In this document: positions 1 through 64,000 of the stretch, piece after piece
Layout: every line of letters begins with the position of its first letter
Numbering within the stretch: position 1 is the stretch's first letter
Position numbers and translations under genes: made by a program
Notes under the pieces: model-generated
What the model was told of the DNA's origin: nothing
Database searches by the model: none
Seen by the model: only the letters and a program-made list of their open reading frames with translations
Assembly: GCA_018830645.1 (NCBI GenBank)
Contig: JAHJSA010000050.1
Location: forward strand, 1 to 64,000
Length of the DNA: 64,000 nt
Origin: Actinomycetota bacterium
Lineage (GTDB): Bacteria; Actinomycetota; Thermoleophilia; RBG-16-64-13
Direction of reading: 5' to 3'

Positions 1-56
1 AGCGCCGTCGACAGTGAGGAGCAGCGGGACCGGCGCAGACCGATCCCGTGAAGTCC

Positions 57-86
57 GGCGGCCGGGTCGGTAACGACCCGGCCGCC
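57..86. terminator. Perfect 13-bp hairpin upstream of the transporter genes
   Basis: Bases 57-69 and 74-86 are exact reverse complements around a four-base loop (GTAA). There is no T-run after it, so it may be a terminator of a gene ending left of the window or a structured leader. The first 51 bases contain stops in all three plus frames, and I could not identify an upstream gene from so little sequence. A TTGACA hexamer lies at 124-129 but has no convincing -10 partner before the start codon at 157. Confidence 0.5.
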
Positions 87-156
87 GCCTCGCATCCGGC
101 CGCGCGATCGAAAGCGCTCCCAGTTGACACACCGAAGGCAGAGGTTCGAGTAGCAG

Positions 157-1713
157 ATGACCGGTGTAACCGCAGAGACGAGGGTGGCTTCCGCGGAAGT
201 CGTCGTGCGTATCGACGAGGTCTCCAAGTTCTTCCCCGGGGTGGTGGCGAACGACAAGGTCAGTATCGACCTGCGCCGGGGCGAGATCCACGCCCTTCTC
301 GGCGAGAACGGCGCCGGCAAGACCACGATCATGAACGTGCTCTACGGCTTGTACGAGCCCGACGCCGGCTCCCTGGAGGTCCAAGGTCAGCAGGTCCGGA
401 TCGCTTCGCCCAAAGCCGCCTTGCACCTCGGCATCGGCATGGTCCATCAGCACTTCATGCTGATTCCCAAGTTCTCCATCGTGGAGAACGTCGTCCTCGG
501 TCATGAGCCCACCACCAAGACGGGCGCCCTCGACCTGACCGAGGCCCGGTCGCGTCTGATGGACCTGTCCCAGAAGTTCGGCCTCACGGTGGACCCCGAC
601 AGACTCGTGGAAGACACCTCGGTGGGCATGCAACAACGCACGGAGATCCTGAAAACCCTCTACCTTGGCGCCAGTATCCTCATTCTCGACGAGCCGACTG
701 CCGTACTGGCCCCTCAGGAGGTCGGCGACCTCTTTGCCACGATCCGCTCCCTCACCGAAGGTGGACTCTCCATATTCTTCATCAGCCACAAGCTGGAAGA
801 GGTCATGGAGATCAGCGATCGAGTGACCGTGATCCGAGGCGGTCGAGTGGTGGACACCGTGGATACGGCGGCCACCACGAAGGAGGAGTTGGCCAAGCTG
901 ATGGTGGGGCGCGAGGTCGTCCTGCAGGTCGACAAAGAAGCTCAAGAGTCCGGAGCGCCCGTACTGTCCGTGGAGGGCCTGTGTGTGAAGGATCACCGTG
1001 GCCTCATGGCGTTGAACGGTGTGTCGTTCGAGGTGCGCGCGGGCGAGATCCTCGGAATCGCGGGTGTGGACGGAAACGGGCAGATCGAGTTGGAGGAAGC
1101 CATCATCGGTCTGCACAGGCCGTCCGCGGGACGCCTTCTCCTGGACGGTGAGGACATCACCCGGCGTGCGGTGAAATCACGGATCGAGAAGGGCATCGGC
1201 CTGGTGCCTCAGGACCGCCACAAGCGTGGACTCATACTCGACTTCGACCTCACCGAGAACGTCCTGCTGGGCAACCAGTGGCGTTCGCCCTTTACGAAAC
1301 CCCTGGGCCTCGATCGGGAGTACATCCGGAGGTATACCATCGACGGCGTGCGAGAGTTCGCGGTGAAGACTCCCAGCGTGGATTCGGCGGCGAGCACGTT
1401 GTCCGGAGGCAACCAGCAGAAACTGATCCTCGCGCGGGAGCTTCGGAGGGGACCACGTGTGCTTGTTGCGTCGCAACCCACGCGCGGATTGGACGTAGGG
1501 GCCATCGAGTTCGTCCACCGGCAACTCTTGGCCTTCCGTGCGAAGGGAGTGGGCATACTGCTCATCTCGTATGAACTCGAGGAGGTACTGTCCCTATCCG
1601 ACCGCATCCTTGTGCTCTACGAGGGGCAGGTCGTGATGGAAGTGGAGGGGACCGCCGCCGTCCGCGAGGAGATCGGGCTCGCCATGACCGGGGGGAGGCG
1701 GGATGAACACTAG
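157..1713 (+). CDS. Nucleoside/simple-sugar ABC transporter, double ATP-binding protein
   Basis: A 518-residue duplicated ATPase that powers uptake through the two permeases encoded next. The first nucleotide-binding domain has a full Walker A (GENGAGKT, residues 49-56), a signature SVGMQQR and Walker B ILILDEPTAVL. In the second domain the P-loop is degenerate (GVDGNGQIE, no GKT), while LSGGNQQK and the QPTRGLD segment are kept. That asymmetric pattern is typical of the RbsA/YufO group that works with BMP-type binding proteins. No binding-protein gene is visible; it would lie left of the window. The ATG at 157 is the first good start, and the 3' end overlaps the permease by 11 bp. Substrate, nucleoside or sugar, cannot be decided from sequence. 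Confidence 0.93.
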   Translation: MTGVTAETRVASAEVVVRIDEVSKFFPGVVANDKVSIDLRRGEIHALLGENGAGKTTIMNVLYGLYEPDAGSLEVQGQQVRIASPKAALHLGIGMVHQHFMLIPKFSIVENVVLGHEPTTKTGALDLTEARSRLMDLSQKFGLTVDPDRLVEDTSVGMQQRTEILKTLYLGASILILDEPTAVLAPQEVGDLFATIRSLTEGGLSIFFISHKLEEVMEISDRVTVIRGGRVVDTVDTAATTKEELAKLMVGREVVLQVDKEAQESGAPVLSVEGLCVKDHRGLMALNGVSFEVRAGEILGIAGVDGNGQIELEEAIIGLHRPSAGRLLLDGEDITRRAVKSRIEKGIGLVPQDRHKRGLILDFDLTENVLLGNQWRSPFTKPLGLDREYIRRYTIDGVREFAVKTPSVDSAASTLSGGNQQKLILARELRRGPRVLVASQPTRGLDVGAIEFVHRQLLAFRAKGVGILLISYELEEVLSLSDRILVLYEGQVVMEVEGTAAVREEIGLAMTGGRRDEH

Positions 1714-2869
1714 GTCCGATGCCGGCGTCGATCGCCTCGAGTCGCGCCCCTCGGGAGCAGAACGGCTTCGTCGTCTGGCATTCGGGGTAGCACAACCGCT
1801 CGCCAGCGTCATCGTCGCTTTGGTCATCGGGGCGGTGATAATGGCTGCCTCCGGGTTCGATCCCGTCTTGGGCTACGCCGGCCTCTTTCGGTACGCCTTC
1901 CTTTCCGAGTTCAATCTCACGGTCACCGTACTGAACTCGGTGCCGCTCATCTTCACCGGCTTGGCCGTCGCGTTCGGCTTCCGCTGCGGCTTGTTCAATA
2001 TCGGGGCCGAGGGCCAGCTCCTCATCGGGAGTCTGGTCGCCGGGTGGCTCGGCACGCTCATCCACCTGCCCATGATCCTGACCGTCCCGATCCTGCTCAT
2101 CACGGGGTCGGTGGTGGGGGCGGCGTGGGCCTTCTTGCCGGGGGTCCTCAAGGCGACCACGGGCGCGCACGAAGTGATCACAACGATGATGATGTCGTGG
2201 ATCGCGCTCTACCTCACGTCCTACGTGGTGAAGAACGTCCTGATGGACGAACGGTCCACCATCCCGGCCTCGAACCGCATCACCGATGAGGCGAAGCTCC
2301 TCACTCTCGATAAGGCGTTCCCGTTCATCTTCGGGAACCCGACCCGACTCCACCTCGGGGTGATACTCGCTGTCGTGGTGGCCGTGTTCATCTGGTACCT
2401 GCTTTCGCGCACCACCCTCGGGTTCGAGGTCAGGGCTGTGGGCTCGAACCCTTTCGCGGCCGAGTCCGGCGGAGTCTCCATCCGGCGCAACGTCATCTAC
2501 GCCCTCCTGATCTCGGGGGCGTTGGCCGGGTTGGCGGGGACTGTGGAGATACTGGGGCTCCACTTCAGGGTGTTCGACCGCTTCTCGGCCGGGTACGGCT
2601 TCACGGGGATCACCGTGGCGCTGCTCGCCAAGAACCACCCGCTGGGAGTCATTCCGGCTGCCCTGCTGTTCGGGGCGCTCAGCAACGGTGGGGCGGGCAT
2701 GCAGCTTCAGGCGGGCATCCCGGTGGATATCATCGATGTCCTGTCTGGTGTGATCATCTTCCTCGTGGCCGCGGAAGAGATCGTCAAGGCCGTGTCGCGT
2801 AGGAGGGCCAAACGGCTGGCGGCCGCCCAGGCCTCGCTCCCAGGCGACCTCGAGGGAGAGGGGGCCTGA
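1703..2869 (+). CDS. ABC transporter permease, BMP/simple-sugar family (first of two)
   Basis: A 388-residue polytopic membrane protein of the BPD_transp_2 family, forming half of the translocation channel for the preceding ATPase. Hydrophobic helices run from about residue 30 to 365. The family's central GLFNIGAEGQLLIGS segment and the GxxxAGLAGTVEILG region near residue 275 are present. It starts inside the ATPase gene (11-bp overlap), and its stop overlaps the next permease start by one base, so translation is likely coupled. A charged cytoplasmic tail (RRRAKRLAAAQ) ends the protein. The family is clear; the substrate is not. Confidence 0.92.
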   Translation: MNTRSDAGVDRLESRPSGAERLRRLAFGVAQPLASVIVALVIGAVIMAASGFDPVLGYAGLFRYAFLSEFNLTVTVLNSVPLIFTGLAVAFGFRCGLFNIGAEGQLLIGSLVAGWLGTLIHLPMILTVPILLITGSVVGAAWAFLPGVLKATTGAHEVITTMMMSWIALYLTSYVVKNVLMDERSTIPASNRITDEAKLLTLDKAFPFIFGNPTRLHLGVILAVVVAVFIWYLLSRTTLGFEVRAVGSNPFAAESGGVSIRRNVIYALLISGALAGLAGTVEILGLHFRVFDRFSAGYGFTGITVALLAKNHPLGVIPAALLFGALSNGGAGMQLQAGIPVDIIDVLSGVIIFLVAAEEIVKAVSRRRAKRLAAAQASLPGDLEGEGA

Positions 2870-3843
2870 TGGACATCGCCCACGCTTTCGAGGTCATAGC
2901 CGCCATCCTGACCGATCCTTCGACCTACCAGGCGATGCTGAGGATCTCGACTCCTCTCGCCCTCGCGGCTATCGGGGGGACCTTCTGCGAGCGGACCGGT
3001 GTCGTCAATATCGCGCTCGAGGGGATCATGTTGGTCGGCGCCTTCTCCGGCGCGGTGTTCTCCTACTACGCGATGGCCGCGTGGGGCTTCGGAGAAGCGA
3101 CGGCGCCGTGGATAGGCCTGGTCGGCGCGGTGACCATGGGTATGCTCTTCTCCTCCTTGCACGGGCTCGGGAGCATCCACCTCCGGGCGGACCAGGTGGT
3201 GGTCGGGGCGGCCCTGAACATCCTGGCTCTGGGCGCGACTGGTTTCCTGACCCAGGCGTTCTTCGGCGTCGCGGGGGCAAGCCCCCGCGTGGCCTCGTTC
3301 GATCCCATGCCCATACCGCTGCTGTCGGACATCCCGTTTCTCGGCCAAGTCCTCTTCGACCACACCCCGATCGTGTACATGGCCATAGTCGCGGCTATCG
3401 TCGGTCAGTACGTCCTCTTCAGAACCCCTATCGGGTTGCGTATGCGCGCGGTCGGCGAGCATCCGAAGGCTGCGGACACCGTCGGCGTCTCCGTGTACCG
3501 GATCCGATACCTGGGAGTGTTGATCTCGGGCGCGCTCGGCGGTCTGGCCGGCGCGAACCTGAGCCTCGAGGCCGTCTCCCAGTTCTCGGAGAACATGACC
3601 CGCGGTCGGGGCTTCATCGCCTTGGCGGCCAACATCTTCGGCAAGTGGACGCCGATGGGGTCCTGGCTGTCGTCCATGTTGTTCGGTTTCGCGGAATCCC
3701 TGAAGCTGCGCACCCAGGTGATCGACCTGCCGCCGGAGTTCATCTTGATGCTGCCGTATGTGCTCACCATCGTGGTTCTCGCCGGCGCCATGGGTCGCGC
3801 CGTTCCGCCGAACGCCATCGGCAAGCCGTACTCGAAGCAGTGA
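2869..3843 (+). CDS. ABC transporter permease, BMP/simple-sugar family (second of two)
   Basis: A 324-residue membrane protein, shorter than its partner as is usual for YufQ-type permeases. It has the diagnostic TFCERTGVVNIALEGIML segment near residues 38-55 (the equivalent of the NIGAEGQ motif in the first permease) and the RMRAVGEHPKAADTVGV cytoplasmic loop of this family. With the ATPase and first permease it would make a complete transporter apart from the missing binding protein. The gene begins on the last base of the previous stop (TGATG) and ends overlapping the GTG start of the mnmH gene by four bases, so four genes share one operon. Confidence 0.92.
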   Translation: MDIAHAFEVIAAILTDPSTYQAMLRISTPLALAAIGGTFCERTGVVNIALEGIMLVGAFSGAVFSYYAMAAWGFGEATAPWIGLVGAVTMGMLFSSLHGLGSIHLRADQVVVGAALNILALGATGFLTQAFFGVAGASPRVASFDPMPIPLLSDIPFLGQVLFDHTPIVYMAIVAAIVGQYVLFRTPIGLRMRAVGEHPKAADTVGVSVYRIRYLGVLISGALGGLAGANLSLEAVSQFSENMTRGRGFIALAANIFGKWTPMGSWLSSMLFGFAESLKLRTQVIDLPPEFILMLPYVLTIVVLAGAMGRAVPPNAIGKPYSKQ

Positions 3844-4934
3844 GAGTCGAACCTCTTGTCGCTCCCTCCATCTCGGCCAGAGAGGCGGTCGATGGCTCCT
3901 ACGCGCTCGTGGACGTGAGGTCTCCGCGCGAGTTCGCCGAGGGCCACGTGCCTGGGGCCCTGAACCTGCCGCTGCTCAGCGACGAGCAAAGGGCCGCGGT
4001 GGGGGTCGCCTATCGCGAACGGGGGGCGCAGACCGCCCGCATGATCGCGGTGGATCTCATCAGCGGAGGACTGCCCGGATACCTGCGCACCCTGCGTGTT
4101 CTTGCCGGCAGAGGCCGTCGCCCGGCCGTGATGTGCTGGCGCGGGGGAGAACGCAGCAGGAACGCCGTGCTGCTGCTGGCTCTGGTGGGAGTGCAAGCCG
4201 TTCAGGTGGAAGGCGGCTACAAGGCGTACCGCAGGATGGTGTTGGACGACCTCGAGGCGTGGCGACCGGACCGGCCGGTGTTCACCCTCTACGGTCACAC
4301 CGGGTCGGGGAAGACGGCGCTGCTGCGCGCGCTCGTCGACGTTGAAGGCAGCACGATGAAACCCTGGGTCGTCGATCTCGAGGGCCTCGCCCTGCACCGG
4401 GGATCGCTCCTCGGCGGCCTGAACCAACCGGGAGTTCGCACCCAGAAGGACTTCGACGCGCTCCTCCTCGAAGCGCTGGGACGCCCCAAGGGCGACTACA
4501 TCGTGGTGGAGGGTGAAGGCGGTAGGATCGGGCGCCTCTTTCTGCCTCGCTCCGTGGGCGAGCTCGTTCGTGGCGGTATCCCGGTATTGGTGGCGTCGCC
4601 ACTTGAGAAGCGCGCAGAGCGTATCATGGAGGAATACTCGCCCGGCACTTGGGACGGCTCCGACGTCTCGCGCTTCCGAAAGAGCCTCGGATCCATCGGT
4701 GCCCGGCTGCCTTCGGCGATCACCGCCACCTTGAGGGAGGCATTCGATGATGGTAGATTCTACGATGTCGTGCGGGGGCTTCTTGAGTCATACTACGATC
4801 CTCTCTATCAGCGTTCCTCCATCTCGGGGAAAGACTTCGCCCTCGTCTTCGACGTGGGTGAGAACGTCGCTGATGATGCGTCGTGCCTCGCCCGACTCCT
4901 CGAGCCGTTGACCGGCCGCCGAGACACCCATTGA
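3840..4934 (+). CDS. mnmH: tRNA 2-selenouridine synthase (MnmH/SelU)
   Basis: This enzyme replaces sulfur with selenium at the wobble 2-thiouridine of certain tRNAs, using selenophosphate. The 364-residue protein has an N-terminal rhodanese domain (VDVRSPREF; active-site Cys99 in CWRGGERSR) followed by a P-loop domain (GHTGSGKT, residues 152-159). This order and length are diagnostic of SelU, as is the VEGGYKAYR link. The GTG start at 3840 gives a GTGA overlap with the permease stop. The reading frame stays open far upstream, but that part is the antisense-free shadow of the permease. Its presence implies the cell makes selenophosphate (selD), which is not in this window. The operon link to a nucleoside-type transporter is unexplained. 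Confidence 0.93.
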   Translation: MRVEPLVAPSISAREAVDGSYALVDVRSPREFAEGHVPGALNLPLLSDEQRAAVGVAYRERGAQTARMIAVDLISGGLPGYLRTLRVLAGRGRRPAVMCWRGGERSRNAVLLLALVGVQAVQVEGGYKAYRRMVLDDLEAWRPDRPVFTLYGHTGSGKTALLRALVDVEGSTMKPWVVDLEGLALHRGSLLGGLNQPGVRTQKDFDALLLEALGRPKGDYIVVEGEGGRIGRLFLPRSVGELVRGGIPVLVASPLEKRAERIMEEYSPGTWDGSDVSRFRKSLGSIGARLPSAITATLREAFDDGRFYDVVRGLLESYYDPLYQRSSISGKDFALVFDVGENVADDASCLARLLEPLTGRRDTH

Positions 4935-5719
4935 TGTTCGAGATCGGCGATACTCTGCGCGAAGCGCGCATCCGTCAGGGCATGAGCCTGAAGGACGTCG
5001 AGGATGCGCTGAAGATCCGGGGGCGGTACCTGCTCGCGCTCGAACAGGACGACTTCGAAACACTTCCGGGCTCCACGTTCGTGAAGGCCTTCCTGCGCAC
5101 GTATGCCGACTTCCTCGGGCTCGACGCCAACGTGCTGGTGTCGGAGTACGTCGCCCAGAGGCAGCCAGATAGGCAGGAAGTCGTGCGGCAGCCCGTTCGC
5201 ACGTCCTCCGGACCTCGAACGAGATCGCCTCGTCGACAACCGAACTACGTGGTGGTCGCGGTCGCGGCACTCGCGATCATCGTGATCCTGGCATTGGTCT
5301 TCAGGGGCGGCGACGAGGGCCCGGCCACTATCGATCCGGAGAGTGTATCCACCACGCAGACAACCGCCGAGGGTGAGAGCGGGAACGCACCGGACGAAGC
5401 GGTGGCGGGGGTCACGGTGGCGGCCGCCACGCTCGACCCGCCGTCGGATCGGGCTCCCGACACGCTCGACTTGGCTTTGAGGGTCACCCAGAACCGTTGC
5501 TGGGTCGTGATCCGCGAAGGATCGGCCGAAGGCCGCACGCTCTACTCCGGCACCCTCACCGAGGGCGAGGAGCTCACGTATTCGAGCGGAGAGGGGTTGT
5601 GGTTCCGCATCGGTGATCCTTCGGTGGTGGTCCTCTACGTCGACGGTCTGGTACTCGAAGTCCCAGAGCCGTACGGCGACTTTCTCGTGAGGGAGTCGGG
5701 GATCAGGCGGGACGAATGA
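4934..5719 (+). CDS. RodZ-like helix-turn-helix membrane protein with DUF4115 domain
   Basis: A 261-residue protein of the RodZ type, a bitopic protein linking the shape-determining cytoskeleton to the cell wall. Residues 1-70 form the Cro-like HTH (GDTLREARIRQGMSLKDVEDALKI), followed by a basic linker, one membrane segment at about 105-123, a Thr/Ala/Pro-rich stretch and an extracytoplasmic beta domain (DUF4115) from about 185. The ATG at 4934 overlaps the mnmH stop by one base. In many bacteria this gene precedes rimO and pgsA, as it does here. No MreB gene is in the window, so a role in shape is taken from the family. Confidence 0.85.
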   Translation: MFEIGDTLREARIRQGMSLKDVEDALKIRGRYLLALEQDDFETLPGSTFVKAFLRTYADFLGLDANVLVSEYVAQRQPDRQEVVRQPVRTSSGPRTRSPRRQPNYVVVAVAALAIIVILALVFRGGDEGPATIDPESVSTTQTTAEGESGNAPDEAVAGVTVAAATLDPPSDRAPDTLDLALRVTQNRCWVVIREGSAEGRTLYSGTLTEGEELTYSSGEGLWFRIGDPSVVVLYVDGLVLEVPEPYGDFLVRESGIRRDE

Positions 5720-5732
5720 ACCGCGGTGGCCG

Positions 5733-7076
5733 TTGACGACGGCCCCGGGCGTTCACATCATCACGCTGGGGTGCCCCAAGAACGAGGCCGACAGTCAGGC
5801 GTTGACACGCCGCCTGAAGGCCGAGGGGATCCGCGTCGTAGAGGACCCAGCCGGGGCAAGCCACCTTCTGGTGAACACGTGCGGCTTCATCGAAGACGCC
5901 CGAAAAGAATCCATAGGGGCCATACTCGAGGCTGCCGACTGCTATCCCGAGGCGCGCCTTCACGTCATGGGGTGTCTGGTGGAACGATACCGGCCAGAGC
6001 TTGAGGAGGGACTCCCTGAAGTCCACGGCTGGTACGGTCTCGCGGATCTCGGAGCACTGGCCGCGAATCTGAAGGCCGAAGCCGGCTCGGCAGCGGCAGG
6101 CCTGGACCCGTCGCTTCCCGCCTCGAGCAGAGCGAGCATCATAGCCAGTCCGAGCGCCTCCCACGCGTACGTGAAGATCAGTGACGGGTGCGACCATCTG
6201 TGCAGCTTCTGCGCCATCCCCGATATCAAGGGTCCCTACTACTCGTTATCCCTGTCCGAGATCATGGAGCAGGTGGAAGGGGCGCTCGAAGCCGGAGCCC
6301 GCGAACTGGTCTTCGTGGGCCAAGACACCACGTTGTGGCGGTGCGACGGGATGGACGTGCTGGAACTCGTCGGGCTCGTCTCCGAGGATGAGCGTGTGCT
6401 CCGAGTTCGCCTGATGTACCTCCAGCCGGAGCACGTGGACGACCGCTTCCTGGCGATGATGGCCCTCCACCCGAAACTCTGTCGCTACCTCGATATCCCC
6501 TTCCAGCATGCTCACCGGGACGTTCTCCGGGCCATGGGGCGACGCGGCGACGCGGCGACCTACCTGCACCTGCTCGAGAGAGCTAGAATCATCATGCCTG
6601 ACGTGTCGGTGCGCAGCACGTTCATCGTGGGCTTCCCGGGGGAGACGGAGGAACACGTGGCGGCGCTGGGCGACTTCTTGCGGGTCGCGCGCTTCGATCA
6701 TGCCGGCGCCTTCGCGTTCAGTCCGGAGGAAGGCACGTCGGCGGCCGCGTTGGACCGAAGGCCCCCGGCCCTCACGGTGCGGAAAAGGATGTCATACGTC
6801 AGTGCTATACTCGCGGAGTCGGCTGAGCGGGCCTGCAGGGCTCGTGTCGGGGAGCGGTTGGAAGTGCTGATCGATTCGCCGGCCGACGCAGACGCTCCCG
6901 AGGGTGTGGTCGCCATTGGACGCACCCGCGGTCAGGCGCCGGATGTTGACGGCGTGACGTATCTGTCGGGGCGCCTGCCCCCGGATGTGGGCGTGGGGGC
7001 TGCGGTACAAGCGGTCGTCACGGAGGCGATCGGACACGACCTGGTGGCGGAGCCGGATGCGATTGAACCTGCCTAA
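5733..7076 (+). CDS. rimO: Ribosomal protein S12 methylthiotransferase RimO
   Basis: A radical-SAM enzyme that methylthiolates the conserved Asp of ribosomal protein S12. The 447-residue protein has the three Cys of the N-terminal cluster domain (Cys14, Cys50, Cys81) and the radical-SAM CxxxCxxC at 153-157-160 (CDHLCSFC), then a TRAM-like C-terminal region. The TLGCPKNEADSQ start and the SFCAIPDIKGPYYS stretch separate RimO from its paralogue MiaB (12074-13492 in this window). The start is taken as TTG at 5733, 13 bases after the upstream stop; no ATG fits. The C-terminus overlaps pgsA by 20 bp. Confidence 0.95.
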   Translation: MTTAPGVHIITLGCPKNEADSQALTRRLKAEGIRVVEDPAGASHLLVNTCGFIEDARKESIGAILEAADCYPEARLHVMGCLVERYRPELEEGLPEVHGWYGLADLGALAANLKAEAGSAAAGLDPSLPASSRASIIASPSASHAYVKISDGCDHLCSFCAIPDIKGPYYSLSLSEIMEQVEGALEAGARELVFVGQDTTLWRCDGMDVLELVGLVSEDERVLRVRLMYLQPEHVDDRFLAMMALHPKLCRYLDIPFQHAHRDVLRAMGRRGDAATYLHLLERARIIMPDVSVRSTFIVGFPGETEEHVAALGDFLRVARFDHAGAFAFSPEEGTSAAALDRRPPALTVRKRMSYVSAILAESAERACRARVGERLEVLIDSPADADAPEGVVAIGRTRGQAPDVDGVTYLSGRLPPDVGVGAAVQAVVTEAIGHDLVAEPDAIEPA

Positions 7077-7704
7077 CTCCATCACCGTCTTCCGTATACT
7101 GCTCATCCCGGTCTTCATGGTGCTCCTGCTGGGGAGTCTTCCGCTCGGCGCGGATAAGGCTCGCGCAGACGAACTGAGTGCTCTGCTGGCCGCGTTGGTC
7201 TTCGGGTTGGCGGCGGCCAGTGACTCCCTAGACGGGTATTTCGCGCGCAGACGCCGCCAGATCACAGTCCTCGGGGCGTTCCTCGACCCACTCGCCGACA
7301 AGCTTCTCGTCTCTGCCGCCCTGTTGGCGCTCATCGAACTGCAGAAGCTGTCCGCGTGGATTGCTATGGTGATAATAGCTCGGGAGTTCGCGGTCTCGGG
7401 GTTGAGGATGGTGGCGGCGGCGGAAGCTGTCATCATCCCGGCGAGTAAGTGGGGCAAGGCGAAGACGGCCGGCCAGATGGCCGCCATCCTTGCGGTGATC
7501 CTCGATCCGGCGGTGGAACTCGCCGGTAGGCGTATCTCGTGGTACCTGGTGATGGTCGCCGTCGTTCTGACCATTTGGAGCGGCATCGACTACTTCGTCA
7601 AGGCGCGCGAACGCCTGTACATGCCCGAGAGGCCGTCCGAGGAGCCTCGGGTGCCGGCTGAGGGCGCGGACGAAGTGGAGGAGAGAGCCAGGGGTGGAGG
7701 CTGA
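7057..7704 (+). CDS. pgsA: CDP-diacylglycerol-glycerol-3-phosphate 3-phosphatidyltransferase (PgsA)
   Basis: Makes phosphatidylglycerol phosphate at the membrane, the committed step to anionic phospholipids. The 215-residue protein carries the full CDP-alcohol phosphatidyltransferase motif: Asp59-Gly60, Ala63-Arg64, Gly73, Asp77, Asp81, with the extra Asp56. Several hydrophobic helices surround it. ATG at 7057 gives the canonical N-terminus MRLNLPNSITVFR; longer in-frame extensions lie inside rimO and look unlike the family. The C-terminus is charged ([20 protein letters not shown]) and overlaps thpR by 11 bp. Confidence 0.94.
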   Translation: MRLNLPNSITVFRILLIPVFMVLLLGSLPLGADKARADELSALLAALVFGLAAASDSLDGYFARRRRQITVLGAFLDPLADKLLVSAALLALIELQKLSAWIAMVIIAREFAVSGLRMVAAAEAVIIPASKWGKAKTAGQMAAILAVILDPAVELAGRRISWYLVMVAVVLTIWSGIDYFVKARERLYMPERPSEEPRVPAEGADEVEERARGGG

Positions 7705-8248
7705 GAGGGCTCGACTATTCGTGGGCCTGCCCGCGCCCGTTGGCGTCGTCGACGTGGTGAGGGGGGCACAGGTATCGCTGCTCGTGGGAGCGGGGTGGCG
7801 GCATACCCCAGTGGAGCGCCTGCACGTGACGTTGGCCTTCATCGGTGAGGTGTCGCAAGGGAGTCTGGAGACGGCTCGAGAATCCGTGGTAGGGCTCGAA
7901 GGCGCTCAGGGCGGGGTTCCCGAGCTTGACGGCTTCCTGTTCCTGCCAGCCCCCAGCCGAGCGCGGGTGGTGGCGCTCGGATTTCACGATCCCGAGCAGG
8001 TGTTCGAAGGACTGTATGAGGAGCTGATGGGCCGGCTCGAGTCGGCGGGTGTGATGAAGCGAGAGGGCCGCGCCTTCCGTCCTCATCTGACCATCGCCCG
8101 CTCGCGACGGCCTGTCGAGGTCGGACCAATGTCCGATGTACCCAGGAGCGTGTTCTCGGTAGAGTCCATGTGCCTGTATCGAAGCGAGCTGCGCCGTGAG
8201 GGCCCCGTCTACACAGTCGTAGAGCGGATCGCACTGAGTCGAAGTTGA
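7694..8248 (+). CDS. thpR: RNA 2',3'-cyclic phosphodiesterase / 2'-5' RNA ligase family (ThpR)
   Basis: A 184-residue 2H-phosphoesterase. Both catalytic H-x-T-x signatures are visible: HVTL at residue 44 ([13 protein letters not shown]) and HLTI in [10 protein letters not shown]. The family opens 2',3'-cyclic phosphates on RNA. The GTG start at 7694 lies within the end of pgsA. A position between pgsA and recA, often held by cinA in other bacteria, is consistent with the family's usual neighbourhood. The cellular substrate is not known from sequence. Confidence 0.9.
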
Positions 8249-8270
8249 GCCAACGAGGCTAGGAGGAGAC

Positions 8271-9344
8271 GTGGAGAAAGACAAAGCCCTGGACATGGCG
8301 GTGAGCCAGATCGAACGTCAGTTCGGCAAGGGCGCAATAATGAGAATGGGCGACGAGGCTGCGTCGGTCCGCGTTGCGGCGATATCCACGGGGTCCCTGG
8401 GTCTCGATCTGGGGCTCGGCGTCGGTGGAGTCCCCCGCGGCCGAGTGGTAGAAGTGTTCGGCCCTGAATCCAGCGGCAAGACCACTCTCGCCTTCCACAT
8501 GATCGCTGAAGCTCAGAAGGCGGGCGGGAAAGCCGCCTTCATCGACGCCGAGCACGCGATGGACCCTATGTACGCCAGGAAGATCGGTGTGATGGTCGAT
8601 GATCTTCTCCTCTCTCAACCTGACAATGGCGAGCAGGCTCTCGAGATCGCGGAGTTGCTCATACGCAGTGGGGCTCTCGATATCCTCGTGATCGATTCGG
8701 TCGCCGCCCTCACGCCCCGCGCCGAGATCGAAGGCGAGATGGGCGATTCGCATGTGGGTCTCCAGGCTCGGCTCATGAGCCAGGCGCTCAGGAAGCTGGC
8801 CGGCACCATCAACAAGACCCAGACGACGGCGGTCTTCATCAATCAGTTGCGCGAGAAGGTCGGAGTCATGTTCGGCAATCCCGAGGTCACGCCGGGAGGT
8901 CGGGCGCTCAAGTTCTACGCCTCGGTCCGGCTGGATATCCGCCGTATCGAGACGCTGAAGGACGGCGATCAGGCGGTTGGCAACCGCGTAAGGGTGCGGG
9001 TGGTCAAGAACAAGGTCGCGCCTCCCTTCAAACAGGCCGAGTTCGACATCATGTACGGTTTCGGCATCTCCGTGGAGGGTGAGGTGCTCGATATGGCGGT
9101 CGAACACAAGATCGTCCAGAAGAGCGGTGCATGGTACAGCTACGGCGATCTGCGCCTGGGTCAAGGCAGAGAGAACGTGAAGCAGTTTCTGAAGGCGGAC
9201 CGTCCACTGCTCGAGAAGTTGCGCTCGGAGATCCTCGCTCAACATCAACCGAAGATCGAGGCGGAGCCGGAGGTCGAGATCCCGGAGACGCCGGCCGAGA
9301 CCCCGGGAACGCCGGTCCAGGTCGCCCCCGCGGCCGCCGAGTGA
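8271..9344 (+). CDS. recA: Recombinase RecA
   Basis: The DNA strand-exchange ATPase of homologous recombination and SOS signalling. The 357 residues include Walker A GPESSGKT (64-71), the Walker B region [24 protein letters not shown], the L2 loop region with [27 protein letters not shown] (given here only as a landmark), and an acidic Pro/Glu-rich C-terminus. A strong Shine-Dalgarno (AGGAGGAG, 8261-8268) precedes GTG 8271. Only 22 bp separate it from thpR and no LexA-like box is seen there, so it is either read from upstream or has a promoter inside thpR. Confidence 0.98.
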
Positions 9345-9345
9345 C

Positions 9346-10080
9346 TTGAGTGCCGGATTCCCCAGTCGTCCAGAACGGCAACGTGGTGCGGGACGCCCCG
9401 GCTCCCTCGATGATCTCGAGGTGCCGGCTGTCATCGAGTCGCTGAACTCCCGGCAGGGCGACGGTGAACGGGTGAAGTTGACCTTCGTGGGTGGAGTGGC
9501 GATCGTCGTGCCCGCCCAGATCGTCGTGGAACACGGGTTGAGAGCAGGCGCCCTCGTCGACGAGAGGGGGCTGGAGCGACTTCGAGCGGAGGCGGAGATG
9601 AGCCAGGCGCGGGCGCGCGGTCTCCGCTACCTCGAGGCGCGGGAGAGGTCGTGCGCCGAAGTGGGCAGGCGCCTGACGCGCTACGGATATACTCAGCAGG
9701 TCGTCGATGGCGTGGTGGAATGGCTTGGAACTCTCGGGTACATCGACGATGCCCGATTCGCGGAGAGCTACGTGCGTTCATCCCGCCGGCGAGCCCTGGG
9801 CCCGCGCCGGATTCGCGCGGAACTCAGGCTCAAGGGCGTCGCGACGGAGGTCATCGAGCACGCGTTGAACGCAGCGCTCGAGGCATCATCCGACTCGGCG
9901 GAGGGGGAACTCGAAGAGCTCACCTCCCAAGTCCGACGGAAGTTCGGTCGACTCATGGTTACCGACCCCGTGGCGGCGCGCCGCCGCGCCGCGGGGCTCC
10001 TCGGGCGTCGAGGGTACCAGGGCTCGGTGATCGACAAGGTGATCAGGAGCGTGGAGCAGAAGCTGCAGGACGAGTCTTGA
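9346..10080 (+). CDS. recX: Regulatory protein RecX
   Basis: A modulator of RecA filaments, encoded one base after the recA stop. The 244 residues contain the repeated three-helix RecX modules: ARGLRYLEARERSCAEVGRRLTR, WLGTLGYIDDARFAESYVRS, and a C-terminal repeat ending in GYQGSVIDKVI. The TTG at 9346 is assumed; an in-frame GTG at 9421 would remove a 25-residue low-complexity N-terminus and is a realistic alternative. Expression is expected to be coupled to recA. Confidence 0.93.
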   Translation: MSAGFPSRPERQRGAGRPGSLDDLEVPAVIESLNSRQGDGERVKLTFVGGVAIVVPAQIVVEHGLRAGALVDERGLERLRAEAEMSQARARGLRYLEARERSCAEVGRRLTRYGYTQQVVDGVVEWLGTLGYIDDARFAESYVRSSRRRALGPRRIRAELRLKGVATEVIEHALNAALEASSDSAEGELEELTSQVRRKFGRLMVTDPVAARRRAAGLLGRRGYQGSVIDKVIRSVEQKLQDES

Positions 10081-10121
10081 AGACCGAAGTCTGCACGAGC
10101 CGCAAGATATCCACAGGTTTC

Positions 10122-10151
10122 TTGACACTTTTCTCACAGAACCGGTAGACT
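10122..10151 (+). promoter_or_regulatory. Strong sigma-A-type promoter for rny
   Basis: TTGACA at 10122-10127 and TAGACT at 10146-10151 are separated by 18 bp. It follows recX by 41 bp and predicts a transcript starting near 10158, giving rny an unusually long leader of about 310 nt. Confidence 0.75.
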
Positions 10152-10209
10152 AACCGGTGTACCGACGAAGGGTTGGCACTGGTTCGGCTAGGTCCACTCG
10201 TAGCGATAG

Positions 10210-10326
10210 ATGTTCCTGGTAATCAGCGATTTCGTGGCAGAGGTCATCGACGAGTATCGGCTCTTGATCCTCTTGAGGGGTGCCATCGGGCAGATTCTGC
10301 TGGTGTGCGCCACCGCGATTCGCTGA
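10210..10326 (+). CDS. Possible 38-residue hydrophobic small ORF in the rny leader
   Basis: ATG 10210 to TGA 10326 encodes a hydrophobic peptide (MFLVISDFVAEV, then RLLILLRGAIGQILL). About 80% of its codons end in G or C, like neighbouring genes. It lies entirely in the predicted rny 5' leader. There is no clear Shine-Dalgarno, so it could be a small membrane peptide, a regulatory leader ORF, or chance. The rest of the 10152-10469 leader shows no RNA motif that I recognise. Confidence 0.3.
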   Translation: MFLVISDFVAEVIDEYRLLILLRGAIGQILLVCATAIR

Positions 10327-10469
10327 TAGCTCGAAGAGCGCGAGAAGAATGAGAGGACCTACCGACGGCCGGGCGATGCTCGGCTTTCTCTATGGCCGCG
10401 ACCGGTCTCCTTCGTCGGACGAGCTTGATGCGCGTCACCAGCCGTCCCGCGACATGGACTGGAGAGTCG

Positions 10470-12008
10470 ATGAACGAATTGTGGGTCCTCTTGGCCCTGG
10501 GTATGTCCGTCGTCGGTGTGGCAGCCGGATACCTTCTTCGTAAGTACGTTGGAGAGGCCAAGATCAGCTCCGCTGAGCAAGAGGCCAAGAAGGTTCTCGC
10601 GGCCGCCGATCGACAGGCAGAAGCAACCAAGAAGGAAGCTCTGCTCGAGGTCAAGGATGAGCTACACCGCCTTCGCACAGAGGCGGAAGCGGAACTGAGA
10701 GAACGCCGTCACGAATTGACTCAGCTAGAGAAGCGGGTACTGCAGCGAGATGAAGCCCTCGACGAGAAGCAGAAGGAGGTCGCCAGGCAGGAGCAGTCTC
10801 TGGCCGACCGTGACACTCGCCTTCGCAAGACTCAAGAGGAGGTGGAGGCTCTCAAGGCCGAGCATGCACGTACCCTCGAGGCCGTGTCGGGCCTTTCCCA
10901 GGCCGAAGCCAGGGATCTTCTGCTGAAGAGCGCCGAGGACGAGGTGCGCCACGACATGGCGAAGTTGGTGCGTGCGGTCGAGGAGGAGGCGAAGCGCGAA
11001 GGCGATCGCCGTGCTCGGAACGTCCTGTCACTGTGCATCCAGAGAACGGCCGCCAACCACGTCGCCGAGACTACTGTCTCCGTGGTTCAGCTGGCTTCCG
11101 ACGATCTCAAGGGCAGGATCATCGGGCGGGAAGGTCGGAACATCCGCACGCTCGAGAACCTCACCGGCATCGAGTTCATCATCGACGACACGCCGGAAGC
11201 GGTGGTGTTGTCCGGGTTCGACACGGTAAGGCGTGAGATCGCGCGCCTCACACTCACCAAACTCGTGGCCGATGGGAGGATCCATCCCGCCAAGATCGAG
11301 GAGATGTACTCCAAGGCCCGGGACGAAGTGGACAACGACATCAAGGAGGCCGGGGAACAGGCCACCTTCGAGGCCGATATCCACGGTCTGGCTCCGGAGT
11401 TGGTCAAGTTGCTCGGCCGCCTCAAGTACCGCACCAGCTACGGTCAGAACGTGTTGAAACACTCGCTCGAGGTGGGTCATCTCGCCGGCATCATGGCAGC
11501 GGAGCTGGGCGCCAATCCCAAGCTTGCCAAGCGGGCGGGTATCCTGCACGACCTCGGGAAGGCCGTCGATCACGAGGTCGAGGGCTCTCACGCGGTGATC
11601 GGCGCCAATCTGGCCCGGCGGTACGGCGAATCCGAGGCGATCGTGCACGTCATCGAAGCGCACCACAACGACGTGGAGCCGCAGACTGTGGAGGCGGTGC
11701 TGGTCGCGGCTGCCGATGCGGTCTCGGGAGCCCGGCCGGGCGCGCGCCGGGAGACGCTGGAGACCTACGTGAAGCGCCTCGAGTCGCTCGAGCGGATCGC
11801 CGAGTCGAAGAAGGGCGTGGAGAAGTCGTATGCCATCCAGGCGGGGCGCGAGATCAGGGTCATGGTGAAGCCGGAAGAGGTCGACGACGACTTGGCCGTC
11901 CTGCTATGTCGTGAGATCGCCAAGGAGATCGAGCAGGAGCTCGACTACCCTGGACAGATCCGGGTGACGGTGATCCGCGAGAGCCGCGCGGTGGACTACG
12001 CGAAGTAA
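10470..12008 (+). CDS. rny: Ribonuclease Y
   Basis: The membrane-anchored endonuclease that starts mRNA decay in many Gram-positive bacteria. The 512-residue protein has an N-terminal membrane helix (about residues 4-23), a long coiled coil rich in Glu/Lys/Arg to about 190, a KH RNA-binding domain ([15 protein letters not shown], from about 213) and an HD metal-dependent domain with His360-Asp361 in [12 protein letters not shown]. The ATG at 10470 is preceded by CTGGAGAG and gives the standard short periplasmic/membrane start; in-frame codons further up lack family similarity. Its own promoter is at 10122-10151 and a terminator follows at 12018. Confidence 0.96.
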
Positions 12009-12017
12009 GAGCTTCTG

Positions 12018-12055
12018 ACGGAAGGCCCGGTGCCCTCGTGCACCCGGCCTTCCGT
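12018..12055 (+). terminator. Hairpin between rny and miaB
   Basis: ACGGAAGGCC near 12018 pairs with GGCCTTCCGT ending at 12055; the stem continues inward with GGTGC/GCACC after one mismatch. There is no long T-run. It supports the ATG at 12074 rather than the GTG at 12038 as the miaB start, since the latter sits in the stem-loop. Confidence 0.55.
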
Positions 12056-12073
12056 CTGGGCTCCCCGCGAGCG

Positions 12074-13492
12074 ATGCACGTCCACACCCACCGCACCGGC
12101 CGCACCTACTATCTACGCACCTTCGGGTGCCAGATGAACGAGCACGACTCCGAGCGTATCTCTGGGTTGATGCAGGGGTTGGGGTACGAACCGGCGGATA
12201 CCCCTGACCGAGGCGACGTCCTGTTGTACAACACCTGTTCCATCCGCGAGAAGGCCGACACGCGCCTCATCGGGCATCTTGGCCATGCTCGCCGCCTGAA
12301 GGCCGACGATCCGCGGAGGCTCGTCGTCGTCGCCGGGTGCCTCGCCCAGAGCAGGCAGGCGGCGTTCTTCCGGGAGCACCCCTATGTGGACGTGCTGGTG
12401 GGTCCGCAGAGCCTTCACCTTCTTCCTGCCTTGCTGGATGAGCGGGTGTCCACCGGCCGCCAGGTGGGAGCTTTCGACGAGTCGACCAGCATGTGGAGTG
12501 CCGAACTGCCGCGTGTGCGGCAGAGCGGTCCACTCGCCTGGATACAGATCATGACCGGCTGCAGCAACTACTGCTCGTACTGCATCGTGCCCTACGTGAG
12601 GGGCCCCGAAGCGAGCCGCCCCCGGAACGAAGTCGTCGAAGAAACGAGGGAACTCGCGAGGCAGGGAGTGCGCGAGGTGACCCTGCTCGGCCAGAACGTG
12701 AACGCGTATGGCCTCGAACCCGCATCGCGGGCGGGTGGCGGCGGGTTCCCCGCTCTGCTGGAAGCCCTTTCTGGAGTCGCCGGCATCGAGCGCATCCGCT
12801 TCATGACCTCCCACCCCAAAGACGTGTCGCCCGCGTTGATCGAGACCATGGCAGGCCTTCGACAGGTCTGCGAGCACCTCCATCTGCCGGTGCAATCGGG
12901 CAGCGATCGCATCCTGCATCTCATGAAGCGGGGCTACGATCGCGCCGCCTATCTAGATCTCGTCAACCGTCTCCGTGCCGCTATCCCTGGACTCGCCCTG
13001 ACCACCGACCTGATCATTGGCTTCCCCTCGGAAACGGAACGCGACTTCGAGGAAACGGTCGGCCTGGTGGAGACGGTCGGGTTCGACGGAGCCTTCACCT
13101 TCCAGTACTCTCCGCGAAGCCGGACGGCGGCGGCCGAACTACCCGGGCGCATCGATCCGGAGGTGCTCGAAGTGAGGATGCGCCGTCTGGTCGAGACGAC
13201 TCAGCGCTTGGGGGCCGACCGCAACGCGCTACTCGTGGACGCGGAGGTGGAGGTGTTGGTTGAAGGCCGTAGCCGACGCGACCCCGACGCCCTGATGGGT
13301 CGCACCCGCACGCACAAGGTCGTCAACTTCAGCGCCGTCGGCATCGTGCTGCCCGGCGACCTCGTCGAGGTGAGGATCGAGCGCGCTTCGTCCACCAGCC
13401 TCAGCGGCACCGCCCCGGCTCCGTCGACACCCGTTCGGGAGTCGGCGCCCGTTCCTGAGTGGGTACCCGCTTCGGAGCCGGGCGCCCAATGA
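12074..13492 (+). CDS. miaB: tRNA-2-methylthio-N6-dimethylallyladenosine synthase MiaB
   Basis: A radical-SAM methylthiotransferase that acts on i6A37 of tRNAs reading UNN codons. The 472 residues include cluster ligands Cys19, Cys55 and Cys89, the radical-SAM triad Cys163/167/170 (TGCSNYCSYCIVPYVRG), a TRAM domain, and a C-terminal Ser/Pro/Ala-rich tail that looks non-conserved. It overlaps miaA by the ATGA tetranucleotide. MiaA makes the i6A substrate, so the two act in sequence. It is a paralogue of rimO at 5733. Confidence 0.96.
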   Translation: MHVHTHRTGRTYYLRTFGCQMNEHDSERISGLMQGLGYEPADTPDRGDVLLYNTCSIREKADTRLIGHLGHARRLKADDPRRLVVVAGCLAQSRQAAFFREHPYVDVLVGPQSLHLLPALLDERVSTGRQVGAFDESTSMWSAELPRVRQSGPLAWIQIMTGCSNYCSYCIVPYVRGPEASRPRNEVVEETRELARQGVREVTLLGQNVNAYGLEPASRAGGGGFPALLEALSGVAGIERIRFMTSHPKDVSPALIETMAGLRQVCEHLHLPVQSGSDRILHLMKRGYDRAAYLDLVNRLRAAIPGLALTTDLIIGFPSETERDFEETVGLVETVGFDGAFTFQYSPRSRTAAAELPGRIDPEVLEVRMRRLVETTQRLGADRNALLVDAEVEVLVEGRSRRDPDALMGRTRTHKVVNFSAVGIVLPGDLVEVRIERASSTSLSGTAPAPSTPVRESAPVPEWVPASEPGAQ

Positions 13493-14505
13493 GTAAGCAT
13501 CCACCCGAGCGACGCGCCGACCTCGTTATCGCCCTGTTCGGCCCCACCGGCGTGGGTAAGACGGCGATCGCCTGCCATGTGGCCCAGGAATTGGGCACGC
13601 GGGTCGTCTCCTGCGACTCGATGCAGCTGTACCGCGGCTTCCCGGTGCTGACCAACCAGCCCCAGGCGCGGGAGACCCTTGGGGTGGTTCAGGAGCTGGT
13701 AGACGTGGCCGACCCAGACGTGGAATGGAGTGCGGTCGAGTACGCCCGCAGGGCCCGACCCCTGCTCGAGGAAGACCTCTCTCGCACCGGCTTCGCCGTC
13801 ATCGCCGGGGGTACGGGCCTGTATTTGCGGGCCGCTCTGGCGCCCCTGTCGGCGCCCGCACCCGGAGACCCCGCGCTGCGGCGCCGCCTCGAAGAGCGGG
13901 CGGCCCGGGAAGGCGCCGCGACGCTGCACCGCCGCCTGGCCTCGCTCGATCCCGAGGCGGCCGGTGCCATCCATCCAAGTAATACTCGACGGTTGGTGCG
14001 TGCTCTCGAGGTGCTGATGTCGTCTCCGGAGCGCAGGTGGTCAGGAAGATGCGATCTCTGGGCGCCCGACTACTATCATCACACGCTTCTTGTGGGCCTC
14101 ACCATGGACCGCGAGTCGCTCTACCGCCGGGTCGACCACCGCGCACGAATGATGTTCGAGGGAGGCGCCGTCGAGGAAGTGAAGGCGCATCGCGCGAGAG
14201 TCGCCGCTTCGGCCCCGATGAGCGGCGAGAGCGAGTCCCGTGAGCGCAGAGGCGTCGAGAGGGCGATCGGGTACCGAGAGATCGACGACTTCCTGGACGG
14301 CGGGATCTCGGCCGACGAAGCTGTCGCGAGGTTGGCGGCGGCCACGCGCAAGTATGTCCGCCGGCAGGATACCTGGATGCGCAAGCTACAAGGCGCTGTT
14401 ATCATTGACACTTCCCGCCGGACTGCCGAGGAGAGCGCCGCTCTCATCTTGGCCGAAGCGCGGCGGGCGCGCGTCCTCTCGACGGCACATAGAAAGGACA
14501 TCTAG
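13489..14505 (+). CDS. miaA: tRNA dimethylallyltransferase MiaA
   Basis: Adds the dimethylallyl group to A37 of tRNA. The 338-residue protein has a P-loop GPTGVGKT (18-25), the DSMQLYRGF substrate segment, GGTGLYLRA, and a C-terminal RKYVRRQDTWMRK region typical of MiaA. The ATG at 13489 overlaps the miaB stop; a GTG 30 bases upstream would only add residues inside miaB. The product is the substrate of the MiaB enzyme encoded just upstream. Confidence 0.95.
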   Translation: MSKHPPERRADLVIALFGPTGVGKTAIACHVAQELGTRVVSCDSMQLYRGFPVLTNQPQARETLGVVQELVDVADPDVEWSAVEYARRARPLLEEDLSRTGFAVIAGGTGLYLRAALAPLSAPAPGDPALRRRLEERAAREGAATLHRRLASLDPEAAGAIHPSNTRRLVRALEVLMSSPERRWSGRCDLWAPDYYHHTLLVGLTMDRESLYRRVDHRARMMFEGGAVEEVKAHRARVAASAPMSGESESRERRGVERAIGYREIDDFLDGGISADEAVARLAAATRKYVRRQDTWMRKLQGAVIIDTSRRTAEESAALILAEARRARVLSTAHRKDI

Positions 14506-14509
14506 GCGT

Positions 14510-15478
14510 ATGCGTTTCGCCAAGTGGCAGGGTCTCGGGAACGACTACATCATCCTGGAAGAGGACGTGCTTCCGGGGATGCCGTCGCCTTCCCAGACGG
14601 CCCTCCTCTGCGACCGTCACTTCGGTGTGGGGGCCGACGGCCTTCTCATCCACTGCCGGCCCACCGGCATCGTGGAAGGTGCGGTCGCCCGCATGCGCAT
14701 CTTCAACCCCGACGGCAGCGAGCCCGAGATGTGCGGCAACGGCATCCGCATGTTCGCGCGCTACTTGCAGGAGCGCGGGGTCATCGGTGCCGGAGAGGCG
14801 GTCATAGAGACGCTCGCAGGCCCTATCCGACCACAGGTGCTCACCGACGGCAGGGTCCGGGTGCACATGGGAGTCGCCCGACTGAAGAGCGCCGCCATCG
14901 ACGCGACGGCTTGGGAGCCGATTGATGAGGTGGTTGCCCGCGACCTGGAGGTGGACGGCGCCTCGTACCGCTTCACCTTTGTGGATGTGGGCAATCCACA
15001 CTGCGTCATCCCCGTGGACGACGTGGGCTCCGTCTCGATCGAGGAGATCGGCCCCCGTATCGAGACGCATCCGATCTTTCCCCGACGGACGAATGTCGAG
15101 TTCATCCGGCCTGAGGCCGACGGGTTGGTCACCATGAGGGTCTGGGAGCGGGGAGTGGGGGAGACCCAGGCCTGCGGCACCGGGGCGACGGCTGTGGGGG
15201 TCGCCGCGGTACGCTTGGGGTTGGCCACGAGTCCCGTGACGGTGCATCTGCCGGGCGGCACCCTCGAGATCGAGGTGGCGGACGACCTGCAAGTGGTGAA
15301 GACCGGGTCGGCTGAGGCGGTGTTCACCGGTGAACTCAGCCGCCGTATGCTCGATCGACTCGGGTGGGCGGCACAGGAACAGGAGACGGTGCGAGGGAAC
15401 GGTGCGGGCGACCTCTCGCCCCGCCGCCCGGCGGGACTTGGGTGCCGTTCGTCGATGGATCAGCTCAAGGAGGTCTAG
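14510..15478 (+). CDS. dapF: Diaminopimelate epimerase
   Basis: Interconverts LL- and meso-diaminopimelate for lysine and peptidoglycan. The 322-residue protein has both catalytic cysteines in place, Cys75 (MCGNGIRMFARY) and Cys222 (QACGTGATAVGV), and the typical KWQGLGNDYII start. It is about 40 residues longer than usual because of a C-terminal tail after LDRLGW that looks low-complexity. The stop is directly followed by the dapL start codon, so the two lysine-pathway genes are tightly coupled. Confidence 0.95.
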   Translation: MRFAKWQGLGNDYIILEEDVLPGMPSPSQTALLCDRHFGVGADGLLIHCRPTGIVEGAVARMRIFNPDGSEPEMCGNGIRMFARYLQERGVIGAGEAVIETLAGPIRPQVLTDGRVRVHMGVARLKSAAIDATAWEPIDEVVARDLEVDGASYRFTFVDVGNPHCVIPVDDVGSVSIEEIGPRIETHPIFPRRTNVEFIRPEADGLVTMRVWERGVGETQACGTGATAVGVAAVRLGLATSPVTVHLPGGTLEIEVADDLQVVKTGSAEAVFTGELSRRMLDRLGWAAQEQETVRGNGAGDLSPRRPAGLGCRSSMDQLKEV

Positions 15479-16642
15479 GTGCGGTTCTCGAGACGTATGG
15501 ACGGTCTACCGCCGTATCTCTTCGCGGAGATCGAGCGGAAGATAGCGGAGAAGAAGAAGGCCGGCGTCGACGTGATCAGCCTGGGTATCGGCGACCCCGA
15601 TCTGCCTACACCGGCGTACATCGTCGAGGAGATGCAGCGGCAGGTCGCCGATCCGCGTAATCACCAGTACCCCTCGAACGCTGGGGTTCCCGAGTTCGGC
15701 GAGGCGGGGGCGGCCTACATGGCGCGACGCTTCGGTGTGACCATCGACCCGGTGAAGGAGTTCTTCCCGTTGCTCGGCTCCAAGGAAGGGCTCGCCCACA
15801 TCTGCTGGTCGACGCTCGACGCCGGTGATGTGGTGTTGGTGCCCGACCCGGGCTACCCCGTGTACGCCGCGGCATCGCTCCTGGTGGGAGCCGAGGCCGT
15901 GCACATGCCCTTGCTGCCCGAGAACGCCTTCCTCCCCGATCTTGACGCGATCGACCCAGAAGTCGCCGGAAGAGCGAAGCTGATGTTCATCAGCTACCCG
16001 AACAACCCCACCGCGGGCGTGGTCGAAGGCGATTTCTTCGAGCGCGTGGTCGCGTTCGCCAAGAAGAACGACATAGCCGTTGTCCACGACAACGCGTACT
16101 GCGAACTGGTGTTCGACGGGTACGAGGCTCCGAGCTTCCTCGCCACGCCCGGAGCGATGGACATCGGCGTGGAGTTCTTCAGCCTCTCCAAACCGTTCAA
16201 CATGACCGGTTGGCGGGTGGGTTTCGCCGTGGGAAGTCGAGAGATCCTTGAGCCGCTCTGGCGGCTCAAGACCAACTTGGACTCGGGCATGTTCGAAGCC
16301 ATCCAGCGGACGGGAGCCTTCGTGCTGAACGGTCCCTGGGATTTCGTGCACGAGATGAACGCCCTGTATACGGGGCGACGGGACATCTTGGTGGACGCCC
16401 TCAGACACATCGGTCTGGACACTCCATCACCCAAGGCCACGATCTACATTTGGATCCCGGTGCCCGCAGGCTATTCTTCTGCCTCCTTCGCCGCGCACGT
16501 ACTCGATCAGGCGGGCGTCGTGGTGACCCCCGGCAACGGGTACGGTGAGGCGGGAGAGGGCTTCGTGCGCATCTCTCTCACGGCGCCGGACGCCCGCATC
16601 CGCGAAGCGGTCGAGCGCATCGAGCGTTCCCTGCGACTCTGA
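15479..16642 (+). CDS. dapL: LL-diaminopimelate aminotransferase
   Basis: A class I/II PLP-dependent aminotransferase of 387 residues, probably converting tetrahydrodipicolinate directly to LL-diaminopimelate. PLP-binding Lys238 lies in SLSKPFNMTGWR; YPNNPTAG and the D-N-AYCELVF region are also present. The family alone (aspartate-aminotransferase-like) would not fix the substrate, but the start MDGLPPYLFAEIERK, the GIGDPDLPTP motif and direct coupling to dapF argue for DapL. An AAGGAGG Shine-Dalgarno lies in the end of dapF, before GTG 15479. If correct, the cell uses the short aminotransferase route and does not need dapDCE. Confidence 0.88.
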   Translation: MRFSRRMDGLPPYLFAEIERKIAEKKKAGVDVISLGIGDPDLPTPAYIVEEMQRQVADPRNHQYPSNAGVPEFGEAGAAYMARRFGVTIDPVKEFFPLLGSKEGLAHICWSTLDAGDVVLVPDPGYPVYAAASLLVGAEAVHMPLLPENAFLPDLDAIDPEVAGRAKLMFISYPNNPTAGVVEGDFFERVVAFAKKNDIAVVHDNAYCELVFDGYEAPSFLATPGAMDIGVEFFSLSKPFNMTGWRVGFAVGSREILEPLWRLKTNLDSGMFEAIQRTGAFVLNGPWDFVHEMNALYTGRRDILVDALRHIGLDTPSPKATIYIWIPVPAGYSSASFAAHVLDQAGVVVTPGNGYGEAGEGFVRISLTAPDARIREAVERIERSLRL

Positions 16643-16672
16643 TCCCGAGCCCGGGCGAAAGGGGGTACCAGC

Positions 16673-17098
16673 GTGAAGATACAGGTGACCCTGCTTCGCC
16701 CGGAGGCGAGACTTCCGCAGCGCGCTCACCCTGGGGACGGCGGAGCCGATCTCCATGCCGCGGAGGCGGTGACCATCCCACCCGGAGAACGAAGGGACGT
16801 GGGGACCGGGCTCGCCCTCAGCATCCCCGAAGGCTACGCGGGTTTCGTGCAGGCGCGCTCGGGTTTGGCGTTCCGCCACGGCATCATGATCACGAACGCT
16901 CCGGGTCTCATCGACAGCGGGTACAGGGGTGAGGTGCGGGTGAGCCTGTTCAACTCAGGCTCTGACCCGTTCTGCGTGGCGGTGGGCGACCGGATCGCCC
17001 AGTTCGTGGTGCAGGCCGTGGAGACTCCAGGATTCGAAGCCGCCCCACACCTCGACTCGACAAGTCGGGGCGAAGGCGGCTTCGGCAGCACCGGCTGA
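16673..17098 (+). CDS. dut: dUTP diphosphatase
   Basis: Hydrolyses dUTP to dUMP, keeping uracil out of DNA. The 141-residue length is standard for the trimeric enzyme. All five motifs can be followed: DGGADLHA, RSGLAFRHG, NAPGLIDSGYRGE, RIAQFVVQ and the C-terminal arm RGEGGFGSTG. The GTG start at 16673 has GAAAGGGGG upstream. It is the last plus-strand gene before the convergent minus-strand prepilin operon. Confidence 0.95.
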   Translation: MKIQVTLLRPEARLPQRAHPGDGGADLHAAEAVTIPPGERRDVGTGLALSIPEGYAGFVQARSGLAFRHGIMITNAPGLIDSGYRGEVRVSLFNSGSDPFCVAVGDRIAQFVVQAVETPGFEAAPHLDSTSRGEGGFGSTG

Positions 17099-17129
17099 CC
17101 TCGGGGCGGGAGAGTCCGAGTCGTCCGCT

Positions 17130-18323
17130 CTACTTGGCAGTGGTGTACTCCTCCCACGTGTTCGGCACGATACTCACGCCGATCGTGTAGGCGCTGTTGA
17201 TCTGTTTCATGATGTTTCCGTTGTAGTTGATCTCCGGTGAGGCGCCTGTCCCTTTGTTGATGATGGTGCCGGATACGATCACCGAGCCGTAGATGCTGGC
17301 CGTACCACGGATCATGGCGTCACCTTTGATCACGATGATACCGTAGAAGTCACCGGTACCCTTGAGGTCGAGCCCCACCGTTTGGGTGCCCGCGTCGATC
17401 ACCAGCACCACCGGGTTCTCGCGCGAGCCGATCTGCGTGTTGCCCGAGATATCCACCACGCTGGTGGGGCTCTCGAGGTAGATGATCTTGCCACCCGCGT
17501 TGCCCGAGAAGAGAAGGGTGGCTGCCGGTGCCGCCGTCGTGAAGTAGGTGCCTTCGCTCTGCGCGATCCCTTTGAGCGAACCCATGAGCCCGGAGGCCAC
17601 CCAGCTGTCGAACGTACCGGCGGCGGACGGATTAGCCACCACGTTGGGGCCCAGATCGAGTCCCTTGGCTCCCACCTGGCTGTTGTAGAAGGCGGGCACG
17701 GACGTACCGTTGAGCGGAAGCGGCGCCGTCTGCAACGGGTCGATATCGATGTTCAGACCCTGGCCGTTGGCATCGAACGAACTCGTGTACATGGCGATCA
17801 GGGGAAAGGTCAAGTACCAGGCCTGGCGTTCGGCGAGGATGATGATGCGGTGACGGCTGTCATCCACGTTGGCCTCGCTGGCCACGTACATGAGGCCGTC
17901 GCCGTTCGAGTCCCAGGTGGGAGGGTTGGCGAGGCCGGTGTTGTCGTAGTACAGCACCTTGATGAAGTCGGCGGCCGGGGAGCGCGTCGGGTTGCGGAAC
18001 TTCGTGGCGTCGAAGTCGGCGCGGAGGGCCGTAGTGACGGCGCTGACCTTGGTGGTCGTCTGAGCATCGGCGGACGTGCTGGGCCACTTCGTCTTGAGGT
18101 CAAGCATGCCGTAGTCCACACCGGCTTCAGCCACGTTGAACGACTTGACCCCTTTCGATTCCAGGTCGGTCCCGAGGATGCTCGATTTCACCAAGAAGAA
18201 CAGAGCGAGCCCTATGGCCAGGAACACCATGGCGAACATCATGACGATCACGACGAGCGAGCCGTCTTCCGAGCGAACAAGCCGTGCCCCGAAAGATGTT
18301 CGATCCCTTGGGTGGTCGTTCAT
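17130..18323 (-). CDS. PilX-like pilus-assembly protein
   Basis: A 397-residue protein with a short charged N-terminus and one hydrophobic segment (about residues 24-47, SLVVIVMMFAMVFLAIGLAL region) preceded by EDG, resembling PilX_N proteins that accompany minor pilins. It lacks the canonical Glu5 of processed prepilins. The C-terminal half contains short beta-like repeats (KGTGDFYGIIVIKGDAMI, RGTASIYGSVIVSG) like those in bactofilin/polymer-forming segments. It is third in a minus-strand operon behind PilV- and PilW-like genes, which is the usual order. Function is inferred from this context; the exact family is uncertain. Confidence 0.7.
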   Translation of the reverse strand: MNDHPRDRTSFGARLVRSEDGSLVVIVMMFAMVFLAIGLALFFLVKSSILGTDLESKGVKSFNVAEAGVDYGMLDLKTKWPSTSADAQTTTKVSAVTTALRADFDATKFRNPTRSPAADFIKVLYYDNTGLANPPTWDSNGDGLMYVASEANVDDSRHRIIILAERQAWYLTFPLIAMYTSSFDANGQGLNIDIDPLQTAPLPLNGTSVPAFYNSQVGAKGLDLGPNVVANPSAAGTFDSWVASGLMGSLKGIAQSEGTYFTTAAPAATLLFSGNAGGKIIYLESPTSVVDISGNTQIGSRENPVVLVIDAGTQTVGLDLKGTGDFYGIIVIKGDAMIRGTASIYGSVIVSGTIINKGTGASPEINYNGNIMKQINSAYTIGVSIVPNTWEEYTTAK

Positions 18324-18338
18324 GGCGTTCCTCCTGCC

Positions 18339-19046
18339 TCAGTATGTTCTCAGGTTGCGCGGCTGGACGACGGACGTCAACTCGTGCACCACGGGGGCTC
18401 TGTCGGGGTCGATGTCCACCATGAGATGAATACGGATCGCGCGGATCTGCGTCACGTCAACAGAACGAGTCGTAGCATTGTGTGCGAGCTGCGAACCGAC
18501 AGAGTCGTAGTACTTGAACAAGGGCTTGGTTAATGAGGCCAGCGCCGTGCCCGGTGGGTCGTTCCTTATGTTCTCGTTCACCACGCGCACGGCGGTCGCC
18601 GTGAAGCTTCCGTCTTTGTTGGGAGATTCTTGGCGGAGGAGGTAGGAGTTGGTCCCGACCGTGCTGAGGTAGAAGCGCACGAGTTCGAGACTGTGGGCTG
18701 CGTCACGGTCTGTGTCGGTCCAGATCCAGATCTCTTCGGGAGTCGCCTTGGGTATCGGGGTGTCCAGGGTTTCGCTGACCACGGAGGCGGGCACCCGCGC
18801 CGTGCGTATGAACTCGACCATCTCGCCCATAGCCATGCGGGCCTGCTCCTGCGCGCGCATGTCGTCCTCGGTGAAGAGGTAGGTGTGCTCGAGCCGCGTC
18901 CAGACGGTAAAGACGGCGCCCATGACCACGACCATGAGCATCATCACCACGAGGAGCTCTACGAGCGTCACCCCCTCCTGGCCCCCACAGGCGCTGGAGC
19001 GCGCACGGATCGATCGGGATACTCGCATCATCATGAACGAACTCAC
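18339..19046 (-). CDS. Prepilin-type minor pilin, PilW-like
   Basis: A 235-residue protein with a class III signal: QEG|VTLVELLVVMMLMVVVMGAV, with cleavage expected after Gly and Glu at +5. The long hydrophobic helix is followed by a soluble domain. The GTG start is taken at 19046; an ATG cluster four codons later is equally possible. It lies 7 bp downstream of the PilV-like gene and 15 bp upstream of the PilX-like gene. By analogy, minor pilins of this kind prime pilus or pseudopilus assembly. Confidence 0.82.
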   Translation of the reverse strand: MSSFMMMRVSRSIRARSSACGGQEGVTLVELLVVMMLMVVVMGAVFTVWTRLEHTYLFTEDDMRAQEQARMAMGEMVEFIRTARVPASVVSETLDTPIPKATPEEIWIWTDTDRDAAHSLELVRFYLSTVGTNSYLLRQESPNKDGSFTATAVRVVNENIRNDPPGTALASLTKPLFKYYDSVGSQLAHNATTRSVDVTQIRAIRIHLMVDIDPDRAPVVHELTSVVQPRNLRTY

Positions 19047-19053
19047 ACTCCCA

Positions 19054-20568
19054 TCAGAAGATGTCCCAGACTTGGAGGCCGGCCTGAGCAGGCAGTTGGA
19101 ACGTCGTGTAGAGGGTGCGCGGCGACTTGTTGGTCACTTCGACCGCGGTTACGGCGTAGTTGCCCGGCGGGAGGTTGCTGATGGTCACTATCCCACCGTT
19201 CTTGGCGACCTGACCGGTGTACACGGTCACGCTGCTCGCGTTTTTCACAGTGAGGTTGAAAGGCTTGGGCGAGCTGTTCTTGATCTTGACGGAATAGAGT
19301 GCGGCGGTGCTGGTGGTGGTGCCGCCGGACGTCGTGGTAGTGGTGGACACGGTGGCGGCGGCGGGAAGCTGCTGCTGGAGCGTGACCGGCGTGCCCACCT
19401 TCCCGGCTATGTCGATACCCTTAAGGCTGTACTGGTACGTGTTGGTGGTGCCCGTCGTACCCCACGGGTCCTTGAGGGTGGCGGTACTGCCCACGTCGGT
19501 GTACGTGTTCGCTGTACCGAGGAGCGTGGTCACGGTCACCCAGGGGGTGCTCCACGTGCCCGCTGTATCGCGCTTGCGCCGCTCGAGCACCCAAGAGACA
19601 CGGTCTCGCTCCGCACCGGGGACCCAGCTGAGCAGGATCGTTTGGTTGTCGGCCACCTGGCCCATGAAGCTGGCAACGGCGTTCGGTGCGGCTTTCTCGA
19701 GGCGCACCCTCATCTTGTAGACGTTGCCCGGCTGATCGTACTCGTTGTAGGCGAGGGCCTCGACGTCCCAGTAGCCGTCGGGGATGGTGGCGCTGTCGAA
19801 GTTGTGCTCGAACCAGATGTCGTTCACCTTCCCGTCTCCGCCGAACGTGTGCTTCAGGGTTGAAGACGGGATCCTATACTCCAGCGCGGGATTCCCGAGC
19901 TGGATCCTCGCGCCTTGGTCGTCGACGAAGTCCAGTCTCAGGTAGACGTTCTTGGCGGCCATGCCCACTTGATTCAGGTTCTTGTAGACGAGGTCCCAAT
20001 CGCTGCGGGCGATATGGTACTTCGCCACGATGGTGCCGGACACGACGGGGAAGGGCGAGCCGAGTGGGTCGGGCGTGAGGTTGATGGCAGGCGTGAACTC
20101 GAGGAGGGAGCCCCGCGGCCCGAGGAACTGTTGGTGGATGAGCGTGCTAATGACCGCGGGATCGCCCTCCGGCTTCCCGATCCAGGAGACCGTCACGATC
20201 ACCTTCTTGAGTTGCCCGCCACCCGATGTGGAGTTGGCGACCGAGTACGCGATGTTATAGGTGTTGCCGCGCATGACGGCGGTCGTGCCGAGCAGATTGC
20301 TCAGGTTGGTGGGATCGGTGGGCGATGCCGTGTTCTCCTTGATCTCGCGGTAGTCGAGCTGGCGGATCTCTTCCAGCTTCTGCCTGGCCACGTTGGTGGC
20401 GGCACTCTTGAAGCGTGACGCCGAGGACTTCTCCAAGCCGCTCAGGAAGAACGGCAGAAAGCCGGCCAGCACGATGAGGAGCAGAAGGCTGGCGACCATG
20501 ACCTCGATGAGCGTGAAACCGGCCTGCGAACCATCATCGCGTCGGTTTCGGAAACGAATGTGTGTCAT
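19054..20568 (-). CDS. Large prepilin-type protein with FN3-like and C-terminal beta domains (PilV-like)
   Basis: A 504-residue protein beginning with a prepilin signal (SQAG|FTLIEVMVASLLLLIVLAG), much larger than a typical minor pilin. After the pilin module, residues about 310-400 resemble a fibronectin type III fold (DNQTILLSWVPG, TYQYSLKGIDIAGKVG), followed by a Thr-rich linker and a C-terminal beta domain like a carboxypeptidase regulatory domain (ISNLPPGNYAVTAVEV). Such a layout suggests a tip adhesin, which is an inference. It is first in the minus-strand operon and has GGAG eight bases before its ATG. Confidence 0.8.
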   Translation of the reverse strand: MTHIRFRNRRDDGSQAGFTLIEVMVASLLLLIVLAGFLPFFLSGLEKSSASRFKSAATNVARQKLEEIRQLDYREIKENTASPTDPTNLSNLLGTTAVMRGNTYNIAYSVANSTSGGGQLKKVIVTVSWIGKPEGDPAVISTLIHQQFLGPRGSLLEFTPAINLTPDPLGSPFPVVSGTIVAKYHIARSDWDLVYKNLNQVGMAAKNVYLRLDFVDDQGARIQLGNPALEYRIPSSTLKHTFGGDGKVNDIWFEHNFDSATIPDGYWDVEALAYNEYDQPGNVYKMRVRLEKAAPNAVASFMGQVADNQTILLSWVPGAERDRVSWVLERRKRDTAGTWSTPWVTVTTLLGTANTYTDVGSTATLKDPWGTTGTTNTYQYSLKGIDIAGKVGTPVTLQQQLPAAATVSTTTTTSGGTTTSTAALYSVKIKNSSPKPFNLTVKNASSVTVYTGQVAKNGGIVTISNLPPGNYAVTAVEVTNKSPRTLYTTFQLPAQAGLQVWDIF

Positions 20569-20887
20569 ATCGCCGCTCCGGTTCGCTTAGTGGGGACAGG
20601 CCGTGGTGCGACTTCGCCAGCCCGACGGGACGTGTGGGCGGGCTCGTGCCAACCGCACTCCGATCTACTATTCCCTCTATGAACCTCCACCATTCCAGCC
20701 TTCCCGGATCGTTGCCCGGCGGTAGGGGTGCTCGAACGCGGCACGGCCCTCCGTGTATCCATCGGCAGAGCGCTACCTCTTCTTGAGAGAAACATCACGC
20801 GCCGGGCGCCGCCGTAGAATAGGGCGTTTAGAGGCCAGATATGAAGCCTCTCGTCTGTTGGAACGTACGAAGCGCTCGAATGACGCG
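20569..20887. other. Intergenic region upstream of the minus-strand prepilin operon
   Basis: Short open frames here have no recognisable family and no codon-use support. The inverted repeat AGAGGC/GCCTCT at 20830-20851 may end the Nudix transcript on the minus strand. I see no convincing -35/-10 pair for the prepilin operon; a TATTCT on the minus strand near 20812 is the best weak match. Confidence 0.4.
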
Positions 20888-21406
20888 TCATTCGTCGGCC
20901 CAGCGTCTCCCAGCCGCGCGAAAGGTCATCGGGGTGTCAGTTGACCGTGATCCGAGTTCATCGAGCCACGCCTGAAGCAGATCGTGGATAGGCGGATGGA
21001 GGTCCAGGCCGAGAGACTCGTCGGCCGTGGCCCAGCACAGCCCTCGGATGGCGGGATCGCCGGCGACCGGCGTAGGCGGTTCCGTCAGGCAGTCGCCTTC
21101 GGGCGAGACAGGCGTCGCGAGCAGCACAACCTGGATCAGATGGCGGGTCAGTCCCCCGTCGGGCGAGATGGTCTCCACGAGACCGATCGGAGCGTCGGCC
21201 ACCCGTACGCGGAGGCCACACTCCTCTTCGATCTCCCGTTCAAGCGCTGCGGCAAGGGTCTCCCCGCGCTCCACCGCCCCCCCGGGCAGCAACCAGTAAC
21301 CACTGCCGCCTCTCTCCTGACGCACCAGCAGGAATCTGCCCGAATGGTGCACGAGCCCCGACACGCGGATGTTTGGCCGTGGGTTCATCGGGATATCGAA
21401 GCACAT
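20888..21406 (-). CDS. Nudix hydrolase
   Basis: A 172-residue Nudix-fold pyrophosphohydrolase. The Nudix box is complete: GGAVERGETLAAALEREI followed by EEECGL, with the catalytic Glu cluster intact. The flanking sequence GYWLLPGG is typical of nucleotide- or sugar-nucleotide-cleaving members. Substrate cannot be predicted. ATG at 21406 is used; a second in-frame ATG six codons later is possible. It is transcribed away from the neighbouring plus-strand gene at 21553. Confidence 0.9.
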   Translation of the reverse strand: MCFDIPMNPRPNIRVSGLVHHSGRFLLVRQERGGSGYWLLPGGAVERGETLAAALEREIEEECGLRVRVADAPIGLVETISPDGGLTRHLIQVVLLATPVSPEGDCLTEPPTPVAGDPAIRGLCWATADESLGLDLHPPIHDLLQAWLDELGSRSTDTPMTFRAAGRRWADE

Positions 21407-21440
21407 ATGAGTATCGTTGCTGCGCTCTTGTGGCGACTTC

Positions 21441-21469
21441 TCGACATGCGTCGTTCATCTTACTAGAAT
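21441..21469 (+). promoter_or_regulatory. Promoter for the small winged-helix-like gene
   Basis: TCGACA (21441-21446) and TAGAAT (21464-21469) are separated by 17 bp, predicting a start near 21476 and a leader of about 80 nt. Confidence 0.65.
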
Positions 21470-21552
21470 AGTGTTCGGCGTGACTCCGGGAAGCGTGATG
21501 CTGTGCCCGGGCAAGGGACGGACGTATCCGCATACACGAGGGGAACAAGAAC

Positions 21553-21897
21553 GTGGTGATGGACGAGAGCAGGGAAGCGTTCCTCGCATTCATAGACTCG
21601 TGTGTCACCTCCTTCGAGGCGTGGGACATCCTCGCCTATCTTGCCGCTCACCCGCAAGCGACACTCTCGCTCGACCGCATGGCGGCCGATCTGGGTCGTC
21701 GCCCGGAGGACCTCGCCGCCGCAGCCGCGCTGCTAGAGGTGCGCGGCGTGCTGGTGGGGGAACCTGACGGCGTCGGGTGGAGGCTCACGGAGTCAGCCGA
21801 GCTTCGCGCGGATGTAGATGCCTTCAACACCGCGATCGCGAACAACAAGGACCGTCTGTTCGTCCTTACGCGCCTCCTGGAGAACCTCAGCCGCTAG
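21553..21897 (+). CDS. Small winged-helix-like protein of unknown function
   Basis: A 114-residue, mostly helical acidic protein. The middle (LAYLAAHPQATLSLDRMAADLGR to LEVRGVLVGEPDGVGWRLTES) has the helix-helix-helix-wing order of a MarR-like or PadR-like winged helix, but I do not recognise the family. It has no obvious ligand domain. The start is GTG 21553 or ATG 21559, with GAGGGGA upstream. It precedes the riboswitch-controlled pilin, so a regulatory link is possible but not shown. Confidence 0.7.
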   Translation: MVMDESREAFLAFIDSCVTSFEAWDILAYLAAHPQATLSLDRMAADLGRRPEDLAAAAALLEVRGVLVGEPDGVGWRLTESAELRADVDAFNTAIANNKDRLFVLTRLLENLSR

Positions 21898-21916
21898 GAG
21901 CGTCCCTCCGGGTTGC

Positions 21917-21947
21917 GGCGTCCCGACGGCGTCCCCTCGGGACCGCC
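21917..21947 (+). terminator. Hairpin after the winged-helix-like gene
   Basis: GGCG-TCCCGA (21917-21926) pairs with TCGGGA-C-CGCC (21937-21947) with one bulge and a ten-base loop. No T-run follows, so efficiency is uncertain. Confidence 0.4.
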
Positions 21948-22144
21948 CTCAGGACCGTGGCGCGCCAATCCCCACCATCGAGCGTAGATACAGCGCTCAA
22001 GTGCGCGCCTATCCTGCCGATACGTGCAACGTAGACCCGGGAAGAGGTATGCCCGAACCCCGCAAGACGACGGCGACGATGAACACGGAAGATACATTTC
22101 CTGTCTAGAGTCGAGCGAGTCGGGAATACTTGGGTCGTAAGGTG

Positions 22145-22213
22145 TAAAGGGCAAACCACCCGCGAGGGTGGGACGCAAAGCTCCAGGGCCCAAGAGGCCG
22201 GCTGAGCCGCCAC
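22145..22213 (+). promoter_or_regulatory. Cyclic di-GMP-I (GEMM) riboswitch aptamer
   Basis: The conserved GEMM core is present in order: AAGGGCAAACC (22147-22157), a hairpin CACCC-GCGA-GGGTG with a GNRA tetraloop, GGGACGCAAAGC (about 22170-22181), then the second stem GGGCC-CAAGA-GGCC and GGCTGAGCCGCC. The GGGACGCAAAGC block and tetraloop stem are diagnostic of the class, which senses cyclic di-GMP. It lies about 100 nt before a type IV pilin gene, a known context for this riboswitch. A weak -10 (AATACT, 22125-22130) would start the transcript just upstream. Confidence 0.88.
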
Positions 22214-22224
22214 CGGTCCCTCGA

Positions 22225-22264
22225 GGTCTGTGGTTTGCCGAATGCGCCGCAGACCTTTTCGTTT
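22225..22264 (+). terminator. Riboswitch expression platform: intrinsic terminator
   Basis: GGTCTGTGG (22225-22233) pairs with CCGCAGACC (22247-22255), with one G-U, followed by TTTTCGTTT. The segment GTGGTTTGCC (22230-22239), which includes part of the terminator 5' arm, is perfectly complementary to GGCAAACCAC (22150-22159) in the aptamer. The two structures exclude each other, so ligand binding should free the terminator and turn transcription off. Confidence 0.82.
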
Positions 22265-22308
22265 GCCGCGCCAGATACGGTCGTGTTCTACATAAGGAGG
22301 TCGGAATC

Positions 22309-22791
22309 ATGTTGCAGGCAATCCGCAAGAGGATGCAGGGCGAAGGCGGCTTCACCCTCATCGAACTGTTGGTGGTGATCATCATCATCGCCATCCTCGC
22401 CGCAATCGCCATCCCCACCTTCCTGGGCCAGCGCCAGAAGGCTCAGGATGCGTCGGCCAAGTCGCTCGTGCGCAACGCGATGACGGCCATGGAGTCGCAG
22501 TACGTGGACTCGAAGACGTTCGTGGACAGTGCAGCGATGACTACCTCTCTGCAGTTGATCGAACCGTCGGTGACTTTCATCATCCTCGCGGATGCAGCAA
22601 CTGTATCGACGGTCAACGCAACGGCCTTGGCCCAACTTGCACAAGTGAACTACGCGGGCACAAGCAACACATACTCGATCGGTTCGGTGTCTGAATCGGA
22701 CAACAAGTTCGGCGTGTTCGTAAACAAGGGCGCATCTGGTGGCACCACCTTCGTGAAGGTCATCGGTTCCATCTCCAGCACCGGCTGGTAG
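22309..22791 (+). CDS. Type IV major-pilin-like prepilin (riboswitch controlled)
   Basis: A 160-residue prepilin with a short leader MLQAIRKRMQGEGG|FTLIELLVVIIIIAILAAIA: cleavage after Gly14, Phe at +1, Glu at +5, then the polymerisation helix. The remainder is a small globular domain with no Cys pair. AAGGAGG at 22294-22300 is a strong Shine-Dalgarno for ATG 22309; in-frame codons further upstream lie in the riboswitch. Size, strong SD and its own promoter-riboswitch-terminator unit suggest a highly expressed major pilin; this is an inference. A clear terminator follows at 22831. Confidence 0.9.
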   Translation: MLQAIRKRMQGEGGFTLIELLVVIIIIAILAAIAIPTFLGQRQKAQDASAKSLVRNAMTAMESQYVDSKTFVDSAAMTTSLQLIEPSVTFIILADAATVSTVNATALAQLAQVNYAGTSNTYSIGSVSESDNKFGVFVNKGASGGTTFVKVIGSISSTGW

Positions 22792-22830
22792 GAAGCGACG
22801 CCGGGCGCACTTCTGTGGGCCTAGAGTTCG

Positions 22831-22866
22831 AAAAGGATCCCGCTTCGGCGGGGTCCTTTTCTTTCG
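22831..22866 (+). terminator. Rho-independent terminator after the pilin gene
   Basis: AAAAGGATCCCGC (22831-22843), loop TTCG, GCGGGGTCCTTTT (22848-22860) with one G-U pair, then further T residues. A textbook terminator that makes the pilin a single-gene transcript. Confidence 0.9.
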
Positions 22867-22884
22867 GCACAAGCCCGTCGCGGG

Positions 22885-24285
22885 ATGGATGGCGTGATAC
22901 GGAGTAACCTCACGACAAGCCCCACCACCCACTGTTCGCCCGATATCGCGTCGGGCGGTGCTAACACAGTCCTCGTGACCCTTCTCCTCGCCGCTGTCTC
23001 CCTCCCGATCTGGGCGATGCGGCCCCTTGACTTCGTCAAGTTCGGGGACATCAAGTACCAGTTGGTGATGGGCATCGCCCTCACTGCCGGCCTCGCCCTG
23101 TTGGTGGAGGCGGTCGCCGTTGGGGGCTTCAGGTTGCGGGCCAGCCCCTCGCTGTGGGCTCTCGGCGTGCTCGTCATCGACGGACTCGCGGCGTCGCTGG
23201 CGTCTGAGGATCCGACCGTCGCCGTCACAGGCAACCTCATCCGCAGAGACGGCTACTTGATGCTGCTGGGCAACGCCATGCTGTTCTTGATTGCGTATTC
23301 GGTCTCAGCGGGCAGAGTGCGGTGCGTGGCCCGGATGCTCGCGACGGCCGTCGTTCTGGCGGCACTCCCTGTATGGGCCTATGCTTTCGCTCAGTCGCTT
23401 GGCGCGGATCCTTTCGTATGGGAGCCGTTTCGAGGGGAAAGTGGAAGGGTGTTCTCGACTCTTGGCAACCCTATCTTCCTGGGTGCGTACTCGATGATGG
23501 CGTCTTTGGTCGCGCTCGGCTTGTGGATGGATCGGGGCCGGCGCTTGCGCCGCTGGTGGTTGGCGGCGGCGGCACTGGGCGTGGGCGTCACGGGACTCAC
23601 CGCTTCCAGAGCCGCGTGGCTCGGGCTCGCGCTCGGCTGCTTGGCCTTGTGTTGGCCGGCCCTGCGGGCGAGAGCATTGACTCGACTGGTCGTGGGCGCG
23701 GTCGCCGCTGCCGTACTGGGAGTATCCCTGGTCGGACTGCTGGCTTGGGTCGGTACGCCCGCTCAGAGGACCATGCTCACACAGAGTGTTCAAACCCTTT
23801 CCGACCCCGGGGCGGGGCGGAACGCCGGGCGGGTGGCCATATGGAACATCACCCTCGAGATGATCAGAGATCATCCGTATCTAGGAGTGGGGCCCGATCT
23901 GATGGGCGCGCGGTTCGAGGAGTATCGGACCGCGGGCTACGATGCGGCCGAGGGCGAGGATCGTATCGCCGACAAGCCGCACAGTGTCGTCTTGGAGTGG
24001 GGAGTGGAGACCGGCATCCCTGGCGCTGTGCTCTTCAGCGGTTTGGTGCTTGGAGTGCTCTACCTTGGAGCGGGGGTGGCCACGGCGGCTTCCCAAGAAG
24101 CAGCCGAGAGGTGGGCTCTGGCGGGGATCTGGGCGGCGGCGGTGGCGTACATGGGGCAGTCCCTGATAACCGTTACCGCTATCGGGGTCGATGGAGTGTG
24201 GTGGGTGCTGCTCGGCACCCTCTCAGGGGCGTTTGTGGCGCTCGCCCCCAGGAATCCTGCGCCATCGCACGGAGGGAAGACTTGA
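22885..24285 (+). CDS. O-antigen ligase-like membrane protein (Wzy_C family)
   Basis: A 466-residue polytopic protein with about ten to twelve hydrophobic helices. The central loop has Wzy_C landmarks: GNPIFLGAYSMM, GRVAIWNITLEMIRDHPYLGVGPD, and HSVVLEWGVETGIPG. This superfamily includes O-antigen polymerases and ligases and the pilin O-oligosaccharyltransferases (PilO/PglL, TfpW). Lying between two pilin genes, it is a candidate pilin glycosyltransferase, but the family cannot decide between that and a surface polysaccharide role. ATG 22885 lacks a good Shine-Dalgarno; GTG 22894 is an alternative. Confidence 0.82.
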   Translation: MDGVIRSNLTTSPTTHCSPDIASGGANTVLVTLLLAAVSLPIWAMRPLDFVKFGDIKYQLVMGIALTAGLALLVEAVAVGGFRLRASPSLWALGVLVIDGLAASLASEDPTVAVTGNLIRRDGYLMLLGNAMLFLIAYSVSAGRVRCVARMLATAVVLAALPVWAYAFAQSLGADPFVWEPFRGESGRVFSTLGNPIFLGAYSMMASLVALGLWMDRGRRLRRWWLAAAALGVGVTGLTASRAAWLGLALGCLALCWPALRARALTRLVVGAVAAAVLGVSLVGLLAWVGTPAQRTMLTQSVQTLSDPGAGRNAGRVAIWNITLEMIRDHPYLGVGPDLMGARFEEYRTAGYDAAEGEDRIADKPHSVVLEWGVETGIPGAVLFSGLVLGVLYLGAGVATAASQEAAERWALAGIWAAAVAYMGQSLITVTAIGVDGVWWVLLGTLSGAFVALAPRNPAPSHGGKT

Positions 24286-24314
24286 TTGCATCCACGGTGC
24301 AATGTGGCTATGCT
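24286..24314 (+). promoter_or_regulatory. Promoter for the second pilin gene
   Basis: TTGCAT (24286-24291), 17-bp spacer, TATGCT (24309-24314), starting exactly at the end of the ligase gene. The predicted leader of about 115 nt contains GCGGCA/TGCCGC and GTCCCC/GGGGAC inverted repeats, so it is probably structured. I recognise no known riboswitch in it. Confidence 0.6.
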
Positions 24315-24436
24315 GGCTCGCCTCGGGCGGCACACCGGCCGACGTGGGTTGCCGCATCGCGCAAGGATACGGCGCGGCCTCGTCCCCGAGCCGCTCTGGG
24401 CGCGCGTAGGGGACCGACATCCGTGCGGCGGGTATC

Positions 24437-24946
24437 GTGTTAAACGGTGAGCGTGAGCGAGGTCCCGGCTACCCCCAGCAGAGCGGTTTCACGCTCATAG
24501 AGCTTCTCGTGGTCATCATCATCATCGCCGCCCTCGCGGCCATCGCGATCCCTACGTACCTGGGAACGAGGAGCCAAGCGCAAGATACCGCGGCGCTGGC
24601 CTCGATCAGGAATGCGCTGACGGTGGTGGAGAGCGCCCGTGTCGATGCTCCGAACTACGCGGTGTTGACCGTGGCCGATCTCGCGAAGATCGAGCCGGAC
24701 ATCGCGTGGCGCGTGGCTACCGCGGACCTCGTGGACGCCGGCAGCCTTCAGGTGACCGCAGCAGCAACCGCCGAAGCGTCGAAGAAGGAGATGGACTTCT
24801 ACGGGCAGGCTTGGGACACCTTCGATCTCGCCGTCGTGAGCGCGAGTGGCAACAAGTATGGTATCGAAGTGAGGGTCTCGGGAGGGGTCGGCGTCACCTA
24901 TCTCAAAGTGAAGGTCCTCGAGGGCATCACCAGCACCACGTGGTGA
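24437..24946 (+). CDS. Type IV prepilin (second pilin)
   Basis: A 169-residue prepilin with cleavage expected at QQSG|FTLIELLVVIIIIAALAAIA and Glu at +5. The N-terminal helix is nearly identical to that of the pilin at 22309, but the globular domain differs, so this is a paralogue rather than a recent copy. The start is taken as GTG 24437; no strong Shine-Dalgarno is seen. It has its own promoter at 24286. It may be an alternative major pilin or the main subunit of a pseudopilus with the four genes that follow. Confidence 0.88.
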   Translation: MLNGERERGPGYPQQSGFTLIELLVVIIIIAALAAIAIPTYLGTRSQAQDTAALASIRNALTVVESARVDAPNYAVLTVADLAKIEPDIAWRVATADLVDAGSLQVTAAATAEASKKEMDFYGQAWDTFDLAVVSASGNKYGIEVRVSGGVGVTYLKVKVLEGITSTTW

Positions 24947-25083
24947 TCTTCAGGCAGAATCTCAGGCGGGGCCGCTGAGCGACCCGGCGAGAGCGACGAC
25001 ATGGCGCCGCTGCTGCCACCCCGCCGCCACAGTCCTACTTCAGTCTGATTCTCTCGAGCATCTCACTCGCCTATCGTGCGGGC

Positions 25084-25575
25084 ATGATGTCGCCCTACCT
25101 CCACTTGCTTCCTCGCCCGCGGAACCTTGAGGCCGAGCCGGGCCACACCCTCATCGAGCTGCTCGTCGCACTCGCGCTTGTCTCCGTATGTATGGCTCTG
25201 CCCGTCTCGAGCATGATCGCGGTCTTCGACCAGCAGTTGAATCGCAACAATGCGCTGATCTGTCAGACGGCCGCGGCCGCCGCACAGGTAGGCGCGCTCA
25301 CCTCGGCTTCGGGGCGCACCGTGGCCTGGGACGCCGAAGGTCTGACGGTCTCACCTGATGGTGGCACTGGTGTGCGATTCCTCGTCGCCGGTGTTGGTTC
25401 CGGCCTAGGTACCAACGTATCGCGATGGCGGCGGGGGGGTGGTGTGAGCGTTCGCTTCGTCCCCGTGACGGCGTCGCCCGATTCAGCGGGTTCCGTGTAC
25501 TTCGGTGACGAGGGCAAGGGGCAGAGGGTGGTGGTGCGGCTGGAGAGCGGACTCACTCGAAGGGAATCCCGGTGA
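25084..25575 (+). CDS. Prepilin-type minor pilin, GspH/FimT-like
   Basis: A 163-residue protein with class III signal EPG|HTLIELLVALALVSVCMALP; the residue at +1 is His rather than Phe, but Glu at +5 is kept. The size and soluble domain suit a GspH/FimT-type minor pilin. A TATCGT hexamer ends six bases before ATG 25084, so the mRNA may be leaderless. The gene overlaps the next by GTGA, beginning a four-gene run with overlaps throughout. Confidence 0.8.
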   Translation: MMSPYLHLLPRPRNLEAEPGHTLIELLVALALVSVCMALPVSSMIAVFDQQLNRNNALICQTAAAAAQVGALTSASGRTVAWDAEGLTVSPDGGTGVRFLVAGVGSGLGTNVSRWRRGGGVSVRFVPVTASPDSAGSVYFGDEGKGQRVVVRLESGLTRRESR

Positions 25576-26321
25576 GAGCGTTGCGCCGTACTCGGCGCCG
25601 CGCGCAGGAGGGCGGGTCTACGCTCGTCGAGCTCTTGGCGGCGCTCACGATGGTGTCACTTCTTCTTGTGCCGCTCACCAGTGCCGTCCTCCGGCTCCGG
25701 GAACACGTGATCGACTCGTGGGGCGCCTCCCTCGAAGATGCTTCCACTGCCGGGAATGCGGATTCCGAGCATCGACGGCTGTGGAGGTGGTCGGATGTGA
25801 CCGTCGTTGCAGCGACCCCGATTCGAAACGGCGTCGAGGTGATGGTGAGAGGAGGGCGCCGCGACCGCGACCGAGAGATCGGGTGGTGGGTAAACGGATG
25901 GCCTGCGGGACGCTCCGCGGTGGACGCCACAGGCAGGGCGCTCGCTTCCACGGGGGAAGTCGCGAACTCGAGCGACACTGTGCTCACGATACGGGCCCGC
26001 GAGCAGGGAGGGGGCTGGGGAGTGCCCTGGCGGGTGGTGTTGGGCTCTGCAACGGCCGAGGTTCGTCCCGGGTCGCTGGGTGGCGCATCCTCGCCCTCCA
26101 GCGGCGGCCCCGGAGAAGGCGGGGCGGTCGCTGTGGTCCATATGAGGATACCGGGCCAGGGGCTACTGGATCCGGGCGACTCGAACCTGCCGGGCCTCCT
26201 TGCGCCAACGGGCGACGCACTGACGCTGTTCATGCCATCGGGCGTCGCGAGTCTGTCCTGCGACGGCGAACTACAATCCCTGCTTGTCGAACCCGGATCG
26301 GTGACGCATGTCTTCTTCTGA
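25572..26321 (+). CDS. Prepilin-type minor pilin
   Basis: A 249-residue protein with basic leader MRALRRTRRRAQEGG|STLVELLAALTMVSLLLVPL, cleaved before Ser with Glu at +5. The soluble part is rich in Gly and Ser and I cannot place it in a named GspI/GspJ group. GTG 25572 overlaps the previous stop by four bases and its end overlaps the following gene by 14 bp, so the set is translated together. Confidence 0.78.
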   Translation: MRALRRTRRRAQEGGSTLVELLAALTMVSLLLVPLTSAVLRLREHVIDSWGASLEDASTAGNADSEHRRLWRWSDVTVVAATPIRNGVEVMVRGGRRDRDREIGWWVNGWPAGRSAVDATGRALASTGEVANSSDTVLTIRAREQGGGWGVPWRVVLGSATAEVRPGSLGGASSPSSGGPGEGGAVAVVHMRIPGQGLLDPGDSNLPGLLAPTGDALTLFMPSGVASLSCDGELQSLLVEPGSVTHVFF

Positions 26322-26898
26322 GCGGGGCTTCACAGTCGTTGAGGTCTTGGTGTGCATGACGCTGTCGCTCACTCTGATGCTGGGGGTGGCGCCGTTGTGG
26401 ATCTCACTGCAATCGGCCGCGGTGGCGGCTCAGGAATCGGCCATCGCTCACGGCGCGTGGCGCGTGGCATCCGCCAGGCTCGAGCGCGACCTTCGCGGGG
26501 CGACCACCGAAGGCGCGACGGGCTTGGGGCCGAACCCTCTTCTCCAAGCCGCAACGACCGAGGTCGTCTTCGTCACCCGCGATCCCCGCACCGGAGCGCT
26601 CGAGATCGTGGAGTGGGAGGTGGCCGGCAGTTCGCTGATGCGACGCCGGAGGCCGTGGCCCGGCCTGCCACCCACTGCTCTGTCACATGGCGCCTTCTCC
26701 GACCACAAGACCATGCTGGAGGGGGTGAGTTCCGGGAGCTTCACGTTGGTATCGGGGGATTCCACGGTAGCCGGCAGTACGTACCCGGAGAAGGCGCCTG
26801 GTGTAGACATGGTGCGCTTTGCGGCGACGATCATCGGAGGCTCGCCAGCAGGAAGACACCGCCTTGGGGTCGCGAGTGAAATGAGCTTCGGATGGTAG
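26308..26898 (+). CDS. Prepilin-type minor pilin, PilW/GspJ-like
   Basis: A 196-residue protein with a very short leader, MSSSERG|FTVVEVLVCMTLSLTLMLGVAP, Glu at +5. The arrangement W-R-V-A-S-A-R-L-E-R-D-L-R after the helix resembles the GspJ/PilW pattern where a helix carries an RLERDL motif. It overlaps both neighbours, and it is the only set member with a standard Phe at +1 in this four-gene cluster. Confidence 0.8.
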   Translation: MSSSERGFTVVEVLVCMTLSLTLMLGVAPLWISLQSAAVAAQESAIAHGAWRVASARLERDLRGATTEGATGLGPNPLLQAATTEVVFVTRDPRTGALEIVEWEVAGSSLMRRRRPWPGLPPTALSHGAFSDHKTMLEGVSSGSFTLVSGDSTVAGSTYPEKAPGVDMVRFAATIIGGSPAGRHRLGVASEMSFGW

Positions 26899-27899
26899 GA
26901 CGCCCGATGCCGCGGGCGGTTCGCCCTTCACGCCTCGCCCATGTGACGCGCGGGCGATGCCAGCCCCGTCTCCTGTCGGAGCAACGCGGTTCCGTTCTGC
27001 TCGCGACACTGATGATGTGCTTGGGTCTCAGCGCGACGGCGCTCGCCCTGGCCACCGTGGCCGATCTGTCTCGACTCCTCATCGTGGAAGACGAACTCGC
27101 TCGCCAAACCCTTTCTCAGGCCGACGTGGGCCTCGCCTCCGTCGTCTGGGCCGCCACCGAAAAGCCGCTCGCCCGCACCTTGGAGGTGCCGGGGCTCGCG
27201 TATGCCCGGATCGAGGAGTCGCCCGGTGCAGCTCCGTTCAGCATGGTCCTTGTCGCAGGCGTACCGGTAGATGGCGGATCCCTCGAGGTGCGGGCCCGCC
27301 TGGAGCGGGCGGCTGATGGGATCGACCTGCCGGATCGTGCGCTGGTGGCGGCGAATGCGAATGCCGCGGAGGGCCGTCTTCTCGCTGACATGGTCTGCGG
27401 CAGCGGTGAGACGCCGGCCCGCGTGTCTCTTCGTTCGCCGAGTCCTCTCTCCGCGCACTCCTCTTCGCTGGAAGTCGACTTCGGTCGGGCGTGGGCACTC
27501 GATGAGGGGCAGGTGGTCGTGCTGGAGCAGGCGGCGGACGTGTCGTCGAGTCGGGTGGTCCTCGCAGAAGTGGGATTGGCAGGTAGACCCCAGTTGAGGG
27601 CGGCGCAGGGGACGGCGCCGGAGTGCCCCGTGCTGGTGGTGGGCGGCCGGGGCGTGCCGCTGGACCTCACCGGCTTCGGAGACTTGTACGGGGTCGCTCT
27701 CGCAGGTGACCTCGGCGTGCGCTTGGAGGGCACCACGTTGTACGGCGGAGTGTTCACCTCGGGAGAGGTTCGCTTTGGCCAGAGCGGACGGATCCTCGAC
27801 TCTCCCACCGTGAGACGCTGGGCTTCCACCGCGAGTCTCCCGGTGGTGCGTCTTGTACCAGGCACCCGACGGGACGTGGTGGTGGGTGGGGGCGGGTAG
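26892..27899 (+). CDS. PilX/GspK-like protein of the pilus cluster
   Basis: A 335-residue protein with a 30-residue basic N-terminus and a hydrophobic segment EQRGSVLLATLMMCLGLSATALALA that resembles GspK/PilX N-termini, which lack the standard Glu5. The C-terminal half contains beta-repeat-like sequence (DLYGVALAGDLGVRLEGTTLYGGVFTSG given only as a landmark in 18-residue pieces) similar in style to the minus-strand protein at 17130. The two therefore look like counterparts in two parallel prepilin sets. Start is ATG 26892 or ATG 26907. Confidence 0.7.
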   Translation: MVGRPMPRAVRPSRLAHVTRGRCQPRLLSEQRGSVLLATLMMCLGLSATALALATVADLSRLLIVEDELARQTLSQADVGLASVVWAATEKPLARTLEVPGLAYARIEESPGAAPFSMVLVAGVPVDGGSLEVRARLERAADGIDLPDRALVAANANAAEGRLLADMVCGSGETPARVSLRSPSPLSAHSSSLEVDFGRAWALDEGQVVVLEQAADVSSSRVVLAEVGLAGRPQLRAAQGTAPECPVLVVGGRGVPLDLTGFGDLYGVALAGDLGVRLEGTTLYGGVFTSGEVRFGQSGRILDSPTVRRWASTASLPVVRLVPGTRRDVVVGGGG

Positions 27900-27961
27900 G
27901 ACACGCGCGGTTTGGCGGATCCGGTAGTGCTTCGGGCGGTTTGCTTGGAGAGGGCCCCGTG

Positions 27962-27967
27962 TATACT
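27962..27967 (+). promoter_or_regulatory. -10 hexamer for a probably leaderless transcript
   Basis: TATACT ends seven bases before ATG 27975, so transcription would begin at or next to the start codon. A weak -35 (TTTGCT, 27940-27945) is 16 bp upstream. The ATG has no Shine-Dalgarno. Confidence 0.55.
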
Positions 27968-27974
27968 GCCACGC

Positions 27975-28394
27975 ATGGCGGGCGCATCGTATGACACACC
28001 GGAATGGTTGCGCAGGCTCGAAGCCGTCGAGTGTAGAGGCTGTTCGGTCATATGCGAGCGCGTGGTGGCTCCCGGGCACTGCCTCAAGTCCGGGTGCCAC
28101 TACGTCTACGCCATCGACGAACACGGCGCCACCTTCTTCGGGTGCATACAGAACGTCTACTCCGCGGAACTGGATCTGGCGCCGTATCGCGCCTCGCCCC
28201 GAGCCGACCTCTATGGGGTGCTTCGGGCACGACGCGCCCCTCTGACTGAGTGCCGCACCAGCGTCGAGAAGGCGTACACGGTCGACTATACGTGGCGCGG
28301 CTGCGTGAACCCTCAGTTCCTGCAGAGCCCGCATGAACTCACCGCCGAGGCGGTGCGGCGCATCGTCGATGGACCCGATGTGATCGACGCGTAG
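27975..28394 (+). CDS. Cys-rich protein of unknown function
   Basis: A 139-residue soluble protein with nine cysteines, several paired: ECRGCSVICERV, GHCLKSGCHYVY, FFGCIQ, TECRTS and RGCVNP. The first block could bind a metal or an iron-sulfur cluster, but it fits no family that I know. There is no signal peptide. ATG 27975 is favoured because the -10 box lies seven bases upstream; an in-frame upstream extension would start inside the promoter. It ends four bases before rnz. Confidence 0.72.
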   Translation: MAGASYDTPEWLRRLEAVECRGCSVICERVVAPGHCLKSGCHYVYAIDEHGATFFGCIQNVYSAELDLAPYRASPRADLYGVLRARRAPLTECRTSVEKAYTVDYTWRGCVNPQFLQSPHELTAEAVRRIVDGPDVIDA

Positions 28395-28397
28395 CTG

Positions 28398-29387
28398 TTG
28401 GATCTGCGACTCGTCTTCCTCGGTACGGCCGGCGCGGTGCCCACAGTGGATCGCGGACCCAGCGGTCTGCTCATCGTGCGTGGCGGCGAGCGCTCTCTCG
28501 TGGATTGCGGCGAAGGGACCCAGCGACAGCTGATGCGATCGGTGGGGCTGGCCCGCATCGATCGGATCTTCCTCACGCACCTGCACGGCGATCACTATCT
28601 CGGGTTGCCCGGGCTCCTGAAGACTCTGAGCCTCCAGGCAAGAGAGGAGAAGTTGGAGCTCTACGGGCCGACCGGTACGGAGGAGATCTTTCAGATCGCC
28701 CATCGTATGTTCGGGCGCTTCGGGTTCCCGGTTGAGATAGTCGAGGTAGCGGGTGGCACGGCGGTGCACGGCGATGGATACACCATGCGCGCGGCCAGGA
28801 CCGACCACGGGCTTCCGAGTCTGGCTTGGGCGTTGGTGGAAGAGAGTCGACCGGGTCGTTTCCACCCGGAAAGGGCGATGGAACTGGGTGTGCGGCCCGG
28901 CCCCGATTTCCGACGCCTGCAGTGTGGGGAATCGCTCGTGTTACCTTCGGGGGACGTGGTGGAGCCTGAGCAGGTCATGGACGAACCTCGATCGGGACGC
29001 ACCGTTGTGATCTCCGGCGACACGCGTCCGTGTGAAGCCGTCGTCGAGTTGGCCCGCGGGGCGACCGTCCTGGTTCACGACAGCACCTTCACGGAAGACG
29101 AGCGTGCCCGCGCGCTCGAGACGAGACACTCGACGGCCCGCGAAGCCGCGACCGTCGCGGCTGAAGGGGGAGTGGGCACCCTCGTGCTCACGCACGTCAG
29201 CTCGAGGCACAGCACGAGGGATCTTTTGAAGGAGGCGCGCGCCGTCTTCCCCCGGAGTATCCTGCCTTCGGATCTCGACCACCTGGCCATACCGTATCCC
29301 GAGAAGGGTCCGGCTGAGTTGCTCACGGGCCCGGGCGACATGCGCGGCCCCTACGGGGAGTGGTCGAACGCGACGGAACCGGTATAA
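28398..29387 (+). CDS. rnz: Ribonuclease Z (tRNA 3'-end endonuclease)
   Basis: A metallo-beta-lactamase-fold nuclease that removes 3' trailers from tRNA precursors. The 329-residue protein has the zinc motif THLHGDHYLGLPG near residue 55, the FLGTAGAVPT start and the GDTRP and VLTHVSSRHS segments of the family. TTG 28398 is the likely start, three bases after the preceding stop and without a clear Shine-Dalgarno, so translation may be coupled. The stop codon lies in the -10 box of the tRNA-Arg promoter just downstream; that tRNA has no encoded CCA and would be a substrate. Confidence 0.93.
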   Translation: MDLRLVFLGTAGAVPTVDRGPSGLLIVRGGERSLVDCGEGTQRQLMRSVGLARIDRIFLTHLHGDHYLGLPGLLKTLSLQAREEKLELYGPTGTEEIFQIAHRMFGRFGFPVEIVEVAGGTAVHGDGYTMRAARTDHGLPSLAWALVEESRPGRFHPERAMELGVRPGPDFRRLQCGESLVLPSGDVVEPEQVMDEPRSGRTVVISGDTRPCEAVVELARGATVLVHDSTFTEDERARALETRHSTAREAATVAAEGGVGTLVLTHVSSRHSTRDLLKEARAVFPRSILPSDLDHLAIPYPEKGPAELLTGPGDMRGPYGEWSNATEPV

Positions 29388-29388
29388 T
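29383..29388 (+). promoter_or_regulatory. -10 box for tRNA-Arg overlapping the rnz stop codon
   Basis: A consensus TATAAT at 29383-29388 contains the rnz TAA stop (29385-29387) and is 15 bases before the tRNA. No good -35 hexamer is visible. Confidence 0.5.
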
Positions 29389-29403
29389 ACCCCGGTCCCG
29401 GAC

Positions 29404-29476
29404 GCCCACGTAGCTCAGGGGATAGAGCACTGGCCTCCGGAGCCAGGTGCCGCAGGTTCGAATCCTGCCGTGGGCA
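29404..29476 (+). tRNA. tRNA-Arg (anticodon CCG)
   Basis: A complete 73-nt cloverleaf: acceptor GCCCACG/CGTGGGC with discriminator A, D arm GCTC...GAGC, anticodon stem CTGGC/GCCAG with loop CTCCGGA (anticodon CCG, reading CGG), variable loop GTGCC, T arm GCAGG-TTCGAAT-CCTGC. The 3' CCA is not encoded (ACTAG follows), so RNase Z processing and CCA addition are required. Confidence 0.97.
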
Positions 29477-29660
29477 CTAGAATCTCCGCTGCCGTTGGCA
29501 CCGGAATCTCACGCAGCGACTCGGGCTCGTCCAGGGCCGGCGCCCTCGACAGGGTGCACCGGCGCCCGTCACCCAGACCGATGGCGCGTATGGTCTGGAC
29601 CTCCCGGTTCCGCCGAGCCATCCAACCCTTTCGGCCATCAGGCTGGGGCTCTGGGCGAGG

Positions 29661-29813
29661 CTAGCGCGCCTTCTGAGACGTCAGCTTCGCCTGCCAGGTA
29701 TCCTGGCTCACGGCCCGCGTGCACACGCCGGTCTTGGCGTGATAGTACACGCAGTGCTTGCGCTGGGTGCGGTCGGCGTTGCAGCTCGTATCCTGTCGGC
29801 TCGTCGCTTTCAT
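29661..29813 (-). CDS. Possible 50-residue small basic protein with three Cys
   Basis: ATG at 29813 to TAG at 29661 encodes MKATSRQDTSCNADRTQRKH, then CVYYHAKTGVCTRAVSQDTW and a KLTSQKAR end. Forty-four of 50 codons end in G or C, the pattern of real genes here. On the minus strand TAGAAT ends six bases before the ATG, matching the leaderless arrangement of nearby genes. No known family. The alternative is a chance ORF in GC-rich sequence. Confidence 0.5.
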   Translation of the reverse strand: MKATSRQDTSCNADRTQRKHCVYYHAKTGVCTRAVSQDTWQAKLTSQKAR

Positions 29814-29908
29814 GCCCGTATTCTACTTCACCCCACGGTCGAGCGTGGCATGCGGAGTGCGCGGCGCGAAGTTTCCCCGCATTTTGCGACAAGCCGCCCG
29901 GCGTCCCA

Positions 29909-29937
29909 TTGCATCGACCCTCGACGGCCGTTATGGT
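29909..29937 (+). promoter_or_regulatory. Promoter for the small Cys-rich ORF
   Basis: TTGCAT (29909-29914), 17-bp spacer, TATGGT (29932-29937). The same -35 hexamer is used in the pilin promoter at 24286. Confidence 0.5.
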
Positions 29938-29985
29938 GGGGTACGTCCGGTCTTCGGGTACCTCGTATCACAAGGAAGGGTAGGT

Positions 29986-30207
29986 TTGAGCGCAACTTCG
30001 TCAGTCGCCTCTGTTCCGTGTCCTTCCTGTGCCACGTGCTTCTTCGGTGTTGAGCATCTCTGCGCGCTGCGGGTCGACGACGTTTCGTGCCCGACCTACC
30101 GCGCGCACCAGAGTCCCTGGTCTGATTGCCTGAGGCGCCGTCGGAGCACCACCATCGGAGAGCATGCGAGGGTCCTTGAAGTCGAGCGGGTACGCTTGGT
30201 CGAGTAG
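29986..30207 (+). CDS. Possible 73-residue Cys-rich small protein
   Basis: TTG 29986 to TAG 30207, with AAGGAAGG (29972-29979) six bases upstream and a promoter at 29909. The product has six Cys in its first 50 residues (PCPSCATCFFGVEHLCALR, then SCPTYRAHQSPWSDCLRRRR), suggesting metal binding or a redox role. About 70% of codons end in G or C, less than its neighbours. I do not recognise a family. Confidence 0.45.
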   Translation: MSATSSVASVPCPSCATCFFGVEHLCALRVDDVSCPTYRAHQSPWSDCLRRRRSTTIGEHARVLEVERVRLVE

Positions 30208-30226
30208 GGATCGGAGCTCGGCGGCA

Positions 30227-30937
30227 TTACGACCGACTGCGGTCCGGCTCCATCGTATTCACGCCGAGTCGTTCCAGCACCTCTCGGTGATCAGATCGCT
30301 CCAGCCGACCGGCCCGAAAGGGGAATACCCGCTCGAAGGCCCGAACGTACCCGCTCTTCAGCTCATCCATCGGTGGAGCCTCACCCGTCTCCGCCAACAC
30401 GCTCGTCTGAGCCAGTCCCGCTTCGCCGCAGGAGACGATGCGGTCGAACAACCCCAAGTCGACCGTGACATTCAGCGAGGTGCCGTGACTGGCCACCCAG
30501 CGACGACAGCGCAGTCCCACGGACGCGATCTTGCGGTCGCTCACGTAGAGACCGGGAGCCCCCGGCTTCCGTTGGGCGGCGACGCCCAGCGGCGCGAGTA
30601 GGTCGATCAGCGTCGCCTCCAGGCCGGCGACAAACGCGCGCAGGTCTTGTCGGGGGAGGGGGACCACCGGATAGCACACCAATTGGCCCGGCGCGTGGAG
30701 GGTCGCAGCGCCTCCCCGCTCCGACCGCAGCACCGGGATGTCCTGGCCGCTCAGGCCGCCCCCGCAGATCAGGTCGGCGTCAGACCCCCGACTACCCAGA
30801 GTGATGACCGGGGTGTGTTCGAGGAGGAGGAGCACCCCTGGGATCGCCCGATCTCCGACAGCGTCTCGCAGGGTGGCCTGGAGTCTCTGCACCGGCTCGT
30901 AGGGACAGACTCCGAGATCAAGGACGGGGATCATCAT
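30227..30937 (-). CDS. lipB: Octanoyltransferase LipB
   Basis: Transfers octanoate from acyl carrier protein to lipoyl-dependent proteins, the first step of lipoate synthesis. The 236-residue protein shows the LipB pattern: RGGAATLHAPGQLVCYPVVPL, the Lys-containing DRKIASVGLRCRRWVASHGT segment and the Cys of IVSCGEAGLAQTSV in the position of the acyl-thioester Cys. TAACCT on the minus strand ends seven bases before the ATG, so the transcript may be leaderless. No lipA is in the window. Confidence 0.9.
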   Translation of the reverse strand: MMIPVLDLGVCPYEPVQRLQATLRDAVGDRAIPGVLLLLEHTPVITLGSRGSDADLICGGGLSGQDIPVLRSERGGAATLHAPGQLVCYPVVPLPRQDLRAFVAGLEATLIDLLAPLGVAAQRKPGAPGLYVSDRKIASVGLRCRRWVASHGTSLNVTVDLGLFDRIVSCGEAGLAQTSVLAETGEAPPMDELKSGYVRAFERVFPFRAGRLERSDHREVLERLGVNTMEPDRSRS

Positions 30938-30944
30938 CGTGAGG

Positions 30945-30950
30945 AGGTTA
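30945..30950 (-). promoter_or_regulatory. -10 hexamer for lipB (leaderless type)
   Basis: TAACCT on the minus strand, seven bases before the lipB ATG. The sequence between is CCTCACG, which cannot serve as a Shine-Dalgarno. The same hexamer precedes the deacetylase gene at 32478. Confidence 0.45.
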
Positions 30951-31157
30951 CACCCCTCGGCTTCTCACACCAAGGCGCACCACACTCCGGACACCCGGGG
31001 ACCTGGAAGGGCTTCTTCTTGGGTGGCGAGTCCGGTGGGAGCCGCTCACGTGCCCTTGAACGGCTTGAGTGAACCGGTGACGGTGTGAGAGACTCTAGCG
31101 GCGGCGGGCCGAAGGAGCGACCGCCGCCTGTGAGCACACGGATAAGAGGAGCCCCCC

Positions 31158-31367
31158 TTGGCTAAGAAGTACGACCCACTCTGGGAGATCGTCGGGCAGA
31201 AGTTGCCCCTTCAAGGAACCGAGGTCGACGTCGACGCGTTGTGCCCCGTGTGCCACGTCAGCCTGCATGTCGGCGCCGCTGAGCCGGGCCAGAACGTCGA
31301 TTGCGGGCTCTGCGGCGCAGGCCTGTTGGTCGTGGAGCGCGACGGCGTAGTCACTCTCGAAGACTAG
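31158..31367 (+). CDS. Small zinc-ribbon protein of unknown function
   Basis: A 69-residue protein with two CxxC motifs, CPVC near residue 29 and CGLC near residue 49, spaced as in a zinc ribbon. The N-terminus (KKYDPLWEIVGQKLPLQ) is helical and resembles short proteins of unknown function that begin KYDPL. TTG 31158 has AAGAGGAG upstream. It stands alone between minus-strand genes. Role unknown. Confidence 0.75.
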   Translation: MAKKYDPLWEIVGQKLPLQGTEVDVDALCPVCHVSLHVGAAEPGQNVDCGLCGAGLLVVERDGVVTLED

Positions 31368-31404
31368 CCATCAGAAGAGTGACGGCGTGTGGCCGTGCGG
31401 AGGA

Positions 31405-32478
31405 TCAGTACGTGATGGTGGGGCGACCGAGGTCGGCGAGCGCCGTACCCAGCTCGTCGGGCACCTCCGCGGGGAATGACACCGCCGAAGGGTCTCCATC
31501 CGACACGTAGCGTAGCCGGGGGTTGTCCTTGAATCGCTGGACGGCGGCGCGAAGTGAGGCGCCGTCGACTACGATACGCGGTATGTGCAGCGCTTCGAAC
31601 TCAGTGGAGTAGGGGGACGGCGACGACCCGCCCGTCACTTCAAGCGCGGCCAGGTAGCGATACGTGACATCCTCGTGGGTGCCGCTTGCCAGAATAGCGT
31701 CATCCTCTGGGTACGCGCCGAACGGCACGGACATGGTGTCCACTGAGTAGCCCGAGCCCACCATCTTCTCGATAGTCGCCTGCGAGACCGCGAGCTGCTT
31801 CACAGACTCGTCCCGAGATGCCTCTTTCAGATTGAGATGGGTGACGGTGTGGCTGCCTATCTCGTAGCCCCAGGACACGAGGTTGCGCACCTTCTCCGTC
31901 TGGTAGTCTGGTTGGCCGAAGAGGACGTGGTCACTCGGGCGCACGTCGAGGAGCACGTAGAACGACGCGCGCGACACCCACCGTCCGGCACGCACGGCCG
32001 CCTGCATGATACCCACAGCGGAATCGGGGTCGATGGAGCCCTCGTCGAGCAACCGATACTGGCCCGGACTCGAGTCGTCGAAGGTGAGCACCACCGGTGT
32101 CTTGCCGGCGGGCACCTCGATGTTGCCCGTTGCGAGGTCACGGAGATTGATGGGGTAGTAGCCTTCGTCCCATAGGAGGGCGATATCGGCGCGGAAGTCC
32201 TCGGGCGTGCGGGTCCACTCAGTGGAGGGACGGCCGATCTTGTGGTATTCGAGCACCATGATCATGCCCAGTTCGTTCGCCCCGATGGCTCGGGCCTTCT
32301 CAGGCGTCATCGGCTGAGCCTCGGCCGGCTCCGCCTCGGGCGCGGTGGCGTCGGTGTCGCCACGCTTGGCCGTCTCGGCAGAGCTCGGGCCTCCGAAGAC
32401 CAGGCCCCCCACCAAGCCCAACAGACTGCCCACGACGAATGCGCCAATGAAGAAGCGGATTATCTTGTCAGTACGCAT
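31405..32478 (-). CDS. Membrane-anchored or secreted polysaccharide deacetylase (NodB-like)
   Basis: A 357-residue carbohydrate esterase-4-type protein. One N-terminal hydrophobic segment (residues 7-29) serves as signal or anchor, followed by an Ala/Glu/Pro linker. The NodB motifs are present: TFDDSSPGQ with the catalytic and metal Asp pair, and SHTVTHLNL with the two metal His. LEYHKIGRPSTEW marks the start of the domain. It probably removes acetyl groups from peptidoglycan or a surface polysaccharide. It is divergent from the DUF4015 gene across a 141-bp region containing a tandem repeat. Confidence 0.88.
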   Translation of the reverse strand: MRTDKIIRFFIGAFVVGSLLGLVGGLVFGGPSSAETAKRGDTDATAPEAEPAEAQPMTPEKARAIGANELGMIMVLEYHKIGRPSTEWTRTPEDFRADIALLWDEGYYPINLRDLATGNIEVPAGKTPVVLTFDDSSPGQYRLLDEGSIDPDSAVGIMQAAVRAGRWVSRASFYVLLDVRPSDHVLFGQPDYQTEKVRNLVSWGYEIGSHTVTHLNLKEASRDESVKQLAVSQATIEKMVGSGYSVDTMSVPFGAYPEDDAILASGTHEDVTYRYLAALEVTGGSSPSPYSTEFEALHIPRIVVDGASLRAAVQRFKDNPRLRYVSDGDPSAVSFPAEVPDELGTALADLGRPTITY

Positions 32479-32487
32479 GATTATCTC

Positions 32488-32493
32488 AGGTTA
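32488..32493 (-). promoter_or_regulatory. -10 hexamer for the deacetylase gene
   Basis: TAACCT on the minus strand, nine bases before the ATG at 32478. No Shine-Dalgarno is seen. The matching -35 position falls inside the first copy of the tandem repeat (32508-32554). Confidence 0.45.
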
Positions 32494-32507
32494 GCATCAC
32501 CCGTGGA

Positions 32508-32603
32508 CGTCGCCCACCCCGGCGGAGGCTCAGGCGCACACCCGACCCTGTCTGCGTCGCCCACCCCGGCGCCGGCTCGGGCGGCCACCCGACACTGCCT
32601 CTG
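32508..32603. repeat. Tandem imperfect direct repeat, 47 and 49 bp
   Basis: Copy 1 (32508-32554) and copy 2 (32555-32603) both begin CGTCGCCCACCCCGGCG and end in CACCCGAC...CTG, with about 85% identity and no gap between them. They fill the space between two divergent genes and each covers one -35 region. Confidence 0.85.
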
Positions 32604-32604
32604 G

Positions 32605-32610
32605 TAGACT
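32605..32610 (+). promoter_or_regulatory. -10 hexamer for the DUF4015 gene
   Basis: TAGACT, directly after repeat copy 2 and nine bases before ATG 32620, the same spacing as the divergent deacetylase gene. No Shine-Dalgarno precedes the ATG. Confidence 0.5.
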
Positions 32611-32619
32611 ACGCCCGTA

Positions 32620-33855
32620 ATGAAGACGCTGTTGACTTCAGGCCGTCGCCGCGGCCCCCGGGCGGCCGGCCCCCTCCTCATCGTGTTGGTGATAGCCGCC
32701 GTTGCGGCTTTCCTGGCGGGCTTCGCTCTGTTCTGGAACGTGGGCAGCCGGGTCGCAGGGGGCGGGTTCGATGTCGGGTTCCCCGGCTTCGGGCGCACCG
32801 ACAGCACTCACCAAGTCGAAGCGGCGCCCTCATCCGGGGCGCGGTATCCGGTGAGTGTGGCTTTCGACCCGATCAAGTACCGCGATGCAAGATACGTGCC
32901 GGTCAAAGGCATCCATGTATCGAGCTGGATCGCGGGCTCTGAAGAGCTTCTCGCCAAGCAGCTCGCCCTATGCGATCGCACCGAGATCAACGCCATGGTC
33001 GTCGAAGTGAAGGACGACCTGGGGTTCCTCGCATACGACACCGACATCCCCTTGGCCGAGGAGCTCGGGCTCGAAGACCCGCGGATCAAGGATATCGACG
33101 CCTTCATAGCGACACTGAACAAGCACGGGGTGATCCCCATCGCCCGTGTCGTATCTTTCAAGGACGACCGCTTGGCCAACAAGAGGCCGGAGTGGGGGGT
33201 GCAGAGCAAGAACGGGGGATTGTGGGAGGACTACAAGGGGATTTCGTTCTTGAATCCGTACGACGAGCGTGTCTGGGAGTATCTGATCGATGTGGCTGAA
33301 GACGCCGCGGCGAAGGGCTTCCGGGAGATCCAGTTCGACTACGTGCGCTTTCCCAGCGACGGGAAGATATCCGATACCGTCTACCCGGGGAAGGACCGGC
33401 TCATGGAGGACGCCATCGCCGGCTTTCTCGAGTACGCCCGCGGAAGGCTCGAGAAGCGCGGTGTGTGGGTCTCGGCGGATGTGTTCGGTCTTACCGTGCA
33501 CGTGAAGGACGACCTCGGCATCGGGCAGAAGGTGGAGAAAGTGGCTCGGAACGTGGATATCGTGTCCCCGATGATCTACCCCTCGCACTACTACGCCGGG
33601 TCGTACAACCTGAAGGACCCCAACAGCAGTCCCTATGAGGTGGTCAGGTTCGCCATGCTGGATTCCGGGCGCCGTCTGAACGGCAGCGGGGCGATCGTGC
33701 GCCCATGGCTGCAGGACTTCTCCTTGGACGGAGTCGCGTACGGACCGGACGAAGTACGGGCCCAGATCCGCGCCGCTGAGGAGCTCGGATACACGGAGTG
33801 GATCCTGTGGGATCCTTCGGTGACGTATACCGAGGCCGCCCTCAATCCGGAGTGA
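32620..33855 (+). CDS. Putative glycoside hydrolase, DUF4015 family, membrane anchored
   Basis: A 411-residue protein with an N-terminal transmembrane segment (about residues 17-40) and a TIM-barrel-like domain of the DUF4015 type. Landmarks are VKGIHVSSWIAGS, INAMVVEVKDDLG, WEDYKGISFLNPYDERVWEY, REIQFDYVRFPSDG and DIVSPMIYPSHYYAG. The conserved acidic residues of FDYVRFPSDG and VVEVKDD are likely catalytic, by family. It probably acts on extracellular polysaccharide and shares its control region with the deacetylase. The last 14 bases overlap the convergent acetyltransferase gene. Confidence 0.87.
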   Translation: MKTLLTSGRRRGPRAAGPLLIVLVIAAVAAFLAGFALFWNVGSRVAGGGFDVGFPGFGRTDSTHQVEAAPSSGARYPVSVAFDPIKYRDARYVPVKGIHVSSWIAGSEELLAKQLALCDRTEINAMVVEVKDDLGFLAYDTDIPLAEELGLEDPRIKDIDAFIATLNKHGVIPIARVVSFKDDRLANKRPEWGVQSKNGGLWEDYKGISFLNPYDERVWEYLIDVAEDAAAKGFREIQFDYVRFPSDGKISDTVYPGKDRLMEDAIAGFLEYARGRLEKRGVWVSADVFGLTVHVKDDLGIGQKVEKVARNVDIVSPMIYPSHYYAGSYNLKDPNSSPYEVVRFAMLDSGRRLNGSGAIVRPWLQDFSLDGVAYGPDEVRAQIRAAEELGYTEWILWDPSVTYTEAALNPE

Positions 33856-34312
33856 CGGGCGCCAGGTCGATCACCAGAGCGGTCTCGTCGCAATCTGGGA
33901 AGTGCACACAATGCACGCACTCCCGCCAGATCTTGTGGGGAAGCTCGGACTTCTCCACGCTATGGAACCCAAACCGCCGGAAGAACTTCTCTACGTAGGT
34001 GAGCACGAACACGCGGTTCACGCCGAGGGTGCGGGCCTCGTCGAGAGCCCGAGACACCAGGGTGGTGCCGATGTCGCGCCCGCCGTGGCTCTGGGCGACG
34101 GCGAGCGATCTCACTTCAGCGAGATCCTGCCAGACCACAGAAAGGGCCACGCAGCCCACCACGACCCCGTCTTCGAGAGCCACCAAGTGGTCGCGCACCT
34201 GCCCGTAGATGGAGTGGAGCGATCGAGGCAACATCACGCCGCTGTCGGCATAGCCGTTGATGAGTCTCTGGATCGCGGGGACGTCGGCCACCACCGCGCT
34301 GCGTACCACCAT
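33842..34312 (-). CDS. GNAT N-acetyltransferase, short ArgA-like
   Basis: A 156-residue GNAT protein. The acetyl-CoA loop is replaced by the variant SHGGRDIGTTL, and MLPRSLHSIYGQVRDH plus HKIWRECVHCVHFPDCDE are typical of the short N-acetylglutamate-synthase-like group found in actinobacteria and clostridia, which starts arginine synthesis. The Cys-rich C-terminus (CVHCVHFPDC) is characteristic. No arginine genes are next to it, so the assignment rests on sequence pattern. AAGGGGGGG precedes the ATG. Confidence 0.82.
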   Translation of the reverse strand: MVVRSAVVADVPAIQRLINGYADSGVMLPRSLHSIYGQVRDHLVALEDGVVVGCVALSVVWQDLAEVRSLAVAQSHGGRDIGTTLVSRALDEARTLGVNRVFVLTYVEKFFRRFGFHSVEKSELPHKIWRECVHCVHFPDCDETALVIDLAPVTPD

Positions 34313-34462
34313 GAGCTCGTCCCCCCCCTTGCTCGTTGTTGAAGTTCAACCCCCGCCGGCCGATGCCCGGGAGGCCTTGCGAGTAGGTCATGGTACCCCA
34401 TGATCCTCGCGCCGGCCGCAGCGCTCCTATACGTCCGTACAGGGGATCCCCACCCAACCGAT

Positions 34463-34491
34463 TTGCGGCGGGGTGTCGTCGGGCGTAGAAT
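34463..34491 (+). promoter_or_regulatory. Promoter for the tandem-ACT gene
   Basis: TTGCGG (34463-34468), 17-bp spacer, TAGAAT (34486-34491); predicted start near 34498, about 30 nt before the GTG at 34529. Confidence 0.6.
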
Positions 34492-34528
34492 CATCGCGGT
34501 CGACCATAGTGTCCGGCGCAGGGTGGGG

Positions 34529-34942
34529 GTGACGAACGTGTCGGTTGGACAGCTCTCCGTGTTTCTCGAGAACAAGAAGGGGAGGATCGCCGAGCTCCTG
34601 AGCGCGCTTGCGCAGGAAGACATCCCTGTGTTCGGCTTCTCCGTGGCCGAGGTGAGCGACTACGGGATCGTCCGCATCTTGAGTTCCCGGGGCGCCGAGG
34701 CACGCCAAGCCCTCCAAGGTCACGGATTCACGGTCGTGGAGAACCGGGTGGTGTCGGCCCTCATCAAGGCCGGCACGCGTGATCTGGCGAACGTGGTGAG
34801 CATACTGTCGAACGCCGGCGTGAATATCGAATACCTGTATCTGACCACGCGGCAATCGGTTGTGCTTCGTGTGGACGATACGGAGGCTGTCGAGGACCTC
34901 CTCTCCGAGCGCGGCTTCGAGTGTGTGTCGGACGTGCAGTAG
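34529..34942 (+). CDS. Tandem ACT-domain protein
   Basis: A 137-residue protein made of two ACT domains: residues about 5-70 (GQLSVFLENKKGRIAELLSA) and 75-137 (ALIKAGTRDLANVVSILSNA, then VNIEYLY). ACT domains bind amino acids and regulate enzymes or transporters; this protein has nothing else. It sits just before the branched-chain amino-acid-type ABC transporter, a common neighbourhood, so it may sense the imported amino acid. GTG 34529 is chosen because the promoter leaves no room for longer starts; GTG 34523 and GTG 34538 are possible. Confidence 0.82.
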   Translation: MTNVSVGQLSVFLENKKGRIAELLSALAQEDIPVFGFSVAEVSDYGIVRILSSRGAEARQALQGHGFTVVENRVVSALIKAGTRDLANVVSILSNAGVNIEYLYLTTRQSVVLRVDDTEAVEDLLSERGFECVSDVQ

Positions 34943-34996
34943 GATCACTATCACCCCGCCGAGTCGCCGCGGTTGTTCTGTAGAGCGGCTCCGGCG

Positions 34997-35026
34997 TTGT
35001 AGGCGATGGGGGTTCTCGTCTATAGT
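34997..35026 (+). promoter_or_regulatory. Promoter for the amino-acid ABC transporter operon
   Basis: TTGTAG (34997-35002), 18-bp spacer, TATAGT (35021-35026). The predicted leader is about 105 nt and contains no riboswitch that I recognise. Confidence 0.6.
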
Positions 35027-35138
35027 TGGTTGGGCTGGCAGCAGCAGTTGGTTGAGGGGCGCACAGGGCGTGCGTGAGAGTGCTGGAGCGGTCCGAACCG
35101 CGGCTCCAGGTGGAGACAGTCGACAAGGGGGAACACAG

Positions 35139-36371
35139 ATGAGAAGAAGTCACGTAGTCTTGGTCGCTGCCCTGGTGGTGGCCTTCGCGATGCTTCTGTT
35201 CGCGGGGTGCGGCGAAACGACCACTACGACCACCGCCGCTGAGACCACAACAACGATGCCTGCGGAGACCACCACCACTGAGATGGCGGGACCGAGCGGC
35301 GATCCCATCGTAATAGGCGCCATAGTGTCGGCGACCGGGCCGGCGTCTCCGCTCGGCGAGCCTGAACGCGCTGCGCTCGTCATGCTCGAGGCCGAGATCA
35401 ACAAGGTCGGCATCCTGGGACGCCCGATCAAGATCGTCATCGAAGACGACCAGAGCAACCCGACGGAAGCAGTGACCGCCGTCAACAAGCTGATCCAGCA
35501 GGACAAGGTCGTCGCGATCCTCGGTAGTTCGATCTCGGCTTCCACTCTGGCCATCAAGCCGATCACCGAAGCCGCCGGCATGCCGCTGATGGCACTCGCG
35601 GCCTCCAACAAGATCACCGAGGCTCCGATCGATTGGACGTGGCGCGCACCGCCTCGTGACGCGTTGGCCGTTGGCGCGGCTCTGGGTTACATCCAGAACA
35701 CCATGAAGCTCACGAAGATCGCCGTGCTCCACGATGAGAACGCCTACGGCGCTTCCGGCGCGGCCGACGTTGCAGCTCGGGCAGCGGACTTCGGACTCGA
35801 GATCGTTGCAACCGAGTCGTACAAGACCGAGGACACCGATATCACGGCTCAGCTCACGAAGATCAAAGGTGCGTCTCCGGATGTGGTCGTGGTCTGGGGC
35901 ACCAACCCAGGGCCTGCTATTGCTGCGAAGAACATGAAGCAGCTCGGCATGACCCAGCCGTTCGTGGGCAGCCACGGCATCGCCAACAAGTCGTTCATCG
36001 ACTTGGCCGGTGACGCCGGTGAAGGCGTGATCTTCCCAGCCGGTCGCCTGCTCGTACCCGAATCCTTCACGAATCCGGCTCAGAAGGCGATCGTCGATCA
36101 GTTCGTGGCGGCCTTCACGGCGGCGACGGGTAACCCGCCACCCACCTTCGCCGGGCACGCGTTCGGCGGTCTTACCCTGGTTCTCGAGGCCATCAACCGT
36201 GCCGGCAGCACCGAAGCCGCCGACATCCAGAAGGCTCTGAACGAGACGAAGGGCGTCATCACTCCTGACGGCGTGTACAACTACTCGCCCACAGACCATG
36301 ACGGCCTGACCCCGGACGATCTCACAGTCGTGATGATCCAAGGCGGCACCTGGGTCCTCGCTCCGCAGTAA
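35139..36371 (+). CDS. livK: Branched-chain amino-acid-type ABC transporter substrate-binding lipoprotein
   Basis: A 410-residue periplasmic-binding-protein-fold lipoprotein. The signal peptide ends in the lipobox LFAGC (Cys about residue 24), followed by a Thr-rich linker (TTTTTTAAETTTT) that would span the wall. The mature domain has the type I fold signatures VIGAIVSATGPASPLGE and VVAILGSSISASTLA. ATG 35139 is set by AAGGGGGAAC and by the signal peptide. It heads the operon with two permeases and two ATPases. Ligand could be Leu/Ile/Val, or an aromatic or organic acid given the downstream CoA ligase. Confidence 0.92.
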   Translation: MRRSHVVLVAALVVAFAMLLFAGCGETTTTTTAAETTTTMPAETTTTEMAGPSGDPIVIGAIVSATGPASPLGEPERAALVMLEAEINKVGILGRPIKIVIEDDQSNPTEAVTAVNKLIQQDKVVAILGSSISASTLAIKPITEAAGMPLMALAASNKITEAPIDWTWRAPPRDALAVGAALGYIQNTMKLTKIAVLHDENAYGASGAADVAARAADFGLEIVATESYKTEDTDITAQLTKIKGASPDVVVVWGTNPGPAIAAKNMKQLGMTQPFVGSHGIANKSFIDLAGDAGEGVIFPAGRLLVPESFTNPAQKAIVDQFVAAFTAATGNPPPTFAGHAFGGLTLVLEAINRAGSTEAADIQKALNETKGVITPDGVYNYSPTDHDGLTPDDLTVVMIQGGTWVLAPQ

Positions 36372-36384
36372 CATCCGCTTCTGA

Positions 36385-36419
36385 GATGGCGGCCGGCCGC
36401 TCGTCGGCCGGCCGCCATC
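36385..36419 (+). terminator. Perfect 15-bp hairpin after livK
   Basis: GATGGCGGCCGGCCG (36385-36399) and its exact complement (36405-36419) enclose a five-base loop, followed by a weak pyrimidine tract. Such hairpins after binding-protein genes often leave more binding protein than membrane components by partial termination or mRNA protection. Confidence 0.7.
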
Positions 36420-36458
36420 CGTCTTCCTCCCGTCCAACCCTGAGCCTGTAGGGGCGCC

Positions 36459-37349
36459 GTGACTTTCGATCAGTTCCTGCAATACGTCTTCAGCGGCGTC
36501 ACGACCGGAAGCATCTACGCGCTCACCGCGCTCGGGTTCACCCTCATCTACAACGCCACCAACGTCATCAACTTCGCGCAGGGTGAGTTCGTGATGCTCG
36601 GGGGGCTCACCGCCGTCAGTCTGCACGAAGCGGGGGCTCCTCTCGCGCTCGCCTTCGTAGGGGCTGTGGCCATCGTCGCTACGGTGGGGGTGGTGTTCCA
36701 GCTGCTGGCGATCCGCCCTTTGCACTCGGCTGGGATCTTGGCTCAGATCATTGTCACCGTGGGAGCCTCGCTCGCGCTGCGAACCGGCGCTATGCTCATC
36801 TGGGGACGCGAGGCGCTGCCGCTTCCTCCGTTCACCGGGGACGAACCGATCAAGGTGTCTGAGGCGACGATCCTGCCTCAGACTCTGTGGGTGCTCGGTC
36901 TGACCTTGGTGATCGTTGTGACCCTGCAACTGTTCTACCGGCGCACCCTGACCGGCAAGGCGGTGAGAGCCTGCTCGGTGAATCAGGGCGCCGCGCGTCT
37001 CATGGGCATCTCGTACTCTAAGGTGGTGCTTCTGTCGTTCGGCATGAGCGCGGCCATCTCGGCGGCGGGTGGAGTCATGATCACGCCGGTCAGCTTCATG
37101 GTCTATAGCTCAGGTGCGCTCATCGGTCTGAAGGGCTTCGCCGCCGCTATCTTCGGCGGTCTCGGCAACCCTGCGGGGGCCGTGTTCGGTGGTCTCGCCT
37201 TGGGCATCCTCGAGACCCTTGCCATCGGAGCGCTTCCCATGTCGGGCGCCTCCGGCTACAAGGACGCCGTCGCGTTCCTGATCCTGCTGATCGTGCTGTT
37301 CGTCAAGCCGCAAGGGTTGTTCGGCGGCCGCTCGGTCGAGAAGGCATAG
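36459..37349 (+). CDS. livH: Branched-chain amino-acid ABC transporter permease LivH
   Basis: A 296-residue polytopic permease. The N-terminal segment GVTTGSIYALTALGFTLIYN and NVINFAQGEFVMLGG are LivH hallmarks. The C-terminal IFGGLGNPAGAVFGGLALGILE segment is also typical. The GTG start at 36459 is 87 bp past the livK stop, beyond the hairpin. It pairs with LivM to form the channel. Confidence 0.94.
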   Translation: MTFDQFLQYVFSGVTTGSIYALTALGFTLIYNATNVINFAQGEFVMLGGLTAVSLHEAGAPLALAFVGAVAIVATVGVVFQLLAIRPLHSAGILAQIIVTVGASLALRTGAMLIWGREALPLPPFTGDEPIKVSEATILPQTLWVLGLTLVIVVTLQLFYRRTLTGKAVRACSVNQGAARLMGISYSKVVLLSFGMSAAISAAGGVMITPVSFMVYSSGALIGLKGFAAAIFGGLGNPAGAVFGGLALGILETLAIGALPMSGASGYKDAVAFLILLIVLFVKPQGLFGGRSVEKA

Positions 37350-37353
37350 GATC

Positions 37354-38361
37354 ATGGCCGCACTAGTCTTCCTGCGCCGTCACCTTGCATTCCTGGCGTT
37401 CTCCGTCGTCATCTTGTCTGCTCCGCTCTTCACCGGCAACATCTACTACCTCTCGATACTCGCCTTCATGGCCACGCGTTTGATGATCGCTCTGGGGCTG
37501 AACCTGCTCATGGGCCAGGCGGGCCAGATCTCCCTGGGCCACGCTGCCTTCGTCGGCATCGGGGCCTACGGCTCGGCGATCATGACAACCCGCTGGAACA
37601 TGGATCCGTGGCTCGCGATGCTCTTCTCGGCCGTGTTCGCGGCGGCCGTCGCCGGACTGATCGGGGTACCCACCCTGAAGCTCAAGGGGCATTACTTGGC
37701 CATGGCCACCCTCGGCTTTGGCGAGATCGTCCACATCTTGCTGGTGCAGTTCAAGTGGCTCACCAACGGAACGGACGGCATCGGCGGCATCCCTTCGCTC
37801 GCCATCGGCGGCATCGATTTTGGCGATCCGCAGATGTTCCACTGGCTGGTGTGGGGGGTGGTGTTGTTGATGTTGCGTATCTCGCTCAACCTGGTCGATT
37901 CCCGAGTCGGCCGCTCGCTCAGAGCGCTTCATCGGGCCGAGGTCGCCGCCATGTCCCTTGGCGTGAACACCTCGTTCCGCAAGGTCCAGGTGCTCATGGT
38001 CTCCGCGGTCTTCGCGAGCATCGCCGGGAGCTTCTTCGTTCACTACGTGCAGTACGTGAGCCCGGTGAGCTTCACGCTCACCTTCTCGGTGATCCTCGTG
38101 ACCACGGTGGTCATCGGAGGGCTCGGCAACGTGTGGGGGGCCGTGTGGGGATCGGTGCTCATGGTGCTGCTGCCTGAGTACCTGAAGCGCTACAACCAGG
38201 ATTACACCCTCCTCGTCTTCGGCGTCATGCTGATCGTGATCATGATCTTCCTGCCGGGAGGCCTGGTGAGCTTCAAGACCCTGGTCGCGAAGACGCGTGA
38301 GCGACTAGGTGGGGCGCGAACGGCGTCCGCGGCTGGACCTGGGCCGGCAAGGGGTTCCTGA
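37354..38361 (+). CDS. livM: Branched-chain amino-acid ABC transporter permease LivM
   Basis: A 335-residue permease with LivM landmarks: NLLMGQAGQISLGHAAFVGIG, LKGHYLAMATLGFGEIV, and GGLGNVWGAVWGSVLMVLLPEYL. The last 35 residues are cytoplasmic and basic. The stop codon overlaps the livG ATG by one base. There is no fused ATPase domain as occurs in some homologues. Confidence 0.94.
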   Translation: MAALVFLRRHLAFLAFSVVILSAPLFTGNIYYLSILAFMATRLMIALGLNLLMGQAGQISLGHAAFVGIGAYGSAIMTTRWNMDPWLAMLFSAVFAAAVAGLIGVPTLKLKGHYLAMATLGFGEIVHILLVQFKWLTNGTDGIGGIPSLAIGGIDFGDPQMFHWLVWGVVLLMLRISLNLVDSRVGRSLRALHRAEVAAMSLGVNTSFRKVQVLMVSAVFASIAGSFFVHYVQYVSPVSFTLTFSVILVTTVVIGGLGNVWGAVWGSVLMVLLPEYLKRYNQDYTLLVFGVMLIVIMIFLPGGLVSFKTLVAKTRERLGGARTASAAGPGPARGS

Positions 38362-39122
38362 TGGCCCTGCTCCGAGTGGAGAACGTCACCAAGCGCTTCG
38401 GAGGTCTCGAAGCGCTCAAGGATGTGTCCTTCAGTCTTCACGACGGGCAAGTGAAGGCCCTCATCGGGCCGAACGGCGCAGGAAAGACCACCCTGTTCAA
38501 CCTCATATCCGGGATCGACCGGCCCACTTCCGGGCACGTCTTCTTCCGCGACGAGGATCTCGGCAGGCTGGCGCCGCACATGGCGAGTCGCCTGGGAGTG
38601 GGCCGCACCTTCCAACACAGCAAGGTCTTCGACGACATGTCGGTCCTCGACAACGTGAAGGTGGGGCGATACGGACGCAGTCACGCTGGGGTCTTCTCCG
38701 CGTTCCTCACGCTCCCGCGGCACCGTCGCGAAGAGAAAGCCATATCCGAAGCCTCCCTTCGAGCGCTGCGGCGCGTCGGGTTGGGCGATCGGGCTCACGA
38801 GTCGGCCGGCAACCTCCCGGTGGGAGATCGGCACTTGCTCGAGATCGCGCGCTCTCTGGCCTCGGAACCCACGGTGCTCCTACTCGACGAGCCCGCCGCC
38901 GGACTCAACAACGAGGAGACGGCACAGCTCGCCGAGATCGTGCGCCGCGTGCGGGACGACGGCGTCACCATCCTCCTTGTGGAGCACGACATGGGTTTCG
39001 TGATGGACATCTCCGACGAGGTGGTGGTGCTCGACTACGGCAAGAAGATCGCGGAGGGACCGCCCCTGATGATCCGGAACGATGAGGAAGTGATCAAGGC
39101 CTACCTGGGCGAAGACCTATGA
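38361..39122 (+). CDS. livG: Branched-chain amino-acid ABC transporter ATPase LivG
   Basis: A 253-residue ATPase with Walker [13 protein letters not shown], a long LivG-type insertion between Walker A and signature (RTFQHSKVFDDMSVLDNVKVG), a divergent signature LPVGDRHLLEIARSL instead of LSxG, Walker B VLLLDEPAAGLN and the EH switch VEHDMGFVM. The altered signature (PVGDR) is worth noting, since the family usually has LSYGQ. It overlaps livF by ATGA. Confidence 0.93.
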   Translation: MALLRVENVTKRFGGLEALKDVSFSLHDGQVKALIGPNGAGKTTLFNLISGIDRPTSGHVFFRDEDLGRLAPHMASRLGVGRTFQHSKVFDDMSVLDNVKVGRYGRSHAGVFSAFLTLPRHRREEKAISEASLRALRRVGLGDRAHESAGNLPVGDRHLLEIARSLASEPTVLLLDEPAAGLNNEETAQLAEIVRRVRDDGVTILLVEHDMGFVMDISDEVVVLDYGKKIAEGPPLMIRNDEEVIKAYLGEDL

Positions 39123-39868
39123 GCGAACTGAGCCTCTCGCAAGTATCCACCGGGTACGGTCGTATCCAGATCCTCCACGACATCGATCTCAGAGTCGGCG
39201 ACGGTGAGATCGTCACCATCGTGGGGGCGAACGGAGCCGGCAAGACCACGCTTCTCAGGGTCATCTCAGGGCTGATCGGAATATGGGGCGGCACCGTCAC
39301 CTTCAAGGGGCGATCGCTCTCTCGGTCGAGCGTGGAGGCGCGAGCCGGCCTCGGTCTGGTGCAGATACCGGAGGGCAGACAGCTCTTCGGATCGATGACG
39401 GTCGAAGAGAACCTCGAACTCGGAGCCTACTGCCGTCGGCGAGACGGTCGCCCCTTCCTCGAGAAGCGCGACGAGGTCTTCACGCTGTTCCCACGTCTGG
39501 GCGAGCGGCGGCGCCAACAGGCGGGTACCTTGTCGGGAGGCGAGCAGCAGATGCTCGCCATCGGGCGCGCCCTCATGGCCGAGCCCGAGATGTTACTCTT
39601 AGACGAGCCCTCGATGGGACTCGCGCCCCTCCTGGTGAAGGAGATCTTCACGACGCTCCGGGAGCTGAATTCAAGGGGTCTTGGGATGCTTCTGGTGGAG
39701 CAGGACGCGAGGATCGCGCTCAAGCTGGCCGACAGGGGCATGGTGATGGAGCGGGGGAGGGTCGTTCTCGAGGACAAGGCGTCAGCGCTCCTCGACAACC
39801 CTGAAGTGCAGGCCATCTACTTCGGCCAGCACGGCGGCGGCGGTGGGTCTAGGACGGAGAACGAATGA
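39119..39868 (+). CDS. livF: Branched-chain amino-acid ABC transporter ATPase LivF
   Basis: A 249-residue ATPase with Walker [13 protein letters not shown], signature [15 protein letters not shown], Walker [14 protein letters not shown] and switch [15 protein letters not shown], the standard LivF pattern. Starts with an ATGA overlap on livG and ends with an ATGA overlap on the CoA-ligase gene, so the ligase belongs to the transporter operon. Confidence 0.94.
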
Positions 39869-41163
39869 ACCAGATCTGGAATCGCGAGTACGAGACCATG
39901 GATCGCGATGAGCTTCGCGGTCTTCAGTCGAAGCGCTTGCAGATGTCGCTGCGCTGGGCGGTCGCGAACGTCCCCTTCTACCGGGATTCGTGGGAGAAGG
40001 CGGGCTTGAAACCACAGGATATCCGTTCGCTCGACGATCTCGAGAAGGTGCCGTTCACCACAAAGGACGCCTTCAAGGAGTCGTACCCCTACGGTCTCTT
40101 CGCGGTGCCGCTCGAGCGCGTGGTGCGCGTGCATTCCTCTACCGGCACGACCAGCAGACCCACCGTGGTCGGCTACACGAGGGGCGATCTGAACACGTGG
40201 GCCGAACTGTGCGCGCGGGGAGTCACAGCCGGGGGCGCGCGGCCGCACGACGTGGCTCAGGTCGCCTTCGGCTACGGTATGCAAACCGGAGCGTTCGGTC
40301 TCCACGCGGGCCTCGAACGAATCGGCGCGATGGTCATCCCGGCCTCCACCGGGAACACGCGACGCCAGCTGACCATCATGCGCGACTACGGCACGACCGT
40401 TCTCGTGTCCACGCCCTCCTACGCGCTCTACATCGCTGAGGCGGCTGCGGACATGGGGTTCAGCTTCGACGACCTCGAGCTGCGCGTAGGTCTCTTCGGT
40501 GCCGAACCGTGGACGAACGCGGTGCGCGAAGAACTTGAACGCAGAATGGGCATCAGCGCCACCGACAACTACGGCCTCTCGGAGGTCATGGGACCGGGCA
40601 TGTCGGGAGAGTGCTACCTCAAAGACGGGCTCCACGTCAACGAGGATCACTTCATCGTGGAAGTGGTCGACCCGGAGACTGGGGAGAAGCTCCCTGAGGG
40701 CAAGGAAGGTGAGTTGGTGTTCACCTCCCTCACCAAGGAGGCGGTCCCCGTGCTGCGATATCGCACGGGCGATCTCGCGAGTGTGAGCTATCGCCCCTGC
40801 GCCTGCGGCCGCACCTTCGCCCGTCACACCAAGGTGTACGCCCGCACCGATGACATGATGATCGTACGAGGCGTGAACGTCTTCCCCTCGCAGGTCGAAG
40901 AAGTCCTCATGGCGGTCGAAGGAGTCGAACCTCACTTCCAGATCTTGATCGATCGCAGGGGGGCGCTTGACGAGATGGTGGTGCAGATCGAGGTCGAGCC
41001 TTCCTTCTTCCCAGATGCGATGCGCCGCCTGGTAGAGTTCGAGAGGCAGATCGAGGATCGGCTCCAAGAGGATCTCGGTGTGCGCGCCCGAGTCAAACTC
41101 GTCGAGCCGAAGAGCCTCCCGCGGCACACCGGCAAGGCTCGCCGGGTGATCGATAAACGCTGA
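39865..41163 (+). CDS. paaK: Phenylacetate-CoA ligase-like AMP-forming enzyme
   Basis: A 432-residue adenylate-forming enzyme of the PaaK family, which activates phenylacetate or a related acid to its CoA thioester. The AMP-binding loop [15 protein letters not shown], the [11 protein letters not shown] motif, YRTGDL and the C-terminal AMP-binding_C_2 domain ([20 protein letters not shown]) are all present. A CxC pair (RPCACGRTF) is typical of this group. Many anaerobes carry such ligases next to amino-acid transporters, where the acid comes from oxidative amino-acid breakdown; that role here is inferred. Confidence 0.9.
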
Positions 41164-41187
41164 CACGACACGGGTGACGGCAGGCGA

Positions 41188-41589
41188 ATGAACTCCGATA
41201 TCACGATCGGACACGAGGGTAGTGTCGAGAAGCGGGTCGATCAGACCATGACAGCCGCGGCCGTAGGGTCCGGGGCTGTCGAGGGGCTATCGACCCCATC
41301 GATGATCGCGCTCATGGAAGCAGCCGCTATCCGGGCTGTCGGCGGAGTTCCTGAGGGTCATTCGACCGTGGGCACCCATATCGATGTTCGTCATCTCGCG
41401 CCCACCCCCGTTGGTATGATGGTCGTCGCTAAGGCTGTGGTGTGCGAAGTCGACGGCCGGCGCGTGGTATTCTCCTTGACCGCGAACGATGAAGCAGGAC
41501 TGATCGGTCAGGGCACGCACGAGAGGTACATCGTTCGGCTCGACGGGTTCGCGGAACGGCTCCGCGACCGCGGTGAGTCGCGCATCTAG
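41188..41589 (+). CDS. Hotdog-fold thioesterase, fluoroacetyl-CoA thioesterase (FlK)-like
   Basis: A 133-residue single hotdog domain. The pattern STPSMIALMEAAA (with the Thr and Glu of the FlK active site) and the His of RHLAPTPVG match the FlK-type thioesterase family. Most members are not involved with fluoroacetate but hydrolyse short acyl-CoA. Placed 24 bp after the CoA ligase, it may recycle CoA or edit its product. Substrate unknown. Confidence 0.85.
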   Translation: MNSDITIGHEGSVEKRVDQTMTAAAVGSGAVEGLSTPSMIALMEAAAIRAVGGVPEGHSTVGTHIDVRHLAPTPVGMMVVAKAVVCEVDGRRVVFSLTANDEAGLIGQGTHERYIVRLDGFAERLRDRGESRI

Positions 41590-41604
41590 GATCGGAGGTT
41601 CCGC

Positions 41605-41913
41605 GTGGCGACCAGAGTGAACACGGTGCCCGTCCGGGTCAAGCTCTATACCGACGAATACGTCGTCAGCGGGTTGCTCCACACGAAGCCGGGCGGCTAT
41701 AGGGAGCGGGTCTCAGACATCATCAACGATGCCGCCGTCAGGTTCTTGGTGTTGACGGAGGCGACGTTCCGTCCGGCCGCATCGCCGACAGCGCCCGCGA
41801 AGATGTGCGAGAGCCTGGTGGTGCGAATCGAAGACATCAAGCTGCTCATCCCGTTCGAGCAGGAGTCCAGAAGCAGCGCGGAAGCCGACCAAGAGGCCGC
41901 CGCGAAATGGTAG
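41605..41913 (+). CDS. Small conserved-looking protein of unknown function
   Basis: A 102-residue soluble protein with a beta-strand-rich core (VPVRVKLYTDEYVVSGLLHT, then VRIEDIKLLIPF) and a low-complexity acidic tail. It looks like a single Sm-like or PilZ-like beta barrel but I cannot assign a family. GTG 41605 has ATCGGAGG upstream. Nothing suggests horizontal origin. Confidence 0.68.
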   Translation: MATRVNTVPVRVKLYTDEYVVSGLLHTKPGGYRERVSDIINDAAVRFLVLTEATFRPAASPTAPAKMCESLVVRIEDIKLLIPFEQESRSSAEADQEAAAKW

Positions 41914-41954
41914 GAATCGACGCGTAGGCCGGACCTGCGCCTCCGGAGGTACGC

Positions 41955-43166
41955 TTGAACAGTAGGGAGTTCCTCTTCACGTCGGAATCGGTGAGCGAGG
42001 GCCATCCTGACAAGATGGCCGATCAGATCTCCGACGCGGTGCTGGACGCCGTGCTCGCCGATGATCCCAGAGGGCGGGTCGCGTGCGAGACTCTGATCAC
42101 CAACGGCTTGGTGGTCATCGCGGGCGAGATCACCACCGAAACCTATGTGGACATCCCGGCGATCGCCCGAAGGACGATCGCGCGGATCGGTTACACGAGG
42201 GCCAAGTACGGGTTCGACGCTGAGACGTGCGGCATCATCACCAGCATCCACGAGCAGTCGCCTGACATCGCCCAAGGGGTCGACGACGCCCTCGAGCACC
42301 GCACCGATCCCGGCGATATCGACGCGCTCGACGCCCAGGGGGCCGGAGACCAGGGCATGATGTTCGGCTACGCGTGTCGGGATACCGATGCCTTCATGCC
42401 GTTGCCGATACACCTCGCGCACAAGCTCGTGCACCGGGCCAGCGAGGTCCGACGCGGAGACCTGATGCCCTATCTACGGCCGGACGCGAAGAGTCAGGTC
42501 ACGGTGCGGTACCGCAACGGTAGCCCGGAGTTCATCACGGCTATCGTGATCTCCAGCCAGCACAAGGACGGCATCGACATCGATACCCTCATGCGCCCCG
42601 ACCTGATCGAGCACGTGATCAGGCCGGTGCTTCCCGAGGGCTTGTACGATCCGTCGTTCAGAGACACCAAACTGTTCGTCAACCCCACCGGCAAGTTCGT
42701 GGTAGGCGGTCCGATGGGCGACACCGGCCTCACCGGCAGGAAGATCATCGTCGATACGTATGGCGGCTTCGGTCGTCACGGCGGCGGGGCGTTCTCGGGC
42801 AAAGACCCCTCTAAGGTCGACCGGTCGGCCGCGTACGCAGCACGATACGTGGCCAAGAACGTCGTGGCAGCCGGACTCTCAGATCGTTGCGAGATCGAGC
42901 TCGCCTACGCGATCGGGGTCGCTCACCCGGTGAGCGTGACGGTGGAGTGCTTCGGCACAGAACAGGTAGATACCGGCACGATCACGGAACTCGTGCACAC
43001 TCACTTCGATCTGCGCCCGGCCGCTATCATCCGTGACCTCGACCTCCTCCGCCCGATCTATGAGAAGACGGCCGCGTACGGCCATTTCGGACGCGAGGAT
43101 CACGACTTCACGTGGGAGCGCATCGACAAAGCCGCGGCGCTGCGGAGTGAAGCCGGCCTCGGATAG
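41955..43166 (+). CDS. metK: S-adenosylmethionine synthase
   Basis: Makes SAM from ATP and methionine. The 403 residues include [49 protein letters not shown] (20-residue landmark) and [15 protein letters not shown]. The TTG start at 41955 with GGAGG at 41945-41949 gives the standard N-terminus. Only 41 bp precede it, so no SAM riboswitch is possible directly upstream. SAM feeds RimO, MiaB and RsmD in this window. Confidence 0.97.
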
Positions 43167-43171
43167 TCCCG

Positions 43172-45466
43172 GTGTCGGGCCGGCCGAGCGCCAAGAAGGT
43201 GACGCGGGCGGCAGGCACGCTCCCCGTCGTCGTTCAAGTCGTACCCGTTCTCAAGGTGCGGTCCCTAGGACGGGAGAGCTTCGACTACCTCGTCGCCGAC
43301 GAACACACGGCACGCGTGGACGTCGGAACACTCGTGCGCATACCGTTCGGACGGCGCAGCGTCAACGGGGTGGTCGTGGCCATCGGGGGCAGCGGCGAGG
43401 TACCGGTCTCTAAACTGCGCGCCGCGGTCCCGGGAGATCGCCGGCTGAGTGGGTCGTCCCTGGCCCTGGCCCGTGCCATGTCGGAACACTATCTGGCGCC
43501 TCTGGGCGCCTGTCTGCAGGCGGTCATCCCGGCGCATCACCTAGCGCTGCGGGATCTTCGGCCTCCACCCACTGTCGCCTGGGTCACTCAGTGCCCTGGA
43601 ACCTCGGCCGCCGACCCGCCGGCGCCTCCAGAGTCCGCCGACTCGCCAGGCGCCGCTGACGTCCCGGCCCTCACAGCCCTCCAGCGCGCGACACTGGATC
43701 ACGTGCCACCCGGCGGGATGCCTGTTACGAAGCTGTGCGAACTCGCGGGGGTGAGCCGTAGCGTGATCGATGCCCTCGTTGCTCGCGGTCGCCTCCGGAA
43801 GGACTCGCGCCCGTCTGCCGTGGATATCGATGGCGCCGCACCGGAGAACCCTGGAGTCGAGTGTGCCGACGACCCGGCGTTCGAGCTTTCCGAGGAGCAA
43901 GAGGCGGCCCTGAAGGCCTTGAGGGAGGCACTCGGAGCCGGCCGCCGAACCGAGCGTCTGCTTTGGGGGGTCACCGGCAGCGGGAAGACCGAGGTGTATC
44001 TGCGCCTCCTGGATGATGTCTTGGCCGAAGGGGGCGGTGCGATCGTCCTCGTGCCCGAGATCGCCCTCACCGTGCGGCTCGCCGGCCGTCTGCGCACGCG
44101 GTTCGGAGATCGAGTTGCCGTGTTGCACAGCGGGCTATCGCCCGGACGACGTGCGCGGGAGTACGAGCGCGCTGCGCGCGGCGAAGCGAGGGTGGTCGTG
44201 GGCGCGCGTTCGGCGGTGTTCACTCCCGTGCCTCGACTCCGTCTCGTCGTGATCGACGAAGCACATGACTCCTCGTACAAGCAGGACGACGAGCCCCGCT
44301 ACGATGCGCGCTGGGTGGCACGGCGTCTGGTCGAGCAATGCGACGGGCTTCTGGTTGACGGGACCGCCACGCCGGGGTGCGAGATACTCCACCGCGCCGG
44401 TGCCCCTCTCGAGCTCACGCAGCGCCCCGCGGGAGTCGTGCTGCCCGAGGTGGAAGTGATCGACATGCGTAGGCAAAGCGGCAGCTCTGTTCTGGCGCCA
44501 CTGGCGGCGGCTGCCCTGCGCGAGACTCTCATGGCCGACCAGCAGGCCGTTGTACTCCTGAACCGCCGTGGATACGCGTCCTACCTTCTGTGCGAGGAGT
44601 GTGGTCACGTCGTGATGTGCCCGCACTGCGAGGTGTCGCTCACCTACCACAGGTCGAGCAGAGCGCTTATGTGCCATTCGTGCGGCTCACGCACTCCGGT
44701 TCCAGGCATCTGTCCGGCCTGCGACTCGGCGGCCCTGAGAAGGGGAGCTCCCGGCACTGAACGTGTCGTCGACGAGTTGATGCGTGTGACTCCACGCGAG
44801 AACCTGTTCCGACTTGACTCCGACGTGGTCACCAGCGGCACCAGAGTCTCCCAGATACTCGAGCAGTTCGCCTCAACGACTCCCGCCGTGCTCGTGGGCA
44901 CCCAGATGGTAGCCAAGGGCCACGACTTCCCCCTCGTGACCCTCGTCGTGGTGGTGGACGCGGACACCGGGCTGTACCTGCCGGACTTCCGCGCCGGGGA
45001 ACGCACCTATCAGCTTCTCACCCAAGTGGCGGGGCGGGCGGGACGGGCCGAGCTGCCCGGAAGGGTGCTGGTGCAGACCTGGAATCCCGATGTGCCCTGT
45101 ATTAGAATGTCTGTCGCCCGGGACCGGTATCGGTTCTACCAGGAGGAACTGGTCGCCCGCGAGGGGTTGGGATACCCGCCGTACCGCGACCTCATACGTC
45201 TCGTGGTGAGCGGCTCGGTGGAAGGCAAGGTCGAGGCGGGCGGCGAGTACCTCGCCGAGAAGCTCCGCTCGAAGCTGGAAGATGTTCGAGGCCCCGCCCG
45301 GGTGCCCCGTGTCCGAGGTAGGGAGAGGCGACAGATCGTCGTCGCCGACCAGCGCTCGGAGAGGGCCCATCGTGTCGTGGCTCGAGCTCTGGAGAGGTAC
45401 CGCGGCCCGTACGTCCGCCGCGGACTCGATATCCTTGTAGACGTGGACCCGCTGTGGTTCACCTGA
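43172..45466 (+). CDS. priA: Primosomal protein N' (PriA helicase)
   Basis: Restarts collapsed replication forks. The 764-residue protein has an N-terminal 3'-end-binding domain, a winged-helix region, Walker A GVTGSGKT (266-273), DEAH, and the PriA zinc module of four CxxC motifs (CEECG, CPHCE, CHSCG, CPACD) within the helicase core, then the VLVGTQMVAKGHDFP motif. GTG 43172 lies five bases after metK. The metK-priA-def-fmt order is common in actinobacteria. Confidence 0.95.
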   Translation: MSGRPSAKKVTRAAGTLPVVVQVVPVLKVRSLGRESFDYLVADEHTARVDVGTLVRIPFGRRSVNGVVVAIGGSGEVPVSKLRAAVPGDRRLSGSSLALARAMSEHYLAPLGACLQAVIPAHHLALRDLRPPPTVAWVTQCPGTSAADPPAPPESADSPGAADVPALTALQRATLDHVPPGGMPVTKLCELAGVSRSVIDALVARGRLRKDSRPSAVDIDGAAPENPGVECADDPAFELSEEQEAALKALREALGAGRRTERLLWGVTGSGKTEVYLRLLDDVLAEGGGAIVLVPEIALTVRLAGRLRTRFGDRVAVLHSGLSPGRRAREYERAARGEARVVVGARSAVFTPVPRLRLVVIDEAHDSSYKQDDEPRYDARWVARRLVEQCDGLLVDGTATPGCEILHRAGAPLELTQRPAGVVLPEVEVIDMRRQSGSSVLAPLAAAALRETLMADQQAVVLLNRRGYASYLLCEECGHVVMCPHCEVSLTYHRSSRALMCHSCGSRTPVPGICPACDSAALRRGAPGTERVVDELMRVTPRENLFRLDSDVVTSGTRVSQILEQFASTTPAVLVGTQMVAKGHDFPLVTLVVVVDADTGLYLPDFRAGERTYQLLTQVAGRAGRAELPGRVLVQTWNPDVPCIRMSVARDRYRFYQEELVAREGLGYPPYRDLIRLVVSGSVEGKVEAGGEYLAEKLRSKLEDVRGPARVPRVRGRERRQIVVADQRSERAHRVVARALERYRGPYVRRGLDILVDVDPLWFT

Positions 45467-45479
45467 CTTGGTAGGTACG

Positions 45480-45992
45480 ATGGCGGCGAACTACGCACCT
45501 GATCAGCGCGTGAGGATCTTCGGGGACCCCGTCCTCAAGCAAGGAGCTCCGGAGTTCATCGGACCCACCGAGGATCTCACTTCTCTGGTGGAGAAGATGT
45601 TCCAGGTGATGGACCGCGAAGAAGGTATCGGCCTGGCCGCGCCCCAGATCGGCGTACAGAAGAGGATCATGGTCTGGCGGGATCCCGACTCCGAAGATCG
45701 CCACGTGCTCATCAATCCTCGCATCGTCGAACGCTCCAAGAGCACCGTGACGGCTGAGGAGGGGTGCCTTTCCGTACCCGGCCACCTGATGGAGGTCACA
45801 AGGGCGGAGCGTGTGGTGGTGGAGGGGGTCGGCATGGACGGACGCGCAGTCGCGGTCGAGGCCGTGGGGCTCCTGGCGCGGATCATGCAGCACGAGATCG
45901 ACCACCTCGAAGGCCATCTGATCCTCGACCGAACGTCTCCGGATGAGCGTCGCCGGGTGCTCAAGGACATCCGCCAGACTCTCGACCCGTGA
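45480..45992 (+). CDS. def: Peptide deformylase
   Basis: Removes the formyl group from nascent proteins. The 170-residue protein has the three motifs: GIGLAAPQIG, EEGCLSVPG (metal Cys) and QHEIDHLEG (metal His pair). ATG 45480 is used; a TTG four codons upstream is less likely. It overlaps fmt by GTGA, pairing the enzymes that remove and add the formyl group. Confidence 0.96.
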   Translation: MAANYAPDQRVRIFGDPVLKQGAPEFIGPTEDLTSLVEKMFQVMDREEGIGLAAPQIGVQKRIMVWRDPDSEDRHVLINPRIVERSKSTVTAEEGCLSVPGHLMEVTRAERVVVEGVGMDGRAVAVEAVGLLARIMQHEIDHLEGHLILDRTSPDERRRVLKDIRQTLDP

Positions 45993-47023
45993 GGTACGCG
46001 TTCGCCGGCACTCCGGACTTCGGAGCTCTGGTACTGGAGGGTCTCTTGGCTTGGGCGAGCCCGGTGCTCGTCGTCTCTCAACCGGCCCGGCCCTTCGGGC
46101 GGGGCCGGAAGCCCACCTCGTCCGCAGTCGCCGCTCTGGCACGCGCGAACCACCTGCCGCTCCTCGAGACGGCGGACATCAACCTTCCCGAGTCGGTCGA
46201 AGCGATTCTCGATTCGCGGGCCGATGCTCTGGTGGTGGTGGCGTTCGGCCAGATTCTGAGACCACACCTTCTCGCCACCCTCGAGTGCATCAATGTCCAC
46301 GCCTCGCTCCTTCCCTCATACCGCGGCGCCGCCCCCATCCAGCGAGCCCTCATGGATGGCGCCGACCAGACCGGGGTCTGCATCATCAAGATGACGGATG
46401 GCCTGGATGAGGGCCCGGTCGGCGCGACAACGGCGCTGTCCCTGGGACTGTGGGACGATGCGGGCACGGTGGGGAGAGCGCTGGCCCTGAGGGGGGCGCA
46501 GGCGACGGCGCACGTGCTCGACGCGATATCCCGCGGTGACCAGACCTGGGTCGAGCAGCAGGGGCCCTCGAGCTATGCCGCGAAGCTCACGGCCGGCGAC
46601 CGGGAACTCGATGTGACCGCACCCGCACGAGTCGTACATGATCGAGTCCGGGCGCTCCACCCCGGCCCGGGAGCCGTACTCCGATCGGGCGACCTCGAAC
46701 TGAAGATCTGGCGCACGTGGCCGCGGGACGCTTCCGAAGACGTGACCGTGTGCGACCGGCCGGGAGCCATCGGGGAATCGGGTGGTCGCCTGTTCGTCGG
46801 TTGCGGCCTGGGCTGTCTGGAGATACTGGAACTCCAGGCGAGTGGGAAGAACAGGGTGGCGGCGGCGGAGTTCTTGCGCGGCTACGGCTCCCGGCTCCGC
46901 GACATCGTGTGGGACCGCGGCGTCGTGTGGGACCGCGGCGTCGTGGCGGAAGGCGACATCGAGTCGGATCGCGCCGGCGGGCTCGGCGAAGGGCGAGGAG
47001 GCGGACACAATGGCGATACCTGA
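45989..47023 (+). CDS. fmt: Methionyl-tRNA formyltransferase
   Basis: Formylates initiator Met-tRNA. The 344-residue protein has the substrate motif NVHASLLPSYRGAAPIQRALM (shortened here from a longer match) and the C-terminal tRNA-binding domain ending near GYGSRLRD. The last 35 residues are odd: an 18-bp duplication at 46905-46940 gives WDRGVVWDRGVV, followed by a charged Gly-rich tail whose end overlaps rpe by 14 bp. The tail is probably tolerated, because it lies after the domain. Confidence 0.94.
   Translation: MRYAFAGTPDFGALVLEGLLAWASPVLVVSQPARPFGRGRKPTSSAVAALARANHLPLLETADINLPESVEAILDSRADALVVVAFGQILRPHLLATLECINVHASLLPSYRGAAPIQRALMDGADQTGVCIIKMTDGLDEGPVGATTALSLGLWDDAGTVGRALALRGAQATAHVLDAISRGDQTWVEQQGPSSYAAKLTAGDRELDVTAPARVVHDRVRALHPGPGAVLRSGDLELKIWRTWPRDASEDVTVCDRPGAIGESGGRLFVGCGLGCLEILELQASGKNRVAAAEFLRGYGSRLRDIVWDRGVVWDRGVVAEGDIESDRAGGLGEGRGGGHNGDT
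46905..46940 (+). repeat. Exact 18-bp tandem duplication inside fmt
   Basis: TCGTGTGGGACCGCGGCG occurs twice in succession (46905-46922 and 46923-46940), in frame, and adds six residues to the Fmt C-terminus. Confidence 0.9.
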
Positions 47024-47714
47024 GTCCCTGCTGCGCACCAGATCTCTGGCGCCGTCGATCCTATCGGCCGACTTCTCGGCGCTCGGTCATCACGTGCAGG
47101 GTGTACTCGATGCCGGGGTGCGGCTCGTGCACTTCGATGTGATGGACGGCCATTTCGTTCCGAACCTCACCATCGGTCCAGCCGTGGTGGCGTCTTTGGC
47201 TCCGTTGGTGCACCGGTCGGGCGCGTACGTCGATGCGCACCTGATGGTGGAACAGCCGGACTTGTTCCTCGAACCCTTCGTCGCGGCCGGGGCGGATGCC
47301 CTGAGCGTTCACGTGGAGACAGGGCCCAACCTCCATCGCACCCTTGCCCGCATCAGAGAGCTCGGAGCCTCGCCCGGAGTGGTGGTCAACCCGGCCACAC
47401 CACTGGTTGCCATAGAGGAAGCCATGCTGTTCGTGGACTACGTGCTGCTGATGAGCGTCAACCCAGGGTTCGGTGGCCAGGAGTTCATAGCGGAGACGGT
47501 CGACAAGGTGAGACGCCTCAGGGAGATGCTGCCTCCGCGGGTGGCTATCGAGGTCGATGGTGGAGTGGGGCGCGAGAACGCCCGACGTCTGGCGGAAGCG
47601 GGAGCCGATTGGCTGGTGGCCGGATCGGCCGTCTTCGGCGAGGGAGACCCCGGCGTGGCTGCCGGAGTCCTGCAGGAGATCATCTCGTCTAGCGCCGCAC
47701 CTGAGCGCCGCTAG
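47010..47714 (+). CDS. rpe: Ribulose-phosphate 3-epimerase
   Basis: A pentose-phosphate-pathway TIM barrel of 234 residues. Landmarks: APSILSADFSALG, LVHFDVMDGHFVPNLTIGP, MSVNPGFGGQEF and EVDGGVGRENA, with the metal-binding His and Asp residues in place. ATG 47010 has GCGAGGAGG upstream and overlaps the fmt end. It supplies the ribulose 5-phosphate used by RibBA encoded just downstream. Confidence 0.96.
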   Translation: MAIPESLLRTRSLAPSILSADFSALGHHVQGVLDAGVRLVHFDVMDGHFVPNLTIGPAVVASLAPLVHRSGAYVDAHLMVEQPDLFLEPFVAAGADALSVHVETGPNLHRTLARIRELGASPGVVVNPATPLVAIEEAMLFVDYVLLMSVNPGFGGQEFIAETVDKVRRLREMLPPRVAIEVDGGVGRENARRLAEAGADWLVAGSAVFGEGDPGVAAGVLQEIISSSAAPERR

Positions 47715-47801
47715 ACGACCGACCCCGGTTGGGCATGCGCCGCCCCGACGCGCCCGGGTCTGCTCGTTGCCTCACGCACGAGTGTACTCTAGCTCGGTCT
47801 G

Positions 47802-47831
47802 TTGCCCGCCGCGGCGGCGCTGTGGTACATT
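47802..47831 (+). promoter_or_regulatory. Promoter of the riboflavin operon
   Basis: TTGCCC (47802-47807), 18-bp spacer, TACATT (47826-47831). It would start transcription near 47838, about 25 nt before the FMN aptamer. Confidence 0.6.
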
Positions 47832-47865
47832 CCCCGATGTCTGCGTGAGCAGATCAAAGAAACGG

Positions 47866-47976
47866 TCTTCAGGGACGGGTGAGATTCCCTACCGGCGGTG
47901 ACAGCCCGCGAGCCCCACGGGGCCGACCAGGTGCGATTCCTGGGCCGACAGTGAAAGTCTGGATGGAAGAAGGCCG
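47866..47976 (+). promoter_or_regulatory. FMN riboswitch (RFN element)
   Basis: The RFN consensus is followed throughout: TCTTCAGGGACGGGTGAGA, TTCCCTACCGGCGGTGACAG, CCCGCGAGCCCC, GACCAGGTGCGATTCCTGG, GCCGACAGTGAAAGTCTGG, ATGGAAGAAGG. It binds flavin mononucleotide and, in front of rib genes, lowers their expression. A terminator directly follows. Confidence 0.97.
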
Positions 47977-48005
47977 GCGCGCTTGGGTGCGCCACCCACC
48001 CCTGA

Positions 48006-48032
48006 GGCCCCGTGCGCGTGGGGTTCTTTTTT
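48006..48032 (+). terminator. FMN riboswitch terminator running into the ribD start
   Basis: GGCCCC and GGGGTT enclose an eight-base loop, followed by CTTTTTT (48026-48032). The last T residues belong to the TTG proposed as the ribD start codon at 48031, and the GGGG arm (48020-48023) is at Shine-Dalgarno distance from it. Confidence 0.75.
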
Positions 48033-49167
48033 GACTCTGAACAAGAGCGACAGGCATTTTCTCGAACGCGCGATGGCGCTGGCCGAGCGCGGCCGCGGCC
48101 TCACTTCTCCGAACCCGCTCGTGGGTGCTGTCGTCGTACGGGAGGGGCGCGTGGTGGGCGAAGGCTTCCATGCCGCGGCGGGACAGGACCACGCCGAGAT
48201 CGTCGCCATGAAGGACGCGGCGGGCGGCCTGACCCACGGCGCTTTGACCGGGGCCACCGTATACGTGACGTTGGAGCCGTGCTCTCATCACGGGCGCACT
48301 CCACCCTGTGCCGAAGCCCTGATCGACGCGGGTGTCGCTCGGGTCGTGGTCGCGGCCGACGATCCGTCTGCCTGGGTCCACGGCCAAGGATTGGCGCGCT
48401 TGCGGGACGCGGGGCTCACCGTGGATGTGGCCACCGGAGATCTGAACTATCGGGCGCGCCGCCAGAACGACCCGTTCCGAAAGCACGTCACCGAGGGATT
48501 GCCTTTCGTAACGTATAAGTACGCCATGACCCTCGACGGACGGGTCGCCACGGAGAGCGGGGATTCTCGGTGGATCTCCGGCGAGGACAGCCGGCGCCGC
48601 GTACACGAGTTGAGGGCGGAGTCGGACGCCGTGGTCGTGGGAGCGGGCACCTTGCGCAGAGATGACCCCCAACTGACGGCCCGCGAAGTCGCGGTACACT
48701 CTCAACCCCTGCGGGTGATCATCGACTCGAATCTCGGGATTGTGCAGGGTTCCGCATTGCTTCGTACCGCATCCGAGGGCCCGGTACTGCTCCTGTGTGC
48801 CGAAGGAGTCGAAGCCTCCCGACGATCCGAAGTGACGGCCTGGGGGGCCGAGGTCGTCGCGGTACCATCCGGAGCCGACGGTAGACCCGTACCGCACGAG
48901 GTCGCGCGACTGCTTGCCGCGCGGGACGTGCAGAGCGTATTCATGGAAGGCGGCCCTCGCCTCGCGGCCGCCTGGTGGGACGCGGGTCTCGTCGACAAGG
49001 TCGTGGCCTTTGTGGCTCCCGTTCTCGCCGGCGGCGTCGCCGCTCCAGGACCTCTGCCTTCGGTGGGATACCCGCACATGGACGCGGCCCTCCGGCTTCG
49101 GGATGTGGAGATGCTTCCCAGCGGAGTAGATGTGTGCGTCACCGGGTACGTCAGGGAGCCGTACTGA
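48031..49167 (+). CDS. ribD: Bifunctional riboflavin biosynthesis deaminase/reductase RibD
   Basis: The second and third steps of riboflavin synthesis. The 378 residues comprise an N-terminal zinc deaminase (HAEIVAMKDA; LEPCSHHGRTPPC) and a C-terminal reductase (TYKYAMTLDGRVATESGDSRW; MEGGPRLAAAWW). The family needs about 14 residues before MALAERGRG, so TTG 48031 is preferred over ATG 48073; in-frame sequence further up lies in the riboswitch terminator. Overlaps ribE by one base. Confidence 0.93.
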   Translation: MTLNKSDRHFLERAMALAERGRGLTSPNPLVGAVVVREGRVVGEGFHAAAGQDHAEIVAMKDAAGGLTHGALTGATVYVTLEPCSHHGRTPPCAEALIDAGVARVVVAADDPSAWVHGQGLARLRDAGLTVDVATGDLNYRARRQNDPFRKHVTEGLPFVTYKYAMTLDGRVATESGDSRWISGEDSRRRVHELRAESDAVVVGAGTLRRDDPQLTAREVAVHSQPLRVIIDSNLGIVQGSALLRTASEGPVLLLCAEGVEASRRSEVTAWGAEVVAVPSGADGRPVPHEVARLLAARDVQSVFMEGGPRLAAAWWDAGLVDKVVAFVAPVLAGGVAAPGPLPSVGYPHMDAALRLRDVEMLPSGVDVCVTGYVREPY

Positions 49168-49826
49168 TGTTCACCGGTCTGATCGAGGAAGTGGGGAGCG
49201 TGCTCCGAGTCGAGAAGCGCGCCCAAGGCGCTCACCTCTACATCGGGGCGCAGAAGGTCACGCAGGGCACGCGATTGGGCGATTCCATCGCAGTCGACGG
49301 CGCGTGCCTGACCGTGGTGCACGCCGCCGCGAGCCAGTTCGCAGTCGATTGCATGGCCGAAACGCTGGCCACCACGACGCTTGGTGAGCTACGGCCCGGT
49401 GCCGCGGTCAACCTCGAACGTGCGATGGCTCTTGGCGACCGGCTCGGCGGGCATCTCGTCCTCGGCCACGTGGATGGTGTGGGGGAGGTCGTCTCGGTGC
49501 GCGAGCAGGGCATCGCGCGACACCTGCGGGTGGCATTCCCCGTGGAACTGGGAGCGTATCTGGCTCCCAAGGGCTCAGTCGCCATCCACGGTATCTCACT
49601 CACCGTCATCGAGGTGGAAGGGTCTGAGTTCGGCGTGGGAGTGATCCCGCACACGCTGAAAGAGACCACCTTGCGGGATGTGCGGGTGGGCCGCCGGGTC
49701 AATCTTGAAGCCGACGTCCTGGCGAGGTATGTGCGGCAGGCTCTGCTCGGAGGCGGCCGGCACAGGAGCGCCCACCCCGGAGGTATGAGCTTCGAAGCGC
49801 TCAGGGAGGCGGGCCTCCTTGACTGA
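49167..49826 (+). CDS. ribE: Riboflavin synthase, alpha chain
   Basis: The last step, joining two lumazines. The 219 residues form two lumazine-binding barrels: the N-terminal one starts MFTGLIEEVGSVLRV, and the second starts near GHVDGVGEV. IPHTLKETTL is also typical. ATG overlaps the ribD stop (TGATG). The signature identifies the trimeric RibE (ribC in some species). Confidence 0.95.
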   Translation: MFTGLIEEVGSVLRVEKRAQGAHLYIGAQKVTQGTRLGDSIAVDGACLTVVHAAASQFAVDCMAETLATTTLGELRPGAAVNLERAMALGDRLGGHLVLGHVDGVGEVVSVREQGIARHLRVAFPVELGAYLAPKGSVAIHGISLTVIEVEGSEFGVGVIPHTLKETTLRDVRVGRRVNLEADVLARYVRQALLGGGRHRSAHPGGMSFEALREAGLLD

Positions 49827-49874
49827 TACGAACCTGCGGGCGGAGATCCCGCTCGCTATGGAAGGAGAACCGAC

Positions 49875-51126
49875 ATGACGGATGGAACCCCGTTCGCCAC
49901 AGTCGAGGAGGCGCTCGACGAGATCAAGGCGGGTCGCATGGTGGTGGTGGTGGACGACGAGGATCGCGAGAACGAGGGTGACCTCACGATGGCCGCTCAG
50001 TTCGTGACGCCCGACGCGATCAACTTCATGGCCACCTACGGCCGTGGCCTGATCTGCCTCGCCCTGACCCCGCAGAGAGCGGACAAGCTGAATCTGCACC
50101 CCATGACCCGGCAGAATCAATCCCGCTTCGAGACCGCGTTCACCGTCTCTATCGAGGCAAGAGAGGGCGTCACCACGGGCATCTCGGCCGCCGATCGTGC
50201 GCGTACCGTGCAGGTGGCCATCGATCCCCGCAGCGGGCCCGAAGACTTGGTGCAACCCGGACACGTCTTCCCACTGCGCGCCCGCGCGGGCGGGGTGCTC
50301 GAGCGCTCGGGCCAGACCGAGGCCGCGGTCGACCTCTCGCGCATGGCGGGCCTCAACCCAGCCGGCGTCATCTGCGAGATCATGAACGACGACGGCACGA
50401 TGGCCCGGGTGCCCGATCTGATCCCCTATTGCGAACGTCACGGTATCAAGCTGGTCACCGTAGCCGATCTCATCGAATACCGTCGGCGCACCGAACAACT
50501 CGTGGTTCGTGGAGCGGTCGCCCAGCTGCCCACGCGGTGGGGCACCTTCACAGCCTACGGTTACGAAAGCCTTCTCGACAAGGAGCAGCACCTGGCGGTC
50601 GTGAAGGGGGATGTCGCGGGCAAAGAGAACGTCTTGGTGCGCGTGCACTCCGAGTGTCTCACCGGCGATGTGCTCGGCTCTCTGCGCTGCGATTGCGGCG
50701 AGCAACTCGCGGCCGCGATGGAGGCCATCGAGCGCGAGGGGTCGGGCGTACTCGTCTACATGGCCCAGGAAGGCCGTGGCATCGGCCTTCTGAACAAGCT
50801 TCGTGCGTACCGGTTGCAGGAACAAGGGCGCGACACGGTGGAGGCGAACGTAGAACTCGGGTTCGCGGCCGACCTACGCGATTACGGCATCGGCGCCCAG
50901 ATACTCGTCGACCTTGGTTTGACGACGATCCGTCTCATGACCAACAACCCACGTAAGCTCGTGGGTCTTGACGGGTACGGGCTCACGGTCGTGGGGAGAG
51001 TGCCGCTCGAGATACCTCCGCGCGACGAGAACCTCGCGTATCTGCAGGCCAAGGCCGACAAGATGGGCCACATACTGCATCACCAGGGACTACGGCTCGA
51101 AGATATCCACGTGGAGGGAGAGACAG

Positions 51127-51134
<8 letters not shown>
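49875..51134 (+). CDS. ribBA: Bifunctional 3,4-DHBP synthase / GTP cyclohydrolase II (RibBA)
   Basis: A 419-residue fusion of the two entry enzymes of riboflavin synthesis. The N-terminal half has [11 protein letters not shown] (acidic metal loop) and [17 protein letters not shown]; the C-terminal half has [20 protein letters not shown] with the zinc Cys triad and [20 protein letters not shown] 49875 has GGAAGGAGAA upstream. It overlaps ribH by eight bases. Confidence 0.96.
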
Positions 51135-51624
<490 letters not shown>

Positions 51625-51677
51625 GGGAGGCTCCAGAGGACCCCGTACTCGGGAAGGCCCGGGAGAGAGCAAGAGAA

Positions 51678-51708
51678 GCGGCCGGGGGACGAAGACCCCG
51701 CCGGCCGC
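51678..51708. terminator. Hairpin between convergent ribH and rpmB
   Basis: GCGGCCGG-GGG (51678-51688) pairs with CCCC-G-CCGGCCGC (51696-51708) with one bulge. No T-run on the plus strand. It can serve either convergent gene. Confidence 0.5.
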
Positions 51709-51715
51709 CGTCAGC

Positions 51716-51759
51716 GACTCAGCGACTCACGACTCAGTGACTCACGACTCAGCGACTCA
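51716..51759. repeat. Six copies of GACTCA in 44 bp
   Basis: GACTCA occurs at 51716, 51724, 51731, 51739, 51746 and 51754, with spacing alternating 8, 7, 8, 7, 8 bases. It lies between the riboflavin operon and rpmB, in no gene. It looks like slippage of a 15-bp unit. Confidence 0.85.
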
Positions 51760-51764
51760 GAGAA

Positions 51765-51956
51765 TCAGAGGACCTTCTGCACCTTGTGGGCCTTCAGACA
51801 CTTCGTGCATACGTACGCCCGGGTCGGCTTGCCTTTGAGTAAGACATGCACCCGCTGCACGTTCACATTCCAGCGGCGCTTCGTCGCCCGCATGGAATGG
51901 CTCCGGTTGTTACCGAAACCTGGGGTCTTGCCGCACACTGCACAGATCCTCGACAT
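51765..51956 (-). CDS. rpmB: Ribosomal protein L28 (zinc-binding type)
   Basis: A 63-residue L28 with [20 protein letters not shown] and a second CxxC (YVCTKCLKA), the zinc-binding form. ATG at 51956 is set by the SD-like GTGAGGA; open sequence further upstream is not part of the family. Its stop is six bases from the GACTCA repeat. Its own promoter should lie in 51957-52118, where I see no strong match. Confidence 0.95.
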
Positions 51957-52118
51957 CGTATCCTCACCCTTCTCCGGGGTAGCGCGCTCTCTGGGACGGC
52001 ATAGTATCCCCGGCGAAGCCCCCGTTGACAACCCCGCCGTCATTCGATGACCTTCGGGGCATTCTCCTGCCGTGATATACAATGAGCACACCACATCGAA
52101 CGATCAACGAGGGAGGGT

Positions 52119-52334
52119 ATGGCGACCTTCACCAAAGACATGGCGATACTGGATGCACTCCAGGCGGATCCGCGGGCGAGGGACGTCTTCACCGCCCACG
52201 GCCTTGCCTGCATAGGTTGCATGGGTGCGATGATGGAGTCGATCGAGGACGGTGCGCGCATGCACGGCCTCGACCCGCAATCGATCCTGCGTGATCTGAA
52301 CGCCTTGGTGCCCCTTCCGGCCTCCGCGGACTAG
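52119..52334 (+). CDS. DUF1858 protein with CxxC
   Basis: A 71-residue protein that matches the DUF1858 pattern (hybrid-cluster-associated redox group): an N-terminal helix DMAILDALQADPRARDVF, HGLACIGCMGA with the two Cys, and a helical end. It may bind a cluster or carry a redox disulfide; biochemical role is unclear. GAGGGAGGG precedes ATG 52119. A TACAAT at 52078-52083 may be its -10. Confidence 0.82.
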   Translation: MATFTKDMAILDALQADPRARDVFTAHGLACIGCMGAMMESIEDGARMHGLDPQSILRDLNALVPLPASAD

Positions 52335-52345
52335 GGGACGACGCC

Positions 52346-52723
52346 ATGGATGAGCCGGACGTGGTCGCCGGAACCGAGCCCACGAAGATCCCGGGGCAGG
52401 TGGTGGTGACAGACAAGGCGATCGCCGACATCGTCGGTTGGACCGTTCTCGAATGCTACGGCGTCGTCGGGATGGCCGCGCCGAACCTCGCCCGGGGAGT
52501 CGGCTCCCTCCTCACCAGGGACAAGCTCCATCAGGGCATCCGCGTGGCTCAAGATGACGCTCGTATCCACATCGATCTCTACGTCATCGTCGAATACGGG
52601 CTGAATGTTGCTGAGGTCGCCGGGAACGTACGGTCCCAGGTGGCGTACAACGTCAAGAGGGCGACGGGCCGTCCGGTCACCGACCTCCACATCCATGTGC
52701 AGGGAGTCAGGGTTGGAAGCTGA
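52346..52723 (+). CDS. Asp23/Gls24 family protein
   Basis: A 125-residue Asp23-family protein (GQVVVTDKAIADIVGWTVLECYGVVGMA, split as landmark; DLYVIVEYGLNVAEVAGNVR). Family members associate with the envelope and respond to alkaline or other stress in Gram-positive bacteria. It is 11 bp past the DUF1858 gene and overlaps the FakA-like gene by 11 bp, the usual asp23-fakA pairing. Confidence 0.9.
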   Translation: MDEPDVVAGTEPTKIPGQVVVTDKAIADIVGWTVLECYGVVGMAAPNLARGVGSLLTRDKLHQGIRVAQDDARIHIDLYVIVEYGLNVAEVAGNVRSQVAYNVKRATGRPVTDLHIHVQGVRVGS

Positions 52724-54347
52724 CTCGAGGCTCAGAGCGGTCACGACGGCCAACGCCCGCGCCCTGGTGGGTGCCTGCCATCGAGCCATCGAAGCCCGGA
52801 AGCAACAGGTGAACGATCTCAACGTGTACCCCGTCCCCGACGGCGACACGGGCACGAACCTTCTGCTCAGCGTGAGGGCCGTGGTCGCGGATCTTGCGAA
52901 CGCCGACGATACCCTGCCGCGTCAGGCTGTATGCGACGTGGTCACGAACGCCGCGCTCATGGGAGCCCGCGGCAACAGCGGTGTGATCCTCTCGCAGATC
53001 GTGAGGGGCGCGATGGAGGCCTTGGCCGAGATGGAGATGGTCTCGGCGGCGGGAGTCGTCAAGATCCTCAGACGCGCCACCGACACTGCCTACCGGGCGG
53101 TGAGGAAGCCGGTGGAGGGCACCATCCTCACGGTGTTGCGCGAGATGACCGAGGCCGCCGAGGCCGCCCCGGAGACCATAGGCCTCCCGGAACTGCTGGC
53201 ACTGATCGTACATACGGGCTGGAAGAGCGTGGAGAGGACGCCCACTCTGCTCAAGGTGCTGGCGGACGCGGGCGTGGTGGATGCGGGTGGATATGGCCTC
53301 ATGGTCATGATTGAGGGCATGGTCGGAGGCGAAACGGGGGAGGAGGGCGCCGCCGCGGACGCGCTCTTCAGCATCCCCGGCATCGCTGAGAGCACAGCCG
53401 ACGAACACGGCGACAGCATCTATACTTACTGCACCACCTTCCTTCTCAAGGGTGTCGCCCTCGACGGCCCCGAGCTCGAGAGACAGCTCGATCCTCTCGG
53501 GGACAGCCTGCTTGTGGTCGGCACCGACCGACAGCTCAAGATACACGTACACACCGATGAGCCGGGCGTGGTCCTGGGGTTGGCGACCGCGCGCGGAGTG
53601 CTGCTGCAGGTCGCGATCGACAATATGAAGATCCAGACCGCCGAGAGGGACGCCCGGCTCGCCGCCCCCTCGCTCCGCCCTGCCACAGTGGGGAAGACGC
53701 AAGTGGTGGCGGTGGTCGCGGGCGCGGGCATGCGCGAGCTCTTCCAGAGTCTTGGCGCGGGCCCGTTCGTCGAAGGGGGGCAGTCTATGAACCCGTCCGC
53801 CGAGGAGATCATGAACGCCGTCGCCGCCGCTCAAGCTCCCGCGGTCCTGATCCTGCCCAACAACAAGAACATCGTCATGGCCGCCGAGCAGGTAGCCTCT
53901 CTTGCCGAGAAGTCGGTGGCTGTGCTCCCCACACACTCGATGCAGGTTGGACTCTCCGCCATGGTGGGCTTCGACCCTGAGAACTCGCTCGACGAGAATC
54001 TGGCCGAGATGACCGGTATCCTCGAGGAGGTGCTCAGCGGCGAGGTGACTCGGGCGGTGCGCGACTGCGTGGTCGATGACGTCGACGTCCGTGAGGGAGC
54101 ATTCATCGGGCTTGTCGAAGGAAAGCTCGTGGCGAGTGGTGATGATTTCTACGAGGTGGCTCGCGACGTCACAGCTCGACTCCTCGCGGGGGATCGGGAA
54201 CTGGTCACGGCGCTCATCGGAGAGGGCGACGGGGCGGATTCCGCGCGCGCGGCGGTCGACCGTCTGCGCGAGGAGTTCGACTACGCCGAGTTCGAGGCCC
54301 ACGAGGGTGGGCAGCCTCTGTATCCGCTGCTGTTGGCGGCCGAATAG
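52713..54347 (+). CDS. Fatty-acid-kinase FakA-like protein (DAK2/YloV family)
   Basis: A 544-residue protein with an N-terminal DhaL-type kinase domain (NVYPVPDGDTGTNLLLS, with metal-binding Asp residues; GARGNSGVILSQIVRG) and a C-terminal DegV-like domain with LPNNKNIVMAAEQ. The kinase phosphorylates fatty acids carried by a DegV/FakB protein, one of which is encoded directly downstream. TTG 52713 is assumed because no ATG suits; the upstream open sequence is shadow of the Asp23 gene. Confidence 0.9.
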   Translation: MEADSRLRAVTTANARALVGACHRAIEARKQQVNDLNVYPVPDGDTGTNLLLSVRAVVADLANADDTLPRQAVCDVVTNAALMGARGNSGVILSQIVRGAMEALAEMEMVSAAGVVKILRRATDTAYRAVRKPVEGTILTVLREMTEAAEAAPETIGLPELLALIVHTGWKSVERTPTLLKVLADAGVVDAGGYGLMVMIEGMVGGETGEEGAAADALFSIPGIAESTADEHGDSIYTYCTTFLLKGVALDGPELERQLDPLGDSLLVVGTDRQLKIHVHTDEPGVVLGLATARGVLLQVAIDNMKIQTAERDARLAAPSLRPATVGKTQVVAVVAGAGMRELFQSLGAGPFVEGGQSMNPSAEEIMNAVAAAQAPAVLILPNNKNIVMAAEQVASLAEKSVAVLPTHSMQVGLSAMVGFDPENSLDENLAEMTGILEEVLSGEVTRAVRDCVVDDVDVREGAFIGLVEGKLVASGDDFYEVARDVTARLLAGDRELVTALIGEGDGADSARAAVDRLREEFDYAEFEAHEGGQPLYPLLLAAE

Positions 54348-54400
54348 ACGCGCAGCTCCGTAGCCCGGCATCACGAATCGAAACCAGGTAAGGGGGAGTC

Positions 54401-55273
54401 ATGGGCATGGTGGATGAGTTCAGATTGGACAGGACGAACACCGCGATAGTCGTGGACTCGACGGCGGACCTCAGTGCCGGGCTCGCCGCCGATCCGAACC
54501 TTTCGATGGTGCCGCTGAACGTTCACTTCGGCGAAACGTCCTATTGCGATTGGGTGGACATCCAACCGACCGAGTTCTACGCGAGGCTGAAGACCGCCGA
54601 CGCGTTGCCCACGACCTCTCAGCCGTCTCCGGCCAGGTTCGTGGACGAGTACAAGAGACTCCGCACGCAGTTCGAACGCATCTACTCCATCCACCTGAGC
54701 TCCAAGCTCAGCGGCACGTTCGAGAGTGCGACGACCGCTCAGCAGGAGTTCACGGGGATCACGGTCATAGACACCGGAATGGTGAGCCAGTCGGGAGCGT
54801 TGCTCGCCCGTCAGCTGCTGGAGATGCTCGACGCGGGCACCTCCCACGACGAGATCATGAGCTACGTCGATCGTTTCCGAAAAGACTCAGGCAGAGTGTT
54901 CATCTTGGACACGCTCGAGTACCTGCAGAAGGGCGGTCGCATCGGCAAGGCCGCCGGTCTCGTGGGCAGCCTGCTCAGCATGAAGCCGTTGCTCACGTTC
55001 AACGAGGGCATCGTGGACACGTACAAGAAGGTGCGAGGTGAGCGCAAGGCCATGGCCGCCATGCAGGAGTACTTCCTCGAGAAGACCTCACCCGGTGCCC
55101 GCGTAGCGGTCGCCATCGCCCACGCCGCCGCGCCCCACAAGGTCGACGAGGTGCTCGACCTCCTCAAACAGACCGACCGCGACGTTCACCTGGTGCTGCG
55201 GGGAGAAGTCGGCTCCGTGATCGGCACCTACGCCGGTCCCGGGGCAGTGGCCCTCTTCTTCATCGAGGAATGA
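54401..55273 (+). CDS. DegV family fatty-acid-binding protein (FakB-like)
   Basis: A 290-residue DegV protein that binds a fatty acid for FakA. Typical segments are VVDSTADLS, TSQPSPARFVDEYK, SIHLSSKLSGTFESA, GRIGKAAGLVGSLLSMKPLL. AAGGGGGAG precedes ATG 54401. It ends with an ATGA overlap on recG. With the preceding gene it gives a pathway to use external fatty acids as acyl-phosphate. Confidence 0.92.
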   Translation: MGMVDEFRLDRTNTAIVVDSTADLSAGLAADPNLSMVPLNVHFGETSYCDWVDIQPTEFYARLKTADALPTTSQPSPARFVDEYKRLRTQFERIYSIHLSSKLSGTFESATTAQQEFTGITVIDTGMVSQSGALLARQLLEMLDAGTSHDEIMSYVDRFRKDSGRVFILDTLEYLQKGGRIGKAAGLVGSLLSMKPLLTFNEGIVDTYKKVRGERKAMAAMQEYFLEKTSPGARVAVAIAHAAAPHKVDEVLDLLKQTDRDVHLVLRGEVGSVIGTYAGPGAVALFFIEE

Positions 55274-57456
55274 GCGAACGGGGAGGTGGCATCCACTTCC
55301 CCCTAGGACGGCCGGCCTCCCCGTCCGGGGAGGCGCCGGCACTGCCGCCAACTTCGAAGCGACTGATCGACCCGAGTCGTCTGGAGAGACCGCTCGACTC
55401 TCTGCGCGGAGTCGGCCGGACGCGGTCGGCCGCACTCGCGGCGCTCGGCCTCCGGAGTCTGGCCGACCTCCTCGAGCGGATCCCCTTCCGCCACGAGAAC
55501 CCAGTGCGCCTAGCCAAGGTAGCGGAGTTGCGTATCGGTGAGGAGGCCACCGTTCGTGCGACCGTCAAGACCATCGCGGTCCGTCCGACCCGAAGGCGCG
55601 GTCTGAAGGTCCTGGAGGCCTTGGTCGCCGATGAGAGCGGCACCGTGCGCGCCGTCTGGTACAACCAGGCATACCTAGCCGATGCCTTCTCCAACGGACC
55701 TGAGGTCCTTCTCAAAGGCAGCCTGCGGCGCTACGGCACGCTGCTCTCGTTCGTCGTCACGAGCCACGAGTTGCTCAGTTCCGGCGAACCGTCTGAGGGC
55801 ATCCATACGTTGGGCCTGATCCCCGTCTATCCCGCGTCGGGAGATGTGAGCGTGCGCTTCATCAGGAGCCTGCTGGGTTCGTGTCGAGACGAGGCACAGC
55901 ACGTCGTCGACCCGTTGCCCTCGCGCGTCGTGGCCTCCCACCGCTTCCCCGGACGCAGAGACGCGCTCCTCTCGTCCCACTTCCCCGCCAGTATCTCGGA
56001 GGCTCGAGCATCACGGAAGCGGCTTGCGTTCGAGGAGCTGCTCCTGCTCCAGCTTGCCCTGCAGAAACACCGCCGGGAAGAGGAATCGGATCGTCCTGCG
56101 GTCGCGCTTCCCGCTCCCGGCACACTTGCCGCGCGATTCCTGCGCGATCTGCCGTTCGCTCCCACCGGAGCGCAGACCAGGGTCATGGCCGATGTCGACC
56201 GCGACCTCGCGCGCGCGATCCCCATGCGGCGCCTGCTACAGGGGGATGTGGGCTCGGGAAAGACGGCCGTAGCCGCCTACAGCCTGGTGAGAGCAGTCGA
56301 GGCGGGGGGCCAAGGAGCTGTGATGGTACCCACCGAGGTGCTTGCGGATCAGCATGCGGTCAGGCTCGGCGAACAGTTTGGAGCCCTCGGGATCCGGGTG
56401 GCCCTCCTGAAGGGCTCGACGCGGGCCGCGGCCCGCCGGGACACGGTTAGACGCCTCGCCGCGGGCGAACCCATGGTCGTCGTGGGCACCCACTCGCTCA
56501 TACAGGACCAGGTCGCGTTCGGAGCCCTCCGAGTGGTGGTGGTCGACGAGCAGCATCGGTTCGGTGTCAGGCAGCGCGCCGCCCTGTTCACTCCGTCGGG
56601 CGACGACTCCTGGCCGCACGCACTCCATATGACGGCCACTCCCATCCCGCGGACCCTGTGTCTTACCCTGTACGGAGATCTCGACGTGAGCGTGATCGAT
56701 GAGCTCCCGCCGGGGCGCACGCCTGTGCTCACACGTCTCTTCTACGACGACAACAGGGACGACCTGTGGAGCTTCGTACGAGCCCGGCTGGACGAGGGCC
56801 GGCAGGCGTTCGTCGTGTGTCCTCTCATAGACGACAACGTGGCCGTCACCGCGGCCTCGGCATCGGAGACCTTCCGATCTCTCACCGGAGGGCCCCTCGC
56901 TTCGTACCGTCTAGGGCTCGTCCACGGCCGACTCAAGAGCGAGCACAAGAGCGAAGTCATGGCTGCCTTCTCTGCCGGCGGACTCGACGCACTCGTGACC
57001 ACGACCGTGATCGAAGTGGGGGTGGACGTGCCGAACGCCACGGTCATGGTGGTCGAGGATGCTCACCGATTCGGCATATCCCAGCTCCACCAGCTACGAG
57101 GCAGGGTGGGGAGGGGGGCCGAGCGAGGCTACTGCCTCATAGGCGCAGACTCCGCCGAAGGCGAAGCGAGAGAACGCCTGGAGACATTCGCGCGCACCAA
57201 TGACGGCTTTGCTCTGGCTGAGGCGGATCTCCGAGCACGGGGCGAAGGCCAGGTATTCGGTGAGCGCCAGACGGGGTGGGGCGATCTGAAAGTGGCTCGC
57301 GTGCTCCGGGATCAGAAGATCCTCGCGCTGGCAAGACGAACGGCGACCTCGCTGCTGGAGGGGGATCCCGAGCTGTCGTCACCCCAGAACCGCCTGTTGG
57401 CCGACGCCGCCCAGGTGCGTTTTGGCGGTCTGACTTCCTGGCTGGACAATGTCTAG
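55270..57456 (+). CDS. recG: ATP-dependent DNA helicase RecG
   Basis: Remodels stalled forks and branched DNA. The 728-residue protein has an N-terminal wedge OB domain, Walker A GDVGSGKT, DEQHRFGV, TATPIPRTL and the C-terminal QLRGRVGRG and GEGQVFGERQTG motifs. The first 35 residues are variable. ATG 55270 overlaps the DegV stop; the 3' end overlaps rsmD by eight bases. Confidence 0.95.
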   Translation: MSERGGGIHFPLGRPASPSGEAPALPPTSKRLIDPSRLERPLDSLRGVGRTRSAALAALGLRSLADLLERIPFRHENPVRLAKVAELRIGEEATVRATVKTIAVRPTRRRGLKVLEALVADESGTVRAVWYNQAYLADAFSNGPEVLLKGSLRRYGTLLSFVVTSHELLSSGEPSEGIHTLGLIPVYPASGDVSVRFIRSLLGSCRDEAQHVVDPLPSRVVASHRFPGRRDALLSSHFPASISEARASRKRLAFEELLLLQLALQKHRREEESDRPAVALPAPGTLAARFLRDLPFAPTGAQTRVMADVDRDLARAIPMRRLLQGDVGSGKTAVAAYSLVRAVEAGGQGAVMVPTEVLADQHAVRLGEQFGALGIRVALLKGSTRAAARRDTVRRLAAGEPMVVVGTHSLIQDQVAFGALRVVVVDEQHRFGVRQRAALFTPSGDDSWPHALHMTATPIPRTLCLTLYGDLDVSVIDELPPGRTPVLTRLFYDDNRDDLWSFVRARLDEGRQAFVVCPLIDDNVAVTAASASETFRSLTGGPLASYRLGLVHGRLKSEHKSEVMAAFSAGGLDALVTTTVIEVGVDVPNATVMVVEDAHRFGISQLHQLRGRVGRGAERGYCLIGADSAEGEARERLETFARTNDGFALAEADLRARGEGQVFGERQTGWGDLKVARVLRDQKILALARRTATSLLEGDPELSSPQNRLLADAAQVRFGGLTSWLDNV

Positions 57457-58048
57457 GGGCCCAGGGCACGTTCGGATCGTCGCGGGCAGTCGAAGAGGCA
57501 GACGCATACGGGTCATGCCGGGGCCGGCGATCCGTCCCACCTCCGACCGGGTGCGCGAGGCGCTCTTCTCTGCCCTGGGGGCCATGAACCACCTCCGGGT
57601 GCTCGATCTCTTCGCTGGGTCGGGAGCCCTGGGTCTCGAGGCGCTCTCTCGGGGGGCTGATGCATGCACGTTCGTGGAAAGCGACTCCCGCGCTGCCGGC
57701 GTTCTCAGGCAGAACATCGCGTCACTCGACTTCGATTCCGTGGCGGAAGTCCTCCTGACCGACTATCGCTCCGCTCTCCGTACACTCGTCCTCAAAGGGG
57801 AGCGCTTCGATTTGCTCTTTGTGGACCCTCCCTATAAAATGCTCGCGCAGGTCGAAGAGGCCGCCGCGACCGTGCTGCCGCAAGTGCTCGAGTCCGGGGG
57901 TCTCGTTGTCGTAGAGGGGCCGTCGACAGCCGAATCGCAGCTCGCGCTGCCGGTTGTCTTCCGTCGTCGCTACGGCTCGACGCTCATCACCATCTATGGG
58001 GAGGAGTCTGACCGGGGTGGATACCGCGCTGTGCCCGGGGACGTATGA
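57449..58048 (+). CDS. rsmD: 16S rRNA (guanine966-N2)-methyltransferase RsmD
   Basis: A 199-residue SAM-dependent methyltransferase with the SAM loop LDLFAGSGALGLEALSRGA and catalytic FVDPPYK, the D/NPPY motif of this enzyme. RIVAGSRRGRRIRVMPG and RPTSDRVREALFSALG mark the N-terminus. The ATG at 57449 lies in recG and the end overlaps coaD by 32 bp, a common arrangement. Confidence 0.94.
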   Translation: MSRGPGHVRIVAGSRRGRRIRVMPGPAIRPTSDRVREALFSALGAMNHLRVLDLFAGSGALGLEALSRGADACTFVESDSRAAGVLRQNIASLDFDSVAEVLLTDYRSALRTLVLKGERFDLLFVDPPYKMLAQVEEAAATVLPQVLESGGLVVVEGPSTAESQLALPVVFRRRYGSTLITIYGEESDRGGYRAVPGDV

Positions 58049-58508
58049 TCCCGTCACGATAGGTCACCTGGATATCATCACCCGCTGCGCCCGCACCTTC
58101 GAGAAGGTGTTCGTGGCCGTGGTGAACGATGCATTCCGCAAGCAACCCCTGTTCAGCGTGGAGGAGCGGGTGTGTTTTCTGGAGGAGTCGACCAAGCACT
58201 TGGAGAACGTATCAATCGTGGTGCTCGAAGGCTTGGTCGTGGAGAAGGCCCGTGAGGTCGGTGCGGATTCCCTCGTGAAAGGCCTGCGGGCGGTCACAGA
58301 TTTCGAATACGAGTTCCAGATGGCCCAGCTCAACAAGAAGCTCGACCCAGCTCTCGAGACCGTGTATCTGATGGCCTCTCCGGAGTACAGCTTCTTGAGC
58401 TCGAGCGGTGTCAAGGAGATCGCTCGTTTCGGGGGATGCGTCGACGACCTCGTGCCCCCGTTGGTGGCCGAAAAGCTCAGGCAAGTGTACTCGTCCCTGG
58501 AGGCGTGA
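58017..58508 (+). CDS. coaD: Phosphopantetheine adenylyltransferase
   Basis: A late step of coenzyme A synthesis. The 163-residue protein has CPGTYDPVTIGHLDIITR (the TxGH nucleotidyltransferase motif; Tyr replaces the usual Phe), VKGLRAVTDFEYEFQMAQLN and SPEYSFLSSSGVKEIARFGG. GTG 58017 with GGGGAGGAG upstream gives the usual length; an ATG seven codons earlier is possible. Confidence 0.94.
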   Translation: MDTALCPGTYDPVTIGHLDIITRCARTFEKVFVAVVNDAFRKQPLFSVEERVCFLEESTKHLENVSIVVLEGLVVEKAREVGADSLVKGLRAVTDFEYEFQMAQLNKKLDPALETVYLMASPEYSFLSSSGVKEIARFGGCVDDLVPPLVAEKLRQVYSSLEA

Positions 58509-58511
58509 GAT

Positions 58512-58970
58512 ATGGACGTGCTGGTTCTCATCGATAAGCTGGATGATCTGGTCCACAGCGCGAGTACTCTTCCGATGACAGATAAAGTCATGATAGACCG
58601 CGATCAGATCTACGATCTGCTCGACCAGATGCGGGCGACCATCCCCGAGGAGATAAAGCAGGCGCGATGGATCGTGAAAGAGCGCCAGGAGATGCTCTCC
58701 GAGGCGAAAGAAGAGGCGGAGCGTCTTGTGAGCGAGGCTCGAGACGAGGCCGTGCGCCTCGTAAGTGAGCAGGAAGTAGTGCGTCTCGCGGAGCGTCAAG
58801 CCGAAGAGATCGTCAGGGACGCGGAAGCCCGCAACCGCGAGATCCGCTACGGCGCCGAGGACTACGCCGACGAAGTGCTCGGGACTCTTGAGAACAGCCT
58901 TGATAAGTTCACCGCTGCGGTCCAGCGTGGCCGCGAACGGCTTCAGGGACGGTCGCAGAGGGAACAGTAG
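58512..58970 (+). CDS. Coiled-coil protein, SepIVA/ATP-synthase-b-like
   Basis: A 152-residue, highly charged helical protein. Residues about 55-125 form an uninterrupted coiled coil (Glu/Arg/Ala rich: KERQEMLSEAKEEAERLVSE). It lacks a membrane helix. The position between coaD and DUF177 and the N-terminus DVLVLIDKLDDLVHSA resemble mycobacterial SepIVA, a DivIVA-like septation protein whose gene also adjoins a DUF177 gene. The assignment is from architecture and context, so a role in cell division is inferred. Confidence 0.72.
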   Translation: MDVLVLIDKLDDLVHSASTLPMTDKVMIDRDQIYDLLDQMRATIPEEIKQARWIVKERQEMLSEAKEEAERLVSEARDEAVRLVSEQEVVRLAERQAEEIVRDAEARNREIRYGAEDYADEVLGTLENSLDKFTAAVQRGRERLQGRSQREQ

Positions 58971-58997
58971 GTCGCCGCGGTAACGACCGCCCTTCTC

Positions 58998-59570
58998 GTG
59001 GCTCACACACCCGACACCCTCGACCTGCGCGAACTCGCCCTCAAATCAGGCGGTTCGGTCGAGAGGGTGTTTTCTCTGGGTATCGCACCCGTCATGCTTG
59101 GGGGTCTCTCCTTCGACGTGGTGATCAAGGGTGACGGCGTCCACGTCCTCGTTCGCAGGATCGGAGGTGGATATCTGCTCGATATCTCCCTCCGTGCCAC
59201 CGTCTACGGTCCCTGCTACCGCTGCCTCGAGGAGGCGGTCCTGGAGGTGCAGGCCTCGCAGGAGGAGTACGTGCCGCAGCGGGTGGAGGAGTGGCAGGAG
59301 GCCGAAGTCTCTGCCTTCATCGACGACTTCGTCGTAGATGTGGCCGCTCTCGCCCGTGAAGCCCTCGTGCTCGCGCTCCCGCTGAAGCTCCTATGCGACG
59401 AATCGTGTCGAGGGTTGTGTCCCGGCTGTGGGAACCCCACGGCATCCCCCGAGTGCGCGTGTGACGTCGTCGAACCGGATCCGAGGTGGTCTCCGCTCGC
59501 CGGTCTCGACCTCGGTGATGCGGAGAACGGAGAGACATCCGGACCGCCTTTCGACGCGCGATCGACGTGA
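58998..59570 (+). CDS. DUF177 (YceD) protein
   Basis: A 190-residue YceD-family protein. The core CYRCLEE, FVVDVAALAREALVLALPLK and CDESCRGLCPGCG are characteristic, with four conserved Cys at the end. In most bacteria it precedes rpmF and is thought to act on 23S rRNA or large-subunit assembly. GTG 58998 is used, 27 bp past the coiled-coil gene. rpmF follows at 85 bp. Confidence 0.92.
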   Translation: MAHTPDTLDLRELALKSGGSVERVFSLGIAPVMLGGLSFDVVIKGDGVHVLVRRIGGGYLLDISLRATVYGPCYRCLEEAVLEVQASQEEYVPQRVEEWQEAEVSAFIDDFVVDVAALAREALVLALPLKLLCDESCRGLCPGCGNPTASPECACDVVEPDPRWSPLAGLDLGDAENGETSGPPFDARST

Positions 59571-59654
59571 GGGCGGCGCTCATGGGCTTGAAAACGGACT
59601 ACATATGCGGTAATAATTCACGGCTTCGCCCAAAGGAAGAGAAAGGCTCGCCCA

Positions 59655-59834
59655 GTGGCCGTTCCGAAGAAGAAGACCTCCAAGTCCCGTCGTGACAAAC
59701 GCCGGGCCACCCATCAGATCCCAGGTGCCTCGGTGGGCGAATGCCCGCAGTGTCACAGCCCTCGACTCTCCCATCGGGTATGCCCGACGTGTGGGTCATA
59801 TCGCGGCCGTCAGGTCGTGCAGGTGGAAGACTAG
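59655..59834 (+). CDS. rpmF: Ribosomal protein L32 (zinc-binding type)
   Basis: A 59-residue L32: VAVPKKKTSKSRRDKRRATH start and two CxxC motifs (ECPQCHSPRLSHRVCPTCGS), the zinc form. GTG 59655 has GAAAGG upstream. It follows DUF177 as in most genomes, but the usual fatty-acid genes (plsX, fabH) are not next. Confidence 0.96.
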   Translation: MAVPKKKTSKSRRDKRRATHQIPGASVGECPQCHSPRLSHRVCPTCGSYRGRQVVQVED

Positions 59835-59963
59835 TAGTCTGAAGAGCGATCGGCCGACACCGGCTTTCCCACCTCGGATCTCCTCGTGCGTCGTCACTGG
59901 TACGGCTGCCACAAGCTCGGGGTATCACCCTTTCGATCCTGACTCTGGGACGAGGTAGGCTCC

Positions 59964-60251
59964 ATGGGGGAGTCGACCACGTTCCATTGTGAGAGTTGCG
60001 GCTACGAGTCGCGGCAGATCCGCTGGGGCGTGAGCGTGCTCGACCCCCGTCGCCGTTTCATGCCGGCCGTATGTCTCCAGTGCAAGAGCTTCGTCGAAGT
60101 CGACCTCACCGGAGCCGACATCCTCATCGATGAGTTCACCTGTCCACATTGCTCGGCCGAGGTCTTCTTCGTCGAACAGGGCGACTCCTACCACTGTCCC
60201 CGTTGTTCGACGCCCGGCCTCCAACTTCACCAGGGCTCTGCGTACTGGTGA
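59964..60251 (+). CDS. Small zinc-ribbon protein with four CxxC motifs
   Basis: A 95-residue protein with CESCG (9-12), CLQCK (about 37-40), CPHCS (about 60-63) and CPRCS (about 78-81): two complete zinc ribbons separated by a charged strand segment. I do not recognise a family; nucleic-acid binding is a reasonable guess but not shown. GAGGTAGG precedes ATG 59964. Confidence 0.72.
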   Translation: MGESTTFHCESCGYESRQIRWGVSVLDPRRRFMPAVCLQCKSFVEVDLTGADILIDEFTCPHCSAEVFFVEQGDSYHCPRCSTPGLQLHQGSAYW

Positions 60252-60342
60252 GGCCCGGGCACTGAACGAGACGCTCTTCGAGGCACGAGACAGGTAGCCA
60301 CCGAACCAAAGCCACGCAAGAACACGGGAGGCAAGATCCGGC

Positions 60343-60588
60343 ATGCAGACCATCGTGCAAGAAGGCAGGGCCATCCTAAGCCTGATCACGTCGATCCAGG
60401 TGCACGACGAAGCGCTCCGCTCGACGACCATCCATGAGTTCTCGGAGAACGTGAAGGTCTACTATCGCGATTTCGAGATCATCCGCATCGAGGCTCGAGA
60501 AGGCAATATCGAGATCCTTCCCGGCGCCGTCGCAGGAGTCTTCTGGATCGAGAAGGGTCGGCGCTATCAGCTGAAGGCCGGGGTCTAG
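60343..60588 (+). CDS. Small protein of unknown function
   Basis: An 81-residue acidic protein of alternating helix and strand (TIVQEGRAILSLITSIQVHD, then YYRDFEIIRIEAREGNIEIL), ending WIEKGRRYQLKAGV. No Cys, no signal peptide, no recognised domain. A GGGAGGCAAG Shine-Dalgarno and G/C-ending codons support coding. Confidence 0.65.
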   Translation: MQTIVQEGRAILSLITSIQVHDEALRSTTIHEFSENVKVYYRDFEIIRIEAREGNIEILPGAVAGVFWIEKGRRYQLKAGV

Positions 60589-60676
60589 AACTCACGAGCA
60601 CCCACCGCGTCCTCCGGCAGTGTCATTTCGTGCGACTTCGACCTCCCGGGTGCTTCCGCCGAGGGACGCGGTCCGG

Positions 60677-60682
60677 TACAAT
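60677..60682 (+). promoter_or_regulatory. Possible -10 for the EF-G-like gene leader
   Basis: TACAAT at 60677-60682 is a good -10; the -35 (TTCCGC, 60654-60659) is poor. It would give a leader of about 220 nt that contains a small ORF and a terminator. Confidence 0.45.
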
Positions 60683-60752
60683 ACGGCACCTGTGGACCAG
60701 TTCGGGCGGCCGCGCTCGGACAAACGGACGCGAGAGTGAGGTGATCCGGCCT

Positions 60753-60788
60753 ATGGGCCGCACCAGTGTCGGGAATGTGATTGTGTGA
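60753..60788 (+). CDS. Eleven-codon leader ORF upstream of the EF-G-like gene
   Basis: ATG GGC ... GTG TGA encodes MGRTSVGNVIV. A GAGGTGA Shine-Dalgarno (60738-60744) lies eight bases before the ATG. Its stop is 13 bases before the terminator stem, a distance at which a stalled ribosome would cover the stem. It is suggested by position only; there is no family. Confidence 0.5.
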   Translation: MGRTSVGNVIV

Positions 60789-60801
60789 GCGTGGCTCTTC
60801 T

Positions 60802-60840
60802 GGGACGCGGCCTCTCGGGGCGGCGTCCCTTGTCTTGTTC
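60802..60840 (+). terminator. Intrinsic terminator in the leader of the EF-G-like gene
   Basis: GGGACGC (60802-60808) pairs with GCGTCCC (60823-60829), with an inner GCC/GGC pair, followed by TTGTCTTGTT. A second GGACGC at 60726-60731 could pair with the same 3' arm and form an antiterminator. Located 70 bp upstream of the coding sequence, it is probably an attenuator. Confidence 0.7.
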
Positions 60841-60909
60841 AGGCCCAGCGCGAGCGTGGAGCGGAGTGGGCGATCCGCCTGATCCGCAGGGAACGAGTGA
60901 GGAGGATCG

Positions 60910-62991
60910 ATGTCTCTGGTAGATCCGGCCAAGATCCGGAACGTCGCAGTGGTAGGGCACCGCGGCTGCGGCAAGACTTCACTGGTCGAGGCGATCCTGC
61001 ACACGGCGGGCGTGAAGAACCGCCTCGGGAGCGTCGTCGACGGCACCACCGCCATGGACCACGACGAGGACGAGATCAAGCGCCAGATGACGATCTCCGC
61101 CTCCTTGGCCCACGTCGACTGGGACAAACGAAAGTTCAACCTCGTCGATACTCCGGGGGAAGCCTCGTTCATCACCGAGGCGACGGTCACGTTGTCGGTG
61201 GTCGAAGGTGCCTTGCTGGTGGTCAACGCCGTAAGCAAGGTCGAGGTGCAGACCGAGCGCCTGTGGCGCAGGTGCGAGCAGCTGGGAGTCGCCCGTCTGG
61301 TGGCGGTGAACATGCTCGACCGCGAGCGGGCCGACTTCGACGAAGTGCTGGTGGCGTTGGGCGAACGCTTCGGAGCGACCCCGGTGGCGGTGGCGCTGCC
61401 CATCGGCACAGATCTGTCATTCAGCGGCCTCGTCGACCTCCTAGACATGAAGGCCTACACGTACTCCGGCACGACGGGTAAGGGTCAGGAGACCACCATC
61501 CCCGATGACATGGCCGACGCCGTCGAGTCCGCGAGACTCGTTCTCGTCGAGCGCATCGCGGAATCCGATGACGGACTGATCGAGAAATACCTCGAGGGCG
61601 AAGAGCTCACGCATGAGGAGCTCCTCGCGGCTCTCAAGAACAGTGTCGCTGAAGGACGCCTCGCTCCGGTGTTGCCTCTTGCCGCAACGAAGAACATCGG
61701 TACCGACCGACTGCTCGAGATGATCGAATTCGGGCTCCCGTCGCCTGCGCGCGCGGGGACTCGATCGGTTCCGCTCGTGGATGGCTCGGGGGAGGCGGAC
61801 ATCGCCGCGGAACTCGACGCGCCGACGGCCATCGTGGTCTTCAAGACGATTTCCGACCAGTTCTCGGGCCGTATCAACCTGGCCAAGATCTTCTCCGGAC
61901 GCATAGCCGGCGACTCCCAACTCCTGAATGCTCGCACCGGCGAACGTGAGCGTACCGGCAACATCCTCACGATGGTCGGCAAGGAGAGTAAGGGCATCGA
62001 CGAGGCGGGGGCGGGCGATATCGTCGCACTCGCCAAGCTCAAGGACACCGCCACGGGCGATACCCTCACCGATCCCGCCCGCGCGGTGATGTTCCCGCCG
62101 GTGGAGTATCCTCCGCCCGCGATCTCATTCGCCATCACCGCCAAGGTGAAGGGTGAGGAGGAGAAGGTCTCCTCCTCGCTCAAGCGTCTCATCGAAGAAG
62201 ACCCGGCCATGCAGTTCCGCTTCGACCCTCAGACGCACGAGATGATCATGGCGGGCACGAGCCAGGTGCACGTAGAGGTGGTTCTCGACAAGATGAAGCG
62301 CCGCTTCGGAGTCGAGGTCGACCTGCATCCTCCCCGCGTTCCCTACCGGGAGACCATCCGGAAGGCCTCCAAAGCTCAAGGGCGCCACAAGAAGCAGACG
62401 GGCGGGCGCGGCCAGTTCGGCGACTGTTGGATCGAGATCGAGCCTCTCCCCGGCGGCGAGGGCTTCCTCTTCGAGGACGCCATCGTCGGCGGATCGATCC
62501 CTCGCGGCTTCATCCCCGCTGTGGAGAAGGGCATCGTCGAGACCATGGAGCGCGGGGTGATAGCCGGGTATCCCGTGGTGGGTGTGAAGGTGCGCCTCTT
62601 CGATGGGTCGTACCACAATGTCGACTCGTCGGAGATGGCCTTCAAGATCGCCGGCAGCCTGGCCTTCCACAAGGCCATGGAGGGTGCCGCGCCGGCCCTA
62701 CTCGAGCCGGTGATGAACGTGGAGGTCACCGCTCCCGAGGAGAGCATGGGCGACATCATGGGCGACCTCTCCAGTCGTCGAGGACGCCCGCAGGGCAGCG
62801 AGAGCCTGGGGGAGATGCACGTGATCCGAGCGCAGGTGCCCTTGGCGGAGATGCTCGTCTACGCGCCTCAACTCCGCTCCATGACCGGAGGTCGCGGCTC
62901 CTACACCATGGAGATCGATCACTACGAGGAAGTGCCGTCGCACCTCACCGACAAGATCGTGGAGGAAGCCAAAGCGGCCAAGGAAGAGTAG
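60910..62991 (+). CDS. EF-G-like translational GTPase (EF-G2 type)
   Basis: A 693-residue five-domain translational GTPase, complete through domain V. G1 is GHRGCGKT (16-23), switch and G3 is DTPGEASF (80-87), G4 is NMLD (134-137). The His that follows DTPG in EF-G and EF-Tu and activates water is Glu84 here, and the switch I sequence (GTTAMDHDEDEIKRQMTIS) matches only roughly. These changes place it among EF-G paralogues rather than the main elongation factor. The tufA/rps12-rps7 context of true fusA is missing. Its leader has a small ORF and terminator, so it may be induced when translation stalls. Function is inferred. Confidence 0.88.
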   Translation: MSLVDPAKIRNVAVVGHRGCGKTSLVEAILHTAGVKNRLGSVVDGTTAMDHDEDEIKRQMTISASLAHVDWDKRKFNLVDTPGEASFITEATVTLSVVEGALLVVNAVSKVEVQTERLWRRCEQLGVARLVAVNMLDRERADFDEVLVALGERFGATPVAVALPIGTDLSFSGLVDLLDMKAYTYSGTTGKGQETTIPDDMADAVESARLVLVERIAESDDGLIEKYLEGEELTHEELLAALKNSVAEGRLAPVLPLAATKNIGTDRLLEMIEFGLPSPARAGTRSVPLVDGSGEADIAAELDAPTAIVVFKTISDQFSGRINLAKIFSGRIAGDSQLLNARTGERERTGNILTMVGKESKGIDEAGAGDIVALAKLKDTATGDTLTDPARAVMFPPVEYPPPAISFAITAKVKGEEEKVSSSLKRLIEEDPAMQFRFDPQTHEMIMAGTSQVHVEVVLDKMKRRFGVEVDLHPPRVPYRETIRKASKAQGRHKKQTGGRGQFGDCWIEIEPLPGGEGFLFEDAIVGGSIPRGFIPAVEKGIVETMERGVIAGYPVVGVKVRLFDGSYHNVDSSEMAFKIAGSLAFHKAMEGAAPALLEPVMNVEVTAPEESMGDIMGDLSSRRGRPQGSESLGEMHVIRAQVPLAEMLVYAPQLRSMTGGRGSYTMEIDHYEEVPSHLTDKIVEEAKAAKEE

Positions 62992-63064
62992 GCGGCACCC
63001 TCGGCCGGACCGGTCAGGAACTCACGCCAACCACCGTGACGAACGAGCTTCACCGCTGAACTAC

Positions 63065-63096
63065 CACGCCCCCCGTGATGCGACACGGGGGGCGTG
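63065..63096 (+). terminator. Perfect 13-bp terminator-like hairpin after the EF-G-like gene
   Basis: CACGCCCCCCGTG (63065-63077) and its exact complement (63084-63096) enclose loop ATGCGA. The following sequence is ACGTCCTCTTG, without a T-run. Confidence 0.7.
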
Positions 63097-63176
63097 ACGT
63101 CCTCTTGCCGTCCGGAGCGCCCGGTACCATCGCTTCTTGCCCTGGTGGTCGTGAAGGACTCATGCAACGATTGTTG

Positions 63177-63182
63177 TACTAT
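63177..63182 (+). promoter_or_regulatory. -10 hexamer for the RpiR-family regulator
   Basis: TACTAT ends seven bases before ATG 63190, matching the leaderless layout seen at 27975. No clear -35. Confidence 0.35.
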
Positions 63183-63189
63183 GAAGGGT

Positions 63190-64000
63190 ATGCAATCCAA
63201 AGGCAGTCAAGGGGACATGGTGGAGGATCCGAGACCGAGGCGCGTGACCGAGCTTCTGCGCGACGGGTTCGAATCGTTCTCGCGTTCCCAGAAGGCCATA
63301 GCCAGGTACATCATCGATCATCTTGGAGAGACGGCGTACCTGAGCGCCGAGGAGTTGGCGCGCAAGGGGAACACCTCGAGCTCCACGGTGGTGCGCTTCG
63401 CGCAGTCCTTGGGCTTCAGCGGGTATCCCGACCTCCAGAAGGCCGCACGCGATGAGTTCCGCCTGGGGGCTTCGTCGCGGGCCATCGTACATGATGACCA
63501 GCTGCTCTTCCTTGTAGAAGAAGACTACCTCACCCGGGCCTTGCGCACCGACATCCTGAGTCTCGAAGAGACCCTGGCGAAGAACACCCTGGCCCGCTTC
63601 AATCAGGCCGTCGAGATGGTCTCCTCCGCGGGAACGGTGCTGACCATCGGTATGCACGAAGCCTCCATCATCGCGACTCACGCATCGTACGTGTTCGAAT
63701 TGCTCGGCTTCGCCACGAGCGCGGTGGTCGACACTTCCGAGGCCAACGTGGCCAGACTTCTGCGCCTCGGCCCCGACGACGTGCTTCTGGCGGTCGGGTT
63801 CCGCCGCGCCCACCCTCAGACGATCGCGTTCCTCCAGAAGGCCGTCGCCGCCGGTGTGCCCACCATCGCGATCACCGACAACTCGCTGTCGGAGATAGCC
63901 GGCAAGGCGGCGGTCACCTTGTACGCCGATATCGACTCCACGTTCTTCGCCAACTCCCTGGTGGGCCCTCTCAGCATGGTTGCGGCCCTGGCGGCCGCCA
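63190..64000 (+). CDS. MurR/RpiR family transcriptional regulator (3' end beyond window)
   Basis: The visible 270 residues comprise an N-terminal HTH_6 domain (LSAEELARKGNTSSSTVVRF and SLGFSGYPDLQKAARDEF) and a C-terminal SIS sugar-isomerase-like domain (from about residue 130: VSSAGTVLTIGMHEASIIAT; DDVLLAVGFRRAHPQT; GVPTIAITDNSLSEIA). Such regulators sense phosphosugars and control sugar or amino-sugar catabolism. The gene is cut by the window end, so its target operon is not visible. Starts at 63181, 63190 or 63217 are all in frame; 63190 is chosen for the -10 spacing. Confidence 0.9.
   Translation, partial: MQSKGSQGDMVEDPRPRRVTELLRDGFESFSRSQKAIARYIIDHLGETAYLSAEELARKGNTSSSTVVRFAQSLGFSGYPDLQKAARDEFRLGASSRAIVHDDQLLFLVEEDYLTRALRTDILSLEETLAKNTLARFNQAVEMVSSAGTVLTIGMHEASIIATHASYVFELLGFATSAVVDTSEANVARLLRLGPDDVLLAVGFRRAHPQTIAFLQKAVAAGVPTIAITDNSLSEIAGKAAVTLYADIDSTFFANSLVGPLSMVAALAAA

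Follow-up and report, generated by a model that had tools for sequence, protein, structure and literature searches.

A predicted c-di-GMP OFF riboswitch upstream of a type IV pilin gene in uncultured Actinomycetota, with a conserved arm beyond its terminator

The pilin locus and its leader

The window (the whole 64,000-nucleotide stretch of Actinomycetota DNA that was analyzed) contains a type IV pilin gene, matched by PF07963 (N_methyl, 31.9 bits) and TIGR02532 (30.4 bits), whose start codon is the ATG at 22309. It is preceded by a structured leader, and the regulatory feature extends upstream to a promoter-like element (22102) and downstream to approximately 22271. The elements of the locus are the following:

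22102-22130, + strand: conserved promoter-like element, TGTCTA (22102-22107), 17 nt and AATACT (22125-22130), from the comparison of upstream regions
22140-22214, + strand: c-di-GMP-I (GEMM-I) aptamer, from its RF01051 match and helix pairs kept in relatives
22150-22159, + strand: strand A, GGCAAACCAC, formed by J1/2 and the P2 5' strand; predicted antiterminator partner within the aptamer, from its pairing with T5 in relatives
22215-22218, + strand: P0 arm, pairing over a few bases with the 5' half of T5, weakly in the window, from own versus swapped partners
22224-22239, + strand: T5, the terminator 5' arm (22224-22233) and the overlapping antiterminator strand GTGGTTTGCC (22230-22239), from the conservation of TTTGCC
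22247-22259, + strand: T3, the 3' arm of the terminator (22247-22256), continued by the U-tract (22256-22259), from the stable hairpin and its covarying stem
22261-22271, + strand: PT, a post-terminator arm that pairs with 22244-22254 and leaves the U-tract in the loop, from T3:PT covariation
22294-22301, + strand: Shine-Dalgarno sequence AAGGAGGT, read from the sequence
22309-22791, + strand: type IV pilin, the regulated gene, 160 aa, with the prepilin signal GFTLIELLVV
22830-22861, + strand: intrinsic terminator 3' of the pilin, hairpin of -25.0 kcal/mol with a T-rich end

Because this second terminator follows the pilin, the pilin appears to be the sole regulated gene, and the switch probably controls a single-gene transcript. 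More prepilin-like genes (pseudopilins) surround the regulated pilin, at 17130-20568 on the - strand and 24437-27899 on the + strand, and an O-antigen-ligase-like gene sits between the two pilins of the window. Farther downstream, an FMN riboswitch occupies positions 47861-47978 (111.5 bits).

A previous sequence-only reading had found the right locus and had described the aptamer, the terminator and the complementarity between them; it placed the aptamer start at 22145 instead of 22140, and the promoter, the extended P1 helix and the post-terminator arm were overlooked.

The aptamer and the terminator

The proposal that the leader contains a class I c-di-GMP aptamer was borne out by the covariance model of Rfam (RF01051, c-di-GMP-I), which matches positions 22140-22214 of the + strand over its full length with 54.7 bits (gathering score 35, E 6e-8). 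The extended P1 is formed by 22141-22144/22211-22214, P2 by 22156-22161/22166-22171 closed by the GNRA tetraloop GCGA, and the conserved GEMM-I motifs GGCAAACC and GGGACGCAAAGC are both present. Among 23 relatives, 84-100% of the pairs in the aptamer helices are kept, with two-sided changes in P1, P2 and P3. In the RF01051 alignment the ligand-selectivity position, which we take to be the equivalent of Vc2 G20, is a G at 22150. The RNA element is a GEMM-I riboswitch, for which c-di-GMP is the predicted ligand.

Between the aptamer and the pilin gene lies an intrinsic terminator (22224-22259), also as proposed. Its hairpin reaches -20.5 kcal/mol against a shuffle mean of -9.9 (z -5.0), and none of 200 shuffles is as stable. 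The stem (22224-22233/22247-22256) covaries, with two-sided changes at six of its ten pairs among relatives, and leads into a short U-tract at 22256-22259 (TTTTCGTTTG).

Complementarity between the aptamer and T5

Strand A and the antiterminator strand of T5 are perfect complements over ten bases, exactly as had been claimed. The conservation of this match was evaluated in GEMM-I loci from the window's own genome and 149 relatives (69 genomes with matches), a sample of 146 loci once the weakest few were omitted; these sequences are contigs of metagenome-assembled genomes (MAGs). The criterion was a perfect Watson-Crick complement of at least 8 bases to the same aptamer segment, no more than 80 nt downstream, which dinucleotide shuffles produce by chance in approximately 2% of such loci. 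It was found in 23 of 34 pilin-linked loci of families f1, f6 and f3, where 0.5 were expected: 8 of 10 in f1, the window's family (expected 0.23), 12 of 14 in f6 (0.17) and 3 of 10 in f3 (0.10). None of the 63 non-pilin GEMM-I loci of these three families has such a complement, and neither does any of the 11 pilin GEMM-I loci of other families. The sequence-only reading had staked its proposal on a covariance-model match and on conservation of the complementarity in related genomes, and both were found.

In an alignment of 23 switches, 95.7% of the aptamer-T5 cells are paired, versus 29-45% when one strand is slid by 1-3 columns. The same alignment contains no double changes in this helix, so the pairing is conserved without the covariation that the earlier reading had suggested as a check, an outcome explained by ligand binding, which fixes the aptamer side. 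On the side of T5, the TTTGCC within the terminator loop is kept in 20-22 of the 23 sequences, and most of the loop bases that follow it are not; this segment, dispensable for the terminator, shows the conservation expected of a partner of the aptamer. The P0 arm, next to the aptamer, pairs with the 5' half of T5 in a further helix, weaker yet maintained (p 0.00025, an optimistic value, since the permutations do not preserve all relatedness), which probably belongs to the antiterminator.

Folding and the polarity of the switch

The order of events was approached by folding the window transcript at successive 3' ends, all energies being predictions. The aptamer is the minimum-energy fold up to 22235. 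From 22239 onward the antiterminator takes its place (-47.9 vs -42.4 kcal/mol with P2 forced). It is still preferred over aptamer plus terminator once the U-tract is reached (-66.2 vs -60.3 kcal/mol), a ligand-free advantage of approximately 6 kcal/mol. Given the published affinities of GEMM-I aptamers, bound ligand could pay about that amount, and c-di-GMP bound before T5 emerges could offset the advantage of the antiterminator. Among relatives, the antiterminator is predicted to form once T5 has been made in nearly all or most sequences; in about half of them the terminator is favored at the U-tract even without ligand, which means that switching there would have to be kinetic.

The polarity is indicated by the coordinates. 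Terminator and aptamer occupy separate stretches, and the antiterminator excludes both; a terminator compatible with the aptamer and an antiterminator incompatible with it imply that the ligand turns the gene off. The element is best read as an OFF riboswitch that responds to c-di-GMP at the level of transcription and governs a type IV pilin gene, a reading to which we give a probability of roughly 0.8. The geometry, the conserved complementarity and the predicted folding support the same polarity in the sequence-only reading.

The proposed mechanism is as follows. The RNA would start at approximately 22137, judging by the conserved promoter, and according to the folding the aptamer would form first. 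With c-di-GMP bound, P2 would stay closed, T5 would pair with T3 and the polymerase would stop at the U-tract, leaving the pilin OFF. Without ligand, newly made T5 would draw strand 22150-22159 out of P2, and the resulting antiterminator, in which the ligand-selectivity G at 22150 is buried, would allow read-through into the pilin (ON). After read-through, PT could pair with the freed T3.

The post-terminator arm

An arm located 3' of the U-tract is present in nearly every member of the group, and can pair with T3 and with part of the terminator loop. The pairing of T3 with its own PT averages -16.1 kcal/mol, versus -10.6 ± 0.6 kcal/mol with swapped PTs (0 of 20,000 permutations, a test that keeps column make-up and not all relatedness, so that its p-values are optimistic), and the result holds on 17 representatives. 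Two further observations are free of the relatedness problem. The first is a control with 27 non-pilin GEMM-I terminators from the same search, which lack the arm (-9.7 vs -9.7 kcal/mol shuffled); in 25 pilin switches the same measure gives -16.4 vs -9.1. The second is a double change between the two species of the window's genus, where T3 has undergone an A to G change (22253) and PT a T to C change (22262), which together keep the PT pair and weaken the terminator pair.

Since PT is transcribed only once the polymerase has passed the U-tract, it has no effect on the first-pass decision. The simplest role that can be assigned to it, tentatively and at somewhat less than even odds, is that of a latch on the ON-state leader, which would keep T3 from pairing with T5 again in the completed mRNA. 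It is quite possible, if also short of an even chance, that PT has no switching role and is a leftover duplicate of T5 or a mere mRNA-stabilizing 5' stem, which would be compatible with the OFF reading. In locus L049 the arm is indeed a copy of T5, and in the window the PT hairpin lies 2.8 kcal/mol above the minimum-energy fold, because 22141-22146 can also pair with 22243-22248. Against this stand two observations: the PT bases whose partners lie in the terminator loop, where T5 does not pair, covary as well (again 0 of 20,000 permutations, with the same optimism), and the change within the genus was made despite the weaker terminator pair. A function as an anti-Shine-Dalgarno strand was considered and rejected, as no complement is seen in PT and predicted accessibility follows no clear pattern. 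A post-terminator arm for GEMM-I switches is not described in the open-licence papers searched.

The promoter and candidate sigma factors

No match to a sigma-70 consensus was found upstream of the aptamer; the comparison of upstream regions gave instead the conserved non-consensus element listed above, whose six-base box, preceded by GGG, is AATACT in the window and CATACT or TAGTAT elsewhere. Among 33 pilin-linked GEMM-I loci of families f1, f6 and f3, 25 carry the motif with constant spacing to the aptamer; the 13 pilin loci from other families and the 99 non-pilin GEMM-I loci all lack it. This constant spacing implies that the leader starts at the aptamer, and the transcription start predicted from it would lie just 5' of that structure. 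The motif did not serve as a regulon marker: at no more than one mismatch, its sole match in the window's genome is the one described here.

The genes pilB, pilT and pilC are adjacent to one another approximately 72 kb away on the same contig. In this cluster, the end of pilC is overlapped by the gene of a sigma factor similar to SigB/F/G (L203:12219-13181; own contig C43, at ~98 kb); a second, stronger SigBFG homologue follows an RsbW-like gene in the vicinity (L203:2236-3054, at ~88 kb). The factor encoded at the end of pilC might be the one that recognizes the pilin promoter.

A different motif, TAAAG-N15-CCGAT, similar to those of sigma-28 (FliA/WhiG), lies 5' of 10 of the 13 pilin GEMM-I loci of families f5, f7 and f9 (L078, L087, L090, L091, L095, L113-L115, L130 and L134) and of 18 of 100 non-pilin GEMM-I loci. 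Its occurrence suggests that a motility-type sigma factor may drive many c-di-GMP switch genes in the phylum.

Distribution and other GEMM-I platforms

More than 20 uncultured Actinomycetota without flagellin share the switch together with its PT arm. With a covariance model built on the complete architecture, scores above 100 bits were obtained in 24 of 399 genomes of the class, all from f1, f6 and f3, and nothing comparable appears in the rest of the class or in 396 genomes of the phylum; 23 of the 24 high-scoring sequences, or their equals, were input to the model, so the absence elsewhere is informative and the high scores are not. When 84,980 species genomes were scanned for the pattern, 14 records emerged, largely from the same genomes, all of them MAGs of uncultured Actinomycetota.

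Pilin genes with a GEMM-I aptamer on other platforms are common in the phylum. The idea that all pilin-linked GEMM-I switches follow the scheme of the window was discarded, given that those of f5, f7 and f9 lack an upstream terminator and the complement, and that other Actinomycetota families rely on different terminators in their pilin switches. In L189 and L190, from another family, the terminator loop of the pilin switch (ACTTAGACC) is complementary to aptamer P3 (GGTCTAAGT), which points to an independently built competition between aptamer and terminator. Paired GEMM-I elements approximately 800-900 nt apart occur within single genomes (L109/L118, L085/L120 and L114/L115); each is 5' of a pilin where annotated, and the pairs represent duplicated switch-pilin cassettes. 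The window's genome has two GEMM-I elements. The second one (L001, contig C11:110480-110558) lies upstream of a gene for a secreted GHL15 glycosyl hydrolase, approximately 17 nt from its likely start codon; no terminator was found at this element, which probably acts on translation. Finally, five aptamers (L041, L050, L054, L065 and L088) have A at the ligand-selectivity position, and are candidates for cGAMP or mixed sensing in Actinomycetota.

Comparison with known systems and alternative readings

A relay of overlapping alternative helices, as proposed for the window switch, is the principle of trp-type attenuators; unlike in these, the last helix lies beyond the terminator U-tract and forms only after read-through. 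A close likeness is to Cd1 of Clostridioides difficile, upstream of flgB, also a GEMM-I element and a transcriptional OFF switch, with a terminator compatible with the aptamer and an antiterminator that destroys the pocket (PMC9262584; PMC6366702). The antiterminator of Cd1 takes the 3' aptamer strand (G86, C87; PMC9262584), whereas that of the window takes the 5' strand (J1/2 and the P2 5' strand); Cd1 controls flagella and the window switch a pilin, and only the latter has a post-terminator arm. The window element is thus a GEMM-I riboswitch with a distinct platform, made of an unusual 5'-strand antiterminator and a post-terminator arm. No report of GEMM-I elements with pilins in Actinomycetota was found in the open-licence literature.

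The OFF reading has to be weighed against others. The leader might be a constitutive or kinetically fixed attenuator, whose aptamer binds c-di-GMP while pilin transcription hardly changes, as reported for Bc1 of Bacillus thuringiensis (PMC11218506); several relatives do fold to the terminator without ligand. Nevertheless, the TTTGCC of the terminator loop, used only by the antiterminator, is selectively conserved, and the complementarity is kept at pilin loci only, which makes a fixed attenuator improbable.

The polarity of class I switches cannot be carried over from one species to another (PMC6366702), and an ON switch has precedents. In C. difficile, where high c-di-GMP promotes pili, the class II switch of pilA1 (Cdi-2-4) also places a type IV pilin under c-di-GMP control through transcription termination, with another aptamer class and ON polarity (PMC6366702), and the pilM switch of Geobacter metallireducens combines a GEMM-I-type aptamer, a pilus gene and transcriptional control with cGAMP as ligand, ON polarity and mutually exclusive terminator and aptamer (PMC9262584). 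The PilB of the window's genome, with its MshE-type c-di-GMP-binding domain, would also fit such a reading. In the window, however, the terminator shares no bases with the aptamer, and among competitors that precede the terminator just one is conserved, the helix that disrupts the aptamer, which leads to OFF; an ON switch is therefore very improbable. Equally far-fetched is 3',3'-cGAMP as the ligand, which Geobacter GEMM-I variants do sense and which the five aptamers with A would suit, since the window and nearly all of the pilin group have G at the position of 22150.

c-di-GMP, pili and motility

The window's genome has 16 matches to GGDEF and one to EAL. Its PilB (L203:8164-9882) carries the MshE-type domain at the N-terminus (NF053729, 66.5 bits), so that c-di-GMP probably acts on the pilus motor too, besides the pilin RNA. 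If the OFF reading is true, c-di-GMP would have two targets with opposite effects, namely the motor protein and the supply of new pilin. No flagellin was found in this genome, and among the relatives flagellin occurs only in families f2, f4, f7, f8 and f9 and in none of f1, f3 and f6, an association that is confounded by phylogeny.

The most inclusive proposal is a four-strand relay, in which PT either locks the leader in its ON state or opens mRNA that has leaked through the OFF state to a second control, in bacteria without flagellin where the pilin replaces flagellar genes under OFF control by c-di-GMP; taken as a whole, it is on the doubtful side. The covarying PT adds a concrete element to the ways in which a transcriptional riboswitch may keep its ON state. 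The predicted polarity is opposite to that of the class II pilin switch of C. difficile, in which c-di-GMP turns pili on. If it is correct, type IV pili would be the motile-state organelle of these uncultured Actinomycetota, which have PilT and no flagellin, and pili may be regulated there as flagella are elsewhere.
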